A stretch of DNA of 39,781 nucleotides from contig MHRT01000005.1 in assembly GCA_001821055.1 (NCBI GenBank), forward strand, positions 1 to 39,781, written 5' to 3'. Each line of letters opens with the position of its first letter. The stretch's first letter is position 1. Shown here one piece after another: positions 1-39,781 of the stretch. The position numbers were made by a program, and so were the translations under genes. A model generated the notes under the pieces. That model was not told the origin of the DNA. It searched no databases and saw only the letters and a program-made list of their open reading frames with translations. Source of the DNA: Candidatus Taylorbacteria bacterium RIFCSPHIGHO2_12_FULL_45_16 (lineage in GTDB: Bacteria > Patescibacteriota > Minisyncoccia > Phycocordibacterales > PALSA-1337).

Positions 1-834
1 GTTGGCGACTATTGTCCAGTTGACCAAGTTAGTTGAAGACTCCACCCTAGCCAACGCCCCGCGAGCGAATGAGGCGGTGACACACTCATTAGTCATTGCC
101 ACCACAGGAGGAGTATCTAAAGCGTCTCCGAATTGTGTATATCTCCTGGTCTTTCCTCCAGCTTTTATCGTGAATCTGACTTCGTTGGTGCCAAGTGAAT
201 ACCACGGATTCAGGATGACCACATTGTTGGTGGTTCGTTCTGGTGGGAAATACGGCAGGACCGATTCAACTCGTGACCGTGACGATTGGTTGATTGGTGC
301 TGGCCAAGAATTCGTGTAGATGTTTTTGACCTCGACCATGAACTGTTGAAGACCTTGGACAGGGACAATCGCGCAAATGTTGGTCGGGTTGAACGCATTG
401 GCAAAGGTGTTTGATGTTACTGAAGACACGGTGCCAATTTTTGTGTCACATACCAGACTGTTGAATGTGTTTCCAAGACTTTGCTCGCCGAATCCCACAT
501 AAATTCTCCAACGTAGAACTTTATTTGGATCCATTTCGGGTCTGAACTGGCTAAACATCCAAAAAGTGTTGCTGATGGTATACGCCTTGTATGTTGCAAA
601 CGATTGGAATTGTGTGCCTAAGCCAGATGTCCTTGAATCAAATACTCCTGCATTATTCGTGTAATACAGAGTTGTTCCAAATGATTGTCCGTTGATAGTG
701 ACCGCGCCTTCGTTGAGGGCGGTGAAACTTCCAATTGACAACCGTGCTGGTAGTGTCGGCAAATCTACTCCCTCAGTGTCAACAACACAGAGGAAGAACG
801 TGACTACTAGAGTCGCGATGAGAAGATTTCTCAT
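1..834 (-). CDS. Secreted protein, N-terminal part (runs off the window)
   Basis: The minus-strand frame is open from the ATG at 834-832 to base 1, 278 codons without a stop, so the C-terminus lies outside the window. It begins MRNLLIATLVVTFFLCVV, a typical Sec signal peptide of about 20 residues, so the product is exported. The rest is rich in Asn, Thr, Ser and aromatic residues, as in extracellular beta-sheet proteins. Near the window edge it reads SSTNLVNWTIV, a segment I associate with exported repeat proteins of Verrucomicrobia-like bacteria. Only three Cys follow the signal region. A strong ribosome site (AGAAAGGA, about 8 nt before ATG) precedes it, unlike most genes here. Its promoter region carries two matching palindromes. 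Function unknown; export is well supported, the fold is not. Confidence 0.75.
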   Translation of the reverse strand, partial: MRNLLIATLVVTFFLCVVDTEGVDLPTLPARLSIGSFTALNEGAVTINGQSFGTTLYYTNNAGVFDSRTSGLGTQFQSFATYKAYTISNTFWMFSQFRPEMDPNKVLRWRIYVGFGEQSLGNTFNSLVCDTKIGTVSSVTSNTFANAFNPTNICAIVPVQGLQQFMVEVKNIYTNSWPAPINQSSRSRVESVLPYFPPERTTNNVVILNPWYSLGTNEVRFTIKAGGKTRRYTQFGDALDTPPVVAMTNECVTASFARGALARVESSTNLVNWTIVAN

Positions 835-864
835 ATCGTTATCCTTTCTGTACGGTGTTGTTTT

Positions 865-881
865 CCGAGGTGGAACCTCGG
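865..881 (-). other. Hairpin in the 5' UTR of the secreted-protein gene
   Basis: A perfect 7-bp inverted repeat (CCGAGGT and ACCTCGG) with a 3-nt loop lies about 30 nt upstream of the ATG at 834, inside the predicted 5' UTR. No T-run follows on the minus strand, so it is more likely an mRNA stabiliser or translational element than a terminator. Confidence 0.4.
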
Positions 882-897
882 TTCGATATACTTCATC

Positions 898-972
898 TCG
901 TTGTCAACGAAACTAAGCTATCTGATTATAGACTAGCATATATCACAATGATTGTAAAGTAGTTGTCAACTA
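898..972. promoter_or_regulatory. Promoter with two matching palindromic operator candidates
   Basis: Two 13-bp perfect palindromes of form TNGTTGTCAACNA lie at 898-910 and 960-972, 62 bp centre to centre. The upstream one contains the minus-strand -35 candidate TTGACA (969-964). With an 18-nt spacer it pairs with the -10 candidate TGATAT (945-940). The other copy falls about 25-35 nt after the predicted start of transcription. This is the geometry of a repressor that binds two sites and loops DNA; the regulator is unknown. Confidence 0.45.
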
Positions 973-1015
973 TGATCATCTGTGGAGAAGATGGGGATAG
1001 AGGATTATTTTGAGA

Positions 1016-2323
1016 TTATTTGATTCCTGTATAACTCAACGCCATTTTTTGTTCCTTAGTGTCAAATAAAGTGATTTTGAATGGATATGTTTTGCCGAGT
1101 TCCAGCGTTTTGCGGAGTTTTTCTTCTGAACCGAATTCGGAGACATGGACTAGTCCGGCGACTCCTTCTTCAATGGAAGCCAGCGCCCCATGTTTGTTGA
1201 ACTTGATGATGACACCGGTTACCGCCATGTCCTTCTTGTATTTTTTGGCGGCCTCGCTCCACGGATTTGTCTTCATCTGCTTCAGTGAAAGTGAAATTTT
1301 ACCATCCTTGATTTCAATGATCTTTGCGACAATCTTTTGACCGACTTTGACGAAATTGCGCGGGTCATCGACGAGTCCCCAATCAATCTCTGAAATATGT
1401 ATAAGTCCCTCGAGGCCTTCTTCAAGTTTGACGAAGACGCCAAAATCGACGACGCCGGTGACGAGACCGTCAACTTCGTCCCCAACCTCGTACTTGCTGG
1501 CTACTCTCTCTTTTTCTTTGATCTCCTGACCTTTTTCGGAGAAGATAAGCTTGCCTTCTTTGGGATCAGCGGTGATGATGGCCACTTGCATCCTGGTGCC
1601 GACGAACTTTTTGAGTTCTTCTAGGATTTTATCTTTGTCACCGTCGGCGACTTTTGGATAGTGTTCCGATTTGAGTTGTGAAGCGGGGAGAAACCCGACG
1701 ATTCCTTGCCACTCAATCATCAAACCACCCTTGTTAGCTTCTTTGACCAGAAGATCAAGAGTCTTCTTTTCATTGATGGCTATTTCGGCTTCGTTCCAGA
1801 TGAGTGCTTGACGGGCTTCTTTCAACGACAGTTCATAATATCCGTCCTTGTGAGCGGTGTCGACTATCTTGGCTGCGATGACATCACCGATATTGATTTT
1901 CTTGATGACATCGCGGGCAACGATGAATTCGCGGCCGTAGATGATACCGGTGCCAAATGGCGCGAGGTCAATGAAAACCGACGATTTTTCTATGGCTATT
2001 ACTGGTCCTTCTATGAGATCTCCGATGACCGGTGGTTTCTTCATCGTCGCCACAAGACCACCCATGATGCTTGATTTTTGGGCGTCAGTCAGTTCCATGT
2101 CCTCTTTTTTCTTTGCTTCGCCAGCGGATTTGGTCCTCTTGATCTCTGATTTATTGTTGGATTTTGATTCTGAATTTGAAACTATGAAAGTTTTGCGCAC
2201 CTTTGGCGAATAACTCCACGCTATTTTATCTGATGCTTGCACCGGAATTTCGGTGATTGACTCTTTTGTTTCCAGCATTTCACCTTTGCGTCCTACCAGC
2301 GTTTCTTTTAATTTTTTAAACAT
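1016..2323 (-). CDS. rpsA: 30S ribosomal protein S1
   Basis: This 435-residue protein has four S1-type OB-fold RNA-binding domains at roughly residues 100-170, 185-265, 278-350 and 363-434. The third is the most canonical (VTGVVDFGVFVKLEEGLEGLIHISEI). S1 binds mRNA on the 30S subunit and promotes initiation, particularly on mRNAs with weak Shine-Dalgarno sites, which is relevant because most genes here lack one. Four domains is fewer than the six of Escherichia coli S1 but common in other phyla. The first 95 residues are charged and low-complexity, with no recognised domain. The gene is monocistronic on the minus strand and divergent from the gene at 2566. Confidence 0.9.
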   Translation of the reverse strand: MFKKLKETLVGRKGEMLETKESITEIPVQASDKIAWSYSPKVRKTFIVSNSESKSNNKSEIKRTKSAGEAKKKEDMELTDAQKSSIMGGLVATMKKPPVIGDLIEGPVIAIEKSSVFIDLAPFGTGIIYGREFIVARDVIKKINIGDVIAAKIVDTAHKDGYYELSLKEARQALIWNEAEIAINEKKTLDLLVKEANKGGLMIEWQGIVGFLPASQLKSEHYPKVADGDKDKILEELKKFVGTRMQVAIITADPKEGKLIFSEKGQEIKEKERVASKYEVGDEVDGLVTGVVDFGVFVKLEEGLEGLIHISEIDWGLVDDPRNFVKVGQKIVAKIIEIKDGKISLSLKQMKTNPWSEAAKKYKKDMAVTGVIIKFNKHGALASIEEGVAGLVHVSEFGSEEKLRKTLELGKTYPFKITLFDTKEQKMALSYTGIK

Positions 2324-2386
2324 GTTATTTTCGCGCTCCGCTTTTTAAATTATTAATGAATCCATTTGTCTTTGACCAAACGGACC

Positions 2387-2414
2387 GCCCTAGCTTATGG
2401 CTGTAGCGTGTCAA
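2387..2414 (-). promoter_or_regulatory. Possible rpsA promoter
   Basis: On the minus strand TTGACA (2414-2409), a 16-nt spacer and TAGGGC (2392-2387) precede rpsA by about 65 nt. The -35 is perfect and the -10 is weak, so the call is tentative. Confidence 0.35.
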
Positions 2415-2527
2415 GTGCGGGATGACGCGGAATTTGTAAGAGCTAGCAAACAATTTTCGTACCCAATGAATGTACGGGGCCTTTTGCCTTGAGTCTTGAT
2501 AATAACGCAGAGTTGCTTTTTTGTCTA

Positions 2528-2556
2528 TTGGCGGGACCTTTTTTATTTGATAGAGT
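2528..2556 (+). promoter_or_regulatory. Promoter of the MBL-fold gene, extended -10
   Basis: TTGGCG (2528-2533), a 17-nt spacer and TAGAGT (2551-2556) preceded by TGA form an extended -10 promoter. The predicted start is near 2563, three bases before the ATG, so the mRNA would be almost leaderless. Confidence 0.5.
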
Positions 2557-2565
2557 ATTACCATC

Positions 2566-3198
2566 ATGATCATCAACTACCTCGGCGGGCAATTCGTCAA
2601 GATCCAATTCGGCGATACTATCTTGGCCTTCAACCCCATCTCCAAGGATTCCAAACTGAAGCCGGCGAAGTTCGGCGCCGATGTCGTCCTCTCCAGCGTC
2701 AATCATCCGGACATGAATGGTATCGACCAGGTCACATTTGGCGACAAGAAGCCTTTCACTATTTCTGGTCCGGGAGAATACGAAGTCAAAGGAATTTTCA
2801 TCAAAGGTTTCGCCTCCGAGTCGGGCTATGATGGCGAGAAGAGAATCAACACTATATATACGGTCGCGCTCGAAGGCATGAACATTTGTTTTTTGGGCGC
2901 ATTGAATACCAGCGAATTGCCGAAAGAAGCTGATGAGGGAATAGACGCAGTGGACATTCTATTTGTGCCGATCAGTGGCGATGGTGTCTTGGATCCAGCC
3001 AAGGCCTACAAGTTGGCGGTTTCGATTGGTCCGAAGATTATCATTCCGGTGAATTACGGCGACAGTGGCGACAAGGATGCCCTGAAGAAATTTTTGAAGG
3101 AAGCCGGTGAAAACCCAAAGCCGGAGCCGAAGTTGACGCTCAAAAAGAAGGACTTGGAAGGGAAGGAAGCTGATGTGGTGGTTTTGGAGAGGGAATAA
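2566..3198 (+). CDS. MBL-fold protein with degraded metal site
   Basis: This 210-residue protein resembles the Zn-dependent hydrolase-like subgroup of the metallo-beta-lactamase fold: GGQFVKIQFGDTILAFNP near the N-terminus, then ADVVLSS, SGPGEYEVKGIFIKG and ICFLG. The metal motif, normally THxHxDH, reads SVNHPDM around residues 44-50, so two of its three histidines are replaced, and the usual GD after the central strand is GA. Metal binding and catalysis are therefore doubtful. Such proteins recur in Patescibacteria and their role is unknown. The ATG at 2566 fits the promoter just upstream. The small membrane-protein gene follows after 46 bp with its own promoter. Confidence 0.75.
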   Translation: MIINYLGGQFVKIQFGDTILAFNPISKDSKLKPAKFGADVVLSSVNHPDMNGIDQVTFGDKKPFTISGPGEYEVKGIFIKGFASESGYDGEKRINTIYTVALEGMNICFLGALNTSELPKEADEGIDAVDILFVPISGDGVLDPAKAYKLAVSIGPKIIIPVNYGDSGDKDALKKFLKEAGENPKPEPKLTLKKKDLEGKEADVVVLERE

Positions 3199-3204
3199 TT
3201 CAGC

Positions 3205-3232
3205 TTGCGCAGAAAGACTGCAGTGTTAGAAT
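3205..3232 (+). promoter_or_regulatory. Promoter of the small membrane-protein gene
   Basis: TTGCGC (3205-3210), a 16-nt spacer and TAGAAT (3227-3232), with TG one base upstream of the -10, precede the ATG at 3245 by 12 bases. Confidence 0.5.
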
Positions 3233-3244
3233 TAACCTGTAAAT

Positions 3245-3544
3245 ATGGCCTTACAAACTACCCTCGAAAACCTCCGTGCTAAGCCAGAACACATCCGCAA
3301 GCGTGTAGCTTTCTGGACTTCTTTCGGCATCACAGCCATCATCTTCGCATTCTGGCTGGCTTCATTCTCCATAACAGGTAGCACGGCGAATACAGCCGTC
3401 GCCACTGCTGTCGCCAAAGCCGGCAATCCTGGAAGCTCACTCATTGCTGGTGTCGGAAACTTTTTTGTTGATATCAAAGAAATGATTTTTGGCGCCAGGA
3501 AGATCAAGTATAGCGAAGTGGAGGTTAGGGCGGGGGATAGGTGA
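3245..3544 (+). CDS. Small single-span membrane protein
   Basis: A 99-residue protein with a basic N-terminus (KPEHIRKR at about 14-21), one hydrophobic segment at about 22-44, an Ala/Thr/Val-rich stretch, and a C-terminal soluble tail with FFVDIKEMIFG. This suggests an inner-membrane protein with a short cytoplasmic N-terminus. I do not recognise a family with known function. Its last codons overlap the 3' end of the convergent RAYT gene and the left palindrome (3542-3577), so the REP-like unit inserted at or very near its stop codon and may have supplied the final residues. Confidence 0.65.
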   Translation: MALQTTLENLRAKPEHIRKRVAFWTSFGITAIIFAFWLASFSITGSTANTAVATAVAKAGNPGSSLIAGVGNFFVDIKEMIFGARKIKYSEVEVRAGDR

Positions 3545-4118
3545 GGTCGGACCTCCAGATCTGGAGGTCCGACCTCAAGATAGAGCTCTGCTGCCGAATT
3601 TCGCCTAAATAATCTTTGAAACTGGAATATTCATATGTTTTTGAATATTCAATTGCTTCATTACTAAATTCTTGTCTCGATTCTCTTGTAAGATTTGGAC
3701 TCTCAATTCCAAATGGATTTAGATGAATGTAATTTATGAGGATGCGGAGATACTCCTCATCCATAACGGATTTAGCTTTGTATTTTCCTTGGAATATAGT
3801 TCCTGAATGTTTGTATTTGATATTGTAGTACATTGAATAACCGGTGCATATTTTCCTAATAAAGCGTGTCATTCCATCAGGGACGCACTCTCTTAGTGCG
3901 ATATGAAAATGGTTTGGCATTAGGCAATAAGCTACAATTTCTACTAGCATTTTTTCACGATATATTTTGAAAATACTTATTTCTGCGTGGTCTGCCAGTT
4001 GAAATGGATTGTGATTATTTCCTATATATAATAAATACAGAAAACGCCAATAATCTTGTTGATCATTGAAAATAAGTGCCCTATGAGCGCCTCGATTGTA
4101 TATGTGGTAATAGTCCAT
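3525..4118 (-). CDS. REP-associated tyrosine transposase (RAYT, Y1/HUH family)
   Basis: A 197-residue Y1_Tnp-family protein starting MDYYHIYNRG. The HUH motif is MPNHFH (H70, H72), and the nicking tyrosine is probably Y130 in INYIHLNP. RAYTs are single-strand DNA endonucleases that recognise REP palindromes as hairpins; they descend from IS200/IS605 transposases and are usually domesticated. Near-identical palindromes lie directly at its start codon (4119-4160) and over its last codons (3542-3577), so the left palindrome encodes part of the C-terminus. A response-regulator-type promoter lies just upstream at 4157-4211. No good ribosome site is present except a GGAGG buried in the hairpin stem. 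Length is normal for the family and the motifs are intact, so it may be active. Confidence 0.88.
   Translation of the reverse strand: MDYYHIYNRGAHRALIFNDQQDYWRFLYLLYIGNNHNPFQLADHAEISIFKIYREKMLVEIVAYCLMPNHFHIALRECVPDGMTRFIRKICTGYSMYYNIKYKHSGTIFQGKYKAKSVMDEEYLRILINYIHLNPFGIESPNLTRESRQEFSNEAIEYSKTYEYSSFKDYLGEIRQQSSILRSDLQIWRSDLTYPPP
3542..3577. repeat. Left REP-like palindrome of the RAYT unit
   Basis: A perfect 36-bp palindrome centred on CCAGATCTGG, with no loop. It overlaps the last codons of both the plus-strand membrane-protein gene and the minus-strand RAYT gene. It matches the palindrome at 4119-4160 at all but one position of the shared core. RAYT-associated REP sequences have this arrangement. 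Confidence 0.85.
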
Positions 4119-4160
4119 CGGTGAGGTCGAACCTCCAGATCTGGAGGTCCGACCTCACCG
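4119..4160. repeat. Right REP-like palindrome of the RAYT unit
   Basis: A 42-bp palindrome with one mismatched pair (4130 against 4149), same core as 3542-3577. It ends exactly against the RAYT start codon and overlaps the -10 region of its promoter, so the RAYT mRNA would begin inside the palindrome. Folding could hide the only GGAGG near the start, giving a built-in brake on translation. Confidence 0.85.
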
Positions 4161-4211
4161 TATCAGATAGCGATAAAGATTCGCTGAAGAAGTGATAAAG
4201 TTTTGCTGAAG
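4157..4211 (-). promoter_or_regulatory. RAYT promoter: four 11-bp-spaced boxes plus extended -10
   Basis: Read on the minus strand: CTTCAG (4211-4206), CTTTAT (4200-4195), CTTCAG (4189-4184), CTTTAT (4178-4173), each 11 bp apart, then exactly 7 nt, then TGATACGGT (4165-4157). No -35 consensus is present. Tandem 11-bp head-to-tail repeats beside a poor -10 are the classical target of OmpR/PhoB-family activators. The same layout occurs at 10008-10062 and 15193-15236, and 29 bases (4187-4215) recur exactly at 10038-10066. Confidence 0.65.
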
Positions 4212-4220
4212 TTGTAGATA

Positions 4221-4258
4221 AAAAAAGACCGCAGGCGACAGGGTTTGTCGCGCGCGGT
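4221..4258 (-). terminator. Intrinsic terminator of the gene at 4279-4743
   Basis: On the minus strand a 13-bp stem with one mismatch and one G-U pair (4258-4246 with 4240-4228) and a 5-nt loop is followed by a run of seven T. It lies about 20 nt after the stop codon. Confidence 0.8.
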
Positions 4259-4278
4259 GAGATGTTGGAGAAAACAAG

Positions 4279-4743
4279 CTAGTCAATTTCTGCGACGCTT
4301 TTTTTGAGTGAAGCGGCGAATTGGTTCTGACTGATTCTGGCGATGGCGTTAAATTCAATATTATCGAGTTCGCCGACATCGTGTGCGATTACCAATGTGC
4401 ATGCCTCGTCCCATTCCTCCGGTAATCCAGAGAAGGAGAAGATGAATTGCGACGATCGGATAGCCCCGCCCCACATATCTTCTCTTGGGTTACGACTTTG
4501 CCAACTACTCACGTGCTGAGAATGTTTGGATAGACGGACCGCCTTCTCTTGCGCAAACTGAGCATACTTTGGTTTTTTCTTGTCAGGCACTTGCCCAATC
4601 TGAGTAAGAGTGATGAGCTGACCAAGATTGTCGGTTACGCATAAGTAGCCACCTTTTCTGTTGCTTTTTCCGATGAGATCACAAGCAATCTCGATCGCGT
4701 CGAATGCACATGCAATGGTATCTACAATCCTTGTTCTTTTCAT
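4279..4743 (-). CDS. Uncharacterised protein, possibly GlcG/HbpS-like
   Basis: A 154-residue protein without signal peptide or membrane segment. Visible features: GGYLCVTDNLGQLITL at about 31-46, a Lys-rich loop followed by YAQFAQEKAVRLSKH, then GGAIRSSQFIFSFSGLPEEWDEA. The order (a D..G strand, a KA-containing helix, a Gly-rich turn, an SG followed by DEA helix) recalls the GlcG/HbpS (DUF336) fold, but this is a weak, unaided comparison and the function is unknown. It is monocistronic, with a good promoter (4808-4780) shared back-to-back with gyrA and a strong terminator. Confidence 0.6.
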   Translation of the reverse strand: MKRTRIVDTIACAFDAIEIACDLIGKSNRKGGYLCVTDNLGQLITLTQIGQVPDKKKPKYAQFAQEKAVRLSKHSQHVSSWQSRNPREDMWGGAIRSSQFIFSFSGLPEEWDEACTLVIAHDVGELDNIEFNAIARISQNQFAASLKKSVAEID

Positions 4744-4779
4744 AATCTTCCGAATTCATTGTTTTGGAACTTCATGTCG

Positions 4780-4808
4780 ATATAAACATAATTGTTGTTT
4801 ATAGTCAA
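4780..4808 (-). promoter_or_regulatory. Promoter of the 4279-4743 gene
   Basis: Minus strand TTGACT (4808-4803), 17-nt spacer, TTATAT (4785-4780) with an upstream TG. Divergent from, and abutting, the gyrA promoter. Confidence 0.65.
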
Positions 4809-4809
4809 G

Positions 4810-4838
4810 CTGACACCTCACCTCATTTTTGTTACAAT
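4810..4838 (+). promoter_or_regulatory. gyrA promoter
   Basis: CTGACA (4810-4815), a 17-nt spacer and TACAAT (4833-4838), with TG upstream of the -10. The predicted start near 4845 leaves a leader of about 88 nt containing the stem-loop at 4854-4909. Confidence 0.7.
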
Positions 4839-4853
4839 ATGAGTTAATTAAAC

Positions 4854-4909
4854 AAAGGAACTAGATAACAATTCGGCAGTATGTGAATGAATTGTTGAAT
4901 GGTTCCTTT
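4854..4909 (+). promoter_or_regulatory. Nested stem-loop in the gyrA leader
   Basis: Two perfect 8-bp stems are nested: AAAGGAAC (4854-4861) with GTTCCTTT (4902-4909), and AACAATTC (4867-4874) with GAATTGTT (4889-4896). They are separated by a symmetric 5x5 internal loop and closed by a 14-nt loop. It ends 23 nt before the gyrA ATG. There is no T-run, so a role in mRNA stability or translation is more likely than termination. Confidence 0.6.
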
Positions 4910-4932
4910 ATTAAATTGTTGAATTTTATATC

Positions 4933-7470
4933 ATGGCCAAGAAGCAGGACAAAATCAGCGCGGAACTGGAACCGACAGCACGTGGAGCGGGCGCCGGTGT
5001 TGTGGCACGCAACATCACCACCGAGATGCGCGAGTCATTTCTTGACTACGCCATGTCCGTCATCACCGATCGTGCGCTTCCAGATGTGCGTGACGGTCTC
5101 AAACCGGTGCATCGCCGTATCCTCTACGCCATGCATGAGAAGGGTCTGACATTCTCCGCCAAGTTCCGCAAGTCCGCAGTCGTCGTCGGAGATGTGCTCG
5201 GTAACTATCACCCCCATGGCGACGTGGCTGTCTATGATTCCATGGTCAAAATGGCCCAGGATTTCACCATGCGCTATCCGCTCATTCAGGGACAGGGAAA
5301 CTTCGGCACGGTTGACGGCGACTCCGCCGCCGCCATGCGTTACACCGAGGCCAAAATGGCCCGTGTTTCCGCCGAACTTCTTCGCGACATGGACAAGAAA
5401 ACCGTTGATTTTCGTCCAAACTATGATGGCACACGTCAAGAGCCGACTGTATTGCCGACCGCGGTTCCGAATCTTTTGTTGAATGGCACGCTCGGTATCG
5501 CCGTCGGTATGGCCACCAACATCGCTCCGCACAATCTTCGCGAAGTTATTGATGCGACTATTCATCTGGTTGATAACAGTGATGCAACCACAGAAGATCT
5601 TTTTGCATTCATCAAAGGTCCTGATTTTCCAACCGGCGCCGTCATCTATGGCGAGAAAGACATTCATCACGCATACGCCACTGGCCGTGGTGGCGTGACA
5701 GTTCGCGGTGAGGCCGAGATAGTCGAAGATAAAAAAGGCCAGTATCAGATCGTCATTTCCTCCATTCCATACCGTGTCAATAAATCCGAACTGATCATCA
5801 AGATGGCGGACCTAGTTCGTGAGAAAGTCGTTGAGGGCGTGAAAGGTCTGCGTGATGAATCAGACAAAGAGATGCGCATCGTTCTTGATCTCAAGAATGG
5901 CGCCTATCCGGAGAAGATTTTGAACTTGCTTTACAAGCATACTCAGCTCGAAGAAGCTTTTCATATGAACATGGTGGCATTGGTCCATGGCGTGCCGCAG
6001 ACGCTCTCCATCAAATCTTTCTTGGAAGAGTTCGTCGAGCATCGCATCGAAGTCATCCGCCGCCGGACTAAATTTGACCTCGATGCCGCTGAAGCTCGCG
6101 AACACATTTTGCTCGGATTAAGAAAAGCTCTTGATCATATTGATGAAATAATCAAACTCATTCGCGCTTCAACTGATGTAGCTGATGCTCATGCCGGATT
6201 GATGAAACAATTCAAGTTTAGTGACAAGCAAGCCACAGCGATTCTCGAAATGCGTTTGCAGAAACTGGCTGGCCTGGAACGAAAGAAAGTTTTGGATGAG
6301 CTCAAAGAAGTTCAGACGCTCATCGAAGAATTGAGGAGCATTTTGGGCAGTGAGAAGAAAGTTCGCACCATCATCAAAACCGAACTTGGCCAGATCAAGG
6401 AGAAATATGGTGATGATCGCCGAACCAAGATTATCAAACACGGCGTCAAGGAATTCAATCCCGAAGATTTGATTGCTGATGAAGAGTCTGTGCTGGTTCT
6501 GACCAAAGGTGGCTATGTCAAACGCACCAATCCGGATGAGTACCGCAAGCAGAAACGCGGCGGTGTCGGCGTGGTTGATCTGGATACAAAGGAGGAGGAT
6601 TTCATTTCCCATCTTGTCTTTGCTTCAACTCACAATGATCTCCTGTTCTTTTCTGACAAAGGTAAGGCCTATCAGATCAAGATGTATGACATTCCGGAAG
6701 GCAAGCGGGCCACCAAGGGCAAGTCGTTGATGAATTTCCTGTCTCTGGCTGAAGGCGAGCATGTGACTTCTATTTTGCCGATGCCCAAGAATAAAAAGGA
6801 GGCTGAAGGACTTTCACTTATGATGGTCACCAAAGGCGGTACAGGCAAAAAATGTTCAGCTACTCATTTCAAAGACGTCCGCCGTTCCGGTTTGATCGCT
6901 ATCACGTTGGACGTCGGTGACGAGCTCATCTCTGCTTCTTTTGTTTCCAAAAATGACACTATCACCATCGCCACCAAAGAAGGCCAGTCAATCCGTTTTG
7001 CCGAAGATGATGTCCGCGAAATGGGCCGCAATGCCGCCGGTGTTCGCGTCATCAAGCTCGGCTCCGCCTCTCCTTCGCGAAATGCTTCTGAGGAGCGAGG
7101 CAAGGCTTCGGCGGACAAGAAAGGCGACCACGTTATTTCCGCCGATGTTGTTTCCAAAGATGCCAAGAATCCAGCTCTCTTCGTTATGGGTGCCAACGGC
7201 TATGGCAAAAAGACCAAGCTCGATGAATACAAAGTCCAGAACCGTGGCGGTTCCGGCATTCTCACTATGAATGTTACCGCCAAGACCGGTCCGCTCATCG
7301 CCGCCAAGGTCGTGACTGATGATGAGGAGGAGGTAGTCGCCATGTCAAAGAAGTCGCAGGTCATCCGCGTTGACCTCAAAGAAATCCCTACATTGTCGCG
7401 CGCTACGCAGGGTGTGAGGGTCATGAAGCTCCGCGAAGGGGATAATCTGGCGAGTTTGATTTGTTTGTAA
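4933..7470 (+). CDS. gyrA: DNA gyrase subunit A
   Basis: 845 residues. The N-terminal breakage-reunion domain contains the catalytic tyrosine Y137 in [10 protein letters not shown]. The C-terminal beta-pinwheel contains a GyrA box, QKRGGVG at 540-546, marking it as gyrase rather than topoisomerase IV. With GyrB it introduces negative supercoils. The quinolone-region motif reads [10 protein letters not shown]: Val stands where E. coli has Ser83, while Asp87 is kept. Between VRVIKL and [10 protein letters not shown] in the pinwheel, about residues 710-729 are an in-frame insertion encoded by the palindromic element at 7065-7114. The ATG at 4933 has no Shine-Dalgarno site. gyrB begins near the far end of the window, so the two genes are not an operon here. 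Confidence 0.96.
7065..7114 (+). repeat. Palindromic insertion element, copy 1 (inside gyrA)
   Basis: A 50-bp GC-rich segment that matches, in reverse complement, 13368-13417 inside rplC at 48 of 50 positions. It adds about 19 residues (including [16 protein letters not shown]) to the GyrA pinwheel without breaking the frame. The behaviour matches Rickettsia palindromic elements, which insert in frame in essential genes. Confidence 0.85.
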
Positions 7471-7475
7471 GAACG

Positions 7476-7595
7476 ATGGGTACAAAATTTCCAAATGAAT
7501 ATGATCCAAAAGGCCACGGACTTATTCTGGGTTTCTTTTTCATTATTCTTATTCCGATTTTGGTAGTAATGTACGTTTCCTTTTTTAGAAATTAA
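7476..7595 (+). CDS. 39-residue single-span membrane peptide
   Basis: A short frame starts at ATG 7476, five bases after the gyrA stop, and ends at TAA 7593-7595. The product has a polar N-terminus (MGTKFPNEYDPKGHG), a hydrophobic stretch of about 20 residues (LILGFFFIILIPILVVMY) and a short basic end (FFRN): a classical single-pass small membrane protein. The codon pattern and clear polar-hydrophobic-basic layout argue that it is real. It probably shares the gyrA transcript. Function unknown. Confidence 0.55.
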   Translation: MGTKFPNEYDPKGHGLILGFFFIILIPILVVMYVSFFRN

Positions 7596-7621
7596 GTTAT
7601 ATTTACGTTTTTGTTTTAATC

Positions 7622-7649
7622 TTGACTCAACCACCCAAAAGAGTACAAT
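7622..7649 (+). promoter_or_regulatory. Promoter of the hicBA-like module, leaderless
   Basis: TTGACT (7622-7627), a 16-nt spacer and TACAAT (7644-7649). The expected start, 7 nt after the -10, is base 7656, the A of the start codon, so the mRNA is predicted to be leaderless. Confidence 0.7.
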
Positions 7650-7655
7650 TTAATC

Positions 7656-7961
7656 ATGTCAAAATCCGTAACCAAAATAAATTCCGTTCACCTAACCGTC
7701 CAATTTATCAAACACAAGGATGGTATTATTGCCTATGCCCCTTCCCTCGATTTATCTACTGTTGGCAAAACTTTGGCCAAGTCTCAACGAATGATTACCG
7801 AAGCGGTCAGTATTTTCTTCGATGACTTGGTTAAGTGCGGCAAATTAACTGAAGTGTTGTCAGGTCTAGGCTGGATTCAGCGGCGTTCCACGTGGAATCC
7901 TCCCCCTATGATCAAGGAGAAATCAATTTCCCTCAAATTACCAACACTTGTAACGGTCTAA
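7656..7961 (+). CDS. hicB: HicB-like antitoxin
   Basis: A 101-residue protein with the HicB partial RNase H-like fold near the start: VHLTVQFIKHKDGIIAYAPSLDLSTVGKTLAKSQRMI..., that is a beta strand, AYAPSLDLS-TVGKT where HicB proteins carry A.cPel.gc.t.G.T, then the helix AVSIFFDDL. The C-terminal half is basic. HicB proteins neutralise HicA mRNA-interferase toxins and usually repress their own promoter. The antitoxin gene is first and the toxin-like gene starts 3 bp after its stop. Assignment relies on the pairing with 7965-8195. Confidence 0.7.
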   Translation: MSKSVTKINSVHLTVQFIKHKDGIIAYAPSLDLSTVGKTLAKSQRMITEAVSIFFDDLVKCGKLTEVLSGLGWIQRRSTWNPPPMIKEKSISLKLPTLVTV

Positions 7962-7964
7962 CGT

Positions 7965-8195
7965 ATGGCTGAGATCGATTCTATCAGCTGGAGAAAATTG
8001 GAAAAATTTCTTCTGTCTTATGGCTGTGTGTTTGTACGGGAAAAGGGAGATCATAGAGTGTATTCAAAATCAGGGCTTGTCCGCCCATTAATTGTTCCAC
8101 AATATTCGCGCATTCCCGCATTCATTGTTTTGAATAATCTTCGAGTCTTGGGTATTTCAAAAAAGGAGTTTTTGAAGAAAATTAAGAATCTTTAA
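7965..8195 (+). CDS. hicA: HicA-like mRNA interferase toxin
   Basis: A 76-residue protein with the YcfA/HicA dsRBD-like fold: SWRKLEKFLLSYGCVFVREKGDHRVY with the catalytic histidine H30 in KGDH, followed by LIVPQYSRIPAFIVLNNLRVLGISKKEFLKKI, equivalent to the usual VP.H...l...tl..il...gi. HicA cleaves mRNA during stress when HicB is degraded. The canonical second histidine (VPxH) is Y or S here, which may reduce activity. Co-transcribed with the hicB-like gene upstream and with the SGNH gene 3 bp downstream. Confidence 0.75.
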   Translation: MAEIDSISWRKLEKFLLSYGCVFVREKGDHRVYSKSGLVRPLIVPQYSRIPAFIVLNNLRVLGISKKEFLKKIKNL

Positions 8196-8197
8196 TC

Positions 8198-8803
8198 ATG
8201 AAAAAGCCCTCATCAATCCTCATCTTCGGAGACTCCACCGCTTGGGGTGCTTGGGACATGGAGAAGGGTGGCTGGGTGAACAGACTATGGCTCCATGTCG
8301 GCAATCGAGATGAGGACTATGTGGAGATTTACAACCAGAGCATTTCCGGCGGGAATTCAGAAACTATTTTGGAGAGATTTGAAAGAGAAGCGGAGGCGCG
8401 GGGTGCCGAGGCGATAATTTTTCAGACAGGAGGCAACGATGCTTCTTATAAAGGAGTTGATGGCAAGTGTTGGGTTTCAGAGGAAAAATTCAGGGAAAAT
8501 ATTGATGAAATAATAAAACGGGCCAGAAAGATTACTGACAAAATCGCGTTTATGGATCTCAAAAATTGTGATGAATCCAAGACCACGCCTGTATCTTGGG
8601 TTGATATCTATTTCACCAATGAGAATATGAGGAAATACGGTACTATCATGAAAGATGTTTGCCTGAAAAACAAGATACCTTTTATAGAAATAGATAAATT
8701 GGATGATTCAGACTTTGAAGACGGCCTGCATCCGAATGCCGAAGGGCATCGCAAAATTTTTGAACAAGTCAAAAGGTTTATGGTTGAGAGTGGGTGGGTC
8801 TGA
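8198..8803 (+). CDS. SGNH/GDSL-family hydrolase
   Basis: A 201-residue cytoplasmic enzyme with all four SGNH blocks: FGDS with nucleophile S13, GGNS at 51-54, GGND at 78-81 (N80), and the DGLHPN block with D175 and H178. These enzymes hydrolyse esters (lipids, acylated carbohydrates or peptidoglycan acetyl groups). No signal peptide is present, so an intracellular substrate is likely, though unknown. It begins 3 bp after the hicA-like gene and ends before a strong terminator, making a three-gene unit; a functional link with the toxin module is not evident. Confidence 0.88.
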   Translation: MKKPSSILIFGDSTAWGAWDMEKGGWVNRLWLHVGNRDEDYVEIYNQSISGGNSETILERFEREAEARGAEAIIFQTGGNDASYKGVDGKCWVSEEKFRENIDEIIKRARKITDKIAFMDLKNCDESKTTPVSWVDIYFTNENMRKYGTIMKDVCLKNKIPFIEIDKLDDSDFEDGLHPNAEGHRKIFEQVKRFMVESGWV

Positions 8804-8819
8804 TGTTTCCAGTGCATAG

Positions 8820-8845
8820 ACAAAACCCGCTTCGGCGGGTTTTGT
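8820..8845. terminator. Strong UUCG-loop terminator, probably bidirectional
   Basis: A perfect 11-bp stem (8820-8830 with 8835-8845) closed by a TTCG tetraloop, with TTTT at the end of the stem on both strands. It sits between convergent genes ending at 8803 (plus) and 8923 (minus). Confidence 0.85.
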
Positions 8846-8922
8846 AGACTCCAAACCATTTGTCGCCCCATAGGAGAAAACAATCACTCAAGAGATTATA
8901 CAAAAGTTTTTAGACAAATAAC

Positions 8923-9918
8923 CTATTTGCTTGCAGCTATAGAAATAACAAACTTCGCCCCTTTTCCTTTTTCGCTTGTAATCTGAATCGTTCCATTCAG
9001 ATCTTTTTCGACGATAGTCTTGACTGCCATAAGCCCTATGCCACTGCCACCACTCTTGGTGGTGAATTTTTCCTTGAACATTCGGGCTTGATTTGCCGAG
9101 GAAATGCCACAGCCGGTGTCTGATACTGATAATTCTATCAAAGATTTTCCGTCTATTTCTTTTCTGATCGCCGAAATAGTCACAAGATGTTCTGTTTTTT
9201 CCAATGAAGCCAAGTCTCGGACGCAGGCATCTATGGCGTTTGAGACCAGATTCAAGATCAATTGATGCAGTCGGACTGGATGAATCGGTAAAAGAATCTT
9301 TTCTTTTTGATGGACTTCAATGCCGACGCCGACCATCCGCGCCTTGTAACCGAGGATATCCTGAATAATTTCAATTTCTCGTCGCAGATCAGCTGTGACC
9401 ACGACATTCGTGTCCTTGATTTTTTCCTGTGATACGGAATCTACGCCTAAAGATCTCCGGACGCTTTCCATGAATGAATTCATCCGTTTGGAAGAGTCGA
9501 TCACCGTCCGTATCATCTCTTTGGTTTTTTCCGAATAACCTGGATTAGTTTCGAGTTGTTGAGCATATAAAGAAACGGCCGAAAGAGGACTAATGAGATC
9601 GTGAAATAATCCTTGCGAAAGCTTCCCAAACTCGGCGTTCTTTTGGAGTTCGATCAACCGCTGTTCTTCGGCGTGGACGAAGGCGGCTGTTCGCTCGGCG
9701 ATGCGACGCTCCAGCGAATCACGCTCGCTCTCCAGGCGTTTTTCCGATGTATTCAAATAATCTCGCGAAGTTTTGATGTGACGATTTGAGAGCCAAATGA
9801 TGACCATGATAAGAACGATTATCAAACCATACATGACTATGTCCACCGCCTGAATGGAGAGTATTCCTGCGGCGGACATTCCCTCGACATACACCTGCTT
9901 TGATGCGAGGGGAGTCAT
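8923..9918 (-). CDS. Sensor histidine kinase of the two-component system
   Basis: 331 residues: a short N-terminus, one membrane segment at about 24-44, a long coiled coil at about 50-100, then the HisKA helix with phosphoacceptor H106 in GLFHDLISPLSAV, and an HATPase with N box NLVSNAID, G1 DTGCGI, F box KEKFTTK and G2 GSGIGL. There is no periplasmic domain, so it probably senses a membrane or cytoplasmic signal. It lies downstream of the response regulator on the same strand, but a separate promoter with 11-bp repeats (10008-10062) stands between them, which suggests autoregulation by the partner regulator. Confidence 0.92.
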   Translation of the reverse strand: MTPLASKQVYVEGMSAAGILSIQAVDIVMYGLIIVLIMVIIWLSNRHIKTSRDYLNTSEKRLESERDSLERRIAERTAAFVHAEEQRLIELQKNAEFGKLSQGLFHDLISPLSAVSLYAQQLETNPGYSEKTKEMIRTVIDSSKRMNSFMESVRRSLGVDSVSQEKIKDTNVVVTADLRREIEIIQDILGYKARMVGVGIEVHQKEKILLPIHPVRLHQLILNLVSNAIDACVRDLASLEKTEHLVTISAIRKEIDGKSLIELSVSDTGCGISSANQARMFKEKFTTKSGGSGIGLMAVKTIVEKDLNGTIQITSEKGKGAKFVISIAASK

Positions 9919-9982
9919 GTTATATCTGCGGCCAAAGGGAAGATACGCGTTTCATAAATGTCATTATGCACCTATTGATAAG

Positions 9983-10000
9983 GTTATGTCGACACATAAC
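9983..10000 (-). other. Inverted repeat at the 5' end of the histidine-kinase mRNA
   Basis: GTTATGT (9983-9989) and ACATAAC (9994-10000) form a 7-bp stem with a 4-nt loop. It starts at the first bases of the transcript predicted from the promoter at 10008-10062, so it could be a 5'-terminal protective hairpin or an operator. Confidence 0.4.
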
Positions 10001-10007
10001 TGGCATT

Positions 10008-10062
10008 ACCATATCAGTAGATGATAAAGAAATAATAAAGAAGTGATAAAGTTTTGCTGAAG
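10008..10062 (-). promoter_or_regulatory. Histidine-kinase promoter: four 11-bp-spaced boxes plus extended -10
   Basis: Minus strand: CTTCAG (10062-10057), CTTTAT (10051-10046), CTTTAT (10040-10035), CTTTAT (10029-10024), then exactly 7 nt, then TGATATGGT (10016-10008). It shares a 29-nt identical block with the RAYT promoter (4187-4215 equals 10038-10066). The predicted start near 10001 gives a leader of about 83 nt. It is probably bound by the regulator encoded just upstream. Confidence 0.65.
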
Positions 10063-10080
10063 TTGTTAAAATATGGCTCA

Positions 10081-10752
10081 TTATAACGATATCATGTATC
10101 CACGACCAGTGACATTGCTAATCAAATCGGGTTTGCCGGCGATATTGAGCTTCTTTCGGATATTACGCATGTGTGTTTCTATGGTATTGGAAAGAATGTC
10201 GCTGTCGGCTGTCCAGACATGTTCCATGATGAGTACACGCGAGACCATGGTGCCTTGGTGGCGAATAAGATATTCAAGTACCCCAAATTCTTTCCGGGTC
10301 AGATTTATCGTTATTCCGCCGCGAGTAACCGTGCGTTTTTCCAGATTCATGACAATGTCTCCGACGTTCAGAGTTGTTTCGGGAGGTTTGATCTGCGGGC
10401 GACGATGCAGAGCTTCCAACCGCGCGTGCAATTCTTCCAATTCAAATGGTTTGACCAAATAATCATCGGCGCCATGATTGAGCGCGGCCACTTTTATTTC
10501 AAGAGAATCTATGATTGAAAGAAATATGATTGGGGTAGTGCGTCCGACACCCCTGATCTCTTTGCAGACATCCAAGCCGTTTTTCTTGGGCAGGGAATAG
10601 TCAAGCATGATGACATCATAATCGTAGCTTTTTCCGAGGAATGAACCTTCGCTCCCATCAACCGCCAGATCGACGGTATATTCTTTGGCGATCAAGCTTT
10701 TCTTGATTACTTGGGCGAGATTTGGATCATCTTCAACAATGAGTACTTTCAT
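10081..10752 (-). CDS. OmpR/PhoB-family response regulator
   Basis: 223 residues. Receiver domain at about 1-115 with acidic pocket E7/D8/D9, phosphorylated D51 in MLDYSLP, S79 and K101 in LVKPF; winged-helix DNA-binding domain at about 125-223 (LTRKEFGVLEYLIRHQGTMVSR, then NTIETHMRNIRKKL and GRGYMI). This family binds tandem direct repeats spaced 11 bp. Three such arrays occur in this window, one directly downstream before its partner kinase, making it the best candidate to bind them. Its own promoter (10808-10781) is a normal -35/-10 without boxes. Confidence 0.95.
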   Translation of the reverse strand: MKVLIVEDDPNLAQVIKKSLIAKEYTVDLAVDGSEGSFLGKSYDYDVIMLDYSLPKKNGLDVCKEIRGVGRTTPIIFLSIIDSLEIKVAALNHGADDYLVKPFELEELHARLEALHRRPQIKPPETTLNVGDIVMNLEKRTVTRGGITINLTRKEFGVLEYLIRHQGTMVSRVLIMEHVWTADSDILSNTIETHMRNIRKKLNIAGKPDLISNVTGRGYMISL

Positions 10753-10780
10753 TGGTCTGAATAATTAGTGCGCTAAATAT

Positions 10781-10808
10781 AACATAGAGATGTAAGAAGT
10801 ACAGTCAA
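10781..10808 (-). promoter_or_regulatory. Response-regulator promoter
   Basis: Minus strand TTGACT (10808-10803), 16-nt spacer, TATGTT (10786-10781), about 28 bp before the start codon. No 11-bp repeats are visible. Confidence 0.55.
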
Positions 10809-10834
10809 CGCAAGCAAGGCCCGACTTTGGATTA

Positions 10835-10864
10835 TTGACACCCTCATTCTGACTATGCTAAGCT
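10835..10864 (+). promoter_or_regulatory. Promoter of tuf-rpsJ-rplC
   Basis: TTGACA (10835-10840), an 18-nt spacer and TAAGCT (10859-10864) preceded by TGC. It leaves an unusually long leader of about 160 nt before tuf, with room for regulation, though I see no strong hairpin in it. Confidence 0.55.
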
Positions 10865-11029
10865 CCTCGGTATGCGCATATCCTGCGTTTTAGTATTGTT
10901 TCGTTTTATCAATTATTAGAACTAATAACAATTTATCCCCGAACTTGGTTTCGTCAATGGGTATTGAAGAATGGTATAAACTTCAACATCTGTTCACTGA
11001 TCCAAGCGAGAGGGCAATAAAATAATATT

Positions 11030-12214
11030 ATGGCAGAATTCAATCGCTCAAAGCCACACGTTAACGTTGGTACCATCGGACACGTCGACCACGGCAAGAC
11101 CACACTTACCGCTTCTATCCTTGCGGTGCAGGCCAAGAAAGGTCTGGCAAATCTGAAGGCTTATTCGGATATCGCCAAAGGTGGCACTGTTCGTGATGCC
11201 TCAAAGATCGTTACCATTTCTCTAGCTCACGTTGAATATGAGACGGCCGCTCGTCATTATGCCCACATTGATGCTCCGGGTCATGCTGACTATATCAAGA
11301 ACATGATTACTGGTGCCGCTCAAATGGACGGTGCCATCCTTGTCGTATCCGCCACTGATGGCGTGATGCCACAGACTCGTGAACACATTCTTCTTGCAAA
11401 ACAAGTTGGCGTGCCGAAAGTTCTAGTCTTCCTTAATAAGTGCGACATGGTTGCCGAAGCCGATTTGCTTGATCTAGTTGAAGAAGAAGTTCGCGAGCTT
11501 CTGACCAAAAATGGTTTTGACGGCAAGACTGCTCCAGTTATCCGCGGTTCGGCTTTGAAGGCTCTCGAAGGCGATGCCGTTTGGACACCCAAGATTGACG
11601 AGCTTATGAATGCCTTGGATACATTTATCCCTATGCCGATCCGTGATGTTGACAAGCCATTCTTGATGCCGATTGAGGACATCTTCTCTATTGAAGGCCG
11701 TGGCACTGTGGTTACCGGTCGTATAGAACGCGGTCAAGTCAAGATCGGTGATGAAGTGGAAATTATCGGCTTTCGGGATACTGTCAAAACGACTATTACC
11801 GGTATTGAAATGTTCAACAAGCAACTCAAAGAAGGTATTGCCGGAGACAACGCCGGACTTCTCCTTCGTGGTACCGCCAAAGATGATGTATCTCGCGGTC
11901 AGGTACTGGCCAAGACCGGTTCGGTCAAGCCTCACACCGAGTTTGAGTCTGAAGTTTATGTCTTGAAGAAAGAAGAAGGTGGCCGTCACACTCCATTCTT
12001 CACCGGATACAAACCTCAATTCTATATTCGTACTACAGATGTTACTGGTGAAGTAACTCTGCCAGAAAAGGTAGAGATGGTCATGCCGGGTGATACGATT
12101 ACCTTCAAGGTCAAGCTGGTTGCGCCAGTCGCTCTTGAAGCTCAGATGCATTTTGCCGTCCGCGAAGGAGGCAAGACGGTGGGCGCTGGAGTTATTACTA
12201 AGGTGATCGCGTAA
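11030..12214 (+). CDS. tuf: Elongation factor Tu
   Basis: 394 residues with the three EF-Tu domains. P-loop GHVDHGKT at 17-24, DAPGH at 81-85, NKCD near 136, SAL motif present, and the conserved GGRHTPFF in domain III. It delivers aminoacyl-tRNA to the ribosome. Switch I is odd: the near-universal block NAPEEKARGITI is replaced by a Gly/Asp-containing loop ending [13 protein letters not shown] (about residues 49-70). Only the Mg-coordinating Thr (T62) and the following strand are recognisable. The cysteine of DCPGH is Ala. The remaining sequence is canonical, so this is not a frameshift. It is the first gene of a unit with a small membrane protein, rpsJ and rplC. Confidence 0.96.
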
Positions 12215-12224
12215 TTAAGTAATT

Positions 12225-12503
12225 ATGGACATTGTATTATTGATAGTTGGAGTCTTCTTGATTTGGAAAGGGAAAATGAAGATTTCAAAAAATAGAATCT
12301 TGGAAGGGAAGAGAGCTAGAATTATAGGAATTGTTGCCCTTATTCCTGCGGTTATCGATTTTGGTTCAATTTTTGCTGGTATTAGATTTGAAAGTTCAGC
12401 TGGGGATGTGGTTGCATTAATAACTTGGATTGCAATTCTAGCAGTATTAATTGGTGTCTTGTCCCTCAGTAAAAAAATTTCATCTGATGTAATAGCAAAT
12501 TAA
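12225..12503 (+). CDS. Small multi-span membrane protein between tuf and rpsJ
   Basis: 92 residues with three hydrophobic segments at about 1-16, 33-54 and 62-80, separated by basic loops (KGKMKISKNRILEGKRAR). No family recognised. Its lower GC content and position, inserted between tuf and rpsJ, suggest a later insertion. It starts 10 bp after tuf and ends 5 bp before rpsJ, so it is co-transcribed with the translation genes. Confidence 0.65.
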   Translation: MDIVLLIVGVFLIWKGKMKISKNRILEGKRARIIGIVALIPAVIDFGSIFAGIRFESSAGDVVALITWIAILAVLIGVLSLSKKISSDVIAN

Positions 12504-12508
12504 TCATC

Positions 12509-12943
12509 ATGGCCACAGAACATAAAACAACTAAAAAAGAAGCACACCCTAAGCCAGTTGTCGCCAAGTCGGCCGCTGTCAAAGCAGTCCGAACACCTCG
12601 CGCACCTCGCGTCAAAAAATCCAAGGTTGTCGGCGAAGTACCGCATCTCCGAATTCGTGTGCGCGCCTATGAGCACAAGATTCTGGATACTTCATTGAAA
12701 CAGATTATGGATACGGCCGCTCGTTATGATGCCGAGATCCATGGTCCGGTGCCATTGCCGACGGAGATCAAGAAGTACACGGTCAACCGCTCGTCATTCA
12801 TCGACAAGAACAGCCGCGAACAGTTCGAGATGAGAGTGCACAAGAGATTGATCGACATTATAAATCCCAATCCGAAGGTCATCGAAGCGCTGACAAACTT
12901 GAGTCTTCCATCGGGAGTGAACATAGACGTGAAGATGATGTAG
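12509..12943 (+). CDS. rpsJ: 30S ribosomal protein S10 with N-terminal extension
   Basis: 144 residues. The S10 core starts near residue 46 (LRIRVRAYEHKILDTSLKQI) and includes GPVPLPTEIKKYTVNRSSFIDKNSREQFEMRVHKR, a normal match. The first 45 residues are an Ala/Lys/Pro-rich extension not found in typical 100-residue S10. S10 helps form the 30S head and is the NusB partner in antitermination. A 159-nt inverted-repeat structure begins 4 bp after its stop codon. Confidence 0.95.
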   Translation: MATEHKTTKKEAHPKPVVAKSAAVKAVRTPRAPRVKKSKVVGEVPHLRIRVRAYEHKILDTSLKQIMDTAARYDAEIHGPVPLPTEIKKYTVNRSSFIDKNSREQFEMRVHKRLIDIINPNPKVIEALTNLSLPSGVNIDVKMM

Positions 12944-12946
12944 GGA

Positions 12947-13105
12947 AAATGGTGGTGTGCACTTTGATTTTATTCGCCTGCGGAACTCGCATCGGACAAT
13001 TGTAAGACATGTTCGGCTCGGAACGACAGAGCCTCCATGTCAAACAATTGTCGACGATGCTCAGACAGTCCTCGGCTTATAAAACCAAAGTGCACACCAC
13101 CATTT
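12947..13105 (+). repeat. 159-nt long inverted-repeat structure between rpsJ and rplC
   Basis: The outer arms are perfect over 20 bp (12947-12966 with 13086-13105). Pairing continues inward: 12968-12973 with 13079-13084; 12989-12994 with 13055-13060; 12995-13003 with 13044-13052; 13006-13011 with 13036-13041; and 13015-13019 with 13029-13033. It has small symmetric loops and a terminal loop of 9 nt. No coding sequence lies inside. It ends 15 bp before the rplC start. Either a MITE-like mobile element or a structured RNA acting on rpsJ-rplC. No clear target duplication is visible at the ends. Confidence 0.8.
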
Positions 13106-13120
13106 GAGTGCAACAAAAAC

Positions 13121-13804
13121 ATGAAATTCATTTTAGGACGAAAACTGAATATGACCCAGATCTTCGACGCTTCCGGCGCTGCTTTGCCAGTGACCGCGGT
13201 TTCAGTGCGTTCAAATGTCGTTACCCAGGTGCGCACCAAGGATACAGATGGCTATGAAGCTCTCCAGGTTGGTGAAGGATCACGCAATCCAAACCGCATA
13301 GCCAAGCCGCAAAAGGGTCACTTCAAAGAACTTGGTTCTTTCGCTTCAGTTCGTGAATTCCGCTTGCCCGCCGTAGCCTTGCCTCGCTCCTCCGAAGCAT
13401 TTCGCGAAGGAGAGGCGAAGGCGGGCGATTTTACTCCAGGAGCAGGTACTCCAACACCCAAAGTCGGTGACAAAGTCGAGCTCTCCCAGTTCGCGGCCGG
13501 CGATGTCGTCACGGTGAGCGCCATTTCCAAAGGTAAAGGTTTCCAAGGCGTGGTCAAACGCCACGGCTTCGGTGGCGGACCTCGTTCTCACGGTCAGAAG
13601 CACTCCGAGCGCGAGCCTGGTTCTATCGGTGGCGGTCTTCGCACACGTGTGCCAGTCGGTATGCGCATGGCCGGACGCATGGGCTCTGACCGAATTACGG
13701 TGAAAAATCTGAAAATTGTTCATATCGATGCCGAAGAGAGTGTCATGTATGTTTCAGGAGCTATTCCAGGAAGGAGGGGGACGTTGGTGGAGATTGTTGC
13801 GTAA
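13121..13804 (+). CDS. rplC: 50S ribosomal protein L3, with in-frame element insertion
   Basis: 227 residues from the ATG at 13121 (MKFILGRKLNMTQIFD, the usual L3 start). Core motifs GKGFQGVVKRHGFGGGPRSHGQKHSEREPGSIG and MAGRMG are intact. L3 starts 50S assembly and its loop reaches the peptidyl-transferase centre. Residues of about 82-102 (including [14 protein letters not shown]) are not family sequence: they come from the palindromic element at 13366-13426, inserted in frame ahead of KVGDKVELSQF. In this copy the element is in the opposite orientation to that in gyrA and is read in a different frame. Confidence 0.95.
   Translation: MKFILGRKLNMTQIFDASGAALPVTAVSVRSNVVTQVRTKDTDGYEALQVGEGSRNPNRIAKPQKGHFKELGSFASVREFRLPAVALPRSSEAFREGEAKAGDFTPGAGTPTPKVGDKVELSQFAAGDVVTVSAISKGKGFQGVVKRHGFGGGPRSHGQKHSEREPGSIGGGLRTRVPVGMRMAGRMGSDRITVKNLKIVHIDAEESVMYVSGAIPGRRGTLVEIVA
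13366..13426 (-). repeat. Palindromic insertion element, copy 2 (inside rplC)
   Basis: A 61-bp imperfect palindrome. GCCCGCC (13366-13372) pairs with GGCGGGC (13420-13426), with an inner stem of GCCT/AGGC and CTCCT/AGGAG and an apical CGAA-GCAT-TTCG. Its 13368-13417 part matches the reverse complement of 7065-7114 in gyrA at 48 of 50 positions. It is GC-richer than its surroundings and lacks stops in the frame used. Confidence 0.88.
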
Positions 13805-13956
13805 ATTTTCATGTTGATTAATAAAAATATACAAACCTGGTCTGGATTCTCTGTTGCTGTCGCCATTTTTTCTGATTGCTAGAGTGACTTTACCGTTAAG
13901 TCCGGAAGCCACCCTATGGGCGGTTTTTGCAATCAAAAAAGAAATGGAGTCTATAT

Positions 13957-14577
13957 ATGCACCACGCAGTTAAAAATCGTATCGCAGTTCACCGTATTCA
14001 ATTACAACATTTACCAATCCCAGAAGAGAGAGCGTTGTTTATTCTCCAAGAAAAAGGAATTCGAGTCATTGAAGTAGATATTATTGCTATAGCGAAGGGT
14101 TTGATAGGAAAAGCATCGTGGAAATTTGGCGCGCGTCAACATGAAGCACCACTGTTTTTTGATTGTTCGAGTCTGACCAAATGGCTTTGTGGTCAGAGAG
14201 GAATCTGGATTCCTCGTCGCCCGACCCAACAGTTTATACACTGTCGTAGTCATGCGAACACTTTGCATTTGAGCGAGGCAAAACCAGGAGATCTCTTGTT
14301 CACGAATAGTCCATTCAAAAATGGTGTCATGTATGAGATCGACGACACGATCGGCCATGTCTTTTTTGTAACTGACAAAGAGACCGCAATCTGTGCCACA
14401 AATAGCGAGTTCGGCACAGGCATATTCGAGGTTTCATTTGCTGATATATTCAAGACTAGAAAGTTCTTGGATGTTGGTAGGGTCATGACTAATGACGTGG
14501 TCACATTCCTCACTCCACCCCATCGAGAGGTTGAAACATCAGATGATATAGTGCAAATTGTTCTTCAGTCTTTGTGA
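13957..14577 (+). CDS. NlpC/P60-like cysteine peptidase
   Basis: 206 residues from the ATG at 13957, chosen because GGAG lies 8 nt upstream. Features of the NlpC/P60 papain-like fold: catalytic Cys in FFDCSSLTKWL (C70), then AKPGDLLFTNSP, and the catalytic His in IGHVFFVTD (H134). The family cleaves gamma-D-Glu-DAP or related bonds in peptidoglycan stems. No signal peptide is seen, so it may act in the cytoplasm or be exported otherwise. A possible extended -10 (TGCTAGAGT, 13877-13885) and a weak hairpin with T5 (about 13907-13927) precede it. It interrupts the ribosomal-protein order between rplC and rplD. Confidence 0.75.
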   Translation: MHHAVKNRIAVHRIQLQHLPIPEERALFILQEKGIRVIEVDIIAIAKGLIGKASWKFGARQHEAPLFFDCSSLTKWLCGQRGIWIPRRPTQQFIHCRSHANTLHLSEAKPGDLLFTNSPFKNGVMYEIDDTIGHVFFVTDKETAICATNSEFGTGIFEVSFADIFKTRKFLDVGRVMTNDVVTFLTPPHREVETSDDIVQIVLQSL

Positions 14578-14582
14578 ACCAT

Positions 14583-14617
14583 CGACGCTTTCTGTAAATT
14601 GAAAGCGTCGTTTATTT
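14583..14617 (+). terminator. Terminator of the NlpC/P60 gene
   Basis: A perfect 10-bp stem (14583-14592 with 14601-14610), 8-nt loop, followed by TTTATTTTT, five bases after the stop codon. Confidence 0.85.
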
Positions 14618-14660
14618 TTACACCAAACTGATCTTCAACTCCACACCCAGCGCTTTGCGC

Positions 14661-14688
14661 TTGACAATTCATTTCAAGAGAATATAAT
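14661..14688 (+). promoter_or_regulatory. Orphan near-consensus promoter
   Basis: TTGACA (14661-14666), a 16-nt spacer and TATAAT (14683-14688): both hexamers are perfect. No plus-strand gene follows for 720 bp except rplD, which has its own promoter. Transcription from here would run antisense into the nuclease gene at 14779-15186. Confidence 0.65.
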
Positions 14689-14769
14689 TGCACCAATAAC
14701 TGCTTGTGGCCATTGGAGTTGCGCCCAAGATGGTACAATCGGCACTGTTGCTGATGGCAGGCACTATGA

Positions 14770-14792
14770 CAAGCCCCTTTACGGGGCTTGTG
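14770..14792. other. Perfect hairpin at the 3' end of the nuclease gene
   Basis: ACAAGCCCC and GGGGCTTGT form a 9-bp stem with a 5-nt loop. The nuclease stop codon lies in the loop. There is no T-run on either strand, so it may block 3' exonucleases or end a short transcript from the promoter at 14661. Confidence 0.5.
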
Positions 14793-15186
14793 CGCTTGTC
14801 GAGGATCTTCTGTCCATGACACTGAAAAAATGTTTGTTGCCGTTGTCTATTTGTCTGATTATGATTCGTATTCTCTTTTTGTTTTCAAAACGAGTGAATG
14901 TCCATGAATGTATAAATGATGATGCGTTGTTTCTGTTCGGTCCAGAATAATATTTTGAAAATGTTTGAGCCGTTTTAAGTATTGGTATCACTCTTTCAAA
15001 AAGTCTCATCCTGCGCATGCGATCAGATAGTGACCTGGGTTTTCCGTGTTTAAACATAAGATGGTAAAATCCATGGTAATTAAAAACAACCACTTGGCCA
15101 CCAAAAGCGGGGCAGATTGTGGAACTTACTTGATAGTAGATTCTCTTAGCTTCATCAATAAATGTTTGGTTTTCCTTGTCTTGCAT
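14779..15186 (-). CDS. Possible BECR-fold nuclease (barnase/EndoU/colicin/RelE-like)
   Basis: 135 residues. FNYHGFYHLMFKHG (His-containing), then RMRRMRLFERVIPILKTAQ, and a C-terminal WTFTRFENKKRIRIIIRQIDNGNKHFFSV. This order (HL..K, an RL-rich helix, basic strands, then RQ...G..HF.SV) resembles the phage barnase-EndoU-ColicinE5/D-RelE-like nuclease families that are common in Patescibacteria and phages. The assignment is by pattern only. A single gene with no obvious antitoxin beside it. Its promoter has three 11-bp boxes (15193-15236), and an orphan promoter points antisense at its 3' end. The predicted start of transcription coincides with the ATG. Confidence 0.55.
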   Translation of the reverse strand: MQDKENQTFIDEAKRIYYQVSSTICPAFGGQVVVFNYHGFYHLMFKHGKPRSLSDRMRRMRLFERVIPILKTAQTFSKYYSGPNRNNASSFIHSWTFTRFENKKRIRIIIRQIDNGNKHFFSVMDRRSSTSAQAP

Positions 15187-15192
15187 GTCCGA

Positions 15193-15236
15193 ATCCTATC
15201 AAACTAGAATGAAGAAACAATGAAGAAATGATGAAG
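15193..15236 (-). promoter_or_regulatory. Nuclease promoter: three 11-bp-spaced boxes plus extended -10
   Basis: Minus strand CTTCAT at 15236-15231, 15225-15220 and 15214-15209, then exactly 7 nt, then TGATAGGAT (15201-15193). The start would be at about 15186, the A of the ATG, giving a leaderless mRNA. Geometry matches the promoters at 4157-4211 and 10008-10062. Confidence 0.65.
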
Positions 15237-15306
15237 ATTCTATAGTACGCCTAAAAATATAGCCTTTAGACAGATTATCGAGGGTTGGAATGGAAATAAA
15301 CCGAGT

Positions 15307-15335
15307 TTGACTTCATCTATCGCCTTTGCTACTAT
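15307..15335 (+). promoter_or_regulatory. Promoter of rplD-rplW-rplB
   Basis: TTGACT (15307-15312), a 17-nt spacer and TACTAT (15330-15335) preceded by TGC. The leader of about 70 nt contains a short GCTC-GCAA-GGGC hairpin followed by ATTTTTG (about 15351-15367), a weak attenuator-like element. Confidence 0.7.
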
Positions 15336-15410
15336 GTTCCAACACGCTCGCAAGGGCATTTTTGTTTCAAAACTCGTCAAATCCGCCCAAATTAAATTTC
15401 TAACTCTAAC

Positions 15411-16079
15411 ATGGAAGCCCCAATCTATAGTCAGGACGGCAAAACATCAGGGAAAATCACTCTTTCTGAAAGTATCTTCGGCGTGCCATGGAATGCCGAC
15501 TTGGTCCATGAAATCGTCCGTCTCATGAATTCCAATTCCAGGAACGCCATTGCTCACACCAAGACACGCGGTGAAGTGCGTGGCGGAGGCAAAAAGCCTT
15601 GGCAGCAAAAGGGTACCGGCCGGGCTCGTCACGGTTCCAGCCGTTCGCCGATCTGGGTTGGCGGTGGTGTGGCTCATGGTCCGCGCAATGACAAAAATTT
15701 CACCCGCAAGATCAACAAAAAAGCCAAAGTTCGCGCTCTCTACGCTATTCTTTCCAAAAAGTTCAAGGACGGCGAGATCCTCTTTGTTGATTCGATGAAT
15801 ATCACCACGGCCAAGTCCAAGGATGCCAAGAAAATCATTTCTTCTTTGGCCACAATCAAAGGCTATGAGAAGCTTGCAACCAAACCAACCAACGCGGCCA
15901 TGATTACCTTTGACAAGAAGACTGAGGCTCTCTCGAAAAGTTTCCGTAATTTCGGCAATGTGTCCGTGGAAGAATTTCGCAACATCAACCCGGTCTCAAT
16001 TCTCAATCATTCGTATCTGATCGTGACCAATCCAGAGGTATCGTTGAAGATGCTATCAGCTAAAATCAAGAGCGAATAA
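15411..16079 (+). CDS. rplD: 50S ribosomal protein L4
   Basis: 222 residues, normal length. It carries the L4 hallmark loop RGEVRGGGKKPWQQKGTGRARHGSSRSPIWVGGGVAHGP, which lines the exit tunnel, and the C-terminal YLIVTNPEVSLKML. L4 is an assembly protein and, in E. coli, represses the S10 operon; whether it does so here is unknown. It is the first gene of a separate transcription unit, cut off from rpsJ-rplC by two inserted genes. Confidence 0.96.
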   Translation: MEAPIYSQDGKTSGKITLSESIFGVPWNADLVHEIVRLMNSNSRNAIAHTKTRGEVRGGGKKPWQQKGTGRARHGSSRSPIWVGGGVAHGPRNDKNFTRKINKKAKVRALYAILSKKFKDGEILFVDSMNITTAKSKDAKKIISSLATIKGYEKLATKPTNAAMITFDKKTEALSKSFRNFGNVSVEEFRNINPVSILNHSYLIVTNPEVSLKMLSAKIKSE

Positions 16080-16095
16080 TTTTAAATTACAAAAT

Positions 16096-16557
16096 ATGGC
16101 ATTATTCTGGTCAAAAAAATCAAAAGCCGAAAAGATCTACGACAACAAGCCTATTGGAGTGGCCAAAAATTCTTCGCCAAAGACGGCAAAACCAGTCAAT
16201 CTCGGCAAATCAACCCCGACTGTTTCAAAAGAAGTTGCCGTTGCCAAGAAAAATGTCCCAGCTTTTCCGATCGGATCATTTTCCGGAGCCGCGGATGCTA
16301 TTATCCGTCCGCGTATCACCGAAAAATCTGGCGTCTTGAGCCAAATAGGCACATATACATTTGAAGTCACAAAAGGCGCCAACAAGAGTTCAATTGCCCG
16401 AGCGGTAAAGACCATGTACAAAGTCACTCCAGTCAAAGTCGCCATTTCGAATAATCCCGCCAAGAATGTCTTTGTCCGTGGTCGTCATGGGGTGGTCCCG
16501 GGAATCCGTAAGGCCCTGGTTACCTTGAAGAAGGGAGATAAGATAGATTTTGTTTAA
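16096..16557 (+). CDS. rplW: 50S ribosomal protein L23 with N-terminal extension
   Basis: 153 residues. The L23 core starts near residue 68 (IIRPRITEKSG, then YTFEVTKGANKSSIARAVKTMYKV). The first 65 residues are a Lys/Pro/Val-rich extension; typical L23 is about 95-100 residues. L23 lies at the tunnel exit and binds trigger factor and SRP. It starts 16 bp after rplD. Confidence 0.94.
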   Translation: MALFWSKKSKAEKIYDNKPIGVAKNSSPKTAKPVNLGKSTPTVSKEVAVAKKNVPAFPIGSFSGAADAIIRPRITEKSGVLSQIGTYTFEVTKGANKSSIARAVKTMYKVTPVKVAISNNPAKNVFVRGRHGVVPGIRKALVTLKKGDKIDFV

Positions 16558-16597
16558 TTGTTAAATAGTGGAATAGTTAAATCGTAGAATTAATATC

Positions 16598-17455
16598 ATG
16601 AAATCATTTCGCCCAACATCAAAATCACGCCGACACATGACGGTCTTGCCATTCAAGGAATACTTGACTGCTTCGGAGCCTCACAAGGCCCTGACCGGCG
16701 GCTGGAAGCGCGACATGGGACGCAATGCCTTTGGTCGCATCACCGTTCGCCACAAGGGCGGAGGCCACAAGAAGCTCTATCGCGACATTGATTTTATGTA
16801 TGACAAAAAGGACATGATGGCCACAGTCAAGACGGTCGAATACGATCCCTTCCGCACCGGCTACATCGGTATCGTCAACTACAAAGATGGCACCAAACGC
16901 TATGTTCTCCTGCCAAAGACCATGAAAGTTGGCAACTCATTTATCGTTTCCGAAACGGCTCCGATCCAGACCGGCAATCGCCTGCCTTTGAAAAATATTC
17001 CAGTCGGTACTTTTATTTATAATATTGAAATCAAGCCGGGTTCCGGATCCAAGCTGGTCCGTTCTGCCGGCTCATTTGCTCAAGTAGTCGCCAACGACGC
17101 TGGATATACGCACATCAAGATGCCTTCGACGGAAGTTCGCAAAGTTCACGAGAACGCTTGGGCATCAGTCGGCGCGGTTTCCAATGAAGAAAATCGCCTA
17201 GTCAATATCGGCAAAGCTGGTCGCACGCGCTGGATGGGCATTCGTCCGACAGTCCGCGGTACCGCCCAGAACCCGGTTGACCACCCATATGGTGGAGGTG
17301 AACAACGTCAAGGCAGGGGTCTGCGCCGTCTCAAGACTCGCTGGGGCAAGCCAGCAGGTAAAGGTCAGAAGACTCGCACTCCGAAAAAGTATTCCAATGT
17401 CTTCATCGTTTCCCGCCGCCAAGTTGGCAAGAAGAAGAGTGTAGCGGTGCAGTAG
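16598..17455 (+). CDS. rplB: 50S ribosomal protein L2
   Basis: 285 residues, normal length, with GRNAFGRITVRHKGGGHKKLYR and the C-terminal block TVRGTAQNPVDHPYGGGEQ. The His corresponding to E. coli H229, important for peptidyl transfer, is kept; the following His is Tyr. L2 is required for subunit joining. It is the last gene of the rplD unit and is followed by a terminator instead of rpsS. Confidence 0.97.
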   Translation: MKSFRPTSKSRRHMTVLPFKEYLTASEPHKALTGGWKRDMGRNAFGRITVRHKGGGHKKLYRDIDFMYDKKDMMATVKTVEYDPFRTGYIGIVNYKDGTKRYVLLPKTMKVGNSFIVSETAPIQTGNRLPLKNIPVGTFIYNIEIKPGSGSKLVRSAGSFAQVVANDAGYTHIKMPSTEVRKVHENAWASVGAVSNEENRLVNIGKAGRTRWMGIRPTVRGTAQNPVDHPYGGGEQRQGRGLRRLKTRWGKPAGKGQKTRTPKKYSNVFIVSRRQVGKKKSVAVQ

Positions 17456-17476
17456 GGTTGTATTTCATCATCAACA

Positions 17477-17503
17477 AAAAGCCGGACAATGTGCCGGCTT
17501 TTG
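17477..17503 (+). terminator. Terminator after rplB
   Basis: 9-bp perfect stem (17477-17485 with 17494-17502) with 8-nt loop and terminal TTTT, 22 bp after the rplB stop. Confidence 0.8.
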
Positions 17504-17508
17504 TGTTC

Positions 17509-17536
17509 TTGACACATCCGAAATTATGAGTAGTGT
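17509..17536 (+). promoter_or_regulatory. Promoter of the aminotransferase gene
   Basis: TTGACA (17509-17514), a 16-nt spacer and TAGTGT (17531-17536). Good -35, moderate -10, directly after the rplB terminator. Confidence 0.5.
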
Positions 17537-17610
17537 TATACAAGAACTCAAGAAATAGCCAGCTTGTTGTTCCAAACAATACAAAGGCTACTTACAATCG
17601 AAGGACATTT

Positions 17611-18825
17611 GTGGCTAGGAAATCATTACTACTACCTGCTGGAGAAAATCTATTTCAGCGCGTCAAGAAACAATCATTGGCTGCCCAACAGGCAGGCATC
17701 GAACTCATCAAGCTATCGATTGGCCAACCTTCAGGCCCGGCCATCGAGGAAGCATGTTCAGCTACTGCTATTGCAGTTATGTCGCGCGAAGAAAACATGC
17801 ACGAGTATCAGGACAACGATTGTCCCGGCGTGCCAAACTTCGCCAAGCGCTTCGTGCAAGCACATGTGAAGACTGATCTGAAGTTATTGGATGGGACAGT
17901 TGAGTATCTGCCGATTCCAGGCATCAAGCCAATGCTTCACGTTCTTGTGGAGGCTCTTGGCACATGGGAATCAGGTCGCACTGCCCGAGTCTTCACTATG
18001 ACAAAGCCAGGCTACCCAACGCCGGCGGATGCTTGCAAACCGATCAAAGGAATCAAGCAGGTCCATCTTCCAATGGATCCGGCATGTGGGTTTTTATTCA
18101 ATATCCATGATGCGGAAATTCAGGCCCTCGGTGAACTTGCTGAAGGTGACATGATTATGTTGAACTTCCCGCACAATCCGACGGGAATCGTGGCGACTGA
18201 TTTATTTCTGCCTTATCTTTGCGCTTACTGCGCCAAGAAAGGAGTACGGATTTTCAATGATGCAGCATACTCCATTTTGTCTCACACGCACAATGCAGCA
18301 ACACTGACTGATGTCGCTTCGCGTTTTCCGTGCCTGAATTGGATCGAAGCGTTCTCGGCATCAAAGGCCGGTAATTTTACTGGTTGGCGTGTCGGTGCGA
18401 TGGTTGGGTCTCCAGAATTCATTGGTGATATCAAACGCATCAAAGGGAACACAGACAGCGGCTTTACGGCATTCTCTGCTGCTGGCATCCTGCATCTCTT
18501 TGAAAATCATCGTGACAAGATCGAAGCGGTACGGGAATTGTATGATTCTCGGATCAAGCTTGTCATTCGGAACCTGATTGATTGTGGCATGCGTCTCGCC
18601 GTCGAGCCGGAAGCGGGATTCTTCCTGCTGTTTAATTGCCCGAAGAAAGCTTTCGGGCAGGAAATCAACGACGCGGAGCAGTTCAATGCCTTAATGATCC
18701 AGAATACCGGTATCGTCGGCGTGCCGTTCGGTAAATGGATTCGTTACGCCATCTGCGCAGCTGATGTACATGCTCTGCGCGATGAGATCCGCAGAGCTTT
18801 TGAAAAAGCCGAGGTGTCCTACTGA
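17611..18825 (+). CDS. Class I/II aminotransferase, possibly LL-diaminopimelate aminotransferase
   Basis: 404 residues from the GTG at 17611, chosen because GAAGGA lies 5 nt upstream; the frame is open to 17533. Fold-type I PLP enzyme: NFPHNPTG (N189), FNDAAYS (D217, Y220), the PLP lysine K252 in FSASKAGNFTGWRVG, and a C-terminal Arg in KWIRYAI. Because lysA and a dapB-like gene follow, I infer the DapL reaction (tetrahydrodipicolinate to LL-diaminopimelate), but substrate cannot be read from the sequence. It has its own promoter and terminator. The GTG start with a clear ribosome site is unlike the surrounding ribosomal genes and hints at transfer. Confidence 0.85.
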   Translation: MARKSLLLPAGENLFQRVKKQSLAAQQAGIELIKLSIGQPSGPAIEEACSATAIAVMSREENMHEYQDNDCPGVPNFAKRFVQAHVKTDLKLLDGTVEYLPIPGIKPMLHVLVEALGTWESGRTARVFTMTKPGYPTPADACKPIKGIKQVHLPMDPACGFLFNIHDAEIQALGELAEGDMIMLNFPHNPTGIVATDLFLPYLCAYCAKKGVRIFNDAAYSILSHTHNAATLTDVASRFPCLNWIEAFSASKAGNFTGWRVGAMVGSPEFIGDIKRIKGNTDSGFTAFSAAGILHLFENHRDKIEAVRELYDSRIKLVIRNLIDCGMRLAVEPEAGFFLLFNCPKKAFGQEINDAEQFNALMIQNTGIVGVPFGKWIRYAICAADVHALRDEIRRAFEKAEVSY

Positions 18826-18850
18826 TCCTTCTTTCTCCACAAGCCATAGT

Positions 18851-18890
18851 AACCGCCTTGCATCGTCGTATGCGAGCGCGGTTTTTTTAT
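18851..18890 (+). terminator. Terminator of the aminotransferase gene
   Basis: Stem AACCGC/GCGGTT (18851-18856 with 18878-18883), continued by a 7-bp inner stem (18857-18863 with 18870-18876) and a 6-nt loop, then seven T. Confidence 0.85.
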
Positions 18891-18898
18891 TCTTGTTC

Positions 18899-18927
18899 TT
18901 GACATTCTCTATGTTTATCAGTAATCT
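18899..18927 (+). promoter_or_regulatory. lysA promoter
   Basis: TTGACA (18899-18904), a 17-nt spacer and TAATCT (18922-18927), about 85 bp before the lysA GTG. Confidence 0.65.
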
Positions 18928-19012
18928 TCGAACCAGACACAGAGTGCCAGCAGTCTTTGCGTCGGTCTTTTCCAACTAAAACTGCGAAACAATCTAACTA
19001 GGGAGGCATACC

Positions 19013-20302
19013 GTGCCAATCTTGAAATCATTCAGCGATCGACTACATCCAGCTCTTCCGGCTATCATCAAAAAGTTCGGCACCCCATTTCTCATCTACG
19101 ATGAAGAGGGGATTCGAGATAGTTTGCGCCGGTTGAAACGCGCATTCTCAGCACATCTCATTCCATTCCAAGAGTTCTATGCGGTGAAAGCTCTGCCGAA
19201 GCCAGACATCATGGATATCATTCACAGCGAAGGCTGCGGCTTTGATTGCAGTTCGATACCGGAATTGCGCTTGGCCCGAGCTGCCGGCGCGAAACCGGAG
19301 AATATCATCTTCACTTCCAACAATACGGCGCCTGAAGAATTCGAGGAGGCGCTTGCCAATGGCGGGTGCATCCTCAATCTTGATGATGAAATATTCGTCG
19401 ACGAGATACCGGGACCGTTCCCTGAACTCATCTGTTTCCGCGTTCATCCGGGCAACCGTCATCCTGCTCCGGATCAGCAGAATAAGGTGGATGTCAGTTC
19501 AAAGTATGGCGTACCTTTCGAGCGAATCATTGAGGTCTTCAGGAAAGCCGAGATCAAGGGTGCCAAACGGTTCGGCATTCATGGAATGTTCTTCTCCAAT
19601 GATCTCGACTACCAACATTTGGTAGGCAGTGTTCGTCTACTTCTTGAACTTGCTGGTCAAATTTGGAGAGAGCTTCGTATTTCGCTTGAGTTTCTCGATT
19701 TTGGCGGCGGCATGGGTATTCCGTACCGTCCGACTGATCGCGAATTCGACGTTGAATCGTTTGCCTTTGAATGCGGCAAACTTCTCGGCAAGTTCCGACA
19801 TGATTACGGATTTGTTCCGAAGTTGTATGCAGAAAGTGGACGCTGGGTCACAGGAACACACGGAGTGCTCATCAATCGGGCCATGAACCGATATCGGAAG
19901 TACAGCGAATTCATTGGTGTCCAAGTGGCCATGCCGGCTTTGATGCGGGTTGCTATCTATTCGACGGCCTATCATCAGTGCAGTGTTCTTGATCCTAACG
20001 GGATTCCACGGGAAGGTCAGAGGGGTAAATTCACTGTTGCTGGATCGATATGTGAAGGTTGTGACGTCCTCGCCCGGGACATGGAGATGGCGGTAGCCTA
20101 TGAAGGGGATCTCATTCAAACTGACGATTGTGGAGCTCATGCGATCGCCATGGCCTTCAATTACAACGGCCGGTGTCGTCCTCAGGAGCTTTTGTGGAAG
20201 ATGCACAGTATTGTTCGCCGGATCTGTCGTGCGGAAACGTACGATGATCTCGACATGCGTCATCGTGGCCTCTGTAGCGATGAGCACGTTCTTCATCTCT
20301 GA
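19013..20302 (+). CDS. lysA: Diaminopimelate decarboxylase-family enzyme
   Basis: 429 residues, fold-type III PLP decarboxylase. The PLP lysine is K59 in FYAVKALPKPDI; further motifs are CGFDCSSIPELRLA, FRVHPG, GIHGMFFSN, FLDFGGGMGIPY, YAESGRWVTG, and the active-site Cys in ICEGCDVLARD near 345. It should convert meso-diaminopimelate to lysine; related enzymes act on other diamino acids or carboxy-polyamines. The GTG start has a strong GGGAGG site 6 nt upstream. It is monocistronic between a promoter and a terminator. Lysine synthesis is rare in Patescibacteria, so this is probably an acquired function. Confidence 0.88.
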   Translation: MPILKSFSDRLHPALPAIIKKFGTPFLIYDEEGIRDSLRRLKRAFSAHLIPFQEFYAVKALPKPDIMDIIHSEGCGFDCSSIPELRLARAAGAKPENIIFTSNNTAPEEFEEALANGGCILNLDDEIFVDEIPGPFPELICFRVHPGNRHPAPDQQNKVDVSSKYGVPFERIIEVFRKAEIKGAKRFGIHGMFFSNDLDYQHLVGSVRLLLELAGQIWRELRISLEFLDFGGGMGIPYRPTDREFDVESFAFECGKLLGKFRHDYGFVPKLYAESGRWVTGTHGVLINRAMNRYRKYSEFIGVQVAMPALMRVAIYSTAYHQCSVLDPNGIPREGQRGKFTVAGSICEGCDVLARDMEMAVAYEGDLIQTDDCGAHAIAMAFNYNGRCRPQELLWKMHSIVRRICRAETYDDLDMRHRGLCSDEHVLHL

Positions 20303-20326
20303 TTATTCTTCAATTTTCCCAACAAT

Positions 20327-20355
20327 GCGGTGCAGCAATGCACCGCGGTTTTAAT
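20327..20355 (+). terminator. Terminator of lysA
   Basis: Perfect 8-bp GCGGTGCA/TGCACCGC stem with a GCAA tetraloop (20327-20346), then GG and TTTTAATTT. Confidence 0.85.
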
Positions 20356-20383
20356 TTGACAAATTTTCACGTAAGAGTAATAT
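20356..20383 (+). promoter_or_regulatory. Promoter of the dapB-like gene
   Basis: TTGACA (20356-20361), a 16-nt spacer and TAATAT (20378-20383), overlapping the end of the lysA terminator. Confidence 0.7.
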
Positions 20384-20431
20384 CGGAACCTGAACAGCAG
20401 TAAACAAAAAACAGTATTGAAAGCATAAATT

Positions 20432-21175
20432 ATGAGCACAACAAGTCATTTGATCATTGCCGGTCGGATCGGGACGGATGAGACAGGGAAGAAAAGGGGT
20501 GAAATGGCTCGGGAACTGTGCGAAATGTGTATTGGAGAACAGCTTCCTCACACACGCGTCGACGGTGCCCCCTTCACGTTTACTGATTTTCCGTTAAATT
20601 CCCACGTACTTTACTTGGGCAATTCTCCCGGGTTTCCACTGGTCCTCGAAGAATGTCAGAAACGCAACTTTCCACTCATTATCGCCTCGTCGGACTCAAA
20701 GATTGAAGTCCCGGCGGATGTGACGATTCCCGTCATCAAAGCCAAGAATCTCGGCCTGCTCATTCTCGCCCTGTTCGAGGTCTTGCCGCGACTTGGTCAG
20801 ATCGCCCAGAGTCTTGGTGCCAGATCATTGTGCGCCGAAGCTCACCAACAGGACAAGACATCTCCTCCAGGTACGATGCTGAAGATTGCTGCGATGTTTG
20901 GCATTCCGCAGGAGCTAGTTGGCTCCTTGAGAAATAATCTTCTCGCGGAGTTGCTTCTCGACATCCCATCGTCAAATACAAACGCTTTTGGGCACCATGT
21001 TTTGGTGTCAGAAGCACTCGGGGTCAGGATGAAGATTGAATTCCAAACTCTCGGCCGATCGGCGTATTTCTATGGTCTTCAGTTGATCCGCGGGGAAATC
21101 GAAAAACGCGGACCGCAGTTGCTTGCTGGAATTTATGAAGCCCACAAGCTCGTCTTTCCACCGGATCTGGTTTGA
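20432..21175 (+). CDS. dapB: Divergent 4-hydroxy-tetrahydrodipicolinate reductase (DapB-like)
   Basis: 247 residues. The C-terminal half has the DapB signature in altered form: EAHQQDKTSPPGTML, with catalytic H138 and K142 and PPGT (145-148) for the usual PSGT. It is preceded by IPVIKAKNLGLLILALFEVLP, corresponding to the family N.S.G helix. The N-terminal Rossmann motif (IIAGRIG...GEM) is weakly conserved, so cofactor use is uncertain. With the aminotransferase and LysA upstream it would supply tetrahydrodipicolinate. dapA and dapF are not in the window. It is a separate transcription unit. Confidence 0.75.
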   Translation: MSTTSHLIIAGRIGTDETGKKRGEMARELCEMCIGEQLPHTRVDGAPFTFTDFPLNSHVLYLGNSPGFPLVLEECQKRNFPLIIASSDSKIEVPADVTIPVIKAKNLGLLILALFEVLPRLGQIAQSLGARSLCAEAHQQDKTSPPGTMLKIAAMFGIPQELVGSLRNNLLAELLLDIPSSNTNAFGHHVLVSEALGVRMKIEFQTLGRSAYFYGLQLIRGEIEKRGPQLLAGIYEAHKLVFPPDLV

Positions 21176-21332
21176 CAGAGATAGATTGGTGACACTTTCT
21201 CACTGGACGTTGAGCTCGCAACTTCGTGTCATGAAAACGTCAGACTGGCTTCATAATTGAAGGTGGCCTTCGAGGAAGTCCGTTCGTTCAAGCAAATGAC
21301 GGTCGCTTGATCCTGTATAGTGAATTCGCTTA

Positions 21333-21371
21333 ATCGAGAGTTGCACAGTCAAGTAGCTCTCGATTTCTTTT
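21333..21371 (+). terminator. Terminator downstream of the dapB-like gene
   Basis: Perfect 8-bp stem ATCGAGAG/CTCTCGAT (21333-21340 with 21357-21364), 16-nt loop, then a T-rich tract (TTCTTTT). It lies 158 bp after the stop, so the mRNA has a long 3' UTR. Confidence 0.65.
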
Positions 21372-21393
21372 ATTAAATAATTCTGTAACCCAT

Positions 21394-21401
21394 GCTATAC
21401 T
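21394..21401 (+). promoter_or_regulatory. Extended -10 promoter of a micropeptide
   Basis: TGC-TATACT with -10 hexamer 21396-21401. The -35 is weak (TTAAAT at 21373-21378, 17-nt spacer). Predicted start at 21408, one base before the ATG. Confidence 0.5.
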
Positions 21402-21408
21402 ATTTCCT

Positions 21409-21492
21409 ATGTTCAAATTCTTCGTAGAAGCAACCAAGAAAATATTTGACAAAATCGCCACGATCATTGTCACCGGACAAATAATCGGCTAG
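21409..21492 (+). CDS. 27-residue amphipathic micropeptide
   Basis: ATG 21409 to TAG 21490-21492. The peptide starts MFKFFVEATKKIFDKIATII and ends VTGQIIG: alternating charged and hydrophobic residues compatible with a membrane-active amphipathic helix. Evidence for reality is the good extended -10 exactly placed for a leaderless mRNA and the clean position between a terminator and the convergent kinase gene. Small toxic or signalling peptides look like this, but no family is recognised and such a short frame can arise by chance. Confidence 0.4.
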   Translation: MFKFFVEATKKIFDKIATIIVTGQIIG

Positions 21493-21540
21493 TCAAGTTT
21501 TGTGCAGTTTTATGGGTCACCGTAAATTTTTTCCTGAAAT

Positions 21541-22368
21541 TTACTTGACTGTCTTTAGAATGATAGTGAACGTTGCACCCTTTCCTATCCCCTCTGAATG
21601 TACGTCAAGGTTGCCTTTGTGCCTGCGAACGATGGCTTGCGCCAGATAGAGGCCGACGCCGAAACCTTCTGTATCGGCGACGCGGGCATTTTCCGCGCGG
21701 AAGAATTTACTGAATAAGCGCGATATGTCCTTTTTGTCAATTCCAATACCATGATCTGTCACTGATATGATTGCCTCGCGTCCGGTTTTTTGTAAGATCA
21801 TGCTGACATCTTGACCCGGCGAAGTATATAAAAGAGCGTTTTCAAGCAGTGTCTGCAGGACGAACTCCAGGCGTGAAGGATCTACCTTCACATAGATATC
21901 GTCTATCGGACATTGTGCAGAGAAGAAAATATTTTTCTCGTGAAAGTCGCCTTTGAATGAATCACCGACGGTACGAACAAGCGAGCAAAGAGATATCCGT
22001 TCGAAGGTGTATGTGGCTACGGCTGTGTTGTCGGAATCAGTCAATTCGATAAGAGTGCCGGTTAGTTTTATCAACTTCTCGTTTGATCGTTGGATATCTT
22101 GCAGGCTTTGTTTTTTATAGGGATCGTTTTCATTTTTAACCAACTCATCGGCCGACCATTTGACATGAGTCAACGGGGTGCGGAATTTGTGGGCAATAAT
22201 GGTGATGAATTCGTATTTGAGAGACTCGTTTTTTCCAATTTTTTTGATCAAATAGTAGATTACAAGTGCAAAAAATATCAAAACCAAAATTCCAAAAATA
22301 ATCGCCGCTAGACTATTCTCTATGGAGACGGAAAAAGGGAGTAGATGAATCAGTTGTTTGTAATCCAT
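21541..22368 (-). CDS. Orphan membrane histidine kinase
   Basis: 275 residues from the ATG at 22368 (a TTG at 22380 would add four). One membrane segment at about 19-41, HisKA with phosphoacceptor H60 in IIAHKFRTPLTHVKW, N box LLENALLYT, G1 DHGIGI, F box FSKFFR, and G2 GFGVGLYL. There is no sensor domain outside the membrane. No response regulator gene is adjacent, so its partner is elsewhere or is the regulator at 10081-10752. It is divergent from the MFS transporter; their extended -10 elements lie 20 bp apart. Confidence 0.92.
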   Translation of the reverse strand: MDYKQLIHLLPFSVSIENSLAAIIFGILVLIFFALVIYYLIKKIGKNESLKYEFITIIAHKFRTPLTHVKWSADELVKNENDPYKKQSLQDIQRSNEKLIKLTGTLIELTDSDNTAVATYTFERISLCSLVRTVGDSFKGDFHEKNIFFSAQCPIDDIYVKVDPSRLEFVLQTLLENALLYTSPGQDVSMILQKTGREAIISVTDHGIGIDKKDISRLFSKFFRAENARVADTEGFGVGLYLAQAIVRRHKGNLDVHSEGIGKGATFTIILKTVK

Positions 22369-22394
22369 GATACCAGGCAAGTGCTGGGACTAGT

Positions 22395-22425
22395 ATTATA
22401 ACATAGAATATTTTTATGTTATCAT
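22395..22425. promoter_or_regulatory. Divergent extended -10 promoters (kinase and MFS)
   Basis: Minus strand TGT-TATAAT (-10 at 22400-22395) for the kinase, plus strand TGT-TATCAT (-10 at 22420-22425) for the MFS gene. The MFS start is predicted at 22432, exactly its ATG. Neither has a good -35. Confidence 0.6.
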
Positions 22426-22431
22426 TGAATT

Positions 22432-23655
22432 ATGGATAAAAAAGCTGTTTTTGTATGGAGTTTATACGATTTTGCAAACTCGTTTGTATTCATCAGCTTT
22501 CTTGTCTATTTCTCAAAATGGCTGGTTATAAACCAGGGTCTATCCGATTGGTGGTATAACGCAACATTTATCATTGGTTCCATCGGCCTCATATTTTTGG
22601 CGCCATGGTTCGGTAATAGAGCTGACAAACTCAAGAAAGGTAAAAAGTATCTTATCTATTCGACCAGTGGGTGTTTTATTTTTTATGCATTGGCGATTGG
22701 GAGTGCAATTGGAGGACTGAACGTCTTCCTGTCGGCCCTTTTCTTTGGTCTCGGTAATTTTTTCTACCAGTTTTCTTTTGTATTTTACAACCCACTTCTC
22801 AATACAATTTCGCATGCCGGAAACAGGGGTAAAATATCAGGCATTGGTTTTCTCTCAAGTTATACCGGTCAAATCTGTGGTATTTTGGTCGCTCTGCCTT
22901 TTGTTCTCGGAAAAGTATCTTTGGGTATTGATCCCTTGGTAGCTGCGCTCATTCCTCAGGTGATTATATTTATACTATTATCCATCCCACTATTTCTCAA
23001 CAAAGAAATATTCACATCGACTTCGACGAAAGAACCTGGAGCCGACATGCTTGACTCCTTGAGAATATTGATAGCTCTGCCAGGCGTCCTCCTATTCCTG
23101 GTCTCATTCTTCTTTTTTAATGATGCGATTACGACGTTGGTAAATAACTTTTCCATATTCACCTCCTCAATATTTGGAGTCTCAGATGGACAAATAAGTA
23201 CGCTGACGTTGTTGGTGATCGTCTGTGCCGGTATCGGGGCGATGGGCTGGGGGTGGTTGGCTGATAAAATCGGCTCAAAGAAAACCTTACTATATATTAT
23301 TCTCAGCTGGGTTATTATTATTCCTATTATGGCGTGGGTCGGAAACTATCAAATATTCTTCATCTTTTCCATATTGGCCGGTTTGAGTATCGGAGGAACA
23401 CTTTCTACGTCTCGACTGGTACTTATTGAGTTGGTGCCGGAGCGTGTGCTCAATTCGAGTTTTGGCATCTATGCCATCTCTGAGCGTGCTGCAACTATTA
23501 TTGGCCCTCTGGCTTGGAGTATGGTTCTTTCGATTGGAGGCTATCGCTGGGCGATGTTTTCGATGGTTGTTTTTATGGTCGTTTCGGTGTTGTTTATGGT
23601 GAAGGTTTTTAGAAACAAAAAACCGCCATTACAATTGGCTTCTGTCGAACCTTAA
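22432..23655 (+). CDS. MFS transporter, UMF1/Atg22-like
   Basis: 407 residues with about 12 hydrophobic segments. The start WSLYDFANSFVF matches the UMF1/Atg22-like branch (typically W.lYDfANS). The loop between spans 2 and 3 is FGNRADKLKKGKK and the equivalent half-repeat is WLADKIGSKK, the MFS signature positions. Substrate unknown; the branch includes putative amino-acid or nutrient exporters. It shares a divergent promoter region with the histidine kinase, which could mean that kinase controls it. Confidence 0.88.
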   Translation: MDKKAVFVWSLYDFANSFVFISFLVYFSKWLVINQGLSDWWYNATFIIGSIGLIFLAPWFGNRADKLKKGKKYLIYSTSGCFIFYALAIGSAIGGLNVFLSALFFGLGNFFYQFSFVFYNPLLNTISHAGNRGKISGIGFLSSYTGQICGILVALPFVLGKVSLGIDPLVAALIPQVIIFILLSIPLFLNKEIFTSTSTKEPGADMLDSLRILIALPGVLLFLVSFFFFNDAITTLVNNFSIFTSSIFGVSDGQISTLTLLVIVCAGIGAMGWGWLADKIGSKKTLLYIILSWVIIIPIMAWVGNYQIFFIFSILAGLSIGGTLSTSRLVLIELVPERVLNSSFGIYAISERAATIIGPLAWSMVLSIGGYRWAMFSMVVFMVVSVLFMVKVFRNKKPPLQLASVEP

Positions 23656-23659
23656 AACG

Positions 23660-23676
23660 ATAAAGATTTGCTGAAG
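23660..23676 (-). promoter_or_regulatory. Partial 11-bp-box array
   Basis: Minus strand CTTCAG (23676-23671) and CTTTAT (23665-23660), 11 bp apart, as in the three full arrays. No TGATA element follows at 7 nt on the minus strand. It lies 21 bp upstream of the rpsS -35, so it may be a relic or may influence that promoter. Confidence 0.35.
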
Positions 23677-23697
23677 ATTTAATGATTCTCAGGCAAT

Positions 23698-23726
23698 TTG
23701 ACTTCGCATCTCTCCTCTGTTAAGAT
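23698..23726 (+). promoter_or_regulatory. Promoter of the rpsS-rplE ribosomal block
   Basis: TTGACT (23698-23703), a 17-nt spacer and TAAGAT (23721-23726). The leader of about 90 nt holds a 6-bp TTCATC/GATGAA stem. Confidence 0.75.
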
Positions 23727-23822
23727 GCTTGGCGAGCTCAATAGAGCCTATTTTCATCGTTTTTCAGAGATGGGAGATGAACTCTTCCATTTTCATTTCA
23801 ATGAATTCCACCCAAACAAATT

Positions 23823-24170
23823 ATGGCACGATCACTTAAGAAAGGACCCTATATAGAAGAGCGACTCCTAAAAAAGATCGCCGGAAAGAAGGCGGCAACA
23901 GCCGGGGTTATTAAGACATGGTCACGTCGCTCCCAAATTTCCCCTGAAATGGTAGGCTTCACTTTTGGCGTACACAACGGAAAAATACATGTAGATGTTT
24001 TGGTCACCGAGGATATGGTTGGACACCGCCTCGGTGAATTTTCGCCTACCCGCAAGTTCGTCCGGCATGGAGGAAAGATGCAGAAGGAGATTGAGCTCAA
24101 GGCCAAGGAGGCAGAAGTTGCGGCCGCAAAGTCAGCCAAGGAAGCCGCCACCACGGCCACAAAAAAATAA
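23823..24170 (+). CDS. rpsS: 30S ribosomal protein S19 with C-terminal tail
   Basis: 115 residues. The core is canonical: [26 protein letters not shown], and [11 protein letters not shown]. After about residue 88 there is an Ala/Lys/Glu-rich tail of about 27 residues absent from normal 92-residue S19. S19 binds 16S rRNA in the 30S head with S13. First gene of the long ribosomal block. Confidence 0.96.
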
Positions 24171-24177
24171 CAACATT

Positions 24178-24540
24178 ATGATTACCGCATCTCTCAAAAA
24201 TTATCGTATCTCTCCCCGCAAAATTCGCCTAGTCGCGGATATGATTCGCGGTAAAAATGTTAATTCAGCAAAAACAATTTTGACCAATGCCGTCAAGAAA
24301 GCCAAACACCCTCTGCGTGACCTTTTGGATTCGGCTATCGCCAACGCTTCACATAATCAAAAGATTGATTCAGAAAATCTTTTCGTGCGAGAGATTCGTG
24401 TCGATCAGGGCTTTGTCATGAAGCGTTCCATGCCGGTTTCACACGGTTCGGCTCATCCGATCAAGAAGAGAACTAGCAATATCAGTATTGTACTCGCTTC
24501 TCGTGCCATTAAGCTTGCCAAACCAGAAATTTCAAAATAA
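24178..24540 (+). CDS. rplV: 50S ribosomal protein L22
   Basis: 120 residues from ATG 24178, eight bases after the rpsS stop; the frame is open further upstream, but the family start (MITASLKNYRISPRKIRLVADMIRGK) fixes it here. The tunnel hairpin is present (RSMPVSHGSAHPIKKRTSNISI). Normal length is about 110. Confidence 0.96.
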   Translation: MITASLKNYRISPRKIRLVADMIRGKNVNSAKTILTNAVKKAKHPLRDLLDSAIANASHNQKIDSENLFVREIRVDQGFVMKRSMPVSHGSAHPIKKRTSNISIVLASRAIKLAKPEISK

Positions 24541-24600
24541 GCAAAATTGAAACAAGTGGCAAAACCAAAAACCATTAACTAATAACCATTAACTATTTTC

Positions 24601-25272
24601 ATGTCCCACACCGTCCACCCATATTCACACCGACTTGGCATCATCCGCGATTGGAAGAGTCGCTGGTTCGGTATGGATAAAGGATATCGTACAGCTCTCA
24701 AGGCGGATTTGAGCATCCGTGAATTTCTTCAGAAAGAGTTGCGTCCCAATTATATCGGTGGCATTGACATCGAACGCAACCAAAAAGTCCTGCGTGTAAT
24801 CGTCAAAACCTCACGTCCGGGCATGCTTATTGGCAAAGCGGGCGACGGGATAGTCAGACTTCACGGGAAGCTTGTCAGACTTTTACATGGAAATAAAGCG
24901 GAAGTGACTGGTCAAGAGCTCAAGATTGACATTGAAGAAGTTCGAAATCCGGAATCAAATGCGGCTATCGCGAGCATGATGGTCGCCGGAGCTATTGAAA
25001 AGCGCCTCCCGTTCCGACGCGTTATGAAACAGACGATAGAAAAAGTCATGGCCAACAAGGATGTCCAAGGTATTCGTATTCGTCTCGGAGGCCGTCTCGG
25101 TGGCGCCGAAATCGCACGCAGTGAGGAACTCAAAAAGGGCCGAGTTCCGTTACAAACCCTTCGCGCAGACATTGACTTTGCGCGCGAAAAGGCTCACATG
25201 ACATATGGAGATATTGGGATTAAGGTTTGGATTTATAAGGGGGAAATATTTAAGAAGGATCAGAAGCAATGA
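24601..25272 (+). CDS. rpsC: 30S ribosomal protein S3
   Basis: 223 residues: N-terminal KH type II domain with IGKAGDGI at about 77-84 as the GxxG loop, and the C-terminal S3 domain with IRLGGRLGGAEIARSE and DIDFAREKAHMTYGDIGIKVWIYKGE. S3 lies at the mRNA entry and has helicase activity. A 60-bp spacer with the direct repeat AACCATTAACT precedes it. Confidence 0.97.
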   Translation: MSHTVHPYSHRLGIIRDWKSRWFGMDKGYRTALKADLSIREFLQKELRPNYIGGIDIERNQKVLRVIVKTSRPGMLIGKAGDGIVRLHGKLVRLLHGNKAEVTGQELKIDIEEVRNPESNAAIASMMVAGAIEKRLPFRRVMKQTIEKVMANKDVQGIRIRLGGRLGGAEIARSEELKKGRVPLQTLRADIDFAREKAHMTYGDIGIKVWIYKGEIFKKDQKQ

Positions 25273-25277
25273 AACAT

Positions 25278-25344
25278 AGAGATTAGTAACTAGTAATTAG
25301 AAAAACAAAAAGTCCAAATCTCTAGTTACTAATTACTAATCTCT
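25278..25344. repeat. AT-rich intergenic inverted repeat (rpsC-rplP)
   Basis: Arms 25278-25300 and 25322-25344 pair at 21 of 23 positions around a 21-nt loop. Related sequence words (AACTAGTAATT, TAATTACTA, AATCTCT) recur in the spacers at 26351-26416, 26806-26868 and 27102-27160, each between ribosomal genes. They may be spacer hairpins that protect or separate cistrons. Confidence 0.55.
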
Positions 25345-25362
25345 AACTACTAAACTACTACC

Positions 25363-25788
25363 ATGTTATTCCCGAAAAAAGTTAAGCACAGAAAACACTT
25401 CACCAAACGCAAGAATCGCGTCAAGGAGGCTGGCAAACATGAAACCCGTGGCGTCACGGTGGCTTTCGGATCTTTTGGATTGAAAGCGATGACCTATGGT
25501 CGCGTCACTTCAAACCAGATTGAGGCAGCCAGAAAAGTCATGACTCGTTACGCCACGAAATCCGGAAAAGTCTGGATACGCATTTTCCCGGACATGCCAT
25601 TTACCCAAAAGCCGGCCGAAGTCAAAATGGGAAAAGGGAAAGGTGATCCAGTTGGATTTGTGGCCGAAGTCCGTCCGGGACGCGTCATGTTTGAAATTGA
25701 CGGTGTTGAGAACAAGACGGCGGCCGAGGCACTCCGCAAGGCGGGAACGAAATTGCCGGTCAAGACGAAGGTTGTGGCGAGGTTGTAA
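25363..25788 (+). CDS. rplP: 50S ribosomal protein L16
   Basis: 141 residues, normal length: MLFPKKVKHRKHFTKR, KSGKVWIRIFPDMPFTQKPAEVKMGKGKGDP, then the C-terminal AAEALRKAGTKLPVKTK. L16 organises the A-site region of 23S rRNA. Confidence 0.97.
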   Translation: MLFPKKVKHRKHFTKRKNRVKEAGKHETRGVTVAFGSFGLKAMTYGRVTSNQIEAARKVMTRYATKSGKVWIRIFPDMPFTQKPAEVKMGKGKGDPVGFVAEVRPGRVMFEIDGVENKTAAEALRKAGTKLPVKTKVVARL

Positions 25789-25859
25789 TTATACTTACGA
25801 CATACTCATGTAGAACCGAAAATCGTAGCGGTGAAATTATAAAGAAAATAGGCCTAAAA

Positions 25860-26060
25860 ATGAAAATCAAAGACATTTTAACCAAGACCCCATCTGACCT
25901 CAATCGCCTCGTTGCTGAGAAGCGTGAGGCACTTCGAGTATTCCGTTTCGGCTCGGCTGGTGCCAAGACCAAGAACGTCAAAGAGGGCATGCATATTAGA
26001 AAAGATATAGCTAGGATTTTGACGGTGCTTAACACCAAAAATAAACTACTAGACAAATAG
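25860..26060 (+). CDS. rpmC: 50S ribosomal protein L29
   Basis: 66 residues, a two-helix protein: MKIKDILTKTPSDLNRLVAEKREALRVFRFG and a basic C-terminal helix with IRKDIARILTVLNTK. Sits near the tunnel exit beside L23. Position between rplP and rpsQ is standard. Confidence 0.93.
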   Translation: MKIKDILTKTPSDLNRLVAEKREALRVFRFGSAGAKTKNVKEGMHIRKDIARILTVLNTKNKLLDK

Positions 26061-26086
26061 TCACAAATCAAGTAGTATCACAACTC

Positions 26087-26344
26087 ATGACAACCGCCGT
26101 CACAACCGAAAAAAAACTAAAGCGCCAGACATTTACCGGCGTTGTAACTTCTAACAAGATGAAGGATACGGTGGTCGTGGCCATAGAACGCTATGTCAGA
26201 CATGCCAAGTACCACAAGTATATGAACAAAAAGACCAAGCTCATGGTGCATGATGCGGGGAATATCAAAAATATCGGTGATACAGCGACCATAGAAGCCT
26301 GCAGACCGTTATCAAAGAATAAATCGTTCAGGGTAATCGCATGA
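26087..26344 (+). CDS. rpsQ: 30S ribosomal protein S17
   Basis: 85 residues, OB fold: FTGVVTSNKMKDTVVVAIERYVRHAKYHKY, then HDAGN and DTATIEACRPLSKNKSFRVI. Standard length and position. The first 12 residues are low in conservation. Confidence 0.95.
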   Translation: MTTAVTTEKKLKRQTFTGVVTSNKMKDTVVVAIERYVRHAKYHKYMNKKTKLMVHDAGNIKNIGDTATIEACRPLSKNKSFRVIA

Positions 26345-26425
26345 AAAACAAGAGACTAATAATTAATAACTAGAGACTGGAAAAACACAGCAGAAGCAAT
26401 CTAATTACTAATCTCTCTTCAAACT

Positions 26426-26797
26426 ATGATCCAACCACGTTCCATCGTCAATATTGCAGATAATTCTGGAGCCAAGATCGGACGCATTTTCAAAGTGCTT
26501 GGAGCTTCGCATAAGCGCTATGCCGAAATCGGTGAAGTCGTGGTTCTTTCGGTCCAAAAAGCCGAGCCTCGCAAGACCATCAAGAAAAAGGATGTCCTTC
26601 ACGCTGTTGTTGTTCGTCAGACCAAAGCCACTCGTCGCAAGGATGGCTCCTATATCCGTTTTGATGAAAATGCCGTCGTCATCATAGAAAAAGGCAAGAA
26701 AGAGCCGGTTGCTGGTCGTATTTTCGGACCTATCCCGCGCGAAGTCGGCGAAGCGGGATTCAAGACTATCGCGTCTAAAGCTCCGGAGATTGTGTAA
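26426..26797 (+). CDS. rplN: 50S ribosomal protein L14
   Basis: 123 residues, canonical: MIQPRSIVNIADNSGAKIGRIFKVLG, ending with IFGPIPREV and a short tail. L14 forms the intersubunit bridge near the L19 site and is the docking point of silencing factor RsfS. Confidence 0.97.
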   Translation: MIQPRSIVNIADNSGAKIGRIFKVLGASHKRYAEIGEVVVLSVQKAEPRKTIKKKDVLHAVVVRQTKATRRKDGSYIRFDENAVVIIEKGKKEPVAGRIFGPIPREVGEAGFKTIASKAPEIV

Positions 26798-26879
26798 ACA
26801 AAAAAGATCAATAACTAGTAATTGGAAAAACCAGATCCCTAGTTACCAGTTACTAACTACTAATTACCAACTAACTACC

Positions 26880-27098
26880 ATGCATATCAAAAAAGGAGAT
26901 ACAGTAACTATTCTGTCAGGAGATGACAAAGGCAAAACCGGCAAGGTTGTCAAAGCTTTTCCAGCAGTCGGTAAGGTTGTCATTGAGGGCATGAACACAG
27001 TTCACAAACATCAACGTCCGACCAAGCAGGGCCAAAAGGGCCAAGTTGTGGATGTAGCCATGCCGATGTATGCGTCGAAGGTAGCAAAGAAAGAGTAA
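26880..27098 (+). CDS. rplX: 50S ribosomal protein L24, short form
   Basis: 72 residues from ATG 26880 (MHIKKGDTVTILSGDDKGKTG), with KOW motif, then VIEGMNTVHKHQRPT. About 30 residues shorter than usual: the C-terminal part ends at VDVAMPMYASKVAKKE. L24 starts 50S assembly. Confidence 0.93.
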   Translation: MHIKKGDTVTILSGDDKGKTGKVVKAFPAVGKVVIEGMNTVHKHQRPTKQGQKGQVVDVAMPMYASKVAKKE

Positions 27099-27167
27099 AA
27101 AAGTAATTGGTGACTAGTAATTAAAAAAAACACCATGATTCTCTAAAATTATTAGTCTCTAAATCAA

Positions 27168-27749
27168 ATGAAACACACCAACACATTGGAACTAAATAAA
27201 GGATCATTCAAAGCTCTCAAAGACAAGTTGGGTTTGAAGAATCCGATGCAAGCGCCTCGTTTGCTTAAAGTTGTCATCTCCAACGGCTTTGGCTCCACTA
27301 AGGACAAAAAGAAAATTGAACTCATCGCCGATCGCCTGGCCAAGATCACTGGTCAAAAGCCAGCTGTCCGTGTTACCAAGAAAGCCATTGCTACTTTCAA
27401 AACCCGTCAAGGCGACGCCATCGGCTACCAAGTCACTCTCCGTGGTCCGCGGATGTTTGACTTCATGGATCGTCTCATTCACATCGCTCTGCCTCGCACC
27501 AAAGACTTCCGCGGGCTCTCGCGTACATCAGTCGACGATATGGGTAATTTCACTATCGGCATCAAGGAGCACACTATTTTCCCGGAGACTTCTGACGAGG
27601 ATTTGAAGGATGTTTTTGGTCTTGCCATCACAATTGTCACGACTTCTAGCGACAAGAAGGCGACACTGGCTTTCCTGGAGCATATCGGGATGCCCTTGAA
27701 GAGGGAGCTCGCCTCTGTTGAATCCACGGCAAGCAAGGATGGGAGATAA
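27168..27749 (+). CDS. rplE: 50S ribosomal protein L5
   Basis: 193 residues: APRLLKVVISNGFG, TGQKPAVRVTKKAIATFKTRQGDAIG, MFDFMDRLIHIALPRTKDFRGL and FTIGIKEHTIFPE are canonical. L5 binds 5S rRNA. It is the last gene before a new promoter, so the spc-type block is split between rplE and rpsN. Confidence 0.97.
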   Translation: MKHTNTLELNKGSFKALKDKLGLKNPMQAPRLLKVVISNGFGSTKDKKKIELIADRLAKITGQKPAVRVTKKAIATFKTRQGDAIGYQVTLRGPRMFDFMDRLIHIALPRTKDFRGLSRTSVDDMGNFTIGIKEHTIFPETSDEDLKDVFGLAITIVTTSSDKKATLAFLEHIGMPLKRELASVESTASKDGR

Positions 27750-27768
27750 AAACCTCAATCATACTTGT

Positions 27769-27797
27769 TTGACTTCCTGACTCCTATTTGCTACAGT
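27769..27797 (+). promoter_or_regulatory. Promoter of rpsN and downstream genes
   Basis: TTGACT (27769-27774), a 17-nt spacer and TACAGT (27792-27797) preceded by TGC. Predicted start near 27804, upstream of a terminator-like hairpin. Confidence 0.7.
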
Positions 27798-27856
27798 ACC
27801 CCTACCTTAAACACAAAGGTTTTTCGCTGGAAAATACGATTGGAAGCACACCCTGA

Positions 27857-27895
27857 GAGGACTCGAAGGGATAGCTGACCAGTCCTCGTTTTTTT
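27857..27895 (+). terminator. Attenuator-like terminator in the rpsN leader
   Basis: GAGGACT (27857-27863) and AGTCCTC (27881-27887) form a perfect 7-bp stem, followed by G and T7. It is downstream of the promoter at 27769-27797 and 54 bp before rpsN, so it must be read through for rpsN-secY expression. A second small hairpin (ACCTT/AAGGT, about 27802-27818) lies ahead. This has the layout of a transcription attenuator; the signal is unknown. Confidence 0.65.
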
Positions 27896-27949
27896 GAGAA
27901 AATTAGCCAAAATTTACCCAAGAGGCGCAAAGATACCCAAAGCTCATCC

Positions 27950-28135
27950 ATGGCCAAGACATCAGTCATCGTCAGATCAGAGAAGAAGCCGAAATTCAAA
28001 TCGCGCGTGGTTCGTCGTTGCTTTCGTTGTGGTCGCAAGCGTGGCTACATGAGAGACTTTGACCTTTGCCGCATCTGTTTCCGAGAGTTTGCCAATGAGG
28101 GTGTTATTCCTGGTATCAAGAAATCATCCTGGTAA
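27950..28135 (+). CDS. rpsN: 30S ribosomal protein S14, zinc type
   Basis: 61 residues, the short zinc-binding form with C24, C27, C40 and C43 (CFRCGRK and LCRICFRE). Zinc-type S14 needs no paralogue under zinc sufficiency. Position between rplE and rpsH is standard. Confidence 0.96.
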   Translation: MAKTSVIVRSEKKPKFKSRVVRRCFRCGRKRGYMRDFDLCRICFREFANEGVIPGIKKSSW

Positions 28136-28164
28136 TATTTAATTTTCAATACCCAATTATTTTT

Positions 28165-28554
28165 ATGGTAACCGATCCAATTTCAAATCTAATTGTCCGC
28201 ATCAAGAATGCCAGCGACGCCAAGAAACCCGCTGTGACCATTCCGCAATCCAAGCTTGTGGAAAATGTCGCCCACGCGCTCAAGAAAAACGGTTATCTGT
28301 CAAGTGTTCAGAAAAATAACGATACTCGTGAAATTGAACTCGGCATAGTCTATTTTGATGGAGGAAAACCTCGTATCACCGGCATTGAACGCATTTCCAA
28401 GACATCACGCCGTGTATACCAGAAATCCAGCGATATCAGGGTATTCCGTAGTGGTTTCGGCAACACATTCTTTTCAACACCGAAAGGCATCATGGTTGAT
28501 ATGGACGCCAAAAAATTAAAGGTCGGAGGAGAAGTGTTATTTAAAATCTGGTAA
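28165..28554 (+). CDS. rpsH: 30S ribosomal protein S8
   Basis: 129 residues: DPISNLIVRIKNA at the start, IPQSKL, and a C-terminal RVFRSGFGNTFFSTPKGIMVD. The usual STS..G(I/V)M.D ending is recognisable as STPKGIMVD. S8 is the spc-operon repressor in E. coli. Confidence 0.95.
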   Translation: MVTDPISNLIVRIKNASDAKKPAVTIPQSKLVENVAHALKKNGYLSSVQKNNDTREIELGIVYFDGGKPRITGIERISKTSRRVYQKSSDIRVFRSGFGNTFFSTPKGIMVDMDAKKLKVGGEVLFKIW

Positions 28555-28585
28555 CTATTGTACTAGCAAGCAGTTACCAATCAAT

Positions 28586-29119
28586 ATGTCAAGAATCGCC
28601 AAAAAACCCATAATAATTCCTCCGAAGACTGAAGCTTCTTTTTCAGGCGGTGTCATGACGATCAAGGGTCCTTTGGGCGTCTTGAGCAAGACCTTTCGTC
28701 CATATATCAACGTGGTTGTTGAAAATAGGGCTATCACTCTTACACCAAACGGCACTTCACTCCAAGCTCGTGCCTTGTGGGGTACATACGCTTCTCACAT
28801 CAAAAACATGCTCATCGGCGTCAATAAGCCATACGAAAAGAGGCTCGTTGTCGAAGGTATAGGTTTCAAGGCTGATGTCAAAGGAACAAATCTCGTTCTT
28901 GTCGTTGGTTTTTCCCATCCGGTCAATGTCCCGATTCCGACTGATCTCAAGGTAACTACTGAAAAGAATATTGTTGTCATTTCCGGCATGGATTGCGAAA
29001 GTGTCGGTCAATTTGCCGCGGTTGTCCGCGCCATGAAAAAGCCGGAACCGTATCTCGGGAAAGGCATTAGATATTCGGATGAAGTCATCAGGCGTAAGCA
29101 AGGAAAGAAGGCGGCGTAA
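28586..29119 (+). CDS. rplF: 50S ribosomal protein L6
   Basis: 177 residues, normal length: MSRIAKKPIIIPP, TIKGPLG, HIKNMLIGV, EGIGFKADVKG, and the C-terminal KKPEPYLGKGIRYSDEVIRRKQGK (normally KGIRY..E.VRRK.GK). L6 supports the factor-binding region. Confidence 0.97.
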   Translation: MSRIAKKPIIIPPKTEASFSGGVMTIKGPLGVLSKTFRPYINVVVENRAITLTPNGTSLQARALWGTYASHIKNMLIGVNKPYEKRLVVEGIGFKADVKGTNLVLVVGFSHPVNVPIPTDLKVTTEKNIVVISGMDCESVGQFAAVVRAMKKPEPYLGKGIRYSDEVIRRKQGKKAA

Positions 29120-29159
29120 AAAATTGTCATTTTCCATCTTATTTTTTACTTTTACTATC

Positions 29160-29510
29160 ATGAATACTTTACAGAAAAAACATACGATATTCGCCCGCAG
29201 AAAGATCCGCATCCGCGCCAAGATTTTCGGCACGGCAGAACGTCCACGTTTGGCCATCTTCAAGTCCCATAAATATATTTATGCCCAAATCATTGACGAC
29301 GTCAAAGGCCACACTATTGTCGCTTTTGATTCACGCATGTCCAAAGCCAAAACTCCGGTGGAGCGCGCCAAAGAAGTCGGCGTGGAAATTGCCAAAATTG
29401 CCAAAGTTGCCAAAGTTGCCAAAGTCGTCTTCGATCGTGGTGGATATATTTATACCGGCAAAATCAAGATGGTCGCCGATGCTGCTCGTGAGGGAGGACT
29501 AGAATTTTAA
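29160..29510 (+). CDS. rplR: 50S ribosomal protein L18
   Basis: 116 residues from ATG 29160 (the frame is open upstream but family similarity starts here). RRKIRIRAKIFGTAERPRLAIFKSHKYIYAQ and VVFDRGGYIYTGKIKMVADAAREGGLEF are canonical. The helix before VVFDRGG is written by four 9-bp units (29391-29426), giving AKIAKVAKVAKV. L18 binds 5S rRNA. Confidence 0.96.
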   Translation: MNTLQKKHTIFARRKIRIRAKIFGTAERPRLAIFKSHKYIYAQIIDDVKGHTIVAFDSRMSKAKTPVERAKEVGVEIAKIAKVAKVAKVVFDRGGYIYTGKIKMVADAAREGGLEF

Positions 29511-29547
29511 TAATCAATAACACAGACTAGCGAATTATGTGAATACC

Positions 29548-30306
29548 ATGACAGCCAAAGACATAAAAACAAATATAGAGACGGAAGATGTGATTGTCCC
29601 TTCGACCGGCATTGATGTGGCGGTGGTCATTCCAGTTTCCGATACGGCCGTCGAGCCGGCCATTGAAGTCGCGGAAGCCAAAGATCTTTCCGCCTCGGTT
29701 GCCAACAAAATTACCCCCGGACGCAAGATTCGCGGGGACTCGGCCCGACGCGGTGGATCAGGCGGACGCCAAAGTCGCGGAGGTCAACGTGGAGGCGGTC
29801 GCAACGAACCGCGGGAACGCGTCAAACCGGAGTTTGATTCAAAGATTATTGATATCCGTCGTGTGACTAGAGTTACTTCTGGAGGTAGACGCATGAATTT
29901 CAGCGTCGCCGTCGTGGCCGGTGATCACAAAGGTCGTGTTGGCGTCGGTCTGGGTAAGAGTATTGATACTGCTTCCGCGGTTGAAAAAGCCACTCGTGAA
30001 GCCAAAAAAAACCTCATCAAGGTTCCTTTGTCGGTCCAGATGACTATTCCTCACGCGGTTGAAGCGAAATACGCCAGTGCGCGCATTATGATCTTCCCGG
30101 CTCGTGGTCGTGGCGTGGTGGCGGGTAGCTCGGCTCGCGCGGTCATCGAATTGGCCGGCATCAAAGATGTCTGTGCCAAGTTTCTGTCTGGCAGTAAAAA
30201 CCGTCTCAACAATGCCAAGGTTGCCATTGAAGCCCTAAAGAAGTTGAGCAAGGTCAGCCGCGCGATCATTACAAATAAGCAAACAAGCAAAGACACGTCG
30301 CAGTAA
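29548..30306 (+). CDS. rpsE: 30S ribosomal protein S5 with long N-terminal extension
   Basis: 252 residues from ATG 29548; a GTG at 29539 would add three. The S5 core starts near residue 95 (DIRRVTRVTSGGRRMNFSVAVVAGDHKGRVGVGLGKS). The first 90 residues have an acidic/Val part and an Arg/Gly-rich part (RRGGSGGRQSRGGQRGGGRN), which looks like an RNA-binding tail. S5 sits at the mRNA entry with S3 and S4. The next gene is rplO; rpmD (L30), usual here in other bacteria, is absent. Confidence 0.96.
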   Translation: MTAKDIKTNIETEDVIVPSTGIDVAVVIPVSDTAVEPAIEVAEAKDLSASVANKITPGRKIRGDSARRGGSGGRQSRGGQRGGGRNEPRERVKPEFDSKIIDIRRVTRVTSGGRRMNFSVAVVAGDHKGRVGVGLGKSIDTASAVEKATREAKKNLIKVPLSVQMTIPHAVEAKYASARIMIFPARGRGVVAGSSARAVIELAGIKDVCAKFLSGSKNRLNNAKVAIEALKKLSKVSRAIITNKQTSKDTSQ

Positions 30307-30349
30307 TTTCGTTTCTTTGCTTATTTTCATCATTTCTTAACTAACCATC

Positions 30350-30919
30350 ATGCAATTCCATCAACTAAGACGAGATACGCCAAACAGAAAGCGCATGACA
30401 GTGGCGCGCGGCGGCAAGCGTGGCAAGACCGCTGGTCGCGGAGGTAAGGGTCAATCAGCTCGCGCCGGCAACAAGCGTCGACCGGAGTGGAGAGATGTTA
30501 TCAAGAAACTTCCGAAATTGCGTGGCCGCGGCGTCAATCAGAATAAACCAATCACTGATGAATTGGTAGTCATCAATACTGCTGTTCTTGAAGCTAATTT
30601 TTTGGCAAATGAAGCGGTCACCCCGACTATTCTCATTGAAAAGGGTTTGATCTCGACTACCTCTGGTATTATTCCATTTGTTAAAATTCTGGGTGACGGG
30701 GAAGTCACCAAGGTTTTCAATATTTCAGGCTGTGCCATATCCGGATCGGCAAAGGAAAAAATAGAAAAAGCCGGCGGTTCAGTCGCCGCCCTTGCTTCCC
30801 GGGTCGTGCCGAAGAGGAAAGGCCCGTCGAGTGAAAATGATAAGAATATTATTCCAGTCAAAGTTTCGAAAAAAGAGGTCAGAAAAGAAAAGAAAGAAAC
30901 AAAGTCATCCCATGAATAA
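30350..30919 (+). CDS. rplO: 50S ribosomal protein L15 with C-terminal tail
   Basis: 189 residues: KRMTVARGGKRGKTAGRGGKGQSARAGNKRRPEW is the Gly/Arg-rich L15 start, followed by KLPKLRGRG and the C-terminal KAGGSVAAL. About 35 Lys/Glu-rich extra residues end the protein. Its last 8 bp overlap the secY start. Confidence 0.95.
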   Translation: MQFHQLRRDTPNRKRMTVARGGKRGKTAGRGGKGQSARAGNKRRPEWRDVIKKLPKLRGRGVNQNKPITDELVVINTAVLEANFLANEAVTPTILIEKGLISTTSGIIPFVKILGDGEVTKVFNISGCAISGSAKEKIEKAGGSVAALASRVVPKRKGPSSENDKNIIPVKVSKKEVRKEKKETKSSHE

Positions 30920-32183
30920 CATATCGCAAAAAATAGTCCTGGCTTTCAAAGATCAGATTCTGCGAAAAAGAGTCGGCTTTACATTGCTGGCGCTTGTGCT
31001 ATTTCGATTACTGGCCGCTATTCCAATACCAGGAGTTGACGCGGCAAACCTCTCTACACTTCTTGGTTCAAGCCAATTCTTCGGTTTCCTGAACATCTTC
31101 TCCGGTGGCGGTCTGTCCAATCTTTCCATCGTGATGTTGGGCGTTGGTCCGTTCATTACCGCTTCGATCGTCATCCAACTTCTCACCATGATGTTTCCAA
31201 AATGGAAGACGCTGATGCATGATGAGGGCGAAGCCGGTCGTCTGAAACTTTCAAATTATTCGCGATTACTTTCTGTTCCACTCGCCATTTTGTCGGCCAT
31301 TGGATTTCTCTCGCTCCTCCAATCGCAAAATATCATACCGTCTCTCGGTGTATTTTCGTTTTCCATAAATGTGTTGGTGATTACCGGTGGGTCGCTTCTT
31401 CTGATGTGGATTGGCGAACTCATATCCGAATTTGGCATTGGCAATGGCGCGTCGCTTATTATATTTGCCGGCATCGTCGCGTCACTGCCAAATACCGTGA
31501 CGCAATTGGTCGCTGGCTATGATGTTTCCAATATTCCTCTGTACATTGTGGCCTTGGTGATTGGTCTGGTTGTCATCGCCGGCGTCGTCTTTATCACTGA
31601 AGCTGAACGATCAGTTCCAGTCACCTATGCCAAACAAGTCAGAGGCAATAAAGTATACGGCGGCGCCTCCACTTATCTCCCGCTTCGCCTCAATCAAGCC
31701 GGCGTCATCCCAATCATTTTCGCACTTTCAATCCTTCTGTTTCCGCAGATAATTTCTAACTTCTTGTCACATGTCTCAAACCAAACAATTTCACACTATG
31801 CCACTTTGTTCACCTCCTTTTTCAATAATCCATGGGTCTATGGCAGTTTTTACTTTATTCTTGTCGTCGTTTTCACCTATTTTTACACGGCAGTTACTTT
31901 TGATCCCAAGCAGATTTCAGAGAACCTACAGCGCTCAGGCGCCTTCATTCCCGGCGTCCGTCCGGGAGACCATACCCGTGATCATTTGGCGTCAATTGTG
32001 ACTCGTATAACGCTTGTTGGTGCTTTGTTTCTAGGTATTGTGGCGGTCTTGCCACTCATTATGCAGGCGTTCACTTCTAACAAATCACTGGCGATTGGCG
32101 GTACGGCGTTGCTCATCGTCGTCTCGGTGGTGCTTGATTTGTTGAAGAAAATTGACGCGCAAGTATCTATGCGAGAGTACTGA
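30912..32183 (+). CDS. secY: Preprotein translocase subunit SecY
   Basis: 423 residues with about 10 membrane segments. LRKRVGFTLLALVLFRLLAAIPIPGVD, FLNIFSGGGLSNLSIVMLGVGPFITASIVIQLL, GNGASLIIFAGI and the cytoplasmic loop FDPKQISENLQRSGAFIPGVRPG are canonical. The ATG at 30912 overlaps the rplO stop, so translation is probably coupled. SecY is the protein-conducting channel. adk, map and infA, which often follow, are missing here. Confidence 0.97.
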   Translation: MNNISQKIVLAFKDQILRKRVGFTLLALVLFRLLAAIPIPGVDAANLSTLLGSSQFFGFLNIFSGGGLSNLSIVMLGVGPFITASIVIQLLTMMFPKWKTLMHDEGEAGRLKLSNYSRLLSVPLAILSAIGFLSLLQSQNIIPSLGVFSFSINVLVITGGSLLLMWIGELISEFGIGNGASLIIFAGIVASLPNTVTQLVAGYDVSNIPLYIVALVIGLVVIAGVVFITEAERSVPVTYAKQVRGNKVYGGASTYLPLRLNQAGVIPIIFALSILLFPQIISNFLSHVSNQTISHYATLFTSFFNNPWVYGSFYFILVVVFTYFYTAVTFDPKQISENLQRSGAFIPGVRPGDHTRDHLASIVTRITLVGALFLGIVAVLPLIMQAFTSNKSLAIGGTALLIVVSVVLDLLKKIDAQVSMREY

Positions 32184-32252
32184 GAGAATAATTAAAAATT
32201 AAAACATGGATAGCTAAAGTTAAAAACCAGAACATATAGAAAGCAGACGAAA

Positions 32253-32281
32253 TTGACTTTAAGTGATTATTTTGATAAGGT
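32253..32281 (+). promoter_or_regulatory. Promoter of rpsB-tsf
   Basis: TTGACT (32253-32258), a 17-nt spacer and TAAGGT (32276-32281) preceded by TGA. Start predicted near 32288, four bases before the rpsB ATG. Confidence 0.65.
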
Positions 32282-32291
32282 AAATTCCAAT

Positions 32292-32978
32292 ATGGACAAG
32301 AAAACAATAGATAAAAAAAGCATTGAAAGCATGTTTGTTGCCGGTACGCATTTTGGTCTTGGCCGTTCACGTCGCCATCCGACCGTAACCCCGTTTATCT
32401 TTGGTACAAAGAATTCCACTGACATTTTTGATCTGGAGAAAACTTCCGAAACCTTCGAAAAGGCCAAGGCCATCGTCGCGTCCTTGGCCAAGGAAAGCAA
32501 AACTATTTTTTTTGTTGGCGGCAAGAAAGAGGCCTCAAGCGCCATCAAGAATGCAGCCATGTCCATCAATATGCCGTATGTTGATGGACGCTGGATAGGC
32601 GGGACATTGAGCAATTTTGGACAAATCAGAAAGCGCATTGACCGCTACGAAAAACTTGTCTCTGACCGCGAAAAAGGCGAACTTTCAAAATACACCAAGC
32701 GTGAGCGTATGCTTATTGACAAAGAGATTGCCTCTCTTGAAAAAATGTTTTATGGCATCGTTTCTTTGAAAAAGATGCCCGATGTCATGTTCATTATAGA
32801 TCCTCGTCGTGAAAAAAACGCCGTCAAAGAGGCGATTGACATGAATATTCCAGTTATTGCTCTGGCCGGCTCTGATTGCGACATCAGAAAAGTCACTTAT
32901 CCGATCGTCGGCAACGACGCTTCAAAGGCAAGCATAGGTTTTTTTCTGAATGAGATCGTCAAGTCGTATCATGTTTAG
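32292..32978 (+). CDS. rpsB: 30S ribosomal protein S2
   Basis: 228 residues from ATG 32292: MFVAGTHFGLGRSRRHPTVTPFIFG, VDGRWIGGTLSNF, DVMFIIDPRREKNAVKEA and IPVIALAGSDCD match S2. Normal bacterial lengths are 230-250. S2 is among the last proteins joining the 30S subunit. Confidence 0.96.
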   Translation: MDKKTIDKKSIESMFVAGTHFGLGRSRRHPTVTPFIFGTKNSTDIFDLEKTSETFEKAKAIVASLAKESKTIFFVGGKKEASSAIKNAAMSINMPYVDGRWIGGTLSNFGQIRKRIDRYEKLVSDREKGELSKYTKRERMLIDKEIASLEKMFYGIVSLKKMPDVMFIIDPRREKNAVKEAIDMNIPVIALAGSDCDIRKVTYPIVGNDASKASIGFFLNEIVKSYHV

Positions 32979-33153
32979 CCCATTCTTGTTGTGGAAATTG
33001 AATAAAGATTCACGCGACAAGAAACCGAGCCTGGACGTTTCTTTCTTGAGTGAGAATTTCAAGGCAAAAAAGGACCAATTATCAAAAAAGTTTTCAGTTC
33101 CAAATACGCCATCGGTAACAGATCAACCATCAATTATTAATCAAACAACCACC

Positions 33154-33750
33154 ATGTCATCACCTATTACCACAGAACAAGTAAAAGCTCTCCGTGACCA
33201 AACTGGTATATCAATTATGCAATGCAAAAAAGCGCTTGAAGAGGCGGGTGGAGACATCGAAAAAGCGCTGGTCATTCTACGTAAAAAGAGCGGTGAATTG
33301 GTCGCCAAAAAAAGTGATCGAACTTTCGGTGCGGGCACTGTTCAGGCATATATTCATGCGACTGGGACAGTCGGTGCCATCATTGAGCTTGATTGTGAGA
33401 CTGACTTTGTGGCCGACAATGAAGGATTCAAGACTTTGGCCCGCGATATCGCTATGCATGTGACTGCCACCAATCCAAAATTCTTGAATAAGACTGACAT
33501 TCATGAGGCTGACATGAAGTCTGCCCGCGAAGTATTTGAAGCGGAAGTCAAAGATAAACCTGCGGCCATGAAAGATAAGATTCTGAAGGGCAAGCTAGAT
33601 ACCTATTTCGCGGAAATGGTGCTTTCAAACCAACCATTTATCAAAAATCAAGACATAACTATCCAAGGTCTAGTCGATGCCGCCGTGCAGAAATTCGGCG
33701 AGAAAATAGCTGTCGCGCGATTCAAGAGATTCAAGGTGCTGGAAAATTAA
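33154..33750 (+). CDS. tsf: Elongation factor Ts, short
   Basis: 198 residues from ATG 33154 (family similarity begins there: TEQVKALRDQTGISIMQCKKALEEAGGD). The N-terminal UBA-like domain and the core CETDFVADNEGF are clear. It is about 80-90 residues shorter than E. coli EF-Ts. It is the nucleotide exchange factor of EF-Tu, whose switch I is unusual in this organism. A 175-bp gap separates it from rpsB. Confidence 0.94.
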   Translation: MSSPITTEQVKALRDQTGISIMQCKKALEEAGGDIEKALVILRKKSGELVAKKSDRTFGAGTVQAYIHATGTVGAIIELDCETDFVADNEGFKTLARDIAMHVTATNPKFLNKTDIHEADMKSAREVFEAEVKDKPAAMKDKILKGKLDTYFAEMVLSNQPFIKNQDITIQGLVDAAVQKFGEKIAVARFKRFKVLEN

Positions 33751-33760
33751 GCATAACGTT

Positions 33761-34135
33761 ATGTACACTACTATTGTCTTATTTTACATTTCACTTGCTT
33801 TCATCTTCTTGATGATTCTATTCAAACACCGCGAAGTCAAAAGTGGTCATCCGACCGTTATATCCAAACTTGGTAGCGGAAGCGACCACATCTTCCATGA
33901 TATTTTTAGGACTGCCAAGAAAGGGTTATCATATCTCAACAGACACACATTTGTGGCCATTGGACACTGGATGGTTTTCCATATTCTAGTTCGGATTCGC
34001 AAGGTCTATGTTGAAATCAAAGCTTTATTTTTGGCTTTGCCCCAAGGCAGAAAAATGCTTGACGCGGTTCGTGGCCGTGGAGAAGTCAGTAATCACGGAG
34101 TCTCATTTTATCTAAGAAGGATTGCGGATAAATAA
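33761..34135 (+). CDS. Uncharacterised membrane-anchored protein
   Basis: 124 residues: an N-terminal membrane segment at about 3-21 (IVLFYISLAFIFLMILF), then a mostly basic region with two amphipathic helices (IGHWMVFHILVRIRKVYVEIKALFLAL). No family recognised. It starts 10 bp after tsf and is probably co-transcribed. Confidence 0.65.
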   Translation: MYTTIVLFYISLAFIFLMILFKHREVKSGHPTVISKLGSGSDHIFHDIFRTAKKGLSYLNRHTFVAIGHWMVFHILVRIRKVYVEIKALFLALPQGRKMLDAVRGRGEVSNHGVSFYLRRIADK

Positions 34136-34149
34136 ATTTGCGTACGCAG

Positions 34150-34185
34150 GGTAGGCCTATGCGATGAAAGTCTGCCGGATTTTTT
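34150..34185 (+). terminator. Probable terminator of the rpsB-tsf unit
   Basis: 7-bp stem with two G-U pairs (34150-34156 with 34170-34176), a 13-nt loop, then GGA and T6. Confidence 0.45.
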
Positions 34186-34261
34186 GTTGCAGAAAGGCTA
34201 AAAAATTGATAGAGTTTGTCAAGTCAATTATTTTGGTTTGCATTTCTTCTCGTCAATTTTT

Positions 34262-34335
34262 CGCCATCTTAGCTCAGCTGGTAGAGCGCCACTTTTGTAA
34301 AGTGGATGCCCCCGGTTCGAATCCGGGAGATGGCT
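34262..34335 (+). tRNA. tRNA-Thr (anticodon UGU)
   Basis: Full cloverleaf: acceptor GCCATCT/AGATGGC, D-arm GCTCAGCTGGTAGAGC, anticodon arm CCACT-TTTGTAA-AGTGG with anticodon TGT (reads ACA), and T-arm CCCGG-TTCGAAT-CCGGG. The discriminator is T. CCA is not encoded (the next bases are CTG), so CCA-adding enzyme is needed. Confidence 0.95.
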
Positions 34336-34394
34336 CTGAAATTCAGTTTTTATTATTAGTAATTTTATCTGTTATATAACAGATTCTTTAACAT

Positions 34395-34823
34395 ATGAGA
34401 AACATATGCATCTTTTGTAATAGACAATTAGAGACACGTCATCAAATTATATTCTGTTCAAATAAATGTCAGAAAAATCATGAATATCATTATTACATCG
34501 ATAGATGGAAGGAAGGTAAAGTAAAGGGTTCTGTTGGCATTACCTCAAAGACGATCTCTTGTTATATTCGTCGGTATTTGTTAGAGAAATATAAATCCAA
34601 ATGTTCAATATGTGGCTGGGATAAAGTCCATAGTGTTACCAAAAAGATTCCACTTGAGATTGATCATATTGATGGTAATTCAGATAATAATATAGAAAAC
34701 AATCTAAGACTTATTTGTCCCAATTGTCATTCTCTTACACCACATTTTCGTAATCTGAATAAAGGAAAAGGTAGGAAATGGAGAATGAAAAAATATATAA
34801 ATAATGGTCGAATTCATTTCTGA
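34395..34823 (+). CDS. HNH endonuclease
   Basis: 142 residues. An N-terminal zinc-ribbon-like part (CIFCNRQ and FCSNKCQ), a middle helix region, CSICGW, then the HNH core IPLEIDHIDGNSDNNIENNLRLICPNCHSLTPHF with the DH pair, the N-containing helix and the CxxC/H ending. Such nucleases occur in phages, homing elements and defence loci. The gene is visibly more AT-rich than its neighbours and lies directly after a tRNA gene, a frequent integration spot, so transfer is likely. No integrase or attachment repeat is visible. Confidence 0.85.
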   Translation: MRNICIFCNRQLETRHQIIFCSNKCQKNHEYHYYIDRWKEGKVKGSVGITSKTISCYIRRYLLEKYKSKCSICGWDKVHSVTKKIPLEIDHIDGNSDNNIENNLRLICPNCHSLTPHFRNLNKGKGRKWRMKKYINNGRIHF

Positions 34824-34847
34824 AATGGTGAAATATTCCTATTTTTC

Positions 34848-34856
34848 TGCTAAAGT
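34848..34856 (+). promoter_or_regulatory. pheS promoter, extended -10, leaderless
   Basis: TGC-TAAAGT with -10 at 34851-34856. Predicted start 34863, one base before the pheS ATG. The -35 is weak. Confidence 0.5.
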
Positions 34857-34863
34857 ATAAGGC

Positions 34864-35601
34864 ATGAATCCCGAAGCTAAATCTGCCCCAAAAACCCCAG
34901 CAAAAGGCCATCTTCATCCGATGACTCAGATCATCCGCGAGATCCAGACTGTCTTCGGAGAACTTGGCTTTGAAGTTGCAGATGGACCAGAACTCGAAAC
35001 TGAACATTTCAACTTTGATGCACTGAATGTTCCGGCAGATCACCCAGCTAGGGATATGCAGGATACATTTTGGATCAAACCTCTAAAAGGTTCACAAGAG
35101 AGGCCAGTTCTCCGGACTCATACCACCTCGGTTACCGCCAGAGCTTTGGCAGAATGTAAAGATCAATTTCCGATTCGCAAAATATTTCTTGGAAAGGTGT
35201 TTCGTAATGAAGCAACCGATATCACTCATGAAGCCCAGTTTTTTCAGTTGGATGGCGTCTATGTCGACAAAAATGTTTCCCTTGCTGATCTTAAAAGTAC
35301 TTTGCTTTATTTCTACAAAAAAATTCTTGGCGATGATGTCGAAGTCCGTTTCCGCCCGAGTTATTTCTCCTTCACTGAGCCTTCGGCAGAAGTCGATGTC
35401 AAATTTAAGGGCAAATGGTTGGAAATGATGGGTGCCGGAATGTTGCATCAAAATGTCTTCAAAGCCGCTGGAGTAGATCCTGATCTTTGGTGTGGTTTTG
35501 CTTTTGGCGGTGGAATCGACCGCCTCCTCATGGTCAAATATGGCATTGATGACATCCGTTCGCTCTATTCAGGGGATTTGAGGTTTGTTAATCAGTTTTG
35601 A
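34864..35601 (+). CDS. pheS: Phenylalanyl-tRNA synthetase alpha subunit, core only
   Basis: 245 residues. The class II catalytic core is complete: HPMTQIIREIQTVFGELGFEVADGPELE (motif 1 region), LRTHTTSVTARAL, GKVFRNEATDITHEAQFFQLDGVYVD (motif 2), and FAFGGGIDRLLMVKYGIDDIRSLYSGD (motif 3). The roughly 80-100 residue N-terminal coiled coil of bacterial PheS, which contacts tRNA, is absent, and the frame upstream gives no room for it. It forms the heterotetramer with PheT. Confidence 0.94.
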   Translation: MNPEAKSAPKTPAKGHLHPMTQIIREIQTVFGELGFEVADGPELETEHFNFDALNVPADHPARDMQDTFWIKPLKGSQERPVLRTHTTSVTARALAECKDQFPIRKIFLGKVFRNEATDITHEAQFFQLDGVYVDKNVSLADLKSTLLYFYKKILGDDVEVRFRPSYFSFTEPSAEVDVKFKGKWLEMMGAGMLHQNVFKAAGVDPDLWCGFAFGGGIDRLLMVKYGIDDIRSLYSGDLRFVNQF

Positions 35602-35606
35602 TTTTT

Positions 35607-35825
35607 ATGAAACTCGGAATATATAAACATTCAAAAAAGGGCAATTTATATCGTGTAATTGGTGTGGCCAAACATTCTGAAACTTTTGAGCCAATGGTTG
35701 TCTATGAAGCTCAATACGACAATCCAGTTTCCAAACTCTGGGTTCGACCGCTGGCGATTTTTGAGGACATAGTTGAAATAGAAGGCAAAAAAACACCACG
35801 TTTCCAATTTGTCAAAGAATCATAA
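35607..35825 (+). CDS. DUF1653-family protein
   Basis: 72 residues from ATG 35607: GIYKHSKKGNLYRVIGVAKHSETFEPMVVYEAQYDN, then KLWVRPLAIFEDIVEI and PRFQFV. This matches the DUF1653 pattern (YrH.kg..Y.v.g.a.HsEt...mVvY.......lWVRP..mF). It is a small SH3-like domain of unknown function. It lies between pheS and pheT with 5-bp gaps, so it is co-transcribed and perhaps co-regulated with the synthetase. Confidence 0.9.
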   Translation: MKLGIYKHSKKGNLYRVIGVAKHSETFEPMVVYEAQYDNPVSKLWVRPLAIFEDIVEIEGKKTPRFQFVKES

Positions 35826-35830
35826 ATAAC

Positions 35831-37813
35831 ATGAAAATTTCCTACAACTGGCTCCAAACATATTTCGAAGACAAACTTCCGTCAGCTGAAAAACTGGCAT
35901 CAGAGATTACTTTCCGTGCTTGTGAAGTCGAAAGCGTTGAAAAAGTCGGAGATGATTCCGTTATTGATATCAATGTTTTGCCCGATCGGGCACCTTATGC
36001 TTTATCACATCGCGGTATCGCCGGGGAAGTTGCGGCCATATTTGGTCTCAGACTCAAAAAGAATAAATTTTCTGGTGACGATATTCTTTTGCCGAAAAAT
36101 ATTGACTCTGCAAAAAAACTGGACAGTTTAAAAAATAGCAGACTCGGTCAACCATCAATCCGGATAGATGATGAATCACTTTGCTCACGTTATTGTGCCA
36201 GATATATTGGCAATGTTAAAATCACTGAATCTCCAGATTGGCTCAAAAAGCCACTGACAGTTCTTGGTCAACGCTCGATCAATACGATCGTCGATGTTAC
36301 AAACTACTCTATGTTCGATATTGGTCAGCCGATGCACGCTTTTGACGCTGATAAAATAAAAGGCACATTCGTTTTACGTCGTGCCAGAACTGGGGAAAGG
36401 ATCATCCTTTTGGATGGCAAAGAAATCATACTTGATGAAACTATGCTTATTGAAGCTGATGACGATGGATTACTTGCCATCGCTGGTGTGAAAGGTGGTA
36501 AAAGGGCAGAGATTTCTCCGGAGACGAAAAATGTTATGCTCGTCAGTGGCAATTTCAATCCTGTCAACATTCGCAAGACTTCAACCAAGATTGGCATTCG
36601 GACTGATGCTTCGAAACGTTTCGAAAATGGCCTGTCAATCAAATTGCAACCTGAAGCGATTAATCAGGCTACAAAACTCATTTTGAATCTTTCAAAAGAT
36701 GTCATTATTGGAGATCTCGCTGATGCTTATCCAAAACCAATCTTACCAAAGAGTATTACTGCGAAAATAAATGACATCGTCGGTGTACTTGGGATTGATA
36801 TCTCTGATAAAGAAATTGTTGCCATTCTGGGGCGGTTGAATCTCGAAGTGGCCCAAAAAGGCAATACCTTGACCATTTCCATACCCCCATCAAGGCTCGA
36901 TATTCGTGATTGGCGCGATATTCCTGAGGAAGTCGGCCGAATGTATGGCTATGACAAAATCAAGGCCAATAATTCGGTTATTTCATCCCTAAAGCCGAAA
37001 GTTTCGAAAAACTGCTATTATGCCGAGAAAATCAAAAATGTACTAATTGAAGCTGGTTTTTCCGAGGTCTATACATATAGCTTAGTCGCAAAAGGTGTCT
37101 ATGAGATTGAAAAGCCTTTGGCGGCTGATAAAAATCATTTGAGGACAAACTTGGCCGATGGTTTGACAAAATCCCTTGAACTTAATGCCAAAAATGCCCC
37201 ATTGCTCAATTTGGATAAAATTAAAATATTTGAAGTCGGTCGGGTTTTTACTGATGATGGAGAAAAGATTTCTTTGTCGATCGGTGTGTCACCTGTGAAG
37301 AAAATCAAAGATTATTCAGCTGAACAGGAGATGAAGGAAGCAGTTTCACTGATCTCTAAGACCTTTGGCGGAGTTTCAGTCGAATTGAATACGAATCAGA
37401 AACTTATTGATGGCGCCGGAGTCGTTGCTGAAATTGATTTACAATCACTGATCAAAGATTTGCCAATTCCAAAATCTTACGATGATCTTCATTTTTCCAA
37501 AGCCGTATTGATTGAATACAAGAAGTTTTCATTGTATCCGTTTATCGTCCGTGATATTGCTGTTTTTGTCCGAGGTTCCACCCCGGACACAGAGGTCTCT
37601 AAATCAATCAAAAAGGGTATTGCTGTTGCCGGAGCTTCCGATTTGCTTGCCCGGTATTCATTATTTGACACCTTCAAAAAAGATGACAAAACATCATATG
37701 CCTTTCGGGTGGTTTTCCAATCAATGGAAAAAACTCTGACTGATGATGAGGCAAATTCAATTATGGAAAAGATTTATAGGGAGATGAAGAAGAATGGGTG
37801 GGAGGTGAGATAA
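35831..37813 (+). CDS. pheT: Phenylalanyl-tRNA synthetase beta subunit lacking the EMAP-like domain
   Basis: 660 residues, about 130 shorter than the usual 790. The start MKISYNWLQTYFEDKLPSAEKLA runs through FRACEVESVEKVGDDSVIDINVLPDRAPYALSHRGIAGEVAA: the OB-fold EMAP-like tRNA-binding domain normally placed there is gone. The B3/4 editing region (about 100-300), B5, and the C-terminal FDX-ACB domain (about 565-660, RDIAVFVRG...YAFRVVFQSMEKTLTDDEAN) remain. Together with the trimmed PheS, both accessory tRNA contacts are reduced while the anticodon-binding FDX-ACB is kept. Confidence 0.95.
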   Translation: MKISYNWLQTYFEDKLPSAEKLASEITFRACEVESVEKVGDDSVIDINVLPDRAPYALSHRGIAGEVAAIFGLRLKKNKFSGDDILLPKNIDSAKKLDSLKNSRLGQPSIRIDDESLCSRYCARYIGNVKITESPDWLKKPLTVLGQRSINTIVDVTNYSMFDIGQPMHAFDADKIKGTFVLRRARTGERIILLDGKEIILDETMLIEADDDGLLAIAGVKGGKRAEISPETKNVMLVSGNFNPVNIRKTSTKIGIRTDASKRFENGLSIKLQPEAINQATKLILNLSKDVIIGDLADAYPKPILPKSITAKINDIVGVLGIDISDKEIVAILGRLNLEVAQKGNTLTISIPPSRLDIRDWRDIPEEVGRMYGYDKIKANNSVISSLKPKVSKNCYYAEKIKNVLIEAGFSEVYTYSLVAKGVYEIEKPLAADKNHLRTNLADGLTKSLELNAKNAPLLNLDKIKIFEVGRVFTDDGEKISLSIGVSPVKKIKDYSAEQEMKEAVSLISKTFGGVSVELNTNQKLIDGAGVVAEIDLQSLIKDLPIPKSYDDLHFSKAVLIEYKKFSLYPFIVRDIAVFVRGSTPDTEVSKSIKKGIAVAGASDLLARYSLFDTFKKDDKTSYAFRVVFQSMEKTLTDDEANSIMEKIYREMKKNGWEVR

Positions 37814-37880
37814 TAGAAACTTTTGTAAATTTTTCCAGATAATAATCTACAAAAATTCCATTTTTCGGAAAAGTCTGAGA

Positions 37881-37917
37881 AATAAAAGCATCCCCGGACA
37901 CCATGTGTATCCGGGGA
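37881..37917 (-). terminator. Minus-strand intrinsic terminator
   Basis: TCCGGGGA (37910-37917) and TCCCCGGA (37891-37898) form an 8-bp stem with additional CAC/GTG pairing inside. On the minus strand it is followed by TGCTTTTATTT. It ends the transcript predicted from the promoter at 38226-38254. Confidence 0.7.
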
Positions 37918-38219
37918 CGACTGTAACCTGGTTTGCCCAACGTAGTGCCAATGTCAAATCGACACCTTGTCTTCTCAGAGGCAAATACCTTCTAAACATT
38001 GCCAAGATCCGTCGTCGATCTACTCTGCGTGTCTATGTGGTTGGTTTCACTCAACGTTAGTTTTTTGGGAATCTTATAGCAATAATCTTCCACTTTCTGT
38101 TGACTGATACAGTGTTCCACACTTTCACGAAGATATGCAATGGTCGAAGAGAAACGTTTTGCGGGATTCCTTTTTTCCCATAACTACGTAAACCCCTTGT
38201 CTCGACTGGGTTTCTAACT
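37881..38219 (-). ncRNA. Candidate non-coding RNA, about 335 nt
   Basis: The stretch 37814-38470 between pheT and gyrB has no convincing gene. On its minus strand a good promoter (38254-38226) and an intrinsic terminator (37917-37881) bracket about 335 nt. Inside are compact hairpins, for example AGTGT-GGA-ACACT and AGATC-gacgacg-GATCT. Open frames in it are short (52 codons at most after the predicted start) and resemble no family. It lacks the landmarks I know for RNase P RNA (GAGGAAAGUC), tmRNA (T-loop end) or SRP RNA. It could also be a small mRNA. Confidence 0.4.
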
Positions 38220-38225
38220 GTTAGG

Positions 38226-38254
38226 ATCATAACCCTTTTATTATAAAAAGTCAA
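38226..38254 (-). promoter_or_regulatory. Promoter of the candidate ncRNA
   Basis: Minus strand TTGACT (38254-38249), 17-nt spacer, TATGAT (38231-38226). One of the best promoters in the window, yet no clear gene follows on that strand. Confidence 0.7.
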
Positions 38255-38328
38255 ATCTACTCACATATTTTTATCCCCAACCACATCATTTTTCCACCAA
38301 ATAGTCGCTTCCTTTGATGGGGCAAACC

Positions 38329-38337
38329 TGCTATAAT
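38329..38337 (+). promoter_or_regulatory. gyrB promoter (extended -10)
   Basis: TGC-TATAAT, -10 at 38332-38337, perfect extended -10 with a poor -35. Start near 38344 leaves a leader of about 127 nt, AT-rich, without a clear hairpin. Confidence 0.65.
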
Positions 38338-38470
38338 TAATGGCATAAAAACAATATTTCAGAGGTTCAAAATAACCCTTTATTGAGCCATATTTTGAGT
38401 CTTTTTCAAGAGTGTTTTTTATTTAATTCCGTTTTGATTTATTCAAACCTTACTTACCAAAAAAGCTCAC

Positions 38471-39781
38471 ATGGCAGCCGAAAAAGAAACCAAAAAATAC
38501 AAGAAAACCTTGACGAAAGAAACGACAAAAGAATCGGTAAAAGGCGCCGGTAAGGGCAAATATGATGCCTCCGCAATTACCGTCCTTGAAGGACTAGAAC
38601 CGGTCCGTAAGCGTCCTGGAATGTATATTGGCACAACCGGTCCTGATGGTTTGCATCATCTGATTACCGAGATTTTTGACAACTCCCGCGACGAGGCCAT
38701 GGGCGGATTCGCCAATGACATCGAGATCGCGCTTCTGCCGAACAATCGAGTCCGCGTTACCGACAATGGCCGCGGTATTCCTGTAGACATTCATAAACAG
38801 AGCAAGGTTTCGGCTTTGGAAATGGTCATGACCACGCTCCATGCTGGTGGCAAATTTGGCGGGGAAGACAGTGGCTACAAAGTTTCTGGTGGTCTTCACG
38901 GCGTCGGCGCTTCGGTCGTCAATGCCTTGTCGGTATATACCCAAGTACTTGTGCATAAGGAGGGGGGTATTTACATGCAGGAATATTCCATCGGCAAACG
39001 CAAGTCCGCGGTTAAGAGAATCGGTTCTACCAAACAACATGGAACCATTGTTACTTTCGAACCAGACGCCACAATTTTCAGAGAAGGTATTATTTTTGAT
39101 TTCAATCGCGTCGTCACTCACATGCGCCAGCAGGCCTATCTCGTTCCAGCTTTGCGGATCAGCGTCATTGACGTTCGCGGTCAATTTGCTGGCTTTGGTT
39201 GTGACAATGAATTGTTTTATATTCGCGATACCGGCGTCGATGCTCCGTCATACACTTTCTTCTTTGAGGGCGGCCTCGTTTCGCTCGTCAGGTTCACCAA
39301 TCAAGTTTACAAGCCCCTTCACAAGAATATTTTCTATGTCGAAAAGAAGGCTGAGGGAGTGGAATCGGTCGAAGTCGCTCTCCAATACGCTGACGATGTT
39401 TCCTCGCGCGTCATGGCCTTTGCCAACAACATTGCCAACCCTGAAGGTGGAACGCATGTGACCGGATTCAAGACCGCTCTCACTCGTTCGTTGAATACAT
39501 ATGCAAAAAATAACAATTTTTCAAAAGGCGAGAGCGATACGTTCATCGGTGATGATGCTCTGGAAGGTCTGACGGCGGTTATCTCGGTCAAACTCCTCGA
39601 AGTTCAGTTCGAAGGTCAGACCAAGGCCAAACTTGGGTCTACCGAGGCTCAAGGCGCGGTAGCAGGTATTTTTGGAGATGCGTTTGCCGCATTCCTGGAA
39701 GAGAATCCTGATGATGCCCGTGGTATTATCAACAAGGTTATTTTGGCCATGAAGGCCCGCAAAGCCGCCAAAGCCGCCAAG
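38471..39781 (+). CDS. gyrB: DNA gyrase subunit B, N-terminal part (runs off the window)
   Basis: 437 codons from ATG 38471 to the window end without a stop. After a Lys-rich extension of about 30 residues comes the GHKL ATPase: LEGLEPVRKRPGMYIG, the catalytic E..DNSRDEA, DNGRGIPVD, GGKF, and GGLHGVGASVVNALS; then the transducer with GGTHVTGFKTALTR, the region EGLTAVISVKL, and QTKAKLGSTEAQG. GyrB hydrolyses ATP for supercoiling with GyrA. No Shine-Dalgarno site. gyrA lies 31 kb away. Confidence 0.97.
   Translation, partial: MAAEKETKKYKKTLTKETTKESVKGAGKGKYDASAITVLEGLEPVRKRPGMYIGTTGPDGLHHLITEIFDNSRDEAMGGFANDIEIALLPNNRVRVTDNGRGIPVDIHKQSKVSALEMVMTTLHAGGKFGGEDSGYKVSGGLHGVGASVVNALSVYTQVLVHKEGGIYMQEYSIGKRKSAVKRIGSTKQHGTIVTFEPDATIFREGIIFDFNRVVTHMRQQAYLVPALRISVIDVRGQFAGFGCDNELFYIRDTGVDAPSYTFFFEGGLVSLVRFTNQVYKPLHKNIFYVEKKAEGVESVEVALQYADDVSSRVMAFANNIANPEGGTHVTGFKTALTRSLNTYAKNNNFSKGESDTFIGDDALEGLTAVISVKLLEVQFEGQTKAKLGSTEAQGAVAGIFGDAFAAFLEENPDDARGIINKVILAMKARKAAKAAK

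Follow-up and report, generated by a model that had tools for sequence, protein, structure and literature searches.

The hairpin between rpsJ and rplC

The window, i.e., the whole stretch of 39,781 nucleotides that was analysed (contig MHRT01000005.1 of Candidatus Taylorbacteria bacterium RIFCSPHIGHO2_12_FULL_45_16), contains rpsJ (12509-12943, stop at 12943) and rplC (ATG at 13121), whose products S10 and L3 are confirmed by Pfam. The two genes are separated by a gap of 177 nt, mostly filled by a 159-nt inverted repeat (12947-13105) which ends 15 nt before the start of rplC. The architecture given by the original prediction, i.e., arms of 20 bp, at least five inner stems and a 9-nt loop, is confirmed.

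The 20 bp of the outer arms (12947-12966 and 13086-13105) pair perfectly. They are followed, after a mismatch, by a stem of 6 bp (12968-12973/13079-13084), and the whole outer helix (P1) is made of a left arm (12947-12973), whose sequence is unique to the site, and of its complement (13079-13105). Further inward, motif X (A), CCTGCGGAACTCGC, at 12977-12990 and motif Y (B), GCTCAGACAGTCCTCGG, at 13059-13075, both read on the plus strand, are the opposite sides of an invariant internal loop. The left inner arm (12991-13019; P2 and further helices) reads ATCG-GACAATTGT-..-GACATG-..-GGCTC and faces the right inner arm (13029-13058). Their stems are 12991-12994/13055-13058, 12995-13003/13044-13052, 13006-13011/13036-13041 and 13015-13019/13029-13033, the last one being closed by the apical loop of 9 nt (13020-13028). 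A repeat search describes the same object as arms of 32 nt with 91% complementarity.

Folded as RNA, the 159 nt pair nearly end to end with an MFE of -81.5 kcal/mol, vs. -37.0 +/- 4.0 kcal/mol for dinucleotide shuffles (z = -11.1; none of the 200 shuffles reaches the native value). The opposite strand folded as ssDNA gives a z of -11.8. It is the strongest hairpin of the window, in which 4 hairpins exceed the threshold vs. 0-1 in Markov controls.

Among the relatives with a readable rpsJ-rplC gap, only the genome of the window has the X/Y element there. The gap of the others either is 22-43 nt long or contains hairpins of unrelated sequence, roughly half of the relatives having no hairpin whatever; no homologous element is available in this gap for a locus-level covariation analysis. 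No Rfam covariance model matches the element at gathering score, and permissive thresholds give only chance-like miRNA/sRNA matches, all below gathering. A terminator- or promoter-like site was looked for at the element and none was found.

Other features of the neighbourhood must be noticed. The rplC gene itself contains, in frame, another palindrome of a different kind (about 13363-13426), around L3 residues 84-108, which are unaligned in most relatives, and a copy of it with 91% identity is found at 7056-7119. About 1.6 kb (13805-15410) separate rplC from rplD and interrupt the S10 operon; an NlpC/P60-domain gene (13927-14577) lies there. An inverted repeat of 25 bp with TAGTAATTAG-type words is localized at 25277-25345, and in another species (L081) the rpsJ-rplC gap holds a hairpin of similar kind.

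The X/Y internal loop and its distribution

The core of the element is the internal loop, in which X2-X12 (CTGCGGAACTC) is opposite Y3-Y16 (TCARACAGTCCTCG). It is nearly invariant among 88 non-redundant copies (61 X-Y and 27 Y-X), an invariance which is partly built in because the copies were gathered by X/Y similarity. The copies share one plan: outer helix, X, optional inner hairpin, Y, outer helix. Outer and inner helices vary from copy to copy while pairing is kept; the 8-bp outer-arm score is 5.6 and 6.5 within a copy, vs. 3.7 and 4.2 when arms are swapped between copies. Covariation was calculated on 87 copies. The closing pair X1:Y17, which is C-G, G-C or T-A, is paired in 75 of them (shuffle mean 54, maximum 64) and the first outer pair in 69 (mean 37, maximum 52), these shuffles ignoring relatedness between copies. 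Both nesting orders (X-loop-Y and Y-loop-X) are observed, which is what one would expect were the internal loop itself the unit.

In Coriobacteriaceae RUG13125 and Adlercreutzia (L391-L397), several X/Y loops follow each other in one long hairpin, with a Y spacing of 44-47 bp; inverted pairs 100-200 bp apart are also found. In fusobacterial, Bacteroidota and Marinobacter plasmid replicons (L353-L356), the motif is reduced to AACTCGCTWCGCTCAGACA and flanked by complementary arms specific to each copy; the plasmid matches are limited to this reduced motif.

The genome of the window (754 kb, 12 contigs) has a single copy when searched with the whole element, and the first 15 bases of motif Y have an exact match only at this site. 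A second, probable decayed copy in Y-X order is located at C7:44382 (L035). With one intact and one probably decayed copy, nothing indicates activity in this genome. On the contrary, the inner part of the element matches many places in sister species: motif Y (at most 1 mismatch) is present in 20 of the 53 genomes of the family, with up to 11 matches per genome, vs. one match in total for the reversed-Y control. The copy in genome G033 (L005) has the core and a related inner helix in common with the window copy, at a different locus and with unrelated outer arms. The recent G018/G030 subfamily is the exception, since its copies share their outer arms. The copies at other loci exclude a one-off duplication, which was the null hypothesis of the original prediction. 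Its proposal of a MITE-like insertion holds for the inner core, which is a dispersed repeat, and fails for the 20-bp ends, which are unique to this site.

A scan of a collection of 85k genomes with exact Y gave at least 119 stretches. Among the matches listed, X lies within 220 bp of 122 of 136 exact Y sites, vs. 4 for the reversed-X control; as the scan used Y only and X was then found nearby, this is independent support for the X/Y loop. Whole genomes contain up to 81 Y (at most 1 mismatch) in Coriobacteriaceae RUG13125, 62 in a Singulisphaera MAG, 51 in a bin and 47 in Adlercreutzia caecimuris B7 (reversed controls: 0-1). At least eight phyla are concerned (Patescibacteria, Actinomycetota, Planctomycetota, Omnitrophota, Spirochaetota, Bacillota, Pseudomonadota and Chloroflexota). 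For the groups with named non-MAG records (Adlercreutzia, HTCC5015 and Pseudomonas neustonica), contamination of bins is unlikely to be the source; for the other phyla, presence is read from MAG titles. The distribution is patchy, since 10 of 380 genomes of a phylum sample have the element. No element was found in phages and no exact Y in viral contigs, where a shorter motif occurs in 14 stretches. A search of the open-access literature for the motif letters returned nothing relevant; as far as found there, this family of palindromic inserts is previously undescribed.

Insertion sites, orientation and known systems

Copies are localized between genes and also in frame in the genes of BipA, LeuRS, DnaE, PyrG and PolA. 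The BipA copies of two species have opposite orientations and, over all in-frame copies, three run with the host gene and three against it. In Adlercreutzia, 11 codirectional intergenic copies are oriented with transcription and 10 against it, as judged with a rough home-made gene caller. No strand is thus preferred, which is not as expected of an RNA with one functional strand. In one genome (G028), the leucyl-tRNA synthetase ORF (L133) also contains a serine-hydrolase/alpha-beta-hydrolase-like domain at residues ~308-444.

The BipA linker is 24-30 bp long in most species, contains the X/Y element in two and unrelated hairpins in others. The PyrG linker follows the same pattern as the BipA linker and the rpsJ-rplC gap, most relatives having linkers of 24-36 bp at the BipA and PyrG sites. 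Tolerant sites therefore acquire different hairpins in different species. The empty BipA and PyrG sites are all diverged, and none of them forms, with a filled site, a clean pair showing target duplication. The pyrG gene of G014 (a sister species) is devoid of the core and has the outer arms, with one compensated pair differing from G020, the carrier of X/Y; one arm matches native coding sequence. In G018, copies of the left-arm repeat that have no core also have no inverted right arm, which is present in cored copies with enough sequence; the cored copies have a different right-hand context, so that other histories also fit. Read from these sequences, the PyrG and G018 cases are suggestive of arms made by local fold-back copying of a flank.

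Like MITEs, the X/Y copies are short, non-coding, dispersed and able to form stem-loops. They differ by terminal inverted repeats that are not shared, the arms being copy-specific. The window element is thus not a classical MITE, its repeated part being the internal loop.

Integron attC sites are folded single-strand sites; structure and unpaired bases determine them, and the stem is variable. The X/Y element, compared by description only, is also a fold with a variable stem but is not seen as cassette arrays.

Rickettsia palindromic elements (RPEs) are palindromes of roughly 100-150 bp, which occupy intergenic positions and are also inserted in frame into housekeeping genes unrelated to each other (PMC10969869). 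Copies of the family resemble them by in-frame insertion in unrelated ORFs, the window copy itself being intergenic. RPEs being taken by description, the differences are that X/Y copies (i) share the internal loop, rather than arms or one conserved peptide; (ii) occur in both orientations and in many phyla.

In the case of E. coli REP, recognition through a stem irregularity is known (PMC8266576). REP, BIME and REPIN sequences are, like X/Y copies, dispersed palindromes with an irregular stem and some inverted pairs; the X/Y element has a much larger internal loop and free helices. No fixed GTAG/CGTC tetranucleotide tag was seen by eye beside the helices of the copies inspected. Y1 transposase has no match in Adlercreutzia caecimuris B7 (47 copies), G457 (62), G461 (51) and G456 (23), nor in G023 (6 copies). 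Within the family, Y1 genes are present in 28 of 53 genomes and show no association with the element (13/20 vs. 15/33, Fisher p = 0.26). The element thus departs from the definition of a REPtron by both the tag and the transposase.

The window has its own TnpA-REP-like gene (Y1, RAYT; 3525-4160, minus strand, 197 aa). It is flanked by palindromes of TGAGGTCSGACCTCCAGA type (3542-3577 and 4119-4160), different from X/Y, and similar letters (GACCTCAAGGTCCGACCTC) occur in frame in the pyrG of the same genome (L187). This RAYT and its flanking palindromes are probably a REPtron separate from the X/Y element.

Nature of the element

The covarying closing pairs, the two nesting orders and the absence of a preferred orientation together point to a palindromic repeat acting at the DNA level. 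Moreover, the arms differ at nearly every site and the loop is almost unchanged, which suggests a putative factor recognising the loop and not a ribosomal control RNA. It is thus likely that the 159-nt hairpin is a dispersed, non-autonomous palindromic DNA element inserted in a tolerant spacer, with putative recognition of its loop. For the X/Y family, the most likely description is that of a non-autonomous hairpin, mobile or fold-back, with recognition through the loop, mobility being inferred from the distribution of the copies.

According to this description, the hairpin would be exposed at replication as single-stranded or cruciform DNA. A putative enzyme would recognise the X/Y loop and spread or rearrange the element, and local fold-back copying (template switching) would make the outer arms complementary or keep them so. 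Among the clusters of recurrent genes neighbouring the copies, no transposase was recognised and no cognate enzyme was found. We only tentatively extend this to the idea that an undescribed ssDNA/cruciform mobilisation system, present in at least eight phyla, uses the hairpin as its recognition site. It would recognise the loop alone and leave the helices free, and the element could thus enter spacers and reading frames and have its arms rewritten at each site.

Of the other explanations, a passive palindrome, growing and moving by replication fold-back and recombination alone with no dedicated enzyme, is unlikely. It agrees with the many unrelated hairpins found at the same tolerant sites in sister species and with the PyrG and G018 arms, which resemble local inverted copies, but leaves unexplained a loop nearly invariant across phyla between freely varying helices. 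Somewhat less probable still is a REP/REPIN element whose mobilisation would be due to a TnpA-REP resident in the host. In its favour are the dispersed intergenic palindromes, whose stem is irregular, the inverted pairs (L429, L430, L434 and L439) and the presence of Y1 genes in over half of the family genomes, one of these genes being in the window; nevertheless, the high-copy hosts and G023 have no Y1 match, the family shows neither association nor a fixed tag, and the palindrome flanking the RAYT of the window is a different one. A structured RNA (module or cis-regulator) controlling rplC or processing the S10 transcript, as initially proposed, is very improbable: the great stability of the fold, its position 15 nt before rplC, the covarying closing pairs and the presence of some hairpin in this gap in several relatives are outweighed by gaps where the hairpin is absent or unrelated in sequence, by copies in unrelated genes and in both orientations, and by the lack of Rfam match, terminator and promoter.

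The hairpin is not an S10-operon regulatory RNA, and regulation of rplC by it is not supported. In the S10 operon the element would be a tolerated passenger, whose hairpin in the transcript may incidentally affect mRNA stability.

The dispersed palindromes known in bacteria retain the sequence of their stem or of their ends, and a named transposase usually goes with them. The X/Y family reverses this pattern, i.e., its stem is variable and its interior loop is kept, and it is also found inside essential genes of bacteria with reduced genomes. These results are a warning that a strong hairpin in an operon gap, even one that covaries, can be a DNA element and not a regulatory RNA. A cognate enzyme, if there is one, would be a new factor recognising hairpins.
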